From: an uncultured Ruminococcus sp.
GTDB lineage: Bacteria > Bacillota > Clostridia > Oscillospirales > Ruminococcaceae
DNA: 44,808 bases
Direction: 5' to 3'
Assembly (NCBI GenBank): GCA_902788785.1
Contig: CADALT010000036.1
Coordinates: 1-44,808 of the forward strand
Below, in pieces: positions 1 to 44,808 of the stretch; within the stretch, counting starts at the first letter, position 1, and every line of letters begins with the position of its first letter. Under the pieces are notes generated by a model. The model did no database searches and was not told where the DNA came from. It saw only the letters and a program-made list of their open reading frames with translations. Made by a program: the position numbers and the translations under genes.

Positions 1-22
1 CCTGATGGTCCACTTCTTCTTT

Positions 23-98
23 AGGGGTATAGCTCAGTTGGTAGAGCAGCGGTCTCCAAAACCGCGTGCCGAGGGTTCGAATCCTTCTGCCCCTGCCA
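23..98 (+). tRNA. trnW: tRNA-Trp (anticodon CCA)
   Basis: The sequence folds as a complete cloverleaf. The acceptor stem pairs 23-29 with 88-94, the anticodon arm reads GCGGT-CTCCAAA-ACCGC with anticodon CCA, and the T arm carries GGTTCGAATCC. The discriminator is G95 and the 3' CCA (96-98) is encoded in the DNA. A strong terminator follows directly, so this is the last gene of its transcript. The promoter must lie left of the window. Confidence 0.97.
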
Positions 99-103
99 GT
101 TCT

Positions 104-133
104 CCCTGTCACTTTTGTGGCAGGGATTTTTTT
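104..133 (+). terminator. Intrinsic terminator after tRNA-Trp
   Basis: A 9-bp stem (CCCTGTCAC with GTGGCAGGG, one G-U pair) has a TTTT loop and is followed by a run of seven T. Confidence 0.92.
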
Positions 134-159
134 GTATAGATTTATAAGGAGACCTAGCA

Positions 160-384
160 GTGAAATGGGATATTGAGTTGATGCTGTTTATCGTTGCAGA
201 TATTGTGATATGGTTTGGAGGATTTTTTCTCAGTTACAGATCTTTAGAGCGTAAAGCCGCAAAGAAAGGCTATAGACCAAACCTGAAAAATGAATGGTTT
301 ATTTTTATTATAATATGGCTGATCGTACATGGTATTGGGCTATGGTTGGCTATCGAATTCAAAAGATGGGGCGGACCGCCTTGA
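160..384 (+). CDS. Small two-helix membrane protein of unknown function
   Basis: This 74-residue protein starts at GTG, with AAGGAGA about seven bases upstream. Two hydrophobic segments (about residues 8-25 and 47-65) flank a basic stretch (RSLERKAAKKGYRP), so the loop is probably cytoplasmic and the protein sits in the membrane. I do not recognise a family. It lies alone between the tRNA terminator and a bidirectional terminator. No clear promoter is visible, so it may depend on read-through or on a weak promoter around 126-145. Confidence 0.75.
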   Translation: MKWDIELMLFIVADIVIWFGGFFLSYRSLERKAAKKGYRPNLKNEWFIFIIIWLIVHGIGLWLAIEFKRWGGPP

Positions 385-396
385 ACGGTCACGCAG

Positions 397-436
397 AAAG
401 ATCCCGAAGCAATTTTGTGTTTGCTTCGGGATCTTT
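397..436. terminator. Bidirectional terminator between convergent genes
   Basis: A 16-bp perfect stem (397-412 with 421-436) has an 8-base loop. The arms begin with AAA and end with TTT, so it can serve the small gene on the left and the GGDEF gene arriving on the minus strand. Confidence 0.9.
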
Positions 437-450
437 AATTTAAAAACAGA

Positions 451-1863
451 TCATTTTCTTCTGCGGTCGGGATATTTTTGGTAGTACCTTTCTTTATCGA
501 GGTACATCTGTTCATCGGCGACGTGCATGGCATGGCGGATATCAAGCTTGTTCGGAGAATAACAGCCGCCCACGGCGAAGCTTACGCCATCGGAATTATC
601 CGAGTGTTTTCGGAGCGCTTTGACCATATTGTTGAAGCCCTCTTCGTCCAGGTCGCTGACGATTATCATGAACTCATCGCCGCCTGCACGGTATATCTCC
701 ATATCGCCGCATTCCATACGCAGCACCTCGGCGGCATTGCGTATCAGCGTATCGCCTGCGTTATGACCTTCGTGGTCGTTGGTATATTTAAGACCGTTTA
801 TGTCGGTGAATATTATTCCCACGGGTCTGTGCCTGTTCTCACCGTTTACGATACAGTCTACCCTTGTATTCATGGCATTTCGGTTTTTTACACCCGTGAG
901 CAGATCAACAGAACTCATTACTTTCAGCTTATTCACCAGTTGATAATTAGAGATCTCGGCTGCCAGGAAAAATGCTGAAATTTCAAGAGTTTCTTTGATC
1001 TTTATGGTATTGTTCACATTGAAATTCAGCGCCCACAGATAGCCCATGGTCTCCTCATTATAGATAAGCGGGAACAGGACTATGCTGGAAACGCCTGCAT
1101 TTTTCAGCGAATCATACCACAGGGGTGCTTTTTCTCGCAGGACCTCCAGTTCGCTTTCTTCCTTGGCGATGAAGCAGGTACTGCCTGCGATAGCATCGGG
1201 CCATTGTTCGGTGATGCTGTAAAATTTCTCATCGAGGAAATTATCCATAGGTAAGGTACCTGAACCTGCTTTTATGGATTCACCAAAAACAGTACACTTT
1301 TGGTTCTCCTTATCGGTTATAAGGATACAGCAGTGGTCTGAATCGCAGATCTCTCGGATATCTTCTATAACTGCATTGAAATTATCATGGATATCCCCGG
1401 GGTCACGGAGTTTTATACAGGTCTTTAAGACCTTGGAGGAAACATCTGCCGAAACATTGGTCATAAGTTCCGCATCGGGGGCAGCTGTAAGTTCCTGAGT
1501 GTAGGTACAGTAGCCGATGTTCGGATCATCGGAGGTTATGGGCATGACAAACACATTTATCCAGAAAGAATATCTCTCGGGGTGTATGTAGGTATGCACG
1601 GGATGTCCCTCCAGTGCAGCAGTACAGCAGATCTGTTCAAAATTATTATCCTGTGGGATATATTTTGTGTATTCACAGTTCGGGATGAATTTATTGTTTA
1701 ACATCTCGGACGAGGACATATGGTTAGGGTCTTCTATGGAATCGATATAGGCTTTATTGCCTGTAACTATACGTATTATACCATGTCCGCCGTCTTTTTT
1801 TCTCTCAACGGATATGGCACAGGTCATAGAATTTATTCTGTCTACAAAACTTTGCAGTTCCAT
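451..1863 (-). CDS. GAF-GGDEF protein, probable diguanylate cyclase
   Basis: The 470-residue soluble protein has an N-terminal PAS-like or unassigned sensor region (about 1-150), a GAF-like region (about 155-300) and a C-terminal GGDEF domain. The catalytic motif GGDEF is intact at about residue 394, preceded by DLLTGVKNRN and DINGLKYTND. GGDEF enzymes make cyclic di-GMP from two GTP. The usual RxxD inhibitory site before the motif is absent (CGDM at that place), so product inhibition may be weak. I chose the ATG at 1863 because it has AAGGGGGG just upstream; the open frame runs 49 codons further but crosses the promoter. No EAL domain is attached. The ligand of the sensor half is unknown. 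Confidence 0.9.
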   Translation of the reverse strand: MELQSFVDRINSMTCAISVERKKDGGHGIIRIVTGNKAYIDSIEDPNHMSSSEMLNNKFIPNCEYTKYIPQDNNFEQICCTAALEGHPVHTYIHPERYSFWINVFVMPITSDDPNIGYCTYTQELTAAPDAELMTNVSADVSSKVLKTCIKLRDPGDIHDNFNAVIEDIREICDSDHCCILITDKENQKCTVFGESIKAGSGTLPMDNFLDEKFYSITEQWPDAIAGSTCFIAKEESELEVLREKAPLWYDSLKNAGVSSIVLFPLIYNEETMGYLWALNFNVNNTIKIKETLEISAFFLAAEISNYQLVNKLKVMSSVDLLTGVKNRNAMNTRVDCIVNGENRHRPVGIIFTDINGLKYTNDHEGHNAGDTLIRNAAEVLRMECGDMEIYRAGGDEFMIIVSDLDEEGFNNMVKALRKHSDNSDGVSFAVGGCYSPNKLDIRHAMHVADEQMYLDKERYYQKYPDRRRK

Positions 1864-1926
1864 ATTTATCCCCCCCTTATATGATAACGTGAAACTATTT
1901 TTTCGCCAATAATAGTTATTATATAT

Positions 1927-1955
1927 ATTATATAACTTATCAATACCCCTGTCAA
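1927..1955 (-). promoter_or_regulatory. Sigma-A promoter of the GAF-GGDEF gene
   Basis: On the minus strand TTGACA (1955-1950) and TATAAT (1932-1927) are separated by exactly 17 bp. Both boxes match consensus. Confidence 0.88.
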
Positions 1956-2024
1956 CTGTTAGAAATTCACAAATAGTTTTGGGCTTATTTGGTAGACTTG
2001 ATAAGTGCATGATAGTGATAAATA

Positions 2025-2033
2025 TGGTATAAT
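2025..2033 (+). promoter_or_regulatory. Extended -10 promoter of the membrane GGDEF gene
   Basis: TATAAT at 2028-2033 is preceded by TG at 2025-2026, which is the extended -10 form. No good -35 box is found at 16-18 bp, which fits this promoter class. Confidence 0.7.
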
Positions 2034-2067
2034 AGAGTTATCATATACTTGAAGAGGGGAGAACGGC

Positions 2068-3081
2068 ATGGATATACGCACGATCAAGAAAACTGCTTAC
2101 ATAGTAAATTCGGTCATTCTGGCGATGGTATTCGGGCTGATGGCTTTCTTCAATATGTGTAAAGCGACTTTTCTTACATATTTCAGCATACCTACTGCAC
2201 TTGTTTATGTCATCGGGTATTTTCTGATAGCGAAGAACAAGCTTTCGGGATATGTGATGATGGTATATATGTGGCTGACCTTTTATATGGGCATAACTAC
2301 ACTGTTTCTGGGGTACGATTACGGATTTCACTTATACTGCTTTTCGATGATACCTGTGGCATTCGTTACGGACTACATGGCGTACAGGCTGGGCAAGGCT
2401 GAGAGAAGGGCGCTGGTCATTAGCATAGGAGTGGCGGTATTTTATCTGATATGCACGGGATATGTGGCTGTGAACGGTGCGGTCTATAACAGCGACAGAA
2501 GGCTGACCGTGGTTTTCTGGATGTTCAACTCGGTGACGGTGCTGGCGTTTTTGCTATTCTATTCATGGTATCTGATAAGGTCGATAATCAATTCGGAGGA
2601 AAAGCTGAAAGAGATAGCGCACAAAGACCGTCTGACGGGGCTGTACAACCGCCATTATATGATAGATTATCTGGAGGCGGCAGAGAGTGTTGGATCGGTG
2701 GGCAGTCTTGTGATGGCGGACATAGACGACTTCAAAAAGATAAACGATGCATATGGTCATAATGCAGGTGATGCGGTGCTGATGGAGGTATCGAGGAAAC
2801 TCAGCGATATATGCGCAGGTTCTGTGACGGCAAGATGGGGCGGCGAGGAGTTTTTGATATACCTGCCTGTGGATGCGGACGAGGGAGAAAATCTGCTGGA
2901 AAAAGTTCGTGAAAAGATCGCTGCAGACAGGGTAAGGTTTGAGGACAAGGAGATAAGGGTGACGGTGACGCTGGGGCTTGCCGAAAGAGTGCAGGGAAAG
3001 TCCATCGACCTATGGATACAGGACGTGGATAAGAAACTGTACATTGGTAAAAACAGCGGCAAGAACAGGGTCGTAAGATAA
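2068..3081 (+). CDS. Membrane GGDEF protein, probable diguanylate cyclase
   Basis: The 337-residue protein has six hydrophobic segments in its first 180 residues, then a cytoplasmic GGDEF domain (about 190-335) with GGEEF at 258-262, a functional variant of the motif. The lead-in DRLTGLYNRH and the DIDDFKKINDAYGHNAGD segment are conserved, so it should make cyclic di-GMP. As in its divergent neighbour, the RxxD inhibitory site is missing. The start has GAGGGGA seven bases upstream. The membrane part has no recognised sensor family. The two genes are head to head with separate promoters. Confidence 0.92.
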   Translation: MDIRTIKKTAYIVNSVILAMVFGLMAFFNMCKATFLTYFSIPTALVYVIGYFLIAKNKLSGYVMMVYMWLTFYMGITTLFLGYDYGFHLYCFSMIPVAFVTDYMAYRLGKAERRALVISIGVAVFYLICTGYVAVNGAVYNSDRRLTVVFWMFNSVTVLAFLLFYSWYLIRSIINSEEKLKEIAHKDRLTGLYNRHYMIDYLEAAESVGSVGSLVMADIDDFKKINDAYGHNAGDAVLMEVSRKLSDICAGSVTARWGGEEFLIYLPVDADEGENLLEKVREKIAADRVRFEDKEIRVTVTLGLAERVQGKSIDLWIQDVDKKLYIGKNSGKNRVVR

Positions 3082-3101
3082 TATAGTAAATGACATAAAA
3101 A

Positions 3102-3137
3102 ACGGAGCTGACAAATAAATCAGCTCCGTGATTTTTA
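3102..3137. terminator. Bidirectional terminator
   Basis: The stem ACGGAGCTGA / TCAGCTCCGT has an 8-base loop. A-runs on the left and T-runs on the right let it stop both the GGDEF gene and the convergent DUF4236 gene, whose stop codon it overlaps. Confidence 0.88.
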
Positions 3138-3413
3138 TGGGGTCTGTTTTTTCGCAGGTTTTTTAGCGGAGGACGCAGGCTTCTTTTTTGCCGATGATGA
3201 CGGTCTCTTTTTGGCAGATGTGGGCTTTTTGCCGCTGCCGATATTGGTATCGTATGAAATGCCCGTACCCGGGATAGAAGCGGTAAGCTTGTCCTTATCA
3301 TTGAGGGTGACTTTGAGATTTTTGCCGCCTATGGATACGCTGAGTCCGCTCTTATTTTTGTTGATCCTCAGAAATTTGCCTATTTTAAAGCTTTTCTTGA
3401 TATTAAGTCCCAT
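3135..3413 (-). CDS. DUF4236 protein with a lysine-rich tail
   Basis: The first 55 or so residues of this 92-residue protein match the DUF4236 pattern: basic N-terminus, INKNKSGLSVSIGGKNLKVTL, then the signature PGTGISYD. The family has no settled function. The remaining third is a low-complexity tail of Lys, Ser, Ala and Pro (SSSAKKKPASSAKKPAKK), which resembles histone H1-like tails and could bind nucleic acid; that is inference. GGAGGAAAC lies before the ATG. The gene sits 15 bp downstream of the CorA gene on the same strand, so the two are probably co-transcribed. Confidence 0.85.
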   Translation of the reverse strand: MGLNIKKSFKIGKFLRINKNKSGLSVSIGGKNLKVTLNDKDKLTASIPGTGISYDTNIGSGKKPTSAKKRPSSSAKKKPASSAKKPAKKQTP

Positions 3414-3428
3414 GATGTTTCCTCCTTA

Positions 3429-4334
3429 TCAAAGCCATTTTTTCTTTTTGAAGAACCACAGGCAGCCCACCACGATGGATATACTTATCAGTATGACCAC
3501 GGGATAGGACGCACGCCAGGCAAGTTCCGGCATATGTACGAAGTTCATGCCGTACCAGCCTGTTATAAGGGTCAGGGGAGTGAACACGGTGGTCACTATG
3601 GTAAGCACTGCCATGATATGGTTTTGCCTTACATCGAGCTGCGACTGGTAGAGGTCACGGACCTGAATGGTATAATCACGCAGTGAAGCGGCTATATCGT
3701 GCAGCAGCGCCATACGCTGGTTAAAAAGATGGAAGTATCTGAGGTTATCCTGTTTGAAAAAGTTGTTCTCGTTCTCTTCAAGTTCCTGACCCAGATCCAT
3801 CAGCTGTTCATAGTGTATGCGCAGGTCACGCAGGTCGCTGCGGATCTCGTTGATGCGTCTGGGATAGCTGTCGTTCATATCGGTCATGATGGAATGTTCT
3901 ATATCGTCAAGTTCAGCCTCATAACGTTCCATGACCTGTTGGTCACGGTGGACTATCTGTTCGAGAAAATCGTAAATGAAACGTTCGAGACAAGGCATTT
4001 TCCAGCGCCTTGATGCTGCTATGCGGCGGATCAAACTATTGACGGTGCCGCTGTCGTCGATGAACACGATGCCTTTTTCATCAAGGGCAAAGGCAAAGCG
4101 TGCATCAGGGGCGGATATATCATCACGGTCGGGGACGGAGAATGTACCTGTAAGCGAATCGTAGTTGACTTCGGCTTTGGTGCTGTTGGCTTCTTTGGCG
4201 CTGACTTCGAGCTCGATACCCATATCGAAAGCGGCGCTTTCAGCCTGCCATTCCTCACTGGTCAGCACAGCTATATAGTCTTTTTCGGGAAGTGCGGCAC
4301 ATTCGGTGAGGGACTCGGCTATCTTATAGTACAT
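3429..4334 (-). CDS. CorA-family divalent cation transporter
   Basis: The 301-residue protein has a cytoplasmic alpha/beta N-terminal domain, a long helical stalk, and two C-terminal membrane helices (about 240-261 and 278-296). The family signature GMN is at 262-264, at the end of the first helix, and a basic tail (FKKKKWL) closes the protein. CorA pentamers carry Mg2+, sometimes Co2+ or Ni2+, through the inner membrane. GGAGGAA precedes the ATG. The leader is only about 50 bases and shows no M-box or other Mg2+ riboswitch. The substrate cannot be fixed from sequence. Confidence 0.9.
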   Translation of the reverse strand: MYYKIAESLTECAALPEKDYIAVLTSEEWQAESAAFDMGIELEVSAKEANSTKAEVNYDSLTGTFSVPDRDDISAPDARFAFALDEKGIVFIDDSGTVNSLIRRIAASRRWKMPCLERFIYDFLEQIVHRDQQVMERYEAELDDIEHSIMTDMNDSYPRRINEIRSDLRDLRIHYEQLMDLGQELEENENNFFKQDNLRYFHLFNQRMALLHDIAASLRDYTIQVRDLYQSQLDVRQNHIMAVLTIVTTVFTPLTLITGWYGMNFVHMPELAWRASYPVVILISISIVVGCLWFFKKKKWL

Positions 4335-4394
4335 CAGTATTCCTCCGATCTTTCTGCAAAAGTGAAATGAAATATATTTCGTTTAATATGATTT

Positions 4395-4423
4395 ATTATA
4401 CCTTACTTTAAAACCGTTGTCAA
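4395..4423 (-). promoter_or_regulatory. Sigma-A promoter of the corA-like gene
   Basis: On the minus strand TTGACA (4423-4418), 17 bp, then TATAAT (4400-4395). Its -35 box is only 7 bp from that of the divergent promoter on the right. Confidence 0.9.
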
Positions 4424-4430
4424 CCGCATA

Positions 4431-4459
4431 TTGACAAGGCGAGTTATATGGGGTATAAT
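4431..4459 (+). promoter_or_regulatory. Sigma-A promoter of the cohesin-like gene
   Basis: TTGACA (4431-4436), 17 bp, TATAAT (4454-4459). It is back to back with the corA-like promoter, so polymerase binding at one could affect the other. Confidence 0.9.
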
Positions 4460-5236
4460 GAGAATAATTTAAATCATATGGCAAAATGTGGCATATCGGT
4501 ACAATATTTTTGAGGGGGCATGGAAATGAAAAGAGCATTTGCGGTAATTACGGTGATGTTGATGATATTTGGCATCACTGCATTTGCAGGCGGTACTGTG
4601 ATACGTGCGGCGGCATATGATGACGATGACAGGATAGCGTTGTGGCAGGAGAATAAGGAAGTGCCCTATGATGGCAGGTATTGGATACAGCCGAATGAAT
4701 GGAACTGCCCTAATATCTACTCCTGGGACTATGAAGGCGGTATAATGATATATTTTGACAAGATAGGGCTTTATCCTGAATATGCAAAGGGTAATGTGCA
4801 GAGGGTATATGTCAGCGTAGTAGGTGCGCAGGAACCTGTGAGCATGATGAAGTTCCACATTTTTTATGATAAAAGACTGAAGATAAAGAAAAATTCAAAG
4901 GACCAAGTGATAACCGCCGGAAGGGGAGTAGAGAAATTTACAACCGGTTCTTCGATGGTAAAAGAAGGAGAGCTTGCATTTTATTCATACTCAAATGAGG
5001 ATATAAAGCTTGATGACAGCTGTTTATTCACGATAGACTTTATAGTTCCCGAAGATGCAAAGCCGGGGGATATTTATCCTATCGGTATGTCATATATTGA
5101 TGACGGGATAGTATGTGATCTGTTTATAAATTCGGCGAAGGACTTTGCCGGAAAAATACAGATGACATATGTATTCACCAAGGGTATATACAATGGATAT
5201 ATCAAGATATTGGATCATGGAGAATATCCTGTGTAT

Positions 5237-5523
5237 GATGAAAGTTCTTCCGTAGCTGAAAGTTCGTCAAAGAAAGACAGTTCGGTGAATGAAAGCAGGG
5301 GAGGCACATCATCTAAAACGGAAAGCAAATCAGGGGAGTCCTCAAAGCCTCAAAGTAAGCCCGATGATGAAAGTTCTTCCGTAGCTGAAAGTTCGTCAAA
5401 GAAAGACAGCTCGGTGAATGAAAGCAGGGCAGGCACATCATCTAAAACGAAAGCAGGGCAGGCACATCATCTAAAACGGAAAGCAAATCAGAGGAGTCCT
5501 CAAAGCCCCAAAGTAAGCCCGAT
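5237..5523 (+). repeat. Two 129-bp linker repeats, the second enlarged by 29 bp
   Basis: Copy 1 is 5237-5365 and copy 2 is 5366-5523. They are nearly identical and encode the Ser-rich linker (DESSSVAESSSKKDSSVNES and following). The 129-bp period keeps the frame; the extra 29 bp in copy 2 does not. Confidence 0.9.
5421..5478 (+). repeat. Exact 29-bp tandem duplication that breaks the frame
   Basis: The unit at 5421-5449 is repeated without change at 5450-5478. It starts AAAGCAGGGC and ends TCTAAAACG. The parent sequence reads AAAACGG before the next AAAGCA, so a clean 30-bp slip would have been in frame; one G is missing at the junction. Confidence 0.93.
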
Positions 5524-5760
5524 GATAAATCATCAAAGGCGGAGAGCGATAAGAAGATCATAAAAGGTGATGCGAACTGCGACAAGAATATAAATGTTAC
5601 TGATATTGCCATGATAGCGGCACACATCAAGGGCATCAGGGCGCTTACGGGCAATGGATGGTATGCGGCGGAAGTGAGTGGCGATAACAGGCTGGATGTG
5701 ACGGATATTGCTATGATAGCGGCACACATAAAAGGTATCAGGGCATTAAGGTAAAAGATA

Positions 5761-5816
5761 ATAGTCAAGGTGTTCGATTTGCGGACATATATCTATATTG
5801 CTGCTGCGCTTGAGTA
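5761..5816 (+). repeat. Dispersed intergenic repeat, short copy A
   Basis: ATAGTCAAGGTGTTCGATTTG, GCGGACATAT and TTGCTGCTGCGCTTGAG match the outer parts of the copies at 17529 and 30311, with the middle deleted. It begins six bases after the stop of the cohesin/dockerin gene. Confidence 0.75.
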
Positions 5817-5832
5817 GGCCCTGTTTTTTGTA

Positions 5833-5861
5833 TTGACAGGGTGAGACAGGTTGGGTATAAT
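5833..5861 (+). promoter_or_regulatory. Sigma-A promoter of the LRR-dockerin gene
   Basis: TTGACA (5833-5838), 17 bp, TATAAT (5856-5861), 35 bp before the ATG. Confidence 0.9.
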
Positions 5862-5895
5862 TATTATATAATGATGGTTTATGGGAGGTATACAG

Positions 5896-7572
5896 ATGAA
5901 TATAAAAAGATGCTGTGCGCTGGCATCTGCAATGGTGATGGTATTCGGGACGGGTACGAGTTATTGCAGGAATAGCAGCAGTTTTGAGGTAAAGGCTCAT
6001 GCGGAGAGTATTAGGGAAGATGATGAGAAGATAGGCGACAACATTGAATGGTCTATCGACAAAGACGGTACGCTGACCATAACGGGTACGGGCAGGATGT
6101 ATGACTATGTTACGTTCAACGAATCACCGTTAAGTGAAAACAGCAGTATCAAAAAGGTGATAATAAAAGATGGTATCGAAAATGTCGGCGGAGCTGTGTT
6201 TTGGAATTGCGAAAACCTTGAAAAGGTAGTTTTGCCTGACAGTGTCACCGAGATAGGCAATTATGCGTTCGATGGGTGTACGGCACTTTACGATATTAAC
6301 TTTCATTCGGGCATAACGCATATAGGTTATGGTGTGTTTGATGGAACAAAGTGGCTGGAGAACAGGAAAAAGCAGGACCCGATGGTGATATTCGGCAATA
6401 TGCTGATAGATGGCAGCAGTTGTGTCGGTGAGGTAGTGGTGCCTGAGGGCGTTGAGAAGATATGTGACAGAGCGTTTTACCATAACACGGAGATCACAAG
6501 TGTTATATTGCCCGAGTCCCTTACGGAGATAGGCAATGATGCATTTGGAATGTGCAGTGAACTGGAAAATGTAGATATAAAAAGCGGTACGAAAAAGTTT
6601 GGTAATTCCTCGTTTTATGGAACAAAGTGGGTAGACAGCATACGTCAGGACGGTATGGCGATAGTAAACGGTGTACTGATAGATGGAAGAGCCTGTAAGG
6701 GTGATATCATTATACCCGAGGGTGTCAGAGAGATAGGCGACGGCGCATTCTTTGATGCGCAAATAACAAGTGTAGTTATACCTGACAGTGTTGAAAAAAT
6801 AGGAATGTATGCTTTCTTTCTTAATACAAAGCTACGATCCGTAAAGCTCGGAAAAGGAGTTAAGGAGATAGGTGCTGAGGCTTTTTACTACTGTATAGAG
6901 CTGACAGAAATAGAGCTTAATGACAAGCTGGAGAAAATAGGTGATGGAGCATTTATTTTCTGCGTAAAGATAAAAAAACTGACAGTGCCGAAAAGTGTCA
7001 CCGAGATAGGCAAAAAGGCGATAGGCTATGATTATGTCGATAATAATACAATACCTATAAATGGCTTTGTCCTGTCAGGCGAAAAGGGTTCTGCGGCGGA
7101 GAAGTATGCAAGTGAGAACGGGCTTAAATTTGCGGATATATCATCAACAAAGGACAAGAGCAGTTCGTCTGTGAGAAAAGCGGAAAGTTCATCAAAGGCG
7201 GAAAGCAGAAGACCCGAGAGTTCTTCAAAGAGCGAGAGCTCGTCATTGAGGGAAAGCTCGGTGAATGAAAGCAGAGATGACAGCAAGGCTGATGACTCAT
7301 CAAAGCCCGAAAGCAAGCCCGATGATACATCGTCAAGGGCTGATGATGTCACTACGGACGATGAGGTAAAGAACATCATGAAAGGTGATGCAAACGGCGA
7401 CAAAGCGGTAAACGTTACGGATATTGCACTGGCGGCATCGCACATAAAGGGCATCAAGGCGCTTACGGGTGACGGGCTGGAGGCTGCGGACGTAAACGGT
7501 GATGACAAGCTTGATGTTACCGACATTGCCATGATAGCGGCACACATCAAAGGCATAAAGGCTTTACAGTAA
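5896..7572 (+). CDS. Secreted BspA-type leucine-rich-repeat protein with type I dockerin
   Basis: The 558-residue protein starts at ATG 5896 with GGGAGG seven bases before it. Order: a signal peptide (about 1-38); about seven to eight BspA-like LRR_5 repeats (VVLPDSVTEIGNYAFDGC and relatives, about 70-385); a Ser/Glu/Lys/Asp-rich linker (about 415-490); and a dockerin (about 495-558) with two F-hand repeats (GDANGDKAVNVTDIALAASH and DVNGDDKLDVTDIAMIAAH). The dockerin should bind a cohesin with calcium and place the LRR domain on the cell surface or in a cellulosome-like complex. The LRR part probably mediates adhesion or protein contact; no catalytic domain is visible. It is transcribed alone. 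Confidence 0.92.
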   Translation: MNIKRCCALASAMVMVFGTGTSYCRNSSSFEVKAHAESIREDDEKIGDNIEWSIDKDGTLTITGTGRMYDYVTFNESPLSENSSIKKVIIKDGIENVGGAVFWNCENLEKVVLPDSVTEIGNYAFDGCTALYDINFHSGITHIGYGVFDGTKWLENRKKQDPMVIFGNMLIDGSSCVGEVVVPEGVEKICDRAFYHNTEITSVILPESLTEIGNDAFGMCSELENVDIKSGTKKFGNSSFYGTKWVDSIRQDGMAIVNGVLIDGRACKGDIIIPEGVREIGDGAFFDAQITSVVIPDSVEKIGMYAFFLNTKLRSVKLGKGVKEIGAEAFYYCIELTEIELNDKLEKIGDGAFIFCVKIKKLTVPKSVTEIGKKAIGYDYVDNNTIPINGFVLSGEKGSAAEKYASENGLKFADISSTKDKSSSSVRKAESSSKAESRRPESSSKSESSSLRESSVNESRDDSKADDSSKPESKPDDTSSRADDVTTDDEVKNIMKGDANGDKAVNVTDIALAASHIKGIKALTGDGLEAADVNGDDKLDVTDIAMIAAHIKGIKALQ

Positions 7573-7574
7573 GT

Positions 7575-7592
7575 GCAGCAGCAATAAAGAAA
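7575..7592 (+). repeat. Fragment of the dispersed repeat (end only)
   Basis: GCAGCAGCAATAAAGAA matches the CGCAGCAGC end of the copies at 17529 and 30311 and lies three bases after the LRR-dockerin stop. Only about 17 bp are shared, so this is a weak member. Confidence 0.35.
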
Positions 7593-7684
7593 TTTTATTC
7601 AGACACCTCTGCCGGAAGATCTCGGGCACACGATGTTCGTGAGGTGCTGCCTTAAAAAATCTTACAAATTTAATAAAAATCTGA

Positions 7685-7715
7685 ACAGAGTTTTGCTTGC
7701 AAAGCTCTGTTTTTT
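7685..7715 (+). terminator. Terminator of the LRR-dockerin gene
   Basis: The stem ACAGAGTTTTG / CAAAGCTCTGT (11 bp, one wobble) has a 4-base loop and a TTTTTT tail. Confidence 0.9.
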
Positions 7716-7748
7716 ACGGAAATATATGGGTTTTTAAGGGAATTGGAC

Positions 7749-7777
7749 TTGACAAAAACGATGAGATGAGTTATAAT
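7749..7777 (+). promoter_or_regulatory. Sigma-A promoter of the CAP-domain gene
   Basis: TTGACA (7749-7754), 17 bp, TATAAT (7772-7777). Confidence 0.9.
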
Positions 7778-7830
7778 AAAGAGGAATTTTGATTAAATAT
7801 TTTTTTATTGTGGAAAAAAGAAGGATAGTT

Positions 7831-9132
7831 ATGAATTTAAAAAAGGTAGCTAATATAAAGAATATCGCTTGCCTTACTGCGGTAGTGGCACTGGCAGCAG
7901 GCATAAATATAGCTGAAAGGCACAAGAAAACAGATGATGCTGTAAAGCCCGACAGCGACAGCAGTTCACAGGCTGTGGTCAGTGAGGCGCAGGAAGAAAG
8001 CAAGGCTGACGACAAAAAAGATGAGGGCAAGGAAACTGTTATGCTTTCGGCGGCGATACCCGAGCTTAGCTGCAAGGCTGTGGATTTTGACGGCAGCGTG
8101 GTTTTTGCAGACCCTATGGGCAGCTATTCGTTTTTAGATGATGGCAAGGATTCGGCAGGGATAACCGTGATGGACGATTCGGGCGTGAATGTGACTTTCG
8201 GTGTAAAGGACGGCAAGCTGAACATCGTCAGGGACGGCGAACCCGCAGATGGATTTGTATATAAAAAGCATTTGATAGAACTCAAAGACGGCAAGCTTTA
8301 TTATGACAGCAGTCCTGTGGAATACAAGGCTGAGTCATTCTCGGCATACAAGCTGAATGATGAATACACGGTGGAATGTGTGGGCATCGGCAAGTACAGG
8401 CTGAGAGATGCGGAGGGCAAGATCGCTGAAAGCTGCGAGATAGAGGAAAGCAACGGCGAAAAGCTCAAAGTGGTCGCTAATGACGAAGGCTTCTATTGCG
8501 AGGGCAAGAACGACGAACTGTTCTACAATGTTTTCAGAATGGGCGATGATGTACTGTTCACCTCATGGGCATACAGGCTCTACATAAACGGTGAAGAGCT
8601 GCTGCCCTACGGTTCGGGCGATACATATGTGAACAGCCAGCTTGAGATAGACAATAACAAGGTAACTTTCACACCCATAAGACCGCCTTATGATAACGGC
8701 AGTACGGCAACGGATAACGAGGGCATATCCGACCTGACAAATTCGATGCTGGGCATGGTAAATGCGGTGAGAAAGCAATATGGTCTGAAGCCTGTATACG
8801 GGCTCAAGCAGCTGGACGAAGCGGCTGTTGTAAGAGCTGAAGAGCTTACGGCGGATTTCAGCCATGTAAGACCCGATGATGATAAAAGCACATACAGCAC
8901 AGCACTGGAGAGCGCAGGGCTCGAATGGTGGGAGTGCAGTGAAAATATAGCCAAGGGCGGCGAGACCGCAGAGGAAGTGTTCAACAGCTGGATGAGCTCG
9001 CAGGAGCACCGTGCGGCGATACTCGACCCCTCGATGAAGTATATGGCAATGGCAAAGAAGGAAACAGGCGGCGACATTTATTGGGAGCAGCTTTTCTTCA
9101 ACGACACCTATATCCCTGCACAAAGCGTATGA
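7831..9132 (+). CDS. Membrane-anchored CAP (SCP/PR-1-like) domain protein
   Basis: The 433-residue protein starts at ATG 7831 behind AAGAAGGA; the longer frame from TTG 7789 has no good RBS. An N-terminal hydrophobic helix (about 10-25) without a clear cleavage site should anchor it outside the membrane. An acidic Ser/Lys/Asp linker and about 230 residues with no recognised domain follow. The C-terminal 130 residues form a CAP domain: MLGMVNAVRKQYGLKPV, FSHVRPDD with the conserved His, SENIAKG with the conserved Glu, and QEHRAAILDPSMKYMAMA. Bacterial CAP proteins are extracellular and mostly of unknown biochemistry. Here there is no dockerin, unlike the genes on both sides. Confidence 0.9.
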   Translation: MNLKKVANIKNIACLTAVVALAAGINIAERHKKTDDAVKPDSDSSSQAVVSEAQEESKADDKKDEGKETVMLSAAIPELSCKAVDFDGSVVFADPMGSYSFLDDGKDSAGITVMDDSGVNVTFGVKDGKLNIVRDGEPADGFVYKKHLIELKDGKLYYDSSPVEYKAESFSAYKLNDEYTVECVGIGKYRLRDAEGKIAESCEIEESNGEKLKVVANDEGFYCEGKNDELFYNVFRMGDDVLFTSWAYRLYINGEELLPYGSGDTYVNSQLEIDNNKVTFTPIRPPYDNGSTATDNEGISDLTNSMLGMVNAVRKQYGLKPVYGLKQLDEAAVVRAEELTADFSHVRPDDDKSTYSTALESAGLEWWECSENIAKGGETAEEVFNSWMSSQEHRAAILDPSMKYMAMAKKETGGDIYWEQLFFNDTYIPAQSV

Positions 9133-9172
9133 CCACGACCCAAAGGCGTGCATATTGAAAAGTTATAAATTT

Positions 9173-9223
9173 GTACCTGTATAATATCGGATAGCATATA
9201 TCCGATAAGCAGGTACATTTTTT
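9173..9223 (+). terminator. Terminator of the CAP-domain gene
   Basis: Outer stem GTACCTG / CAGGTAC and inner stem ATCGGAT / ATCCGAT form an interrupted hairpin followed by ATTTTTT. Confidence 0.88.
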
Positions 9224-9294
9224 ATAAAAATTATGTCAAATCTTTTAACCTAAACATTTTTAAACCAAATTTATGCCTGAACATTCATAATTAT

Positions 9295-9435
9295 ATTAAA
9301 TGACATAAATTTCTATACATCAGCACTCACAAAAACATAAGGTATCGTTTTTGCAAGTGTTGATGCAGAAATTTTAATGTCGTTTAATATAATATTAAAC
9401 GGCATAAATCTCATCAAATCACTATGTCGTTTAAT
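9295..9435. promoter_or_regulatory. Four copies of a 12-bp motif in alternating orientation (operator-like array)
   Basis: The motif ATTAAAYGRCAT occurs at 9295-9306 (forward), 9377-9388 (reverse), 9394-9405 (forward) and 9424-9435 (reverse). Copies 2 and 3 form a near-perfect palindrome with TATAAT (9388-9393) at its centre. Copies 1 and 2 bound a larger inverted repeat whose arms include CAGCACTCACAAAAAC and its near complement (9321-9363). No good -35 box lies 16-18 bp before the TATAAT, which suggests an activated or repressed promoter. The 361-bp gap contains no other gene. Confidence 0.65.
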
Positions 9436-9494
9436 GCACATCATTACCCGTATAAGGGGAACGGAAACTCTTATAAGCTAAGGAGGGCTTAAAA

Positions 9495-11663
9495 ATGAGA
9501 GCGAACATGAGAAGAAGAGCAGCAGGGGTCACTGCTGCGGCAATGATGTTCACAAGCATGGGCGTCGGTGTAAATGCCCAGGAGGGAACAGCAGTAAATG
9601 AGAATAGTTTTACTTTTACTGCTGAAAATGTTACTGCTGCAAATGCTGACGGGAACGGTTTTAAGATCGAAGGTACTGCGCTGACCATCAGCGAGGCAGG
9701 CACTTACACGGTCTCGGGACAGTGCGCAAAGGGCAGCATCAAGATCAAGAAAGGCACAAAGGATGTTGTGCTGGTGCTGGACGGTATCGAACTTACAGCA
9801 ACGGACAGCGCTGCGCTGACCATCGGCAAGGAAGCTGACGTACAGGTGCTTGTAAAGGGCGAGAATACGCTCAGAGATGGTGAGGACCCTGCTGATGAGG
9901 AGTCCACAGATGCTGAGACTCAGGAAGCATTCGAGGGTGCTGCGGTAAAGGTAAAGAGCGGTGCAAAGGCTGTATTCACGGGTACAGGTACGCTTACTGC
10001 CGATGGTTCGGCTTGCAAGAACGGTATCAAGGGTGCTGCAACAGCTGCGGTAATAGTTGGTCAGGGCGAGGATGACGGTCTGACACTTAAAGTTGATGCT
10101 GCCAAGAACGCACTTGCATCGGACGGCAGTGTTGAGATAAAGGGCGGCAAGGTCGAACTCAACGCAAAGGGCGATGCGCTGAAAGCTTCACCCGAAGAGA
10201 ATGATAAGGACTCCGCAGGCACTGTTGCCATCAGCGGCGGCGAAGTCATCATAAACGGCGGTGAGGACGGCATACAGGCAGACGGCGGCTTCACGATGAC
10301 AGGCGGCATAGTTGATATAGTTGCGGCAGGCGGCCATACAAAGACTGCTGAAAGCGGCGGCAAGGGCATAAAGTCCGACAAGGCTGTGACCATTTCGGGC
10401 GGCGAGGTCTACATTGATGCGGCTGATGACGGCATACACGTTAACGGCACTGCGGGCGATGAAAAGCTTGCCATAACAGGCGGCAAGGTCAAGGTGCGTG
10501 CGGCTGATGACGGTTTGAAGAGCGACTATTATCTGGTAATAGGTACAGAGGACGGACAGGGTCAGCCTTTGGTAGATGTAAGCTATGCATGCGAGGGTAT
10601 CGAGGGTGCAGTTATTGACCTGTACTCGGGCACGGGCAGCGTTATGGCATCGGATGACGGTATGAACGCAGCAAACAGTGATCTTGAGGATTACAAGTTC
10701 GCTATAAATATTTTCGGCGGAAAATGGTTCGTAAATGCCAACGGTGACGGACTGGATTCCAACGGCGATCTGAATATCAAGGGCGGTGAGACACAGGTAT
10801 TCGGTACACCCAGCGGCGGAAACGCATCGCTTGACTATGGCGATTTTGGTTCACAGTTCAATGTAAGCGGCGGCTGGGTCGTAGGTATAAGTGACGGTGG
10901 AATGGCAGTTGCGCCTACCTCGGGCAACTATCTGATGTTCGGCAGCAAGGGCGGCTTTGGCGGTCCCGGAGGTCCCGGCGGTCCGGGTATGCCTCCCCAG
11001 GGTGGTAACGGACAGGGACAGCCACCACAGGGCGGCAACGGACAGGGACAGCCACCCCAGGGCAACTCTTCCGTTAATATCAAAGAAGGTACAAAGATCG
11101 AGATCAAGGACGGCAGCGGAAAGGTGATATACTCCGCAGAGGGCGTTAAAAACGCAAACAGCGTGATCTACGCTGCGGCTGACCTTAAAGAGGGCGAAAG
11201 CTATACTCTTGTGCTTGACGGTGAAGATGCTGAAACAGTAAAGGCAGAAGCAGGCTCGGAACAGCAGAGCGGAAATATGATGCCCCCTCCTCCTCCGGGC
11301 GGAAAGCCGGGCGACAGACCTTCGGGTGACGGTGATACCACTCCCGGTGAGGACGGTCCTTTCGGCAATATGATGTCGGGCGATGTAAATTCCGACGGTA
11401 AGGTGGATGTTACAGACATTGCACTGGTAGCATCACACATCAAGGGTATAAAAGCCCTTGACCAGTTCGGTTCGATGATGGCTGATGTTGACCGCAATTT
11501 CAGTGTAGATGTGACTGATATAGCTATGATAGCTTCACATATCAAGGGCATAAAGGCACTTGACAACACCATGCCCCCTCCTCCTCCCGAGGGTGATGAG
11601 GGCAATGCGGAAGTTCCCACGGGCAAGCTTCCCGAGGGCTTCGGTATACCTGACAGAAAGTAA
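9495..11663 (+). CDS. Secreted Cthe_2159-like carbohydrate-binding protein with internal dockerin
   Basis: The 722-residue protein has AGGAGGG seven bases before ATG and a signal peptide ending near VNAQE. Residues about 45-500 form repeated beta-helix strands (VVLVLDGIELTATDSAALTI, GGKVELNAKGDALKA, SGGEVYIDAADDGIHVNG), the pattern of the Cthe_2159 carbohydrate-binding family, whose founder binds cellulose and polygalacturonate. A Gly/Pro/Gln tract follows, with GGNGQGQPPQ repeated, then a small beta domain and a dockerin (GDVNSDGKVDVTDIALVASH and DRNFSVDVTDIAMIASH). A Pro-rich tail of about 35 residues lies after the dockerin, so the dockerin is not terminal. No catalytic residues are recognised. 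The upstream motif array suggests tight regulation. Confidence 0.88.
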   Translation: MRANMRRRAAGVTAAAMMFTSMGVGVNAQEGTAVNENSFTFTAENVTAANADGNGFKIEGTALTISEAGTYTVSGQCAKGSIKIKKGTKDVVLVLDGIELTATDSAALTIGKEADVQVLVKGENTLRDGEDPADEESTDAETQEAFEGAAVKVKSGAKAVFTGTGTLTADGSACKNGIKGAATAAVIVGQGEDDGLTLKVDAAKNALASDGSVEIKGGKVELNAKGDALKASPEENDKDSAGTVAISGGEVIINGGEDGIQADGGFTMTGGIVDIVAAGGHTKTAESGGKGIKSDKAVTISGGEVYIDAADDGIHVNGTAGDEKLAITGGKVKVRAADDGLKSDYYLVIGTEDGQGQPLVDVSYACEGIEGAVIDLYSGTGSVMASDDGMNAANSDLEDYKFAINIFGGKWFVNANGDGLDSNGDLNIKGGETQVFGTPSGGNASLDYGDFGSQFNVSGGWVVGISDGGMAVAPTSGNYLMFGSKGGFGGPGGPGGPGMPPQGGNGQGQPPQGGNGQGQPPQGNSSVNIKEGTKIEIKDGSGKVIYSAEGVKNANSVIYAAADLKEGESYTLVLDGEDAETVKAEAGSEQQSGNMMPPPPPGGKPGDRPSGDGDTTPGEDGPFGNMMSGDVNSDGKVDVTDIALVASHIKGIKALDQFGSMMADVDRNFSVDVTDIAMIASHIKGIKALDNTMPPPPPEGDEGNAEVPTGKLPEGFGIPDRK

Positions 11664-11675
11664 TATATAAAAAAC

Positions 11676-11709
11676 GGCCGCACAGCATATTTACGCTGTG
11701 CGGTCATTT
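11676..11709. terminator. Bidirectional terminator between convergent genes
   Basis: An 11-bp stem (11676-11686 with 11695-11705, one wobble) is flanked by AAAAAA on the left and TTTT on the right. It serves the carbohydrate-binding gene and the efflux operon on the minus strand. Confidence 0.88.
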
Positions 11710-11780
11710 TGTGTGTCAGAGCGGCACCTTATCATCTGCAATAATATGGTGTGCAGATCGCAGATGCGGTGCGCTTTGTA

Positions 11781-13070
11781 TCATTCGTATCTTAAAGCGT
11801 CGATGGGGTTGAGGTTCGCCGCTTTGATACTTGGGATAATGCCGAATATAATGCCCACTGCCATTGAGAAGCCGACAGATATAACTATCGCTTTGGTGGA
11901 GATGGATACTGCCACGCTGGTGATATTAGCGATGACGTTTGAAAGTCCGATGCCCGAAAGCACGCCTATCAGTCCGCCGAGAGTGGTGAGTACCACGGCT
12001 TCGGTCAGAAACTGTGCAAGGATACGGGTCTTTTTAGCACCGAGGGCTTTTTTCAGACCTATCTCACGGGTACGCTCCGTAACGGATACCAGCATGATGT
12101 TCATTACACCGATACCGCCTACCAGCAGGGATATGCCGGCTATCCAGATCAGCATACGGTTGGTGGACTGGGAAAGATCCTGGAGCTGTTTTGCTTTTTC
12201 GAGCAAGCTTTCGCTCTTGTATTCAAGGGCTGCGGACGCATGATCCTCACCGCCCTTTTCATTTGCAGCGGGGGTGCGCAGGATATTCTCGTTTAATATA
12301 TCTGCGGACTTTTTGCCTGCATCGGTCATGCTGTCAGTATTCTTCGCCTGCACCACGCAGTTCTGGGGTTCATCATAAGTATAGCAGATACTCCATGCGG
12401 TGGTGGGTATGAAGATCTGTCCGCTGGTGGTCTGGTTGTAGGTGAAGTAGTCATCAACGCTGTTGATAGTGGGCTCAAAGCCCGAACGCTTGCAGACCAC
12501 ACCGATTATGGTGAAAGGGTCGCCGTTGATATCGAGCCTTTTGCCTATGGGGTCTTCGCCCTCGAACAGACCTCTCTGCATATTGGTATCTATCAGCGCC
12601 ACCTTTGAAAAGCTGCTGTAGTGCTTTTCCGAGAAGCCTATGCCCTGCGCCACATCATAACCCAGGGTATCGAGATAATCTTCATCAATACCATAGATGA
12701 TAGATGAAGATATCTGCTTATTGAGGTAGAAGATATTCATGGGGTTATCTCGTACACGGAATAGTGTGCATTTATCCACCTCATCAAGGTCGATGATGCG
12801 CTGCTTATCTTTCTCGGAGATGACTCTGACATTCTGTGGGAGACCGCCGAAGCCAAAGTCTGCAAAACTGTCGCCCTGCATGAGGGAGATCTTTACGGTA
12901 TTATTGCCTGCGCCGATCAGATTGTTCTTGATCTGTTCGTTGGTACCCTCGATGGTGGATACTATGGCAATTATGGCAGCGATACCTATGATAATACCGA
13001 GCATTGTCAGTATCGAACGTATTTTATGGCTGAGTATTCCCTGAAAGGATAGCCTAATATTTTCTATCAT
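11781..13070 (-). CDS. MacB-type ABC transporter permease
   Basis: The 429-residue protein has the MacB/FtsX plan: an N-terminal membrane helix (LSHKIRSILTMLGIIIGIAAI), a large extracellular domain (about 45-300), and three C-terminal helices with the segment ERTREIGLKKALGAKKTRIL between them, ending NPIDALRYE. AGGAGGATAT precedes the ATG. It is the last gene of a four-gene minus-strand operon with an ATPase and two adaptors, 12 bp after the second adaptor. Such mechanotransmission pumps export peptides, antimicrobials or lipids; the substrate here is unknown. Confidence 0.92.
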   Translation of the reverse strand: MIENIRLSFQGILSHKIRSILTMLGIIIGIAAIIAIVSTIEGTNEQIKNNLIGAGNNTVKISLMQGDSFADFGFGGLPQNVRVISEKDKQRIIDLDEVDKCTLFRVRDNPMNIFYLNKQISSSIIYGIDEDYLDTLGYDVAQGIGFSEKHYSSFSKVALIDTNMQRGLFEGEDPIGKRLDINGDPFTIIGVVCKRSGFEPTINSVDDYFTYNQTTSGQIFIPTTAWSICYTYDEPQNCVVQAKNTDSMTDAGKKSADILNENILRTPAANEKGGEDHASAALEYKSESLLEKAKQLQDLSQSTNRMLIWIAGISLLVGGIGVMNIMLVSVTERTREIGLKKALGAKKTRILAQFLTEAVVLTTLGGLIGVLSGIGLSNVIANITSVAVSISTKAIVISVGFSMAVGIIFGIIPSIKAANLNPIDALRYE

Positions 13071-13082
13071 TACATATCCTCC

Positions 13083-14924
13083 TTAACCCATGCCCATGTT
13101 CTGGACTAAATACTGCTCGGGATCAATAGTTTCCGTGGTCTCTTTGGTGCGCACGCCCTCTTTTACATCGGTGCCGTAGGGGAAGCAGAGCTTATCGTTC
13201 TTGGTAAGACCGCCTTTGATCTCGATATATGCGCCTAAATAGGAGATCTGACCTGTTTTTACATACTGCTTGGTCAGCTTGTTGTCCTTATCGGCTTTCA
13301 TGATATAGTATTCTCCGCCCTCCTGACGCACGTATGCCATGGGGATATATACGGAACCTGAGTTCTGCTTATTGAGTTCGCTGCTGTTATCGAGAGTTAC
13401 CTCTACCCAGTCATAAAGCCGGAAGGCATCGGGGTCATCGAGTTTAGCGTGTACTCGGTAGGTCGAGTTATTGGGGTTCTCGCCCCACTGTCCGCCCTCG
13501 TATCTGATAGGTTCATCTTCGATACGGGTTATAACGGCTGTACCTGATGCGCCCGAGTTCCAGGACTGGAGCTGTATGGTGCTGCCGATCTTTGCTTTAT
13601 CAAGATTGAGCTCGCTGACCATACAGATGACCTCTGTTCCTCCTGCACCCTCGATGACTGCAAAGGCATTGTCATCGGGTGAGGGCTCACGGTAGGGGTC
13701 GTCCTCTTCGGGGTTTTCCTCGTCGATATCTTCATCATCGGAGGAAGGCTTGCCTATCTTGGTAACGGTACCGTCTATCTCGGCATAAAGTTTGCCGTCA
13801 CGCTTTTTCTTCTTGGCAGCTTCGTACTCATTCTTGGCGACCTTTATGGAGATCTCCATATCCTTGATGAGCGCTTCCTGTTCAGCGATCATCTTTTTTA
13901 TCTGATCTTTGGAATAGATATAATCGTTGCTGTCGGGGTCGATGTAGTCATCATAGCCGTCGTCATAATCTTCTTCCTCCTCGGGTTCGGGGGCAGGGAG
14001 AATTATTATCTCGGGCAGTTGGAAATCGTCCTCTTCCTTAGTTGTGGGATTTGAGAAGCTCAGCTTGCCGTAGAGAGTTACCGCAGGGTCGATGGAAGCT
14101 TTGCCTTCCTCATCGACTGTAACACCTGCGGAGGCTTTCCAGTCATCAAGCACGGTATCAGTTAGATTTGCGGGATCTACCACCCATTTATAGAGATAGG
14201 TGAAGTCGCTCATATAAACGCAGATCTCGGCTATCTTCTTATCAGCTATGAGCTTGCCCATGAATTCCTTGGAAACGATCGTATCCTCGGTGCAGTTTAT
14301 GATGTAGGGATGTTCCTTGGAGCCGTTGCCCTCGGCAGGTGTGAAAGCAGGCTTTACCACATCTTTCACCAGCTTCTCGGGGGGCTGGTGAGGTCTTTCC
14401 TCATCTGGATCTGCAAGGTACTCATCGGGATCATAGCCTTCGATGTAGAAAGGCGTGTGCGTGCCCTCCTCGTAGGGCTCATAGTCCTCATATTCGGGGA
14501 CTTTGGGTGCGTCCTCCGAGGGTTTATAGTTTTTGATGTTATTGAGTTCTCTTTCCGCCATGATCTTTTTCTGTTCAGCAGATGCCACAGCGTTTTTCTT
14601 TTCCTCCAGTTCAAGTTCGACCACGGTCATATCGTATTCAAGTATCGGGTCGCCTTTCTTGACTTTGTCGCCCTCTTCCACAAAAACGTCCTTGACCAGC
14701 TTTTTGCTGTCGAGGTTGAATCTCTGCACATCCGATGCATAGATCTGACCGTCGATATAGGTGTATGAATAATCGAAATAGTCAGAAGGCATACTTATAA
14801 GCTCGATGGGCACAACGTCCACGACTATTTTAGCTTCCTTATCGGCTTTGTATTTTCTGTAGCCGAAATAGCTTCCGCCGCCGATGACAGCAAAACAGAG
14901 GAGCGTTATGATCATTTTTTTCAT
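13083..14924 (-). CDS. HlyD/MacA-family efflux adaptor with a long acidic insert
   Basis: The 613-residue protein has an N-terminal membrane anchor (MIITLLCFAVIGGGSYFGYR), a barrel and lipoyl-type half motif (VKDVFVEEGDKVKKGDPILEYD), a split helical hairpin, and a C-terminal half with DGTVTKIGKPSS and a final barrel. The hairpin is interrupted by about 200 residues rich in Glu, Asp, Pro and Tyr (about 130-330). Adaptors of this family are usually 350-450 residues, so this one is unusually long. The ATG directly abuts the TAA of the ATPase gene (TAAATG), with GGAGGAG before it, so translation is probably coupled. Confidence 0.87.
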   Translation of the reverse strand: MKKMIITLLCFAVIGGGSYFGYRKYKADKEAKIVVDVVPIELISMPSDYFDYSYTYIDGQIYASDVQRFNLDSKKLVKDVFVEEGDKVKKGDPILEYDMTVVELELEEKKNAVASAEQKKIMAERELNNIKNYKPSEDAPKVPEYEDYEPYEEGTHTPFYIEGYDPDEYLADPDEERPHQPPEKLVKDVVKPAFTPAEGNGSKEHPYIINCTEDTIVSKEFMGKLIADKKIAEICVYMSDFTYLYKWVVDPANLTDTVLDDWKASAGVTVDEEGKASIDPAVTLYGKLSFSNPTTKEEDDFQLPEIIILPAPEPEEEEDYDDGYDDYIDPDSNDYIYSKDQIKKMIAEQEALIKDMEISIKVAKNEYEAAKKKKRDGKLYAEIDGTVTKIGKPSSDDEDIDEENPEEDDPYREPSPDDNAFAVIEGAGGTEVICMVSELNLDKAKIGSTIQLQSWNSGASGTAVITRIEDEPIRYEGGQWGENPNNSTYRVHAKLDDPDAFRLYDWVEVTLDNSSELNKQNSGSVYIPMAYVRQEGGEYYIMKADKDNKLTKQYVKTGQISYLGAYIEIKGGLTKNDKLCFPYGTDVKEGVRTKETTETIDPEQYLVQNMGMG

Positions 14925-15632
14925 TTACGTGGTCTCCTCCTCTTTTTTGGTGCGGCTGCCGAATGCCCCGTCATGGAGCTCGCCGTCCCTGATATACATA
15001 ATACGTTTTGCGTGTTCGGCTATCTCGGGTTCATGGGTTATCATCACTATGGTCACGCCATCGTTGTTGAGGTCGCTGAATATGCGCATAACGTCCTCGC
15101 CCGATCTTGTATCCAGCGCACCTGTAGGTTCGTCTGCAAGCAGCAGCTTAGGTTTGTTGACTATTGCCCTTGCTATGGCGACACGCTGTTTCTGTCCGCC
15201 CGAAAGCTGGGTGGGGTTAAAGTTCATTCGGTCTTCAAGTCCTACTTTTTTCAAAGCGTCCTTTGCAAGCTCACGGCGCTTTCTTCTGGAAAAGCCTGCG
15301 TAGAGCAGGGGCAGCTCGACATTTTCCAGTGCAGACTGGCGGGGCAGCAGGTTGAAGTTCTGGAAAACAAAGCCTATCTTGCGGTTTCGTATATCCGAAA
15401 GCTGGCTGTCGTTGCAGCGCATTATATCCGAGCCGTCGAAAATGAACCTGCCCTTGGTCTGCTTATCAAGGCAGCCGATGATATTCATGAGGGTGGATTT
15501 GCCCGAGCCCGAGGGGCCCATTATAGCCACATACTCACCGTCATCGACGCACATGGAGATATCCTTCAGTACAGGCACGGGTTCTCTGCCCTGCATATAG
15601 TCCTTGAAGATATTATTGAGTTCAAATACCAT
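14925..15632 (-). CDS. ABC transporter ATP-binding protein (MacB/LolD type)
   Basis: The 235-residue ATPase has Walker A GPSGSGKST, a Q-loop at FVFQNFNLLPRQSALENVELPL, the ABC signature LSGGQKQR, Walker B LLLADEPTGALD and the switch His in MITHEPE. This is the LolD/MacB cytoplasmic ATPase subfamily and it should power the permease at 11781. GAGAGGATAAC precedes the ATG. It lies between the two adaptor genes, 11 bp after the first and touching the second. Confidence 0.96.
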   Translation of the reverse strand: MVFELNNIFKDYMQGREPVPVLKDISMCVDDGEYVAIMGPSGSGKSTLMNIIGCLDKQTKGRFIFDGSDIMRCNDSQLSDIRNRKIGFVFQNFNLLPRQSALENVELPLLYAGFSRRKRRELAKDALKKVGLEDRMNFNPTQLSGGQKQRVAIARAIVNKPKLLLADEPTGALDTRSGEDVMRIFSDLNNDGVTIVMITHEPEIAEHAKRIMYIRDGELHDGAFGSRTKKEEETT

Positions 15633-15643
15633 GTTATCCTCTC

Positions 15644-17260
15644 CTACTTATACCTGTCCTTCAGAAATTCTTCCTGTTCCTCGGCTGACATCTTATCGAA
15701 TTCTTCCTGAGATATGCCGTACATTTCTTCAAAATCAAGGTCGGGTACCTCGGAGGAATCGTCCTTTTCATCAGCCTTCTTATCGTCCTTATTTTCAGCG
15801 TCGCCGCTGTAATCGAACTCATATGTGCCGTCGTCATTTATACTGCCACGGATGAATTCGCCGTCTGCATCCATTTCTACTACGCCGCCGTCGGGGCTGG
15901 TTATCACGGTGCCGTTCTCGCTCGATTCGATGGTATTGCCGTCCTCATCAGTCATGGTGTAGCTTCCGTCATCATTCATTTCCATGCCGCCCATTTCGCC
16001 CATCATACCGTCCATGCCCATCATATCGCCCATATCGTTATCGGGGATATCCTTATCGGAACTATTGGTGGTGGTCTCAAGACCCTCTCTTATATAATCG
16101 GCAGGATAAGCTATCATATCATCGGAGGAGAGTCCGTCGAGTATCTCGATATCGCCGTACTCAGCGTCTTCTTCGCCTGTTTTGATATAGCGCTTTTCGA
16201 TCTTATCCTTATCTTTATCCTTAGCCCATACATAGCTCTTGTCGCCCTCTTTGAGAACGAAATCTGCCCAGAGCCATATGCCTGTCTTTTCAGTACCATT
16301 GCCGTTATCCAGGTCGATGAGGATATGCTGACCCAGCTTGAAATTGTCCAGCGACTCGGGCTCAACATAGAAAGCATACTTTGATGCAGTTACCTGCTCG
16401 TCACTTTCGCCGTACATCGTGTAATAGTTATCGCCCTCACTCTTCTGGGGGGAGGTATCTATCTCGCTGATAACGCCCTTGCAGGTGGTATCATCTACCC
16501 TGCTGCGGAGTATTACGGGGGCATCCTTTACGATGGATGCACTGTTCTGTTCATTGAACACTCCCTTGACTCTCATATCGCCCTCGGCAGTCAGCTTCAT
16601 GATGACATCGGGGCTGTCGGAGGCGGAGTAGTAGTCGTCGCTATTGGAGGCTGAGGGCTCTTTGAGCTCCTTTACGGTGCCGTCGATAGGTGCGATAACA
16701 TAAGCGTTCTTTATGGAAGTTTCAAGCTTGCTTATCTCGACCTTTTTCGCCTTGATGTCATATTCATTTCTGGCGTTGTTTGATTGCAGCTCGAGTATCT
16801 GTGTGGTATAGGTAACGGCAGCGTCCTGGCTTGCCTTTTTCTTTTCCTCCTCGTACTGCTTTATCTGATTATTGTTGGTCTCTATGGCAGCCTCAAGCCT
16901 TTCGACTTCGAGCTGTGCAGTATCTATCTCTATCTGGATAGCTTCAACATCGTAGGTCAGCAGCTTATCACCTTTTTCGACCTTGTCGCCCTCTTTTACG
17001 AGTATCTCGTCGATGGTCTTGGTGGTATCATACTTTACATCTACAGATTTCTGGGTCACGATAACGCCTGCAAAACTGCTGGAGAACAGTTCTGCACTTG
17101 TGACGGTATTTACGCCCGAGACTTTCTGCACATAGACCTTATCGGTGCTCCTTGCTTCGGGGCTTGCGTAGTTTTTGTATACATACCAGCCGCCTGCGCC
17201 CACACCTGCGATAACGAGCAGGGTGGCTATGGCTTTGCCGATGGAACTTGCTTTTGACAT
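15644..17260 (-). CDS. HlyD/MacA-family efflux adaptor with a Met/Asp-rich tail
   Basis: The 538-residue first gene of the operon has a membrane anchor, the lipoyl-type segment DEILVKEGDKVEKGDKLLTYD, a coiled hairpin (about 100-170) and IDGTVKELKEPSAS. The last 145 residues are unusual: a Met-rich stretch (DNDMGDMMGMDGMMGEMGG), two beta repeats (GSYTMTDEDGNTIESSENGT and relatives) and an acidic region ending in EEFDKMSAEEQEEFLKDRYK. Met/Asp-rich tails can bind metals or cationic peptides; that is inference. GGGAGGAATATT precedes the ATG. Two different adaptors for one pump suggest a hetero-oligomeric conduit. Confidence 0.87.
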   Translation of the reverse strand: MSKASSIGKAIATLLVIAGVGAGGWYVYKNYASPEARSTDKVYVQKVSGVNTVTSAELFSSSFAGVIVTQKSVDVKYDTTKTIDEILVKEGDKVEKGDKLLTYDVEAIQIEIDTAQLEVERLEAAIETNNNQIKQYEEEKKKASQDAAVTYTTQILELQSNNARNEYDIKAKKVEISKLETSIKNAYVIAPIDGTVKELKEPSASNSDDYYSASDSPDVIMKLTAEGDMRVKGVFNEQNSASIVKDAPVILRSRVDDTTCKGVISEIDTSPQKSEGDNYYTMYGESDEQVTASKYAFYVEPESLDNFKLGQHILIDLDNGNGTEKTGIWLWADFVLKEGDKSYVWAKDKDKDKIEKRYIKTGEEDAEYGDIEILDGLSSDDMIAYPADYIREGLETTTNSSDKDIPDNDMGDMMGMDGMMGEMGGMEMNDDGSYTMTDEDGNTIESSENGTVITSPDGGVVEMDADGEFIRGSINDDGTYEFDYSGDAENKDDKKADEKDDSSEVPDLDFEEMYGISQEEFDKMSAEEQEEFLKDRYK

Positions 17261-17281
17261 AATATTCCTCCCAAAATAAAG

Positions 17282-17311
17282 GATCTGTTACCCACATAGG
17301 TATAACAGATC
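17282..17311 (-). promoter_or_regulatory. Hairpin in the leader of the efflux operon
   Basis: A 9-bp perfect stem (GATCTGTTA with TAACAGATC) lies between promoter and RBS. On the minus strand it is followed by CCTTTATTTT, a weak T tract. TGTTA/TAACA half-sites continue to 17317, so it could be an attenuator or an operator. Confidence 0.45.
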
Positions 17312-17379
17312 TTGTTATGACTTTTTGTGGTTTGCTGTCCTGCCTTTGTTAAAAAACAAACGATCTTTTTTCTGATATA

Positions 17380-17408
17380 ATTATAGTACAAAAACAGGGT
17401 ACTGTCAA
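17380..17408 (-). promoter_or_regulatory. Sigma-A promoter of the efflux operon
   Basis: On the minus strand TTGACA (17408-17403), 17 bp, TATAAT (17385-17380). The leader to the first ATG is about 115 bases. Confidence 0.9.
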
Positions 17409-17528
17409 TGAAAGCTGCGTGAAATTAAGTTTTTCTTTCGTTTTTGCTTGCTGAAATTTCAGATTTTAAGTGAAACCGAAAAAGTAAATGAATAACTAAT
17501 AGTGAATAGTCAAATGATGCAAAGAGCC

Positions 17529-17668
17529 TGCTAAGTGAATAATGAATAGTGAAAAGTGAATAGTGAATAGTCAAGGTGTCCGCTTTGCGGACATATTTAA
17601 ATATATCGCCAAAGGCGATGCAACAGCTGTAGTTTTCAAATACTTCTTTATTGCTGCTGCGCTTATGA
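17529..17668 (+). repeat. Dispersed intergenic repeat, copy B
   Basis: The copy starts with GTGAATA-type heptads, then GTCAAGGTGTCCGCTT, TGCGGACATATTT, ATATATCGCCAAAGGCGAT, AGCTGTAGTTTTCAAATAC and TTCTTTATTGCTGCTGCGC. It contains small palindromes (GTCCGC..GCGGAC and ATCGCC..GGCGAT). A heptad-rich extension runs left to about 17488. The right end is 18 bases from the Nudix gene stop. Apart from this copy and the promoter and leader above, the gap 17261-17685 holds nothing I recognise. Confidence 0.85.
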
Positions 17669-17685
17669 CCGTTGCTTTTTTATGA

Positions 17686-18198
17686 TCATAAGGGTCTGCC
17701 TATTTGTTCCATGAATTTTCTGTATATGGCGAATGCCGCATTGCCGGGGGAGTCGGGGAAAATGGTCTTGATGACATCTTCTGCGGGTGTCCATTCTGCC
17801 CAGTCCACCTCGGAGGAAAGTTTAAGGGGCTGTTTTTTGGTCCTTGCGATAAAGCCGTGCATCAGCAGACCTTGTTTTTTGAACCAGTAAGTGCCTGCGT
17901 ATTCGGGTATGTCGATATCAAGCCCTATCTCCTCCCTGACCTCACGTACTGCGGTCTCCTCGGCATTTTCGCCCGGGGTGATATAGCCCGAGACAAAGGT
18001 GGTGTGTACATCAGACATATAGTTCTGCCGCAGCAGGGCTATCTCGTTATACTCGTTCGCCACAAGTACGATGGAGCAGCTTGAAAACATATCGAACCAC
18101 AGCTTATCACAGCTCTCGCAGTAGGGGACTTCGCCCTCATCGCCTGCTAGTTTGCCCACAAGCTTGCTGCCGCATCGGGGACAATATACAAATCTCAT
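17686..18198 (-). CDS. Zinc-ribbon Nudix hydrolase
   Basis: The 170-residue protein starts with a zinc ribbon (CPRC 6-9, CESC 27-30) and has a perfect Nudix box at 71-93 (G-x5-E-x7-REVREEIGL). The arrangement recalls NADH pyrophosphatase NudC, but the SQPWPFPxS motif that marks NudC is absent, so the substrate (NADH-like, dinucleoside polyphosphate or other) is open. AAGGAGGAT precedes the ATG. It is 12 bp after mnmE on the same strand and is probably the last gene of that operon. Confidence 0.92.
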   Translation of the reverse strand: MRFVYCPRCGSKLVGKLAGDEGEVPYCESCDKLWFDMFSSCSIVLVANEYNEIALLRQNYMSDVHTTFVSGYITPGENAEETAVREVREEIGLDIDIPEYAGTYWFKKQGLLMHGFIARTKKQPLKLSSEVDWAEWTPAEDVIKTIFPDSPGNAAFAIYRKFMEQIGRPL

Positions 18199-18210
18199 GG
18201 CTTATCCTCC

Positions 18211-19578
18211 TTACTTGCCCACGCAGAATTTTGAGAACACTTCGCTGACCACGGCTTCGGTGGCTTTCTCGCCTGTGAGTTCGAGCAGGGCGTTGGCAGC
18301 ATAGTCTATCATCACAGTGACCGCATCGAGAGTCTCGCCCATATTCAATGAGTCAAGGGCTGCATTGAGGTGTTCGTGGGCTTTTTCGGCGCAGTGCTTC
18401 TGGCGTTCGTTGGCAAAGATGGTGCTGGATGCATCATAATTCTCGGGGGAGAATATTTTCTCGACAGCCTCCTGTATCATCATGCGGTCGTCCTGATTTT
18501 TCGCTGATATACATACTATATTCTCGCTGTACTCACGGAAGAACTCTTCGCCCACCGCACTTTCGAGGTCGGATTTATTAAGGACTATCAGGCAGCGCTT
18601 ATCAAGGCTTTTCACCTTTTCAAGCAGGGCGATGTCGTCCTCATCGGGCTTGCGGGAGGTATCGAACACTTCGATGACGAACATACACTCTTCAAGGCGC
18701 TTATGTGCCAGTTCAACACCGACCTTTTCCACGGTATCCTCGGTATCACGTATGCCTGCGGTATCCGAAAGGCGGAATACCAGTTCGCCCAGCTTTGCGC
18801 TTTCTTCGATGACATCACGGGTGGTGCCTGCCACATCGGTGACGATGGAACGGTCATACCCCAGCAGCAGATTCATAAGGGTCGATTTGCCCACATTGGG
18901 CTTGCCTGCGATGACAGTATCTATACCGCTGCGGATAAGCATACCGTTATCGTAATCACGCAGAAGTCTGCCTGTTACGGCAAGGGCATCTTCGAGGCTT
19001 TTTCTGAGGGCGTTCTCCTCCACAGCAGGCAGGTCTTCCTCGGGATAATCCACCCAGGCTGCCAGCTCGCCCAGAAGCTTTACAAGGTCGTTCGATATCT
19101 TAGATATTCTTCCGAACAGGCTGCCCTTACGGGTCAGGTTAGCAGAGGCAAGTGCGTACTCGCCCTCGGCAGAGATGGTATCCATAACAGCCTCTGCCTG
19201 TGTCAGGGAAAGCTTGCCGTTTATCAGCGCACGCTTGGTGAATTCGCCTGCCTGTGCAGGATCGCAGCCGTTTTTCAGACACAGGCGCAGGACTTTTTTG
19301 GTGACGTATATTCCGCCGTGACAGGATATCTCGCAGACGTCCTCCCCCGTATAGGAATGGGGCGCACGGAACACAGTCAGCACACCGTCATCAACGGTCT
19401 TGTCACCGTCATGTATCTGACCGTAGGCGCAGGTATAGCCCTGCATTGCGCCTACGCTTTCGCAGGTAAAGGGCTTAAAGACCTTTTCAGCCACAGCCAG
19501 CGCACCCTCGCCGCTTATTCTTATTACAGATATACCGCCCTCGGCAAGGGGGGTAGAAATTGCACATATTGTTGACAT
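18211..19578 (-). CDS. mnmE: tRNA uridine-5-carboxymethylaminomethyl modification GTPase MnmE
   Basis: The 455-residue protein has the N-terminal folate-binding domain (STPLAEGGISVIRISG), a helical domain, and an inserted G domain with G1 GKPNVGKST, GTTRD, DTAGIRDT and NKSD. It ends in CVGK, matching the essential C-terminal C-x-GK motif. With MnmG it places the cmnm5 group on wobble uridine of certain tRNAs. The ATG at 19578 has GAGGAG eight bases upstream and begins MSTICAIST; the 24-codon upstream extension is not family-like. mnmG is in the same operon but not adjacent. Confidence 0.97.
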   Translation of the reverse strand: MSTICAISTPLAEGGISVIRISGEGALAVAEKVFKPFTCESVGAMQGYTCAYGQIHDGDKTVDDGVLTVFRAPHSYTGEDVCEISCHGGIYVTKKVLRLCLKNGCDPAQAGEFTKRALINGKLSLTQAEAVMDTISAEGEYALASANLTRKGSLFGRISKISNDLVKLLGELAAWVDYPEEDLPAVEENALRKSLEDALAVTGRLLRDYDNGMLIRSGIDTVIAGKPNVGKSTLMNLLLGYDRSIVTDVAGTTRDVIEESAKLGELVFRLSDTAGIRDTEDTVEKVGVELAHKRLEECMFVIEVFDTSRKPDEDDIALLEKVKSLDKRCLIVLNKSDLESAVGEEFFREYSENIVCISAKNQDDRMMIQEAVEKIFSPENYDASSTIFANERQKHCAEKAHEHLNAALDSLNMGETLDAVTVMIDYAANALLELTGEKATEAVVSEVFSKFCVGK

Positions 19579-19582
19579 TATG

Positions 19583-19675
19583 TCACTCCTCAAGTTTTCT
19601 TCTGAGTTCGCTGTACTCAGCGCACATATTCCTGTACCATTTTTCTTCACGGTAACGGTTCATCAGCCATTTCAA
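19583..19675 (-). CDS. Possible 30-residue protein upstream of mnmE
   Basis: The frame reads from TTG (GGAG upstream) as a Trp/Arg/Glu-rich peptide, KWLMNRYREEKWYRNMCAEY and on to RRKLEE. Its stop overlaps the mnmE RBS, so translational coupling is possible. The amphipathic, charged composition looks coding, but the start is poor. An ATG 16 bases further upstream (19691) is in another frame. It could be a real small protein, a frameshifted remnant or chance. Confidence 0.3.
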   Translation of the reverse strand: MKWLMNRYREEKWYRNMCAEYSELRRKLEE

Positions 19676-19702
19676 GATATTTCTCCATAGTACTGTCCCT
19701 CA

Positions 19703-20233
19703 TCACAGACTGCATTCTTCGACCTCGCCTTTACCATTGAGCGAAACTGCTATGCAGTGGTCGGTGTACAGACTCTCGCCTTTGTAATCTCCGTCCAGTA
19801 CCAGGCAGATACCGTCATCGCTATATATATGTATCGAGACAACATGAAGCAGTTTTTTGAACTCATCGGGCGGAAGTTCCACCTCTTTGTTGTTTTCGTC
19901 AATTACCCATGTCAGCACTGTACCGTCCTCGGTGAGCCAGTTATCAGCTGCACCCTGCCTTGCCCTTTCCAGCCAGAACTCCTGTTCGCTCATTACCTTT
20001 TTCAGCATGGCAAGACCGTTCTTCATCTCGAAAGTTTCTTCATTGTCACAGTATATCTCCACGTCGTCGATACCATAGGTCCCGCTTTCATCGGTCCATT
20101 CACCAAAACCTGTATAAGCATAGCAGGGCCTTGTCTTTTCCTTGTCATAATACTCCATGGTGAATTTTCCGAACTCGGTATCCACGGTATAGGGCTCGGG
20201 TTCTTTCTTGAAAAGCTTATCCAAAAATGACAT
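19703..20233 (-). CDS. Conserved protein of unknown function between mnmG and mnmE
   Basis: The 176-residue soluble, acidic protein has no signal or membrane segment. Visible features are a basic start (MSFLDKLFKKEPEPY), alternating strands with FGEWTDESGTYGIDDVEIYC, a helix (LAMLKKVMSEQEFWLERAR) and a C-terminal beta region. It vaguely resembles DUF2262 proteins; I am not sure. AAAGGAGAAGACC precedes the ATG. It sits 24 bp after mnmG and about 125 bp before mnmE, breaking the common mnmE-mnmG pair. Confidence 0.8.
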   Translation of the reverse strand: MSFLDKLFKKEPEPYTVDTEFGKFTMEYYDKEKTRPCYAYTGFGEWTDESGTYGIDDVEIYCDNEETFEMKNGLAMLKKVMSEQEFWLERARQGAADNWLTEDGTVLTWVIDENNKEVELPPDEFKKLLHVVSIHIYSDDGICLVLDGDYKGESLYTDHCIAVSLNGKGEVEECSL

Positions 20234-20257
20234 GGTCTTCTCCTTTCAGCCGATCGT

Positions 20258-22120
20258 CTACTTCATAGTCTCCAGATAGACAAGCAGCACGTTTATATCC
20301 GCAGGGTTGACACCGCTGATACGGCTTGCCTGACCTACGGACAGGGGACGTATCTTTGCGAGCTTTTCGGCAGCTTCAAGGCGCAGTGAGCCTACCTTTG
20401 AGTAGTCGATATCCTCGGGTATCTTCCTGTTTTCGAGCTTACGCATAGCTTCGACCTGTTCGAGCTGTATCTTGATATAGCCCTCGTACTTTATCATGAG
20501 CTCTACCTGTTCGCAGACATCGTGGGGGAGCACGGGTCTTTCGGGGTCGATGAATGCAAGTCCCTCATAAGTCAGCTGAGGGCGGCGTATGAGCTGGGTG
20601 AGTTTTATGCCGTTGTTTATGGGGTCGGTGCCCTGTGAGGAAAGATATTCATTGAGCTTTTCCGACGGTGCGATATTTATTGCGGTCAGACGTTTTATCT
20701 CTGCATCTATCTGCTCTTTCTTTTTGAGGAAAGCGGCATATCTCTCATCGTCGATGAGCCCTACTCTGTGACCTGTTTCGGTAAGTCTGAGGTCGGCATT
20801 ATCCTGTCTTAAAAGCAGTCTGTATTCGCTGCGGCTGGTGAGCATCCTGTACGGGTCGGATACACCCTTTGTACACAGGTCATCTATCAGTGTGCCTATG
20901 TAGCTGCTTGCACGGTCGAGCACCATAGGCTCTTCGCCTTTCAGTTTCAGCGCAGCGTTTATGCCTGCCACAAGACCCTGTGCAGCGGCTTCCTCATAGC
21001 CCGAGGTACCGTTGAACTGTCCTGCGCCGTACACGCCGTGGAATTCTTTGAATTCAAGGGTGGGCAGCAGGTCGGTGGGGTCGCAGCAGTCATACTCTAT
21101 AGCATAGGCATTGCGCATTATCTCCACATTTTCAAGACCTTCGATGGTGCGCAGGAATTTAAGCTGAACATCCACAGGCAGCGAACTGCTCATGCCCTGT
21201 AGATAGTATTCCTCCGTATCAAGTCCCATAGGCTCGATGAAAAGCTGATGCCTGGGCTTATCGGAAAAGCGCATGATCTTATCTTCGATGGAGGGGCAGT
21301 ATCTTGGACCTATGGCGTGGATACGTCCCGAATATATGGGTGAAAGATGGATATTATCCATGATGACCTTATGGGTCTCGGCGTTGGTATAGGCAACATA
21401 GCAGTCCACCTTATTTTCGGGGAGGACTTTATTATCGAAAGAGAAAGGAGTGATGTCCTCATCGCCGTGCTGGACTTCGAGCTTATCAAAGTTTATCGAG
21501 CGTTTATGGACTCTTGCAGGGGTGCCTGTTTTGAAACGGCGCAGCTCCATGCCTGCGGCTTTCAGGCTCTCTGTGAGCTTGGTCGCAGGGAGGACGGAGT
21601 CGGGGCCGCTGGGATAGGTCATAGCGCCTACGTGTATCTCGCCGCCCAGATAGGTCCCGCTTGCGAGTATTGCGGCTTTGCAGCCGTACTCCACTCCCAG
21701 ATGGGTGCGCACACCACGCACGGTGCGACCGTCGTCTTCAAACAGCAGGTCGGTTATCTCAGCCTGTTTGAGATAGAGCCCGTCTGTATCCTCAACGGTC
21801 TTCTTCATCAGCCTGTGATATGCCACACGGTCTATCTGTGCACGCAGGCTGTGTACCGCAGGACCTTTGCCACGGTTGAGCATACGGCTCTGTATCAGGG
21901 TCTTGTCGGCAGCCCTGCCCATCTCGCCGCCCAGAGCATCTATCTCACGCACCAGATGACCTTTTGCTGTGCCGCCTATGGACGGGTTGCAGGGCATATT
22001 AGCCAGACCGTCCAGCGTTATGGTGAACAGGGCGGTCTTTAGTCCCAGCCTTGCTGCTGCCAGCGCAGCTTCGCAGCCTGCATGACCTGCGCCTATTACT
22101 ATTATATCGAAATTCTCCAT
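20258..22120 (-). CDS. mnmG: tRNA uridine-5-carboxymethylaminomethyl modification enzyme MnmG
   Basis: The 620-residue FAD protein opens with MENFDIIVIGAGHAGCEAAL (GxGxxG at 10-15) and has the MnmG signatures NMPCNPSIGGTAKGHLVREIDALGG, GTYLGGEIHVG and RYCPSIEDK, ending in the SGVNPADINVLLVYL helix that contacts MnmE. It supplies reduced flavin and NADH chemistry for cmnm5U34 formation. I chose ATG 22120, with AGGAG eight bases before it. A 15-codon extension to 22165 would start inside the terminator T-tract. No promoter fits between that terminator and the gene. Confidence 0.97.
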   Translation of the reverse strand: MENFDIIVIGAGHAGCEAALAAARLGLKTALFTITLDGLANMPCNPSIGGTAKGHLVREIDALGGEMGRAADKTLIQSRMLNRGKGPAVHSLRAQIDRVAYHRLMKKTVEDTDGLYLKQAEITDLLFEDDGRTVRGVRTHLGVEYGCKAAILASGTYLGGEIHVGAMTYPSGPDSVLPATKLTESLKAAGMELRRFKTGTPARVHKRSINFDKLEVQHGDEDITPFSFDNKVLPENKVDCYVAYTNAETHKVIMDNIHLSPIYSGRIHAIGPRYCPSIEDKIMRFSDKPRHQLFIEPMGLDTEEYYLQGMSSSLPVDVQLKFLRTIEGLENVEIMRNAYAIEYDCCDPTDLLPTLEFKEFHGVYGAGQFNGTSGYEEAAAQGLVAGINAALKLKGEEPMVLDRASSYIGTLIDDLCTKGVSDPYRMLTSRSEYRLLLRQDNADLRLTETGHRVGLIDDERYAAFLKKKEQIDAEIKRLTAINIAPSEKLNEYLSSQGTDPINNGIKLTQLIRRPQLTYEGLAFIDPERPVLPHDVCEQVELMIKYEGYIKIQLEQVEAMRKLENRKIPEDIDYSKVGSLRLEAAEKLAKIRPLSVGQASRISGVNPADINVLLVYLETMK

Positions 22121-22163
22121 AGGGAATGCTCCTTTTTGCTTTGAAAGTTCGGACTCTGTTTTC

Positions 22164-22200
22164 AAAAAACTCGCCGCACCACCGTTAATAGTGCAGCGAG
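22164..22200 (-). terminator. Intrinsic terminator between serS and mnmG
   Basis: On the minus strand the 10-bp stem CTCGCTGCAC / GTGCGGCGAG has an 11-base loop and a TTTTTT tail. It lies about 30 bases before the mnmG RBS. Confidence 0.9.
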
Positions 22201-22211
22201 ATATTTTTTGT

Positions 22212-23501
22212 TTACTTTACGGGGATGAGCTTGTCCTTGCCGCCCATATACATCCTCAGTGCTTCGGGGATTGATACGGTGCCGTCGCCGTTGAGGTTGT
22301 TCTCCAGGAAAGCTATGAGCATTCTCGGGGGAGCAACAACGGTGTTGTTGAGGGTGTGGGGCAGATACTTCCTGCCGTCCTCGCCACGTACTCTTATCTG
22401 GAGCCTTCTTGCCTGTGCATCGCCCAGATTTGAGCAGGAACCTACCTCGAAATACTTCTTCTGTCTGGGGCTCCATGCTTCAACGTCGCAGCTCTTTACT
22501 TTAAGGTCTGCCAGGTCGCCCGAGCAGCACTCCAGTGTTCTTACGGGGATATCCAGCGAACGGAAGAAGTCAACGGAATTCTGCCACAGCTTATCATACC
22601 ATGCCTTGCTCTCTTCGGGCTTGCAGACAACTACCATCTCCTGCTTCTCAAACTGGTGGATACGGTAAACGCCACGCTCTTCAAGACCCTTGGAGCCTAC
22701 CTCTTTACGGAAGCAGGGAGAGTAGCTCGTAAGTGTCTGAGGGAGCTGATCCTCGGTGAGGATGGAGTCGATGAACTTACCGATCATCGAATGCTCGGAT
22801 GTACCAATGAGGTAGAGATCTTCGCCCTCGATCTTATACATCATATTAGCCATATCATCAAAGCTCATTACACCTGTAACGACGCTGGATCTTATCATAT
22901 AGGGGGGGATATAGTAAGTAAAGCCTCTGTCGATCATGAAATCTCTCGCATAGGAAAGTATAGCGGAATGCAGTCTTGCAATATCGCCTTTAAGATAGTA
23001 GAAGCCGTAGCCCGAGGTCTTCCTTGCGCTGTCAAGATCAACGCCGTCAAAGCTCTCCATGATGTCGATGTGGTGAGGCACTTCGTAATCGGGCACAACA
23101 GGCTCACCGAACTTTTCGATCTCGACATTCTCGCTGTCGTCCTTGCCTATGGGCACGCTCTCATCAATGATATTGGGGATGACGAACATCCTTTCCTTGA
23201 TCTTAGCCTGGAAGTCCTTCTCCTTAGCGGCGATAGCTTCAAGCTCGTCAGCCATAGCCTTTACCTCAGCCTTGACCTTCTCAGCCTCGTCCTTTTCGCC
23301 CTTAGCCATAAGTCCGCCTATCAGCTTGCTCTTTACGTTTCTCTGGTTCCTGAGTTCATCAGCCCTTGTTCTTGCAGCCCTGAACTCCTTATCGAATTCG
23401 AGAACTTCGTCTACCATAGGCAGCTTATCATCCTGGAACTTCTTTTTTATATTTTCCTTGACAAGCTCGGGGTTGGTTCTTATAAGCTCGATATCTATCA
23501 T
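22212..23501 (-). CDS. serS: Seryl-tRNA synthetase
   Basis: The 429-residue class II synthetase has the N-terminal coiled-coil arm (about 25-105), TSEHSMIGKF, motif 2 (SPCFRKEVGSKGLEERGVYR) and motif 3 (NNTVVAPPRMLIAFLENN). It charges tRNA-Ser, and in bacteria also tRNA-Sec. AAGGAG lies eight bases before the ATG. The leader is only about 40 bases, so no T-box is present, although many Firmicute serS genes have one. Full length for the family. Confidence 0.97.
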   Translation of the reverse strand: MIDIELIRTNPELVKENIKKKFQDDKLPMVDEVLEFDKEFRAARTRADELRNQRNVKSKLIGGLMAKGEKDEAEKVKAEVKAMADELEAIAAKEKDFQAKIKERMFVIPNIIDESVPIGKDDSENVEIEKFGEPVVPDYEVPHHIDIMESFDGVDLDSARKTSGYGFYYLKGDIARLHSAILSYARDFMIDRGFTYYIPPYMIRSSVVTGVMSFDDMANMMYKIEGEDLYLIGTSEHSMIGKFIDSILTEDQLPQTLTSYSPCFRKEVGSKGLEERGVYRIHQFEKQEMVVVCKPEESKAWYDKLWQNSVDFFRSLDIPVRTLECCSGDLADLKVKSCDVEAWSPRQKKYFEVGSCSNLGDAQARRLQIRVRGEDGRKYLPHTLNNTVVAPPRMLIAFLENNLNGDGTVSIPEALRMYMGGKDKLIPVK

Positions 23502-23549
23502 AATTATTACTCCTTAACACAGGCTAAAGCCCGAAATTTATCAACTTAT

Positions 23550-23578
23550 AGTGTAACATTTATTAAGTGGTTTGTCAA
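23550..23578 (-). promoter_or_regulatory. Promoter of serS
   Basis: On the minus strand TTGACA (23578-23573), 17 bp, TACACT (23555-23550). The -10 box is weaker than others in the window. The rest of the gap to 23871 holds only the divergent promoter below and a short hairpin (23805-23832). Confidence 0.7.
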
Positions 23579-23732
23579 GTGCGGCGAGGGGATTTTTCGG
23601 GGATAAAACCTGCGGCGGAAGATGCTTTGTGGAGACTCTATATTTTTACCCTAAACATTTTAAGGCGGCACGGGCGATATTTGTTGAAAACGACTAATTT
23701 TTGATTTCAAGTAAAAAAATGGGTCAAAAGCC

Positions 23733-23762
23733 TTGAAAGTTGAATTGGAAATGGTGTATAAT
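23733..23762 (+). promoter_or_regulatory. Promoter of the divIC-like operon
   Basis: TTGAAA (23733-23738), 18 bp, TATAAT (23757-23762). A hairpin TTCACAG / CTGTGAA (23805-23832) lies in the leader. Confidence 0.75.
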
Positions 23763-23871
23763 ACAAAAGAATAGACTTGTTATGGTAAACTATATTTGAT
23801 TTTTTTCACAGACTGACCAAAGATACTGTGAAATTTTATGTTGTTTGCCGTAAGTCGGAAAGGAGCAGACG

Positions 23872-24387
23872 ATGGATAAGGAAGAGTTCACGACTGTGGA
23901 GGACGGACAGGAAGATTATGTGGTCTACGGTGAGGATGCTGAAAATGCAAGCATGATAAAGGCGGCTAACCTTAATGAAGAAACGGAAGATGCCGCAGAA
24001 GATGCGCAGGCTTATGATGAATATACCGATGAGCCTATGCCTATGCCCGAAGATGAGGCAGAGGAAGCGGCACCTGCGGGTATCAGGCACAGACCAAAGT
24101 TCTTCAAACCGTTTTTGTTTATCATAATCGTTTGCTTTTGTGTGATCGCTGCTATCGACCTGATCGCTCAGCAGAACGAGATCGAACAGCTGGAGCAGGA
24201 GACTGTCATGATGGCAGGCAAGATCGAAGAGACAAAGCAGCTCAATGATGAATACACAGCGCTTTTACAGGCTGATGAGGCTGATTTTATGGAGCGTGTG
24301 GCAGTAGAGCAGCTGGGGTATTCGTACCCCAATGAAAGACGATACTATATCGTCAACAAGTCTGAGGACAATACAGAAGAAAAATAA
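23872..24387 (+). CDS. DivIC/FtsB-like septum formation initiator protein
   Basis: The 171-residue protein has a long acidic cytoplasmic N-terminus (1-80), one membrane helix (FKPFLFIIIVCFCVIAAIDLI, about 83-103), a coiled coil (QQNEIEQLEQETVMMAGKIEETKQ) and the family-type end (MERVAVEQLGYSYPNERRYYIV). DivIC/FtsB proteins join FtsL and DivIB/FtsQ in the divisome. The next gene encodes an S1-domain protein, like divIC-yabR in Bacillus, which supports the call. The acidic N-terminus is longer than usual. AAAGGAG precedes the ATG. Confidence 0.88.
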   Translation: MDKEEFTTVEDGQEDYVVYGEDAENASMIKAANLNEETEDAAEDAQAYDEYTDEPMPMPEDEAEEAAPAGIRHRPKFFKPFLFIIIVCFCVIAAIDLIAQQNEIEQLEQETVMMAGKIEETKQLNDEYTALLQADEADFMERVAVEQLGYSYPNERRYYIVNKSEDNTEEK

Positions 24388-24410
24388 TTAGTGAGGAAGT
24401 AAAATCAAAA

Positions 24411-24941
24411 ATGCAGCTTGAAGTAGGAAAGATCTATGAAGGAAAAGTAACAGGCATAACCAAGTTCGGCGCTTTTGTCGAGCTTGATAAGGATACTACG
24501 GGTATGGTACATATCTCGGAGGTGGCAAACACCTTTGTTAATGAGATAAAGGATCATATCCAGGAGGGCGAGACTGTAAAGGTCAAGGTGCTTAGCATGG
24601 GTGAGGACGGCAAGATCTCATTGTCCATCAAGAAGGCACAGCCTGCACCTGCCAGAAGACCCATGGGTGACAGACCCATGAACAGAGGCGGTCAGGGCAG
24701 ACAGGGCGGCAGACCTCAGCAGAGAAATGACAGAGGTCCATACCAGCGCAGGAGCAGTTTTGACAGCCAGCCCAAGGATCTGAGCAAGACTCCGCCCCCG
24801 GTATACGACCCCAACCAGAATTCGGGCAATGCGGATTTTGAGGATATGCTCAGCAAATTCAAGGCATCCAGTGACGAGAAGTTTTCGGATCTGAAAAAGA
24901 TAACCGATAATAAAAGACGTTCGCCTTCGAGGAGGAAGTGA
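24411..24941 (+). CDS. S1 RNA-binding domain protein (YabR-like)
   Basis: Residues 1-75 of this 176-residue protein form one S1 domain (GKIYEGKVTGITKFGAFVEL, GMVHISEVANTFV, VKVKVLSMGEDGKISLSIKK). The rest is a disordered, basic Arg/Gly/Gln/Pro tail (RGGQGRQGGRPQQRNDRG), as in many RNA-binding proteins, ending in KRRSPSRRK. It follows the DivIC-like gene by 23 bp, the same order as divIC-yabR in Bacillus. A role in RNA binding or translation is likely, but the target is unknown. Confidence 0.92.
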   Translation: MQLEVGKIYEGKVTGITKFGAFVELDKDTTGMVHISEVANTFVNEIKDHIQEGETVKVKVLSMGEDGKISLSIKKAQPAPARRPMGDRPMNRGGQGRQGGRPQQRNDRGPYQRRSSFDSQPKDLSKTPPPVYDPNQNSGNADFEDMLSKFKASSDEKFSDLKKITDNKRRSPSRRK

Positions 24942-24952
24942 GTCGGCAGGCT

Positions 24953-25216
24953 ATGGAAAAATTCAAAAAGCATTTTGCATTCATTTTCTTTATGCTGGCA
25001 GGCATAGTGCTGGGCGGTTTTTTGGCATACATATGTGACGGTCAGCCTTATGTGGGTTGGCTGGCATGGGGTAAGGATATAGGTGTTGAGAGCCTTTCCA
25101 TCGACTTATATGTCATAAGGTTCAGCATCGGGCTGATGATCCATGCGACTATCTCGCAGATCTTCACGATAGCTGCGGCGCTGATAATCTTTGCCAAGAC
25201 CTGCAAGGGTCTGTGA
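24953..25216 (+). CDS. DUF4321 membrane protein
   Basis: The 87-residue protein has two membrane helices (about 8-28 and 60-83) and the DUF4321 pattern: a small loop with WLAWGKDIG, then IDLYVIRFSIGLMIHATISQIFTI. Function is unknown. The start is uncertain. ATG 24953 gives a natural N-terminus (MEKFKKHF) but the AGGAGG is 17 bases away. GTG 24938 overlaps the stop of the S1 gene and is too close to that RBS. It is co-transcribed with the S1 gene. Confidence 0.8.
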   Translation: MEKFKKHFAFIFFMLAGIVLGGFLAYICDGQPYVGWLAWGKDIGVESLSIDLYVIRFSIGLMIHATISQIFTIAAALIIFAKTCKGL

Positions 25217-25235
25217 CAGGTATGGAATATAATTG

Positions 25236-25262
25236 GCGGAGGTCGGGGGATCTCCGCTTTTT
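25236..25262 (+). terminator. Terminator of the divIC-like operon
   Basis: The stem GCGGAG / CTCCGC has a 10-base loop and a TTTTT tail, just before the RBS of the next gene. Confidence 0.8.
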
Positions 25263-25279
25263 GTTTGGAGGGATATATT

Positions 25280-26440
25280 ATGAGTTCAGACTCGAAGACT
25301 TTGGAAGGTGTACCGGGTCAGGGTGAGCTGAATAGAGATAAAACGATAGTGCGTACCAGCCTTATAGGCATCGGTGCGAATCTGATGCTGGCGGCTTTCA
25401 AGGCGGTCATAGGCTTTGCCAGCGGCTCCATCGCCATCGTGCTGGACGCCGTAAACAACCTGAGTGATGTGGCATCATCCGCCATAACCATAGCAGGCAC
25501 AAAGCTGGCGGCTAAGCAGCCCGATAAAAAGCACCCCTGGGGATATGGCAGGATAGAGTACCTGACTGCGATGGTGATATCGATCATCGTGCTGTATGCA
25601 GGTATAACATCGCTGGTGGAATCGGTGAAGAAGCTGTTTTCGCCTACCGACCCCGAGTATACGACACCCTCGCTCATCATCATCGGCGTGGCGGTGGTCG
25701 TTAAGATCGTCATGGGCAGATATGTTAAGTCCGTGGGCGAAAAGGTGGAGTCTGACTCGCTGGTTAATTCGGGCGTGGATGCCATGATGGACTCGGTCAT
25801 CTCCGCAGCTACTCTGGGTGCGGCGATAGTATATCTCACCATGGGGCTGAAGCTTGAAGCTTTTCTGGCGGGAGTGATCTCGCTGGTCATCATAAAGTCG
25901 GGTCTTGGTATGCTGAAGGATACCATGTCGGAGATACTGGGTGAGAGAGTTAGTCCCGAGACTGCGGCAGCGGTGATGGAAGCGGTCAGCAGCTGTCCCG
26001 AGGTAATAGGTGCATATGACCTGGTGCTGCACGACTACGGTCCGCATAAGACTAACGGCTCGGTGCATATCGAGGTGGCAGACTCGCACTCGGCACACGA
26101 GATAGACCTGATAATACATGAGGTCACAGAAAAGGTCTATGAGAAAACAGGCGTGATACTTACAGCTGTCAGCATATATGCCATGAACACCAGCGCACCC
26201 GAGATAGTTGCGCTGCGCAGGCAGGTCAGCGAGATAGTGATGAAGCACGAAAATATCATACAGCTGCACGGATTCTATGCGGATATAAAGTACGGTACCA
26301 TGCACTTTGATCTGGTCATAAGCTTTGATGAGAAGGACAGGATAGCACTGTACAACAAGGCGCTGGAAGAGGTAAGGGCAGCTTTCCCGGATTACAGGGT
26401 GACAGCTTCGCTGGATACGGATTTCAGCCTGACAGAATAA
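25280..26440 (+). CDS. Cation diffusion facilitator family transporter
   Basis: The 386-residue protein starts at ATG 25280 (TGGAGGG upstream; TTG 25265 would overlap the RBS). It has six membrane helices in the first 220 residues, with the metal-site segment DAVNNLSDVASS in helix 2, KHPWGYGRIEYLTA after it and NSGVDAMMDS in helix 5. A cytoplasmic domain (about 220-300) has GAYDLVLHDYGP, and a further 85-residue extension follows. CDF proteins expel Zn2+, Mn2+, Fe2+ or Co2+ against protons; the metal cannot be fixed. The gene begins right after a terminator and shows no clear promoter of its own. Confidence 0.93.
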   Translation: MSSDSKTLEGVPGQGELNRDKTIVRTSLIGIGANLMLAAFKAVIGFASGSIAIVLDAVNNLSDVASSAITIAGTKLAAKQPDKKHPWGYGRIEYLTAMVISIIVLYAGITSLVESVKKLFSPTDPEYTTPSLIIIGVAVVVKIVMGRYVKSVGEKVESDSLVNSGVDAMMDSVISAATLGAAIVYLTMGLKLEAFLAGVISLVIIKSGLGMLKDTMSEILGERVSPETAAAVMEAVSSCPEVIGAYDLVLHDYGPHKTNGSVHIEVADSHSAHEIDLIIHEVTEKVYEKTGVILTAVSIYAMNTSAPEIVALRRQVSEIVMKHENIIQLHGFYADIKYGTMHFDLVISFDEKDRIALYNKALEEVRAAFPDYRVTASLDTDFSLTE

Positions 26441-26465
26441 GGAACGGCACGGGAAAGGAGATACC

Positions 26466-27059
26466 ATGGTAGAGACTTACACAGAGGAGATAGGCGGCAT
26501 AAAGTTCAGGTTTTCGGCAGAGGAAGTGCTCAGACCTCTGGCAGAACCACTGCTGGAGGCTATAGAGCAGATACCCGTGGAAAAGTTGAAAGACGGTTTC
26601 AGGATAGAAGCAGGCTTTACGACCTTTACGCTGTCAGATCATAACGGCGGATACGATATCGCTGCACCCGATTATACGGACGACCCGTTCACGGTGCTGA
26701 CCACTGACCTGACCATGGCACTGCTGATACAGTTTAAGCAGGTGGCTTTCCTGAAAAAGCAGGGTGTCATGGGGCAGACCATACATTATTACGACAAGGT
26801 GGCTGTGGCTAAGGGTGCGCTGGAAAGCGATACTATCTCTATGCACAGGTACGATGATCTGGGAGCGTCGGGCTGGTCGGTGGAGCTTTATGAGGTCGAT
26901 GAGAACGGCAAAGCCTCGCCTGTGGAATCGCAGGAGTATGAAGCGGTATATGCCTATGAACTGCTGACAAAGCGCCCCGCACTTGTGGATGCGCTGCTGC
27001 TGCCTTTCGGATATATCGTGGTATATTACGGTGATGAGGTCGTTGCCTGCTTTAAGTAG
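26466..27059 (+). CDS. Conserved protein of unknown function
   Basis: The 197-residue soluble protein has no signal peptide or membrane segment. I do not recognise the family. Visible features are DGFRIEAGFTTFTLSDHNGGYDI, a helix ALLIQFKQVAFLKKQGV, and the C-terminal stretch RPALVDALLLPFGYIVVYYGDEVVACF. The last part is reminiscent of Imm33-like immunity proteins, but the match is too weak to name it. AAAGGAG lies before the ATG. It follows the CDF gene by 25 bp, so they are probably in one transcript. Confidence 0.8.
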   Translation: MVETYTEEIGGIKFRFSAEEVLRPLAEPLLEAIEQIPVEKLKDGFRIEAGFTTFTLSDHNGGYDIAAPDYTDDPFTVLTTDLTMALLIQFKQVAFLKKQGVMGQTIHYYDKVAVAKGALESDTISMHRYDDLGASGWSVELYEVDENGKASPVESQEYEAVYAYELLTKRPALVDALLLPFGYIVVYYGDEVVACFK

Positions 27060-27066
27060 ATATAGC

Positions 27067-27110
27067 GCCCGATGACAGTCGTACTGAGCTGTTTTCGGGC
27101 TTTTGTTTTT
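27067..27110 (+). terminator. Terminator after the unknown gene
   Basis: GCCCGATGACAG pairs with CTGTTTTCGGGC (one mismatch, one wobble), followed by TTTTG and TTTTT. Confidence 0.82.
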
Positions 27111-27235
27111 ATAAAAAAATTTTTTTTGATGACCTGCAAGGATATGCAGATCATATGCGTTTTACTTATAGATGACCTGAAAGATACGGCACAGTTCCCC
27201 TATGTGCTGCGGCTTTTGAGGGGAGGTTATTGGAG

Positions 27236-27709
27236 ATGGTTCTTGGAACAGGAGTTTCAGACCCAAGATATGTTTACGGGCAGTACTTTGATATGGTGTA
27301 CAGGATATGCCTGATGTACTTTAAGGGAAATGCTGCCGATGCGGAGGATGCCGCACAGACGGTATTTATGAAGTATATCGAGCTGGACAGCCGTCCTGAA
27401 AATGAAGGGCATATAAAAGCGTGGCTGATAGTCACGGCGCAGAACACCTGCAAGTCGATGCTGCGCAGGCATTTCAGAAAAGATGTGAGCCTTGAGGATA
27501 ATGGAGACAGGGCGGAGGATTTCACATACAGGGAAGTTTTCGCAGCGATAATGAAGCTGCCCGAAAAAGAACGTATGGCAGTGTACCTCAGCCTTTATGA
27601 GGGCTATACGGCAGCAGAGACCGCAAAACTCATGGGATGCCGTGAGAATACGGTATACTCCTACATACACAGAGCCAGGAAAAAATTAAAAACAGAGTTG
27701 GGAGAGTGA
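27236..27709 (+). CDS. ECF-type RNA polymerase sigma factor
   Basis: The 157-residue protein has sigma region 2 (YFDMVYRICLMYFKGNAADAEDAAQTVFMKYI) and region 4 with a helix-turn-helix (LPEKERMAVYLSLYEGYTAAETAKLMGCRENTVYSYIHRARKKLK). Regions 1.1 and 3 are absent, so it is of the ECF class. ATG 27236 has GGGAGG nine bases upstream. The downstream gene starts five bases later and encodes a membrane protein with an N-terminal cytoplasmic part, the usual place of the cognate anti-sigma. A direct repeat GATGACCTG (27128-27136 and 27171-27179) in front may be a control element; no sigma-A promoter is clear. Confidence 0.93.
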   Translation: MVLGTGVSDPRYVYGQYFDMVYRICLMYFKGNAADAEDAAQTVFMKYIELDSRPENEGHIKAWLIVTAQNTCKSMLRRHFRKDVSLEDNGDRAEDFTYREVFAAIMKLPEKERMAVYLSLYEGYTAAETAKLMGCRENTVYSYIHRARKKLKTELGE

Positions 27710-27714
27710 GCACT

Positions 27715-30285
27715 ATGACAGACAAGGAGCTGGATGAAAAGCTGCGCCTTACATTCGATGAGATGCGTGCAAACAATGCTGTCAAAGCTCGTATCTCAGA
27801 AAGAATTATGGGTGACAACATGGATGTAGAAAGAATAATAATGGATAACGAAAACGAAAATGAAACCAATAAGCCAAAGCGCATTATCAAGATAACCAAC
27901 GGCGGCAAGGCTGCGGTCGCAGCGGCAGCGGTACTGGTGATAGGCGGCGGACTGATAATTTTCAACAATAAAGCGCCTGAGATAAAAGATAACGGTGGTG
28001 CGAACAACGCTGTTGTCACCACAGACGATGAGGATATCGTCACAAATAAGGTGTACTATGATGAAAGCGGCAAGACGATGTTCGATAAGTTCGGGGAAGA
28101 GTCCGATATATGGGAGCTGGAAAACGGCAGATACCTCATCAGGCAGACAGAAGATAAGAGCGAAATGTTTGCAGAGGAAGACATGAACTTCATTAACGGG
28201 CTTATCAATGCAAATCATGTAACATACATCATCTATGATGCACAGGAGAAAAATATCGTATCACAGCTTAGGACGGATAAGATAGCCGTGAAGGTGTATG
28301 ATGACTGCTTTATCCTCTGGAGACCCGAAAAGAAGAATAGTAACGCAGAAAAAATGGAAGATAAAGCATTAAAGACACAGATCGCAAAGGGCTTTACGGG
28401 ACAGATGTTTGATTTCGACTTTGAACCCGTGGGTGATGAGATCAAGGTCAAAGCACCCGATAAAATGTCTATGCTAACAGGCAATCTGCCCGAAGTGGAT
28501 ATTTATGGTTCGGTATATTACGAGGCATATGGTATGTTATCCGAGAACAGCGGCGGTATAATGTCTATAGCAGGCTCAAAGCTCTATAAGGATGATGAGG
28601 TCATATTCAAAGAAGAGAGCGCAAAACTGCTGACGAGTTTTGGTCTGACTCAGGACAGAAAAAATCTCATAGTCAACAGCGTAGATTCAGGCAATGAAGG
28701 CACTCAGTTCCTTGGTAAATGTACCTGGTATGAGCTTCCCTATGACAGCAATGCTGCAAGGGAAATATCTGAAAACATTCCAGAAAGTCTTTCATTCATG
28801 CTGGAAGATAAATTCTGTACGGTAATGAATAATGATAAAAGTGTTGATCTGAATATTTACAATAAGGAACGCAAGGAAAGAACTGTCGCATTAGATGCCT
28901 TGAATACAGAGTATTCCCCTAATAGTGTTTTTGTTACAAAAGACAGAAAGTATCTTGTGCTGAGTTATGTTAAGATCGATCATACTGTCAGTCCGATACC
29001 TAAAGGCGAAATTATAAAGGTATATGACATAGAGAACGATTTCAAGCCGCTGTGTGAACATGAGAGCGATATGATCGTGTATAACATCAATGACGGCTGT
29101 GATATCCTCTTTGATGAAGAAAGCGGAGAAATAATCTGCAAGGGATTTGTTTTCACAGATGATACTCATTTCCCCGAGACGAAGATAGAAAGCTTCAACA
29201 TAAACGGCGGTACGGACGAGGTAAAAGCCGAGGATGAAGACAACGGCAGTAATGATCCGGCAAAGGTCATAGAGAAGTTCGGTGCGAATTCAGAGATATC
29301 CATTCTTTCAAACGGCAATTATCTGGTAAAGCAGATGAGTGAAGACGGTATATCTGTCGAGTATACTATCTATGATGCAGAGAATGATAAGGAAAATTCA
29401 TGGGTAGATAAGGCTGATAAAGTTGAGATACTGGATAATGGCTTTGCAATATACAGGAATATGGGTGACGGTCACGTGCAGGCAATGGTATATGGTAACG
29501 ATGGCATCCAAGGGGAAGTCAGACAGTTCAGCTTCACCTCCGATAAAGCCAGTGCAAGTGTACAAACTGTGACTTTCAACCATGACGGCAGCCTGATGTA
29601 TGCGGCGGTCGAGGAAAGGGACAGTGACAACGAGTCGGTCGTAAGGATATACTCGGTGAATGAAAGCGGCACACAGACTTACCTCGGCAAGATGCAGGAA
29701 AATGTCAGCGTAACAAAGATGAGTGTCACAGCTGATGATTCGCTGATAGGTGTTATATGGAACAGCACAAAGGGCGATGACAGAGGCGAGAATAACTACT
29801 CTCTGCTGATCGCAGAAAACGGAGAAACGGTGGAAACACATAAAAAGGGTTATCAGCTTTATTCGAGGGGCAACAAGCTTTTTCTCTGTAACAATGACGG
29901 CATAAGTGTATACTGTGCGGGCAGTGACGAAGAAAAGGCGCTCTTTCTGGAAGAAGGAGTCGAATCGGGAAGTTTGTATGTAGGGCGTGATTATCCCGAT
30001 GATACTTTTGCGGACGGATATCCCAATTACTTCGTGACAGAGAGCGGAGAATATGTTATAGCTGTGGATAAATCCGACAGAGCTTCAAATACTGTAAAGG
30101 TATCAAAGATGGGCTCGGATGGTCTGGAGGAACTTTTTGAAGAAAAGGTGGACGGCAAGTCGATAGTTATATATGATAACGGTGCGAACCTGTTCTTCGA
30201 TGAAGAGTCGGGCGAGCTTTGCGCAGGTGCCTGGGATCTTGACGGCAACGGCGGATATTCGGCATACAAGGCAAAAGTATTCTGA
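27715..30285 (+). CDS. Large membrane-anchored putative anti-sigma factor
   Basis: The 856-residue protein has a cytoplasmic N-terminus (about 1-60, TDKELDEKLRLTFDEMRANN), one membrane helix (GGKAAVAAAAVLVIGGGLIIF) and about 760 extracellular residues. The outside part has two related halves: EKFGANSEISILSNGNYLVKQ (about residue 520) mirrors DKFGEESDIWELENGRYLIRQ (about residue 125). It contains many strand pairs typical of beta-propellers. No ZAS motif is visible in the N-terminus. Its role as anti-sigma is inferred from gene order and topology. ATG 27715 has GGGAG about nine bases before it; GTG 27706 would overlap the sigma stop. Confidence 0.85.
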   Translation: MTDKELDEKLRLTFDEMRANNAVKARISERIMGDNMDVERIIMDNENENETNKPKRIIKITNGGKAAVAAAAVLVIGGGLIIFNNKAPEIKDNGGANNAVVTTDDEDIVTNKVYYDESGKTMFDKFGEESDIWELENGRYLIRQTEDKSEMFAEEDMNFINGLINANHVTYIIYDAQEKNIVSQLRTDKIAVKVYDDCFILWRPEKKNSNAEKMEDKALKTQIAKGFTGQMFDFDFEPVGDEIKVKAPDKMSMLTGNLPEVDIYGSVYYEAYGMLSENSGGIMSIAGSKLYKDDEVIFKEESAKLLTSFGLTQDRKNLIVNSVDSGNEGTQFLGKCTWYELPYDSNAAREISENIPESLSFMLEDKFCTVMNNDKSVDLNIYNKERKERTVALDALNTEYSPNSVFVTKDRKYLVLSYVKIDHTVSPIPKGEIIKVYDIENDFKPLCEHESDMIVYNINDGCDILFDEESGEIICKGFVFTDDTHFPETKIESFNINGGTDEVKAEDEDNGSNDPAKVIEKFGANSEISILSNGNYLVKQMSEDGISVEYTIYDAENDKENSWVDKADKVEILDNGFAIYRNMGDGHVQAMVYGNDGIQGEVRQFSFTSDKASASVQTVTFNHDGSLMYAAVEERDSDNESVVRIYSVNESGTQTYLGKMQENVSVTKMSVTADDSLIGVIWNSTKGDDRGENNYSLLIAENGETVETHKKGYQLYSRGNKLFLCNNDGISVYCAGSDEEKALFLEEGVESGSLYVGRDYPDDTFADGYPNYFVTESGEYVIAVDKSDRASNTVKVSKMGSDGLEELFEEKVDGKSIVIYDNGANLFFDEESGELCAGAWDLDGNGGYSAYKAKVF

Positions 30286-30310
30286 TAATTTATATTTTTC
30301 AGGGAGGGCG

Positions 30311-30502
30311 CATAAGCGCAGCAGCAATAAAGAAGTATTTGAAAACTACAGCTGCTGCGTGCTGCTAAATGAAAAGTGAATAATGAATAACTAATAGTGA
30401 ATAGTTAAGGTATAGCCTTTGGCGATATATTGAAATATGTCCGCTAAGCGGACACCTTGACTATTCACTATTCATTTTTCACTATCCATTATTCACTTAG
30501 CA
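30311..30502 (-). repeat. Dispersed intergenic repeat, copy C (inverted)
   Basis: Read on the minus strand, this is homologous to 17529-17668 over both ends: GCTAAGTGAATAATGGATAG, GTCAAGGTGTCCGCTTAGCG, TATATCGCCAAAGGC, then AGCTGTAGTTTTCAAATAC and GCTGCTGCGCTTATG. An extra segment with more GTGAATA-type heptads sits in the middle. It starts 26 bases after the putative anti-sigma gene stop. Confidence 0.85.
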
Positions 30503-30546
30503 TACCCTCCCTTTTTGTGATGATATTATGGAATTTGAAAAAATAC

Positions 30547-30575
30547 TTTACAAAATCCGAAGGGTGTGTTATAAT
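30547..30575 (+). promoter_or_regulatory. Sigma-A promoter of the tatD gene
   Basis: TTTACA (30547-30552), 17 bp, TATAAT (30570-30575). Confidence 0.85.
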
Positions 30576-30662
30576 AATATTTGTATATATTTCGGAACAT
30601 AGTGTTAGAGCAATGCACAGCATGGAGAGCTCCTGCTGTACGGGATAGAAAGGATGTTTGGT

Positions 30663-31487
30663 ATGACAGGCGGGATATTTGATTCCCATTGCCATTATGA
30701 TGACGCTGCCTTTGATGAGGACAGGTATCAGCTGCTGGACAGGCTGCTGACGGAGGAAGGTCATCCTGTGGACAAGATGCTGCACGCCGCAACTGATGAG
30801 AAGTCATCACTGTTCGGCATAGAGACAGCACAGAGATATGAGAATTATTATACCTCTATAGGCTTTCATCCGGAGAATGTGGATGATGTTCCCGAGAATT
30901 ATATGGAGGTGCTGGGTCAGCTTTACATCAAGGCTGCGAGCATACACAAGCTCAGCGCTGTGGGCGAGATAGGGCTTGATTATCATTACGAGGGATACAA
31001 TAAGGAAAAGCAGATAAAGCTGTTCAAGGATCAGGTGAGGTTTGCGGTATGCAAATCGCTGCCTGTGATAGTCCATTGCAGAGATGCGGTGGAGGACTGC
31101 ATGAAGATACTTTCAGAGTTCAGACCCGATGGTGTTATGCACTGTTTTTCAGGCTCGGCTGAGACTGCAAAAGAGGTCGTTGAGCTTGGTATGTACATAG
31201 GCTTTACGGGTGCGCTGGCTTTTAAGAACAATAAGAAGTCCAGGCGTTCCTGCGAGGCAGTGCCGCTGGACAGACTGCTGCTTGAAACGGATTGCCCTTA
31301 TATGGCGCCGCCCCCTTACCGTGGTGAGAGGAGCGAGAGTTCCATGATAATCGAGACAGCAAAGGTCATGGCGGAGATAAAGGGCGTATCGGTGGAAGAG
31401 GTGCTGCGCATAACGAATGAGAATGCGTGCAGGCTGTTCGGTATAAACCGTGACGAGGAAGCCCTTTTCTACAGCGAACTCGGATAA
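30663..31487 (+). CDS. TatD-family metal-dependent DNase
   Basis: The 274-residue TIM-barrel hydrolase has all metal ligands of the family: DSHCHYDD (HxH), AVGEIGLDYH (Glu), VIVHCRDA (His), MHCFSG (His) and LLLETDCPYMAP (Asp). TatD proteins are 3'-5' exonucleases active on DNA and sometimes RNA. I chose ATG 30663, nine bases after AAAGG; ATG 30654 is too close to the RBS. The gene has its own promoter and is followed by a glycosyltransferase 57 bp on. Confidence 0.95.
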   Translation: MTGGIFDSHCHYDDAAFDEDRYQLLDRLLTEEGHPVDKMLHAATDEKSSLFGIETAQRYENYYTSIGFHPENVDDVPENYMEVLGQLYIKAASIHKLSAVGEIGLDYHYEGYNKEKQIKLFKDQVRFAVCKSLPVIVHCRDAVEDCMKILSEFRPDGVMHCFSGSAETAKEVVELGMYIGFTGALAFKNNKKSRRSCEAVPLDRLLLETDCPYMAPPPYRGERSESSMIIETAKVMAEIKGVSVEEVLRITNENACRLFGINRDEEALFYSELG

Positions 31488-31544
31488 GCACCTCACAGCC
31501 ACGTGTTGCCTTAAATGAAAAAACAATTTGGAGATGAAATTAAA

Positions 31545-32516
31545 ATGGCGGAGACACTTTATATAGTGATACCATGTTATAACGAGGAGGAGATGCTGCC
31601 CATAACAGCCAAAGAGCTGATGAAAAAGATGGACGCTCTCATGGACGAGGGCAGGATAAGCAGGAACAGCAAAGTAATGTTCGTGGATGACGGCTCGAAG
31701 GACGCTACCTGGGAGATAATAGAAAAGCTGCATAATATGCAGGCGAGCGATATATTCACAGGTGTAAAGCTTTCAAGGAACAAGGGTCATCAGAATGCGT
31801 TGCTGGCAGGACTCATGACCGCAAAGAAGTATGCGGACATCGTTATATCAATGGATGCCGACCTTCAGGACGATATAAATGCAGTTGACGGTATGCTCGA
31901 TAAAAGAGCAGAGGGCTGCGAGATAGTATACGGCGTAAGGTCATCAAGAGAGACCGACACCGCTTTCAAGCGCAGCACCGCAAGAGGTTACTATAAGATG
32001 CTGGAGCTTATGGGCGTTGAGATAACCTACGACCACGCAGATTACAGACTTATGAGCAGGCGTGCGCTGGAGGCTTTGTCACAGTTCAAGGAGGTAAACC
32101 TGTTCCTCAGAGGTATGGTGCCCATGGTCGGTTTCAAGAGCGATATAGTCACCTATGAGAGAAACGAGAGAGTTGCGGGCGAGTCCAAGTATCCGCTGAA
32201 AAAGATGCTGGCTTTTGCCATAGAGGGCATAACCTCGCTGTCGGTAAAGCCCATCAGGTTCATCACCGCACTGGGCGTTATAATATTCGTTATCTCTATC
32301 ATAATGCTGATATACTTCCTCATTACCAAGGCTGCAGGCGATACAGTCAGGGGCTGGGCATCGACCATAACATCAGTTTGGGCGCTGGGCGGCTTGCAGA
32401 TGCTGGCTATCGGCGTTATAGGCGAGTATATCGGTAAGATATATCTGGAGACCAAGGCAAGACCCAACTTTATAATCGACATAGACCTGGAGGAACAATC
32501 CTCCGAACACAACTAA
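31545..32516 (+). CDS. GT2 glycosyltransferase of the DPM1/GtrB type
   Basis: The 323-residue protein has a cytoplasmic GT-A domain (IVIPCYNEEEML, VDDGSKDATW, DADLQDD metal site, RSSRETDTAFKR) and two C-terminal membrane helices (about 235-258 and 272-296). This plan is typical of enzymes that transfer a sugar from UDP- or GDP-sugar to polyprenyl phosphate, for wall or lipid glycan decoration. ATG 31545 is preferred (GGAGA ten bases before); a frame from 31515 lacks an RBS. No flippase gene is adjacent. Confidence 0.92.
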   Translation: MAETLYIVIPCYNEEEMLPITAKELMKKMDALMDEGRISRNSKVMFVDDGSKDATWEIIEKLHNMQASDIFTGVKLSRNKGHQNALLAGLMTAKKYADIVISMDADLQDDINAVDGMLDKRAEGCEIVYGVRSSRETDTAFKRSTARGYYKMLELMGVEITYDHADYRLMSRRALEALSQFKEVNLFLRGMVPMVGFKSDIVTYERNERVAGESKYPLKKMLAFAIEGITSLSVKPIRFITALGVIIFVISIIMLIYFLITKAAGDTVRGWASTITSVWALGGLQMLAIGVIGEYIGKIYLETKARPNFIIDIDLEEQSSEHN

Positions 32517-32538
32517 AAGTGAAAAGGAGTAATTGAAA

Positions 32539-33108
32539 ATGAACGATAATATCAAAGTTTCGGGAACAGTAAGCAATGACAAGATCGACAATTCAGAACT
32601 GGTAGAAGCTATCAACGATATGAGGAAGGAGTTCACTCCCGATGCGCAGAACAAGGTGATAAACCTGGCGCTGAGAGGTACTTTCCTTGTGCCTGCGGTG
32701 CTGGAGAGCAATCAGGAGCTGGTGGCTGACGAGAACAACCACGTACAGTTCCAGGACAGGCAGACAGCTAAATTTTTGCTGATAAACAACAAGGATAACG
32801 GCAACTCGTTCTTCCCTGTATTCACCGATGCAGAGGAACTGAAGAAGCTGGAGACCACAGCACAGTACAAGCCCTTTGCCATGAAGTTCAGCGACATCGC
32901 TAACCTGACAGAGAGCACCCCAAATGTTGTGGGCTTTGTGGTAAATCCTTACAACAGGTTCCATAACCTGCCCTTCACCAAGGAGATGCTCCAGTCCATC
33001 AAGCAGACCCTCATCAAGTTCAGACAGGAAAAAGAGGCTGCCGAGAAGGCTGTGAATGATGCGGACAAGCCCAATATAACAATGTCTTCCAATAACGAAG
33101 AGCAGTGA
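32539..33108 (+). CDS. SseB-family protein
   Basis: The 189-residue protein contains an SseB-like N-terminal domain: ALRGTFLVPAVLES, a strand pair AKFLLINNKDNGNSFFPVFTDAEEL, AMKFSDIANL and VVGFVVNPYNRFHNLPF. A charged helical tail follows. The domain is widespread and its role is poorly known; the name comes from E. coli SseB. ATG 32539 has AAGGAG ten bases upstream. It lies 22 bp after the glycosyltransferase, in the same transcript, and ends at a strong terminator. Confidence 0.85.
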   Translation: MNDNIKVSGTVSNDKIDNSELVEAINDMRKEFTPDAQNKVINLALRGTFLVPAVLESNQELVADENNHVQFQDRQTAKFLLINNKDNGNSFFPVFTDAEELKKLETTAQYKPFAMKFSDIANLTESTPNVVGFVVNPYNRFHNLPFTKEMLQSIKQTLIKFRQEKEAAEKAVNDADKPNITMSSNNEEQ

Positions 33109-33133
33109 TAATATCCTCATAAAGAAACCTTTA

Positions 33134-33178
33134 GCCATAGTATTTCTGATGCAAGGTCGGAAATGCTATGGCGTTTTT
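33134..33178 (+). terminator. Terminator of the sseB-like gene
   Basis: The stem GCCATAGTATTT / AAATGCTATGGC (12 bp, one wobble) is followed by GTTTTT. The right arm is part of the duplicated cassette that starts at 33156. Confidence 0.92.
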
Positions 33179-33258
33179 ATTGACAACTCAGCGATGCCGT
33201 GCTATAATCATTACTAACACAGATCTGAGTTTTTTAAAACAAATGAGGTATGATAATG
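33156..33258 (+). repeat. Duplicated promoter-leader cassette, copy 1
   Basis: The 103-bp stretch from GTCGGAAATGC to the start codon is repeated at 33713-33816 with five substitutions and one inserted base. It includes the full promoter and the RBS. Confidence 0.95.
33180..33208 (+). promoter_or_regulatory. Sigma-A promoter of the DUF6572 gene
   Basis: TTGACA (33180-33185), 17 bp, TATAAT (33203-33208). Confidence 0.92.
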
Positions 33259-33579
33259 GCTATTGATAATGTTGAGGTCATTGACGCAACAGCGTATGAA
33301 GGAGAAAAACTTATACTTCAATTCTATGACCATTTGGAATTTGATGATGAAATGATCAAAGAGCATATGTTTATGCTTCAGGATAAACTGAATACTTATA
33401 TCTGGTATATTGACAGTAAACAGTACGAAGAAACTTATCCGGATACCAAGCTGTCGGTTTATGAAATACAGATCAAGTTCAAATACCGACCGTCTGATTT
33501 TTGCATTGAATATCTGAACCATGTAAATAAAAAGCTCGGTTCTATGAATATCAGCGTAGTGTATGAAGTTACGGATTAA
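33256..33579 (+). CDS. DUF6572 protein, possible immunity protein
   Basis: The 107-residue protein matches the DUF6572 pattern: NVEVIDATAYEGEKLILQFY, DHLEFDDEMIKEHMFMLQDK, LNTYIWYIDS, then a beta strand YEIQIKFKY. Members often occur as small single-domain proteins near polymorphic toxins, so an immunity role is plausible but not shown. ATG 33256 lies seven bases after GAGG; ATG 33250 is too close. No toxin gene is in the window. The gene is AT-richer than its neighbours, which suggests transfer. Confidence 0.82.
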   Translation: MAIDNVEVIDATAYEGEKLILQFYDHLEFDDEMIKEHMFMLQDKLNTYIWYIDSKQYEETYPDTKLSVYEIQIKFKYRPSDFCIEYLNHVNKKLGSMNISVVYEVTD

Positions 33580-33660
33580 ACATTTTTTGTTCTTCAAAGA
33601 GGATCATCACAAGAAAATTGATTTGCAGAGTAACTTATGATCTATCTTAACAGACAATAC

Positions 33661-33701
33661 AATGCCCCTAAGCGCTTTGAAAATGCATGGGGGCATTTCT
33701 A
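33661..33701 (+). terminator. Hairpin after the DUF6572 gene
   Basis: The stem AATGCCCC / GGGGCATT is followed by a poor T tract (TTCTAT). The loop carries AAGCGCTTTGAAAATG, closely matched in the hairpin after the next gene. Confidence 0.65.
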
Positions 33702-33712
33702 TGTTGGTATCC

Positions 33713-33816
33713 GTCGGAAATGCTATGGCATTTTTATTGACAAAGCAGTGATGCCGTGCTATAATCATTACTAACACAGATCTGAGTTTTTTAAAAACAA
33801 ATGAGGGATGATAATG
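33713..33816 (+). repeat. Duplicated promoter-leader cassette, copy 2
   Basis: A near copy of 33156-33258. It starts with the right arm of the sseB-like terminator (AAATGCTATGGC) but has no left arm here, which suggests it derives from copy 1. Confidence 0.95.
33737..33765 (+). promoter_or_regulatory. Sigma-A promoter of the second immunity-like gene
   Basis: TTGACA (33737-33742), 17 bp, TATAAT (33760-33765). Confidence 0.92.
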
Positions 33817-34047
33817 GACATATACGAACTGGAAGCGAAACTGAAAAAAATACAAGTTCCAAAAGATTGTTACTCTATAATGAAAGGCGGACTTCCAAAT
33901 GAAGTTTTATGCTTAACAGCCGAGAACGGCAGTTGGATCGTATATTACAGCGAAAGAGGAAACAGAACAGGGACGACCACATTCAAAAGCGAATCGGAAG
34001 CCTGTATTTATTTCTACAATAAGCTAAAGAAATACGGGAAAAAGTAG
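33814..34047 (+). CDS. Small immunity-like protein
   Basis: The 77-residue soluble protein has an N-terminal helix (DIYELEAKLKKI), the segment CYSIMKGGLPNEVLCLTAEN, a strand WIVYYSERGNRTG and a final helix SEACIYFYNKLKKYGKK. The ERG and EAC-x-YFY arrangement recalls small immunity proteins linked to polymorphic toxins, but I cannot name the family with certainty. ATG 33814 is six bases after GAGGG; ATG 33808 overlaps the RBS. No toxin gene is present. Like its neighbour it is AT-rich and stands alone behind its own promoter. Confidence 0.75.
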   Translation: MDIYELEAKLKKIQVPKDCYSIMKGGLPNEVLCLTAENGSWIVYYSERGNRTGTTTFKSESEACIYFYNKLKKYGKK

Positions 34048-34085
34048 TTTTAGATCCCGATCTTAGCAGCCGTGTAAAATACGAT

Positions 34086-34122
34086 GCCTCCGAAGCACTC
34101 TGAAAATGTTTCGGGGCTTTTT
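34086..34122 (+). terminator. Terminator after the second immunity-like gene
   Basis: The stem GCC(T)CCGAA / TTCGGGGC, with one bulge, is followed by TTTTT. The loop AAGCACTCTGAAAATG matches that of the hairpin at 33661. The rest of the gap to 34297 holds no gene I can support, only short unconnected open stretches. Confidence 0.8.
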
Positions 34123-34297
34123 GTAGGCGGAGGAGAGTTCCGATATTGTGGGACAGTATCTGCATAAATTCGGCGTGAGAGGGGCTTGCTTCTGATTAGT
34201 CAGGACAAATTTGCGGGGGAATTGTACGCTTCTGTCAACATTCAATAAAAAATTACCCTATTTCTTAATTTTCTTGAATAAAATATTAATAAAAATA

Positions 34298-34326
34298 TTG
34301 ACAAAACGACGTGTGTATGATATACT
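34298..34326 (+). promoter_or_regulatory. Sigma-A promoter of the coiled-coil membrane protein gene
   Basis: TTGACA (34298-34303), 17 bp, TATACT (34321-34326). Confidence 0.88.
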
Positions 34327-34399
34327 TTAACCATGTACATATTTGCTTTACATATTTTTTATATGAGCATCTTAAGAATTGCGTCAGAGGGATGATATT

Positions 34400-35107
34400 A
34401 TGACAGAGCTGGAAAGAATGGATCTGGCAGAAAGCTACATAAACAGGTATTTTGAGTTTGAGGACGGCGTGGAAGTCAGCAAGGAGAACAAGGAGTATCT
34501 GAAAATATATATAAGGGATATTTCCGAGGCTGAGAAGGAATATAATTTCTCGGGCAAGAGGAATAAGACCATGCTGTATGTGCTGGCAGGTGCGGCGATA
34601 TTTGCGCTGATACTTCTGGCTGGATTTCACAGCGGACTGTTCTTCATCATACCTATTATCGGCTTTATCGGTGTGGTGATAGCAGGCTGGATGATGGCTA
34701 ACAAGTATTATACCAAGGGACTTACCGAGGCAAGGGATCATCAGAAGGAAGTCAACGAGGGTATAACCGAGCAGATAGAGCTTCTCGAGCAGAGAATAAA
34801 ACAGCTTGAAAAGCAGAGAGATGATTATCTGGCGGCTCTGAGGAAGAAGATCGATTTCATGGAGCTGGATATGGATTATATGCACAGCATAGGTCAGATA
34901 AAGCAGTTTCTGGTGGACGGCGAAGCTGAGACCTGTGAGGAGGCTGTGGAGATATTCGAGTCGAACCTGCTGATGCAGCAGATGTCGGGTATCATGAGCG
35001 CTAGTATCCATCATAAACAGGAGATGGATATAGAGAAGAACAAGGAGCGCTTCGGCAATCCTCTGGACCTTTTCGGCAAAAAGGGCAAGGATAAGAAAAA
35101 GAGGTAA
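34400..35107 (+). CDS. Membrane protein with coiled coil, unknown function
   Basis: The 235-residue protein has a cytoplasmic N-terminus (about 1-60), two membrane helices (about 62-78 and 84-103), a coiled coil (EGITEQIELLEQRIKQLEKQRDDYLAALRK split in two heptad runs, about 122-155), and a basic tail ending KKGKDKKKR. I do not recognise a family. ATG 34400 lies nine bases after GAGGG; the longer frame from TTG 34379 has no RBS. It has its own promoter and a terminator right after the stop. Confidence 0.85.
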   Translation: MTELERMDLAESYINRYFEFEDGVEVSKENKEYLKIYIRDISEAEKEYNFSGKRNKTMLYVLAGAAIFALILLAGFHSGLFFIIPIIGFIGVVIAGWMMANKYYTKGLTEARDHQKEVNEGITEQIELLEQRIKQLEKQRDDYLAALRKKIDFMELDMDYMHSIGQIKQFLVDGEAETCEEAVEIFESNLLMQQMSGIMSASIHHKQEMDIEKNKERFGNPLDLFGKKGKDKKKR

Positions 35108-35114
35108 TAAGATG

Positions 35115-35140
35115 GGGCGGAAGTTTATCCGCCCTTTTTT
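35115..35140 (+). terminator. Terminator of the coiled-coil membrane protein gene
   Basis: The stem GGGCGGA / TCCGCCC has a 6-base loop and a TTTTTT tail. It argues against a Nif3 start at 35112. Confidence 0.9.
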
Positions 35141-35171
35141 GGATACTGAAACAGATAGGATGGAAAATTTG

Positions 35172-35933
35172 ATGTATACTGTAGGAGATATTTATAATTT
35201 CATAGAAGAAACAGCACCTTTCGCATGGCAGGAGGGTTATGATAACAGCGGACTCTGTGTGGGCAACATGGGCAGACCTGCGGATAAGATAATGCTCTCG
35301 CTGGACTGTACTATAGATGTGGCAAGAGAAGCGGTGAAGAAAGGCGTTCAGCTGGTGGTTACCCATCACCCTGTCATATTCCGTGGGATAAAACAGCTCG
35401 ACCCCGACAGTGTGGTGGGCGTGCTGGCAGCAGGAGGAGTTTCGGTGATCTCGGCACATACGAATTTCGACAGTGCGGTGATGAACGATATACTCTGTGA
35501 GAAGCTGGGGCTTACCCCATCGGACTGCATAGCCGAGGAACACGGTGTTAAGACGGGCTGTATCTGTGAAACGCAGGGCATCACAGCAAAGGCGATGGCG
35601 CAGATACTCAAAGAAAAGCTGGGCTGTCCTACGGTGCGCTACGACAGGGCTAATGACGGCGAACTTAAAAAGATCGCTGTGTGCTCGGGCAGCGGCGGAA
35701 GCTTTCTTAATGATGTGCTGGCAAAGGGCTGTGACGGTTTCATCACGGGGGACGTAAAGCATGATATCTTCGTGGACGCCTATAACGCAGGGCTGACAGT
35801 GTTCGATGCGGGGCATTATTATACGGAGAATATTTTCTGCGGATATATGGAAAATGCGCTTAAAGAACATTTCCCCGATGCAGAGGTAAATATAGCCGAG
35901 ACTTCGGGAGATGTGGTGGAGTGGTCAACATGA
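35172..35933 (+). CDS. Nif3-like dinuclear metal centre protein
   Basis: The 253-residue protein matches the Nif3/YqfO family: start MYTVGDIYNFIEETAP, then EGYDNSGLCVG, VTHHPVIFRG (two metal His), AHTNFDSA (His, Asp), and near the end DAGHYYTE (His, Glu). These residues hold two metals in hexameric rings. The biochemical role is unsettled; GTP cyclohydrolase I type 2 is an automatic label. ATG 35172 has GGATGG about eight bases before it and fits the family N-terminus. Longer starts run through the terminator. Its stop overlaps the next gene by four bases. Confidence 0.93.
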   Translation: MYTVGDIYNFIEETAPFAWQEGYDNSGLCVGNMGRPADKIMLSLDCTIDVAREAVKKGVQLVVTHHPVIFRGIKQLDPDSVVGVLAAGGVSVISAHTNFDSAVMNDILCEKLGLTPSDCIAEEHGVKTGCICETQGITAKAMAQILKEKLGCPTVRYDRANDGELKKIAVCSGSGGSFLNDVLAKGCDGFITGDVKHDIFVDAYNAGLTVFDAGHYYTENIFCGYMENALKEHFPDAEVNIAETSGDVVEWST

Positions 35934-36565
35934 AAAAGGACATGATAACTTTTGGGTATTATATATGTGAGATAGGAAAGTGCCCCGAATATTTGGGGAA
36001 ATCTGATAAGTTCATCTCGGTCAGCGATTGTCTGTGCGAGCATGAGCCTGAGATCGTCAAGTGCCACGGCTGGTCGCCACGGGGAGATAGGGCAGAGTAT
36101 ATAAACAGATGTTTCGGCGGTGACAGAGAAGCCTATCTCAGGATGAGCGAAAAAGCAAACAGTCTGTTTGAGAAAGATCTTCTGGGCATGGACGGCAGGA
36201 TACTGCGGCGAGAGGACGCACTTTACTTCTACCGTGAGTATTTTGGTGCGCCTAAGTTCATGTTGGTATCGGTCAGCACAGAGGAAAAATATCTTGCGGA
36301 TAACGAGCAGTTTCCGTATGATAAGATCATACCCGACGAGAATGATGAGCTGATAGGCTGTGATATCATTGGCCGGGATATAAGCAGCTTTCATTCTTTT
36401 CTGTGCAATAGTCTGCATAAAGAGTTCCCCGATGCACGGTTCACGGAGTATGGGCTTCTTGACGAGGAGTATGAGAAAGCCGCACTGATGGCGAGAAAGA
36501 TACAGGGCAAAGGCGAGCCCGTGAATTGGATGCCTGTTATGATACAAAGGGTCAGTACAGAATGA
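35930..36565 (+). CDS. Protein of unknown function coupled to the Nif3-like gene
   Basis: The 211-residue soluble protein begins at ATG 35930 within ATGA overlapping the Nif3 stop, with GGTGGAG eight bases upstream, so translation is coupled. I do not recognise it. Features are a Cys-rich first third (YYICEIGKCPEYLG, SDCLCEHEP, KCHGWSPRG), a helical middle and a Lys/Glu-rich end. The Cys and His residues could bind metal, which would suit the Nif3 partner, but this is a guess. Confidence 0.8.
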   Translation: MKKDMITFGYYICEIGKCPEYLGKSDKFISVSDCLCEHEPEIVKCHGWSPRGDRAEYINRCFGGDREAYLRMSEKANSLFEKDLLGMDGRILRREDALYFYREYFGAPKFMLVSVSTEEKYLADNEQFPYDKIIPDENDELIGCDIIGRDISSFHSFLCNSLHKEFPDARFTEYGLLDEEYEKAALMARKIQGKGEPVNWMPVMIQRVSTE

Positions 36566-36601
36566 CCCATATATTGCGAAGTTTTTTGCCGATAGGATTT
36601 G

Positions 36602-36638
36602 CCGCAGAGGGTGATTTTGCCTTCTGCGGTACTTTTTT
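36602..36638 (+). terminator. Terminator of the Nif3 operon
   Basis: The stem CCGCAGAGGG / CCTTCTGCGG (10 bp, one wobble) is followed by TACTTTTTT. Confidence 0.88.
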
Positions 36639-36693
36639 GACCGAATATTGCGATAAACGTCAAAGTTAGTCGTGCGAAACTTACAAAAAGGTA

Positions 36694-36723
36694 TTGACAA
36701 ATCAGATAGTTTTGGTGTATTAT
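36694..36723 (+). promoter_or_regulatory. Promoter of xylA
   Basis: TTGACA (36694-36699), 18 bp, TATTAT (36718-36723). Confidence 0.82.
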
Positions 36724-36734
36724 TATAATAGTTT

Positions 36735-36751
36735 GGTTAGCGGCAACTAAC
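36735..36751 (+). promoter_or_regulatory. Operator-like dyad at the xylA start site
   Basis: GGTTAGCGGCAACTAAC lies just downstream of the -10 box, at about +5 to +21, a typical repressor position. The same motif, inverted, occurs at 38408-38424 before the PFOR gene. Confidence 0.6.
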
Positions 36752-36802
36752 GAACATTGCTGAATATCAGCATAAAACATCAAAAAAACGGAGGTTTTTT
36801 AA

Positions 36803-38128
36803 ATGGCAGAATTTTTCCCTAACATTTCAAAGATACCCTTCGAGGGCGTAAAGAGCACAAATCCACTGGCTTTCAAGTATTACGATCCCGATGAGGTAGT
36901 AATGGGCAAGACCATGAGAGAGCAGCTGAAGTTCGCACTGTCCTGGTGGCACACCATGGGCGGCGACGGCACAGATATGTTCGGCTGCGGTACAGCTGAC
37001 AAGACCTGGGGCGAGAGCGATCCCACTGCAAGAGCAAAGGCTAAGGTCGATGCTGCTTTTGAGATAATGGACAAGCTGTCCATAGACTATTTCTGCTGGC
37101 ACGACAGAGATCTGTCTCCCGAGTATGGTTCTCTCAAGGACAATAACGAGAAGCTTCAGGAAGTAGTTGACTATATCGCAGAGAAGATGAAGGCTGATCC
37201 TTCCAAGAAACTGCTCTGGGGTACAGCAAAGTGCTTCGATCACCCAAGATTCATGCACGGTGCAGGCACCTCACCTTCTGCTGATGTTTTCGCATACAGC
37301 GCAGCACAGATCAAGAAGGCTATCGAGTGCACAGTTCAGCTGGGCGGTACAGGCTACGTTTTCTGGGGCGGCAGAGAGGGTTACGAGACTCTGCTCAACA
37401 CTAATATGGCTTTGGAGCAGGACAACATGGCAAGACTGCTGAGAATGGTCATCGACTACGGCCGTTCCATCGGTTTCAAGGGCGATTTCTACATCGAGCC
37501 CAAGCCCAAGGAGCCCACAAAGCACCAGTACGATTTCGATACAGCTACAGTTATCGGCTTCCTGAGAAAGTACGGTCTTGATAAGGACATCAAGATGAAC
37601 ATCGAGGCTAACCACGCTACACTGGCACAGCATACATTCCAGCACGAGCTGAGAGTTGCAAGAGACAACGGTTTCTTCGGCTCTATAGATGCTAACCAGG
37701 GCGACGTTCTGCTGGGCTGGGATACTGACCAGTTCCCCACAAACGCTTACGATGCTGCTCTTTGTATGTATGAAGTTCTGAAGGCAGGCGGCTTCACCAA
37801 CGGCGGTCTGAACTTCGATGCAAAGGCAAGAAGAGGTTCCTTCACACCCGAGGATATCTTCCTGAGCTATATCGCAGGTATGGATACCTTTGCACTGGGT
37901 CTGAAGATCGCAGCTAAGATGATCGAGGACGGCAGGATAGACAAGTTCGTTGAGGACAGATATGCTTCCTGGAGCACAGGTATCGGCAAGGACATCATCG
38001 ACGGCAAGGCTACACTGGCTGACCTGGAGAAGTATGCACTGGAGAAGGGCGAAGTTGCTGACTCACTGGGCAGCGGCAGACAGGAGTATCTGGAAAGCGT
38101 GCTTAATCAGATCATGTTCAATATCTGA
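36803..38128 (+). CDS. xylA: Xylose isomerase
   Basis: The 441-residue enzyme (class II, long form) converts D-xylose to D-xylulose at the head of pentose catabolism. It has [11 protein letters not shown] with the catalytic His/Asp pair, the metal-site Glu in [17 protein letters not shown] and [11 protein letters not shown], and DANQGD. It starts [19 protein letters not shown] behind GGAGG. Length and ends are normal. No xylB or transporter is adjacent. The operator-like dyad suggests sugar-dependent repression. Confidence 0.98.
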
Positions 38129-38142
38129 TCTTTTCATAAGTG

Positions 38143-38179
38143 AACATCCCCTTGCTCGGCTGAGCGGGGGGATGTTTTT
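38143..38179 (+). terminator. Terminator of xylA
   Basis: The stem AACATCCCC / GGGGATGTT is followed by TTTT. Confidence 0.9.
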
Positions 38180-38299
38180 GGTCAGGCACAAAATAAAAAC
38201 CATAGAGTAGCCCCGTTTCTTCTATATTGTATTCCGTTCTTACGACATTGTGTAATAAATATATGTAACGGTCTCGAACAGGAGATAGAATGATGATAC

Positions 38300-38333
38300 A
38301 ACTCCCTCGCTCTGTTGGGTGGGGGAGTTTTCT
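38300..38333 (+). terminator. Second terminator-like hairpin in the xylA-PFOR gap
   Basis: The stem AACTCCC / GGGAGTT has a 16-base loop and a TTTTC tail. A 16-codon frame (ATG 38291, AGGAGAT before it) runs through it. The rest of the 549-bp gap holds the dyad and promoter below and a 157-base leader with a GGGCGTAATGCCCG hairpin. Confidence 0.6.
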
Positions 38334-38407
38334 GTGTTAACATAAAGAATAAATAAGCAGAAAAGAATAAGTTAATTAAACCGTATAAGAATAAAATATT
38401 AACATTA

Positions 38408-38424
38408 GTTAGTTGTGACTAACC
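38408..38424 (-). promoter_or_regulatory. Operator-like dyad upstream of the PFOR gene
   Basis: On the minus strand it reads GGTTAGTCACAACTAAC, identical to the xylA dyad except for the central bases. It lies about 60 bp before the -35 box. Confidence 0.55.
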
Positions 38425-38485
38425 AGATTGTACAAAAATAGCTGTTAATAATTTGATTTTTACAGCGAAAAAAACGAAAAAGGTC

Positions 38486-38514
38486 TTTACAAAATCGAAA
38501 AAAAGTGTTATACT
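38486..38514 (+). promoter_or_regulatory. Promoter of the PFOR gene
   Basis: TTTACA (38486-38491), 17 bp, TATACT (38509-38514). Confidence 0.82.
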
Positions 38515-38677
38515 ATAAGAGTTAAAGCGGCTTTGATGAAGCAATTGTGTCTGACTTGTTTCAAAGTAATAAGGGGTTCATAAGTTAGACTGCTTTCACA
38601 TTATTAACCGCTGATCTATTGAGAGGAATATCTCATAATATGTGGGCGTAATGCCCGTAGAAAGGATGATCGTTTAA

Positions 38678-41600
38678 ATGGCAAGAAAAATGAAAACCAT
38701 GGACGGTAACAACGCTGCTGCTTGGGCTTCATATCCCTTTACAGAAGTCGCTGCTATCTACCCCATCACTCCTTCCTCTGTAATGGCAGAGGTAACAGAC
38801 CAGTGGTCTGCTAAGGGTCAGAAGAACCTGTTCGGTACACCTGTTAAGGTGGCAGAGATGCAGTCTGAGGCAGGCGCTTCGGGTACTGTACACGGTTCAC
38901 TGAGTGCAGGTGCGCTGACCACCACCTACACAGCTTCTCAGGGTCTGCTGCTGATGATCCCTAATATGTATAAGATCGCCGGCGAGCTGCTGCCCTGCGT
39001 TATCCATGTATCTGCAAGATGCGTAGCTTCCCACGCACTGAACATCTTCGGTGACCACTCCGATATCTATGCGTGCCGTCAGACAGGCTTCGCAATGCTG
39101 TGTTCTTCTAATGTACAGGAGGTAATGGACCTCGGTACTATAGCACACCTCTCCACCATCGAGAGCAGAGTTCCTTTCCTGCACTTCTTTGATGGTTTCA
39201 GAACATCTCATGAGATCCAGAAGATCGAGACATGGGATATCGAGGATGTAAGAGAGATGACAAACTTCGAGAAGATCGAAGAATTCAGAAAGAGCGCTCT
39301 CAACCCCGAGCACCCTGTACTGAAGGGTACTGCACAGAACCCTGACATCTTCTTCCAGGCAAGAGAAGCTTGTAACCCTTACTATGATGCTGTTCCCGGT
39401 ATCGTAGAGGAGTATATGGCTAAGGTAAACGCTAAGATAGGTACAAACTATCAGCTGTTCAACTACTACGGTGCACCCGATGCTACACACGTTATCGTAG
39501 CAATGGGCTCTGTATGTGATACTATCGAAGAAACTATCGACTACCTGAACAAGACCGAGGGCACAAAGCTGGGCCTCGTTAAGGTAAGACTTTACAGACC
39601 TTTTGCAGCTGACAGGCTGGTAGCTGCAATTCCTTCTACCTGCGAGCAGATCACTGTTCTTGACAGGACCAAGGAGCCCGGTTCTCTGGGTGAGCCTCTG
39701 TATCTGGACGTTGTTGCTGCACTCAAGGGCACACAGTTCCACGATATCCCTGTTGCAAGCGGCAGATATGGTCTGGGTTCCAATGATACAACTCCCGATC
39801 AGATCAAGGCTGTATACTGGAACGCAAGCTGGAAGGATACCTATAAGCCCAGATTCACACTGGGTATCATCGATGATGTTACCAACCTGTCTCTTGAGAC
39901 AGAGGGCAAGCTGGATTCCGCTCCCGCAGGCACAACTGCTTGTAAGTTCTGGGGTCTGGGTGCAGACGGTACAGTTGGTGCTAACAAGAACTCCATCAAG
40001 ATCATCGGTGACCACACCGACCTGTTCGCACAGGCATACTTCGCATATGACTCCAAGAAGTCGGGCGGCGTAACAGTTTCCCACCTGAGATTCGGTAAGA
40101 CTCCTATCAAGTCCACATACCTCATCAATCAGGCTGACTTCGTTGCTTGTCATAACGAGTCCTATATCTCCAAGTACAATATGGTACAGGATATCAAGCC
40201 CGGCGGAACATTCCTGCTCAACTGCCAGTGGGATGAGAAGGAGCTGGAAAAGCACCTCCCCGGTCAGGTAAAGAGATATATCGCTGAAAACAACATCAAG
40301 TTCTATACTATCAACGGCGTTAAGATCGGTAAGGAGATCGGTCTGGGCAACAGGATCAACACTGTTCTTCAGTCTGCATTCTTCAAGCTGGCAAACATCA
40401 TCCCTCTGGATGACGCTATCAAGTATATGAAGGACGCTGCTACTGCTTCTTACTCCAAGAAGGGTGAGGCTATCGTTAAGATGAACCATGACGCTATCGA
40501 CGCAGGCTGCCAGCAGGTAGTTGAAGTCAAGGTACCCGCAAGCTGGAAGAAGGCTAAGGATACCAAGATGGGCATGGACAAGATCACCGAGAAGCAGGAG
40601 AAGAACAAGACTCTGCGTGACTTCGTAAACAATATCCAGATCCCCTGCAACGCACAGGAAGGCGACAAGCTGCCCGTTTCCACATTCAAGGATATGGCAG
40701 ACGGCGTATTCCCTCAGGGCTCTGCTAAGTTCGAGAAGAGAGGTATCGCAGTTGACGTTCCTGCTTGGGACGGTGCAAATTGTATCCAGTGTAACTTCTG
40801 CTCTTATGTATGTCCTCATGCAGTCATCAGACCCAGCATCATGACAGACGCTGAGCTGAAGAAGGCTCCTAAGCTGGCACAGGATAAGGCAGTACCCGTA
40901 ACAGGTATGCCCGGATACAACTTCGTTATGACAATGTCCGCACTGGACTGCACAGGCTGCGGTTCCTGCGTAAATGTATGCCCCGGCAAGAAGGGTAACA
41001 AGGCTCTGAACATGATGCCTCTGGAGACTCAGCTGGCTGAGCAGGAAGTATTCAACTATGCAGTTGAGCTGCCTGAGAAGCCCGAAGTCCTCGAGAAGTT
41101 CAAGGAGACCACAGTCAAGGGTTCTCAGTTCAAGCAGCCTCTGCTTGAATTCTCAGGCGCTTGCGCAGGCTGCGGCGAGACACCTTACGCTAAGCTGATA
41201 ACACAGTTGTTCGGCGACAGGATGTATATCGCTAACGCAACAGGATGCTCCTCCATCTGGGGCGGCTCCGCACCTTCTACTCCTTATACAACTAATAAGG
41301 AAGGCAAGGGTCCTGCATGGGCTAACTCCCTGTTCGAGGATAACGCTGAGTACGGTTACGGTATGTTCCTGGCTCAGTCCACAATAAGAAACAGAACTAT
41401 CGCTAAGGTCCTGGAGCTCTCCAAGTCCACTAAGGCTGCTGCTGTTAAGGACGCTTGCGAGGCTTACCTGAGCACAGTTGATGACGGCGCTGCTAACAAG
41501 GCTGCTACAGCTAACCTCGTAGCTGCTCTGAAGAAGGCTAAGACAAAGGCTGGCGACGAGATACTCAAGGATGCTGATTACCTGGCTAAGAAGTCCATGT

Positions 41601-42191
41601 GGATCTTCGGCGGCGACGGTTGGGCATACGATATCGGTTTCTCGGGCGTTGACCACGTACTGGCTTCGGGCGAGGACGTAAACATCTTCGTATTCGATAC
41701 CGAGGTTTACTCCAACACAGGCGGACAGTCTTCTAAGTCCACTCCTACAGGTGCTATCGCACAGTTCGCAGCTGCAGGTAAGGAAGTTAAGAAGAAGGAT
41801 CTGGCCGGTATCGCAATGAGCTATGGCTACGTTTACGTTGCACACGTTGCAATGGGCGCAGACATGAACCAGTGCCTGAAGGCTATCCACGAGGCTGAAA
41901 GCTATCATGGTCCTTCCATCATCATCGGTTATGCTCCTTGTATCAACCACGGTATCAAGGGCGGCATGAAGATCGCTCAGACCGAGGAGAAGAAGGCTGT
42001 TCAGGCTGGATTCCAAGGCTCCTTCCGCAGATTACAGAGAGTTCATCATGGGCGAAGTTCGTTACAACGCACTCGCTAGACAGAACCCCGAGAGAGCAGA
42101 GAAGCTGTTCTCCAAGGCAGAGCAGAATGCTAAGGACAGATATGATTATCTGCTTAGATATGCTAAGCTTTACAATACCGAGGAGAAGTAA
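38678..42191 (+). pseudogene. nifJ: Pyruvate:ferredoxin oxidoreductase, frame broken near the 3' end
   Basis: The single-chain PFOR oxidises pyruvate to acetyl-CoA and CO2 with reduction of ferredoxin. Frame one (38678-42079, 1133 residues) covers the pyruvate-binding domain (YPITPSSVMAEVTDQW), the two-cluster ferredoxin domain (CIQCNFCSYVCP and CTGCGSCVNVCP), the CAGCGETPYAK cluster site, and the TPP site (GGDGWAYDIGFSGVDHVLAS, VYSNTGGQSSKSTPTG). At about 42011 it leaves the family sequence and ends in RRLQRVHHGRSSLQRTR. Another frame resumes with KAPSADYREFIMGEVRYNAL and runs to TAA 42189-42191. The expected YWHLYRYNP-type segment between is missing. So about 70 bp are deleted and the frame is shifted. 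The loss may be real or an assembly error. Confidence 0.85.
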
Positions 42192-42207
42192 TTTTCCCTA
42201 ATGATAT

Positions 42208-42246
42208 TTCCGCCGTACTCTTTATAGGGTGCGGCGGAACTTTTTG
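42208..42246 (+). terminator. Terminator of the PFOR gene
   Basis: The stem TTCCGCCGTACTC / GGGTGCGGCGGAA (wobbles inside) is followed by CTTTTTG. Confidence 0.9.
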
Positions 42247-42275
42247 TTGACAAAAACTGCGATGTGAGGTATGAT
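42247..42275 (+). promoter_or_regulatory. Promoter of the XRE regulator gene
   Basis: TTGACA (42247-42252), 17 bp, TATGAT (42270-42275). The 145-base leader carries a perfect hairpin GCTGTCAAA / TTTGACAGC (about 42314-42335) followed by GGTTTT. Confidence 0.8.
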
Positions 42276-42424
42276 AGTATCATGCGGAAGTCTGCAAAAC
42301 GGCGCAGACAGGGGCTGTCAAAGAGATTTGACAGCGGTTTTACCGCCTTTGTAAAATGCCTTTGGTGGAATTTTTCGGCGTAGTGTGCTATGATGAGTTC
42401 ACACAAAAGGAAGGGGGCATCCTT

Positions 42425-43018
42425 ATGGAACTTTGCAAGACTATCAGAAAACTGAGGACTGAAAAGGGGTGGTCACAGGAGATGCTGGCTGAGAAGGCTT
42501 ATGTAAGCCGACAGACAGTCTCAAACTGGGAGAACGAAAAATGCTATCCCGATGTTCACAGCTTGCTGATACTCAGCGACCTGTTCGGAGTGAGCCTCGA
42601 TGAACTTATCAAAGGAGATGTCGAAACTATGAAAAAGACGGTAAATGAAAAAGACGCAAAAACGCTGAAAACTTCACAGTGGTGCGGGGTGCTGGGGCTT
42701 GTCGCCATGATGCTGACGACAGCGATATTCGAGAACTGCGGTGAGGTCGGCAGGGTCATTGGTGCGGTGCTGGCAGGCGGTCTGGCGGTGCTGACTTTCC
42801 TTTCCTTCCACCGAATGGAAACGATAAAGGCTGACAACGATATTCAGACTCAGCGTGAGATACTGGCTTTCGTGAAAGGCGAAACGCTCGATGACATTGA
42901 GAAAGAGAAAGAGCAGAAAAACCGCCGTTCCATCAGGAATGGTCTGCTGACAGCGGCAGGCATCAGTGCGGTCAGCGGAATCATCTGCATAGTCAGACTG
43001 GTAATGGAACTGGTATGA
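42425..43018 (+). CDS. XRE-family regulator with two membrane helices
   Basis: The 197-residue protein has an N-terminal XRE helix-turn-helix (TIRKLRTEKGWSQEMLAEKAYVSRQTVSNWENEK) followed by PDVHSLLILSDLFGVSLDELI. A linker leads to helices at about 85-100 and 108-125, then a charged region (KGETLDDIEKEKEQKNRR) and a last hydrophobic helix (about 173-192). Membrane-bound XRE regulators are common in Firmicutes and may sense envelope signals. I chose ATG 42425, eight bases after GGAAGGGGG; the 23-codon extension has no RBS. Confidence 0.9.
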   Translation: MELCKTIRKLRTEKGWSQEMLAEKAYVSRQTVSNWENEKCYPDVHSLLILSDLFGVSLDELIKGDVETMKKTVNEKDAKTLKTSQWCGVLGLVAMMLTTAIFENCGEVGRVIGAVLAGGLAVLTFLSFHRMETIKADNDIQTQREILAFVKGETLDDIEKEKEQKNRRSIRNGLLTAAGISAVSGIICIVRLVMELV

Positions 43019-43020
43019 TG

Positions 43021-43036
43021 TACTATTATAATAGTA
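43021..43036. repeat. Perfect 16-bp palindrome after the XRE gene
   Basis: TACTATTATAATAGTA starts three bases after the XRE stop. It is palindromic and lacks a loop, so a protein-binding site is more likely than a hairpin. Confidence 0.5.
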
Positions 43037-43076
43037 TGGAACTTCATCGGCTTCGGGCGGTGGGGGAGATGATGAA

Positions 43077-43104
43077 AACAGCCCGTTAGACGGGTTGTTT
43101 TTTC
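43077..43104 (+). terminator. Terminator of the XRE gene
   Basis: The stem AACAGCCCG / CGGGTTGTT (one wobble) is followed by TTTTC. Confidence 0.88.
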
Positions 43105-43185
43105 TTTGTACATAATGAATAAATGGATGGCGCAAAATCAGCAAAAATTCTACGCTTGAAATTCGAATAAAATTTCCGAAAACCC

Positions 43186-43214
43186 TTGAAAAATCGGAAA
43201 GTATAGTGTATAAT
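43186..43214 (+). promoter_or_regulatory. Promoter of the S10 ribosomal operon
   Basis: TTGAAA (43186-43191), 17 bp, TATAAT (43209-43214). It gives a leader of about 530 bases. Confidence 0.85.
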
Positions 43215-43234
43215 AATACTTGCGTGACTGCACA

Positions 43235-43327
43235 ATGTCATTTCTAACGAAATGCCATTTTGTCATTCCTAACGAAATGCCATTTGTCATTCCGATGGAA
43301 TGACTTGCGCTAAAGTAAGAATGACAT
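43235..43327. repeat. MITE-like element with tandem 25-bp units in the S10 leader
   Basis: Ends ATGTCATTTCT and AGAATGACAT are inverted repeats. Inside, a 25-bp unit (TGTCATTYCTAACGAAATGC plus CATTT) stands twice in exact tandem (43236-43260, 43261-43285), then the palindrome GTCATTCCGATGGAATGAC. No coding capacity. Confidence 0.6.
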
Positions 43328-43510
43328 GGTTGATATGCGAAGAAGCGGAAGGTTGCTGACGGTTTGTCAGGTAATTTCCGTGGAGTATGTCCGATTTTAA
43401 ACCGGGCGGCTGTGATAATGAGCACTGTATGTGTTATGCTTCTTGCGAGGGAGTTGTAGGAGTATCCTGCGCTCTTTTAGTATGATGCATAGCTGTGTGC
43501 CTGTTCTCGG

Positions 43511-43544
43511 TCCGGAAACCGCTAAGCGGATTTCGGGATTTTTT
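43511..43544 (+). terminator. Internal terminator (attenuator) in the S10 leader
   Basis: TCCGGAAACCGC pairs with GCGGATTTCGGGA (one mismatch, one bulge), followed by TTTTTT. It stands between the only good promoter and rpsJ. Confidence 0.75.
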
Positions 43545-43619
43545 ATTGAGAAGGCAGGGAACACACGGCAGAGTGTAGATTGAAAAATCTGCATTTTTCG
43601 GTGACGAAATACCACAGGT

Positions 43620-43704
43620 AGTCCTGCTGACCTGTCAATTGCACAAGCAGTTGAGGTAAAGGGTGCTGTCGATTGTTTGTGCAATTGACTGAGATCGCAG
43701 GACT
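43620..43704 (+). promoter_or_regulatory. Structured RNA leader before rpsJ
   Basis: An outer stem AGTCCTGC / GCAGGACT (43620-43627 with 43697-43704) encloses a perfect 13-bp stem GTCAATTGCACAA / TTGTGCAATTGAC (43634-43646 with 43677-43689) and a 30-base apical part. This could be a ribosomal-protein autoregulatory site. It is not one I can match to a named family. Confidence 0.65.
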
Positions 43705-43749
43705 TGCCCCTAAAACAATTTTCAAATTGCTGTAAGGAGGCGATTCTAA

Positions 43750-44064
43750 GTGGCAGTCAATGAAAAGATTAGGATCAAGATCAAGGGTTATGAGCACGCT
43801 GTAGTTGATGCAGCAGCTGCAAAGATCGTAGACGCTGTAAAGCGCTCCGGTGCGCAGGTTTCGGGTCCCATCCCTCTGCCTACCAACAAGGAGATCGTTA
43901 CGATCCTGAGAGCTGTTCATAAGTACAAGGACAGCCGTGAGCAGTTCGAGCTGAGAACTCACAAGAGACTCATCGATGTTATCAGACCTACCAAGGAAAC
44001 AACATCTGCTCTTGAAAATCTTGAGCTTCCTGCCGGTGTCAACATCGTTATGGAGATCAAGTAA
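43750..44064 (+). CDS. rpsJ: 30S ribosomal protein S10
   Basis: The 104-residue protein is a full-length S10, with [64 protein letters not shown] and [10 protein letters not shown]. It belongs to the 30S head and also acts in antitermination with NusB. It starts at GTG, nine bases after AAGGAGG; GTG starts are seen at other regulated genes. It is the first gene of the S10 operon, and rplC follows. Confidence 0.98.
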
Positions 44065-44154
44065 TCTCCAAATGAGATCATAGGATGATCTCAAAAAATG
44101 ATGTGCACGCAGGTCATGTCGGAGATCCGACCAATAACCAAAGGAGGAAAAATC

Positions 44155-44793
44155 ATGCAGAAGGGAATCATCGGTAAGAAGATCGGTATGACACAGATCT
44201 TCGATGAAGCAGGAAAGATAGTTCCTGTAACAGTTGTTGAAGCAGGCCCCTGCGTAGTTGTTCAGAAGAAGACTGTTGAGAATGACGGTTATGACGCTGT
44301 TCAGCTGGGCTACGGCGAGATCAGAGCTAAGAGAGTCAATAAGCCTCTCCAGGGTCACTTCAAGAAGGCTGACGTTGCAATGAAGAGAACTCTCAAGGAG
44401 TTCAGACTTGCAGATACATCTGCTGTCAACGTTGGTGATATCGTAAAGGCTGAGATATTTGCTGAGGGCGACGTTGTTGACGTTAGCGGCACCAGCAAGG
44501 GTCACGGCTTCAGCGGTACGATCAAGAGACACAACGGTCACAGACTGAAGGAAACTCACGGTACAGGTCCTGTACACAGACACGCAGGTTCCTACGGCGC
44601 TTGCTCGGATCCTTCCAGGATCTACAAGGGCAAGAAGATGCCCGGTCAGTACGGTAACGTAAAGGTAACTGTACAGAATCTGACTGTTGTCAAGGTTGAC
44701 GCAGAAAACAATCTTATCGCTATCAAGGGCGCTATCCCCGGTCCTAAGAACGGAACAGTGACCATCTGCGACAGCGTTAAGAAGAAGGCTTAG
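44155..44793 (+). CDS. rplC: 50S ribosomal protein L3
   Basis: The 212-residue protein has the L3 start [20 protein letters not shown], the loop [20 protein letters not shown] that reaches the peptidyl transferase centre, and [22 protein letters not shown] 44155 has AAAGGAGG before it; the 19-codon upstream extension is not part of L3. It is complete in the window and is followed by AAGGAGGAG, the RBS of the next gene (rplD expected) just outside. Confidence 0.98.
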
Positions 44794-44808
44794 TGGAAGG
44801 AGGAGTTA

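Follow-up and report, generated by a model that had tools for sequence, protein, structure and literature searches.

In Ruminococcus albus 7 and SY3, one cohesin-containing protein has been described, which carries a C-terminal dockerin and is an orthologue of ScaF (Dassa et al. 2014, PMC4081043, excerpted text). According to the same excerpt, genomes of the R. albus type contain dozens of dockerins and at most one recognised cohesin, and the reason for this is called puzzling (PMC4081043). In R. flavefaciens, the dockerin of ScaF binds ScaE, and ScaE is itself anchored by sortase, as stated in the excerpted text of PMC5301203. In other systems, the copy number of tandem repeats has been found to be phase-variable; in the part of that report cited here, the repeats are located in promoters (PMC12817950).

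We analysed a 44,808-nt stretch (positions 1 to 44,808 of contig CADALT010000036.1) of an uncultured Ruminococcus sp. (GCA_902788785.1), hereafter referred to as the window, whose coordinates are used throughout. Similarly to the lone cohesin protein of R. albus, as far as it is described in the excerpt of PMC4081043, the studied locus combines a cohesin, a linker and a C-terminal dockerin in a dockerin-rich genome. That protein differs from the window copy, whose linker is Ser-rich and repetitive and whose reading frame is broken. In R. albus KH2T6 and AR67, a further stretch is present at the place of the linker, and the frame is open. The window cohesin shares the type III cohesin fold and profile with ScaE of R. 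flavefaciens; however, ScaE is sortase-anchored (excerpt of PMC5301203), whereas the window cohesin has a dockerin downstream. As in phase-variable tandem-repeat loci, the number of repeat units could alter the product, but here there are two copies only, no variation was seen with one genome per species, and the flanks favour frame-keeping steps. By analogy in module content, the locus fits a monovalent adaptor scaffoldin of the ScaF type, although the modules of the window copy are split over two frames instead of residing on one polypeptide. We consider it about 75% probable that this is an adaptor gene of a known kind whose frame was broken by an error in the sequence or by a non-adaptive mutation of recent date, with no maintained switch.

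A 29-bp tandem repeat in a duplicated linker

The elements of the locus are as follows.

4431..4459, + strand: promoter-like TTGACA-17-TATAAT upstream of the cohesin gene (a match to consensus only, of putative function)
4526..5563, + strand: cohesin ORF with a signal-peptide-like N-terminus (by eye), type III (ScaE-like) cohesin, Ser-rich linker and out-of-frame basic tail
4646..5209, + strand: cohesin module
5235..5363, + strand: 129-bp unit, copy 1, without the insert (self-comparison)
5364..5521, + strand: 129-bp unit, copy 2, holding the 29-bp insert (self-comparison)
5421..5449, + strand: 29-bp repeat, copy 1 (exact match to 5450-5478)
5450..5478, + strand: 29-bp repeat, copy 2
5450..5563, + strand: out-of-frame basic tail (37 residues and the stop)
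5446..5754, + strand: dockerin reading frame, without a start codon ahead of the dockerin (frame computed)
5563..5730, + strand: dockerin type I module (PF00404, 33.6 bits, cut-off 22.9; E 2.1e-08)

The exact, non-triplet duplication of 5421-5449 reported in the first-pass annotation was borne out by direct comparison, as the two copies agreed letter for letter, and by TRF, which called 5420-5485 with a period of 29 (2.2 copies, score 125). The perfect run at an offset of 29 spanned 5420-5478 and was the sole perfect tandem with a period of 20-199 when the whole window was scanned; judged on length alone, such a tandem is far beyond chance. The cohesin ORF and the dockerin are placed in different frames owing to this repeat. 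Upon recomputation, the frame arithmetic given earlier for the separation of the cohesin-like frame (4526) from the dockerin frame (5754) proved right. The cohesin ORF starts at 4526 (or 4520) and stops at 5561-5563, and the dockerin frame opens past a stop at 5443-5445 and ends with TAA at 5752-5754. There was no ATG, GTG or TTG ahead of the dockerin in its frame, the first one (5611) being located inside the module, and separate expression of the dockerin was rejected on that ground. The out-of-frame tail contains 11 Lys/Arg and 3 His residues, with zero Asp/Glu.

The self-comparison, run at offsets 129 and 158, revealed that the linker is composed of two tandem 129-bp units (43 codons, in frame), which, the insert excluded, differ at 4 of their 129 positions. 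This larger duplication was absent from the first-pass annotation. The 29-bp insert is confined to the second 129-bp copy. The GAAAGCA motif occurs at 5420, 5449 and 5479, with spacings of 29 and then 30 bp, and its spacing in the insert-free unit is 30 bp (5291, 5321). The base by which the second unit is told apart from the first (5301 versus 5430) is present in both 29-bp copies, which indicates that the insert was derived from the second unit and rules out its acquisition by recombination with the first one. Most simply, the insert would be younger than the 129-bp duplication. Because the seven-base GAAAGCA repeats would prime a 30-bp, frame-keeping slip, one G would be absent from the expected product. 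A 30-bp in-frame slip with the loss of one G had been proposed as another possible history; it fits the spacings of 29 and 30 and appears likelier, as a 29-bp slip on a single matching base would demand more. A 29-bp duplication primed by that single base is the less likely course. The earlier proposal of slippage at short direct repeats in the Ser-rich linker offers a good account of the locus together with the lost base.

The cohesin and dockerin modules

The upstream module, annotated before as 'cohesin-like', could be raised to a ScaE-like type III cohesin as judged by sequence profile and predicted fold, the latter being that of a cohesin. Its profile matches included PDB entries 8ajy and 4iu2 ('cell-wall anchoring protein'), both at E about 1e-18, and 2zf9 (ScaE of R. 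flavefaciens) at E 1.5e-12. The Pfam Cohesin model (PF00963) did not match the window ORF at E<=1, nor was there a match at its genomic place. At E<=0.01, the model matched 4 of 21 proteins of the relatives described below; since it misses most of them, the miss in the window is read as a limit of the Pfam model. The ScaE-like cohesin family, represented by the A1 profile, had one match in the genome that harbours the window, versus 63 dockerins. The cohesin tree assigned no settled position to the window cohesin.

The Ser-rich linker and the dockerin reported to follow the cohesin were both present, the latter recognised by Pfam. The dockerin is of type I, over the Pfam cut-off and with two calcium loops. 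The first loop is canonical, and the second has Asp/Asn at two of its four ligand positions. The second loop could be read in 60 of the 63 dockerins of the genome, and the first in 61; among those 60 second loops, 51 have four and 8 have three Asp/Asn ligands, making the loop of this dockerin the least canonical. Its combination of Glu at position 1 and Ser at position 3 was unique among the 60. The module scored 106.8 bits against the dockerin profile of its own genome (A3), which itself includes this dockerin. It was also the only one of the 63 to lack an upstream in-frame start codon.

Cohesin loci of relatives

Related loci were collected by a pattern-based scan of GTDB r220 using two peptide patterns, which yielded 154 stretches and 25 relatives, a sample rather than a full census. 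Cohesin and dockerin were encoded in one ORF in 20 of the 25, including all four named strains (R. flavefaciens ATCC 19208 and SAb67, R. albus KH2T6 and AR67). Pfam detected a dockerin in 20 of the 21 relatives' proteins scanned, which comprised the 20 one-ORF forms and L048, a protein that ends at the cohesin. Neither a 29-bp array nor a frame change between the modules was found in the 25 loci. Four arrays occurred at this place in relatives, with periods of 15, 18, 18 and 24. Two further relatives, both MAGs, had damaged copies: the dockerin was shortened at about 3813 in L040, and in L057 the cohesin is interrupted at about 3327 by a stop that lies in the dockerin frame.

The A1 cohesin profile matched 9 of 29 genomes of the genus, once each (the two rows obtained for G008 being counted as pieces of one ORF). 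The own-genome dockerin profile matched 19 of the 29, with 39 to 64 matches in the six genomes that have the dockerin form, own genome counted. Another architecture was observed in L048 (G018), L054 (G008) and L059 (G021): the proteins begin in a lipoprotein-like manner (by eye) and continue through a linker rich in Ser and Thr to a ScaE-like cohesin at the C-terminus. There was no dockerin in L048 and L054, and L059, with the same kind of beginning, is truncated by the end of its contig. In these three genomes (completeness of 83, 86 and 91%), dockerins were detected neither by Pfam nor by the own-genome dockerin profile. Two of the trio, the only two included in the cohesin tree, were close kin in it, so the dockerin-less forms may constitute one evolutionary case. 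As a guess, a lipid-anchored cohesin that lacks partners in its own genome might capture dockerin enzymes made by neighbours. Another genome, G009, contained 85 dockerins and no A1-type cohesin, which makes this cohesin patchy in the genus; among the relatives, the same genome also matched the oxidoreductase gene of the window (described below) best.

Tandem arrays in open frames and a second broken gene

Tandem arrays with a period of 10 or more were counted in open frames of at least 100 codons in sampled loci, some of them overlapping. The period was divisible by three in 43 of 46 arrays from loci of the own genome and in 20 of 23 from the loci of relatives. Besides the 29-bp repeat, the own genome had two non-triplet arrays, one at 43236-43293 and one in L121. 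The three non-triplet arrays of the relatives fall outside locus positions 3000-4200. The array at 43236-43293 is a 25-bp tandem of 2.4 copies in a short reverse ORF and is probably intergenic. A 30-bp repeat was also noted at 10991-11063, in a Gly/Pro/Gln-rich stretch of a Cthe_2159-like dockerin protein.

The genes of the window were compared with 16 stretches from the genomes of three relatives. Two of about 25 genes (the total reflects our own sorting) were split over frames, the cohesin-dockerin gene and the following one.

38678-42188: pyruvate:ferredoxin oxidoreductase gene, frame-broken, with a gap at 42006 (Pfam POR_N, E 3e-78)

Two additional split matches, 32187-32946 and 34885-35459 (minus strand), were antisense to intact genes and were dropped from the census. 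The oxidoreductase gene is devoid of 65 bp at 42006 that are held by both relatives aligned (2/2). Its match splits at the same place against 24 relatives, and the offset was 65 in all 16 cases recomputed. As the gap is a 65-bp deletion, a base-call error does not account for it, and it would be either an assembly fault or a true deletion. The occurrence of a broken conserved gene in the same window suggests a sequence or assembly fault, or a damaged variant.

Origin of the frame break

The product of the intact gene would be secreted and would consist of a single type III cohesin of the ScaE kind, a linker rich in Ser that was extended by repeats, and a C-terminal dockerin. Such an adaptor would bind one partner through the dockerin of that partner, and its own dockerin would insert into another cohesin. 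Its linker may have grown by replication slippage, through a frame-keeping duplication of 129 bp and a subsequent gain of about 30 bp in the second 129-bp copy, primed by GAAAGCA. The loss of the junction G would then leave a unit that reads 29 bp and put the dockerin out of frame. The leading candidate cause, and a somewhat probable one, is that the G was lost in sequencing or assembly; a base-call error had been named as the main alternative in the first-pass annotation. A non-adaptive mutation that arose recently in the strain or population sampled is a serious though less probable source of the same loss. Among the observations that count against this account, the odd second calcium loop might reflect a relaxation of selection and a genuine loss of docking, the oxidoreductase gap is no base-call error, and non-triplet arrays do exist in open frames (3/46 in the own genome, 3/23 in the relatives' loci). 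Literature searches on slippage with dockerins and on indels in MAGs returned nothing on this gene among the matches listed.

The branch of this account that invokes mutation overlaps with a fixed loss of the dockerin, by which the strain would be losing its adaptor and secreting the cohesin free. This was judged rather unlikely. The unusual second loop is consistent with it, no other among the 60 having Glu at position 1 or Ser at position 3, and so is the occurrence of dockerin-less forms of this cohesin in the genus. However, the dockerin remains over the Pfam cut-off and scores 106.8 bits against the A3 profile that contains it, the copies of the insert are identical, so the break is young, and the dockerin-less forms sit in genomes without detected dockerins, unlike the own genome. 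The first-pass annotation had instead proposed that the gene toggles between a free and a docked form. According to this proposal, gain or loss of a 29-bp unit would reversibly switch a docked adaptor to an undocked cohesin with a basic tail. The exact non-triplet tandem does lie in the linker between the modules, the cohesin is intact and the dockerin recognisable, and repeat copy number is phase-variable elsewhere, in the promoters covered by the excerpt of PMC12817950. The proposal was not supported, and we consider it very unlikely: there are just two copies, the flanking GAAAGCA motifs favour steps of 30 bp, 43 of 46 sampled open-frame arrays keep the frame, and another conserved gene of the window is broken as well. 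Moreover, a phase-variable locus would be expected to keep the same array in relatives, and the 25 loci had no 29-bp array, the four arrays found there having other periods, and no frame change between modules. Among the matches listed for phase variation and the cellulosome, neither term appeared in a title or abstract. It is equally improbable that a single slippage site decides the docking of a lone ScaE-like cohesin, with a basic tail that possibly binds surfaces. Programmed -1 ribosomal frameshifting, which would fuse both frames in translation, is the least credible reading. The frames overlap such that a -1 shift would join them, and A-AAA at 5473 or C-CCC at 5506 could allow a slip of the P-site tRNA, but 20 intact relatives need no shift. 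No X-XXY-YYZ heptamer was present in 5446-5560, and the programmed frameshift was rejected as a candidate.

The preferred reading of a broken adaptor gene leaves two options: the strain can do without docking by the adaptor, or the sequence is incorrect. A relative that has a cohesin of this type, together with a traceable linker history and a frame break, provides a test case for the puzzle posed by dockerin-rich genomes of the R. albus type. A frame break found at a short repeat of a draft genome should not be taken as a switch without reads.

Other cohesin-like proteins of the genome

PF00963 matched the own genome at two places, C1:4798 and C21:34003. At E<=1, the model found matches in 28 of the 29 genomes (22 over the cut-off); of the 14 controls, 2 gave a match, and one of these exceeded the cut-off. 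The match at C21:34003 (11.9 bits) was rejected as a further cohesin, as it belongs to a dockerin protein without a Pfam cohesin. The term 'lone cohesin' is valid for the A1 family only, and the protein at C1:4798 is a weak candidate for a second, distant cohesin-like protein. Its match (L159:894-1934) reached 24.1 bits, at the cut-off, in the genome search, and 21.4 bits, below the cut-off, for the whole protein. The best PDB sequence match was to a scaffoldin, at a weak E of 0.029. In addition to a weak cohesin-like module, the protein has a cadherin-like domain and, by eye, probably a membrane anchor at its C-terminus; it is possibly a distant cell-bound cohesin.
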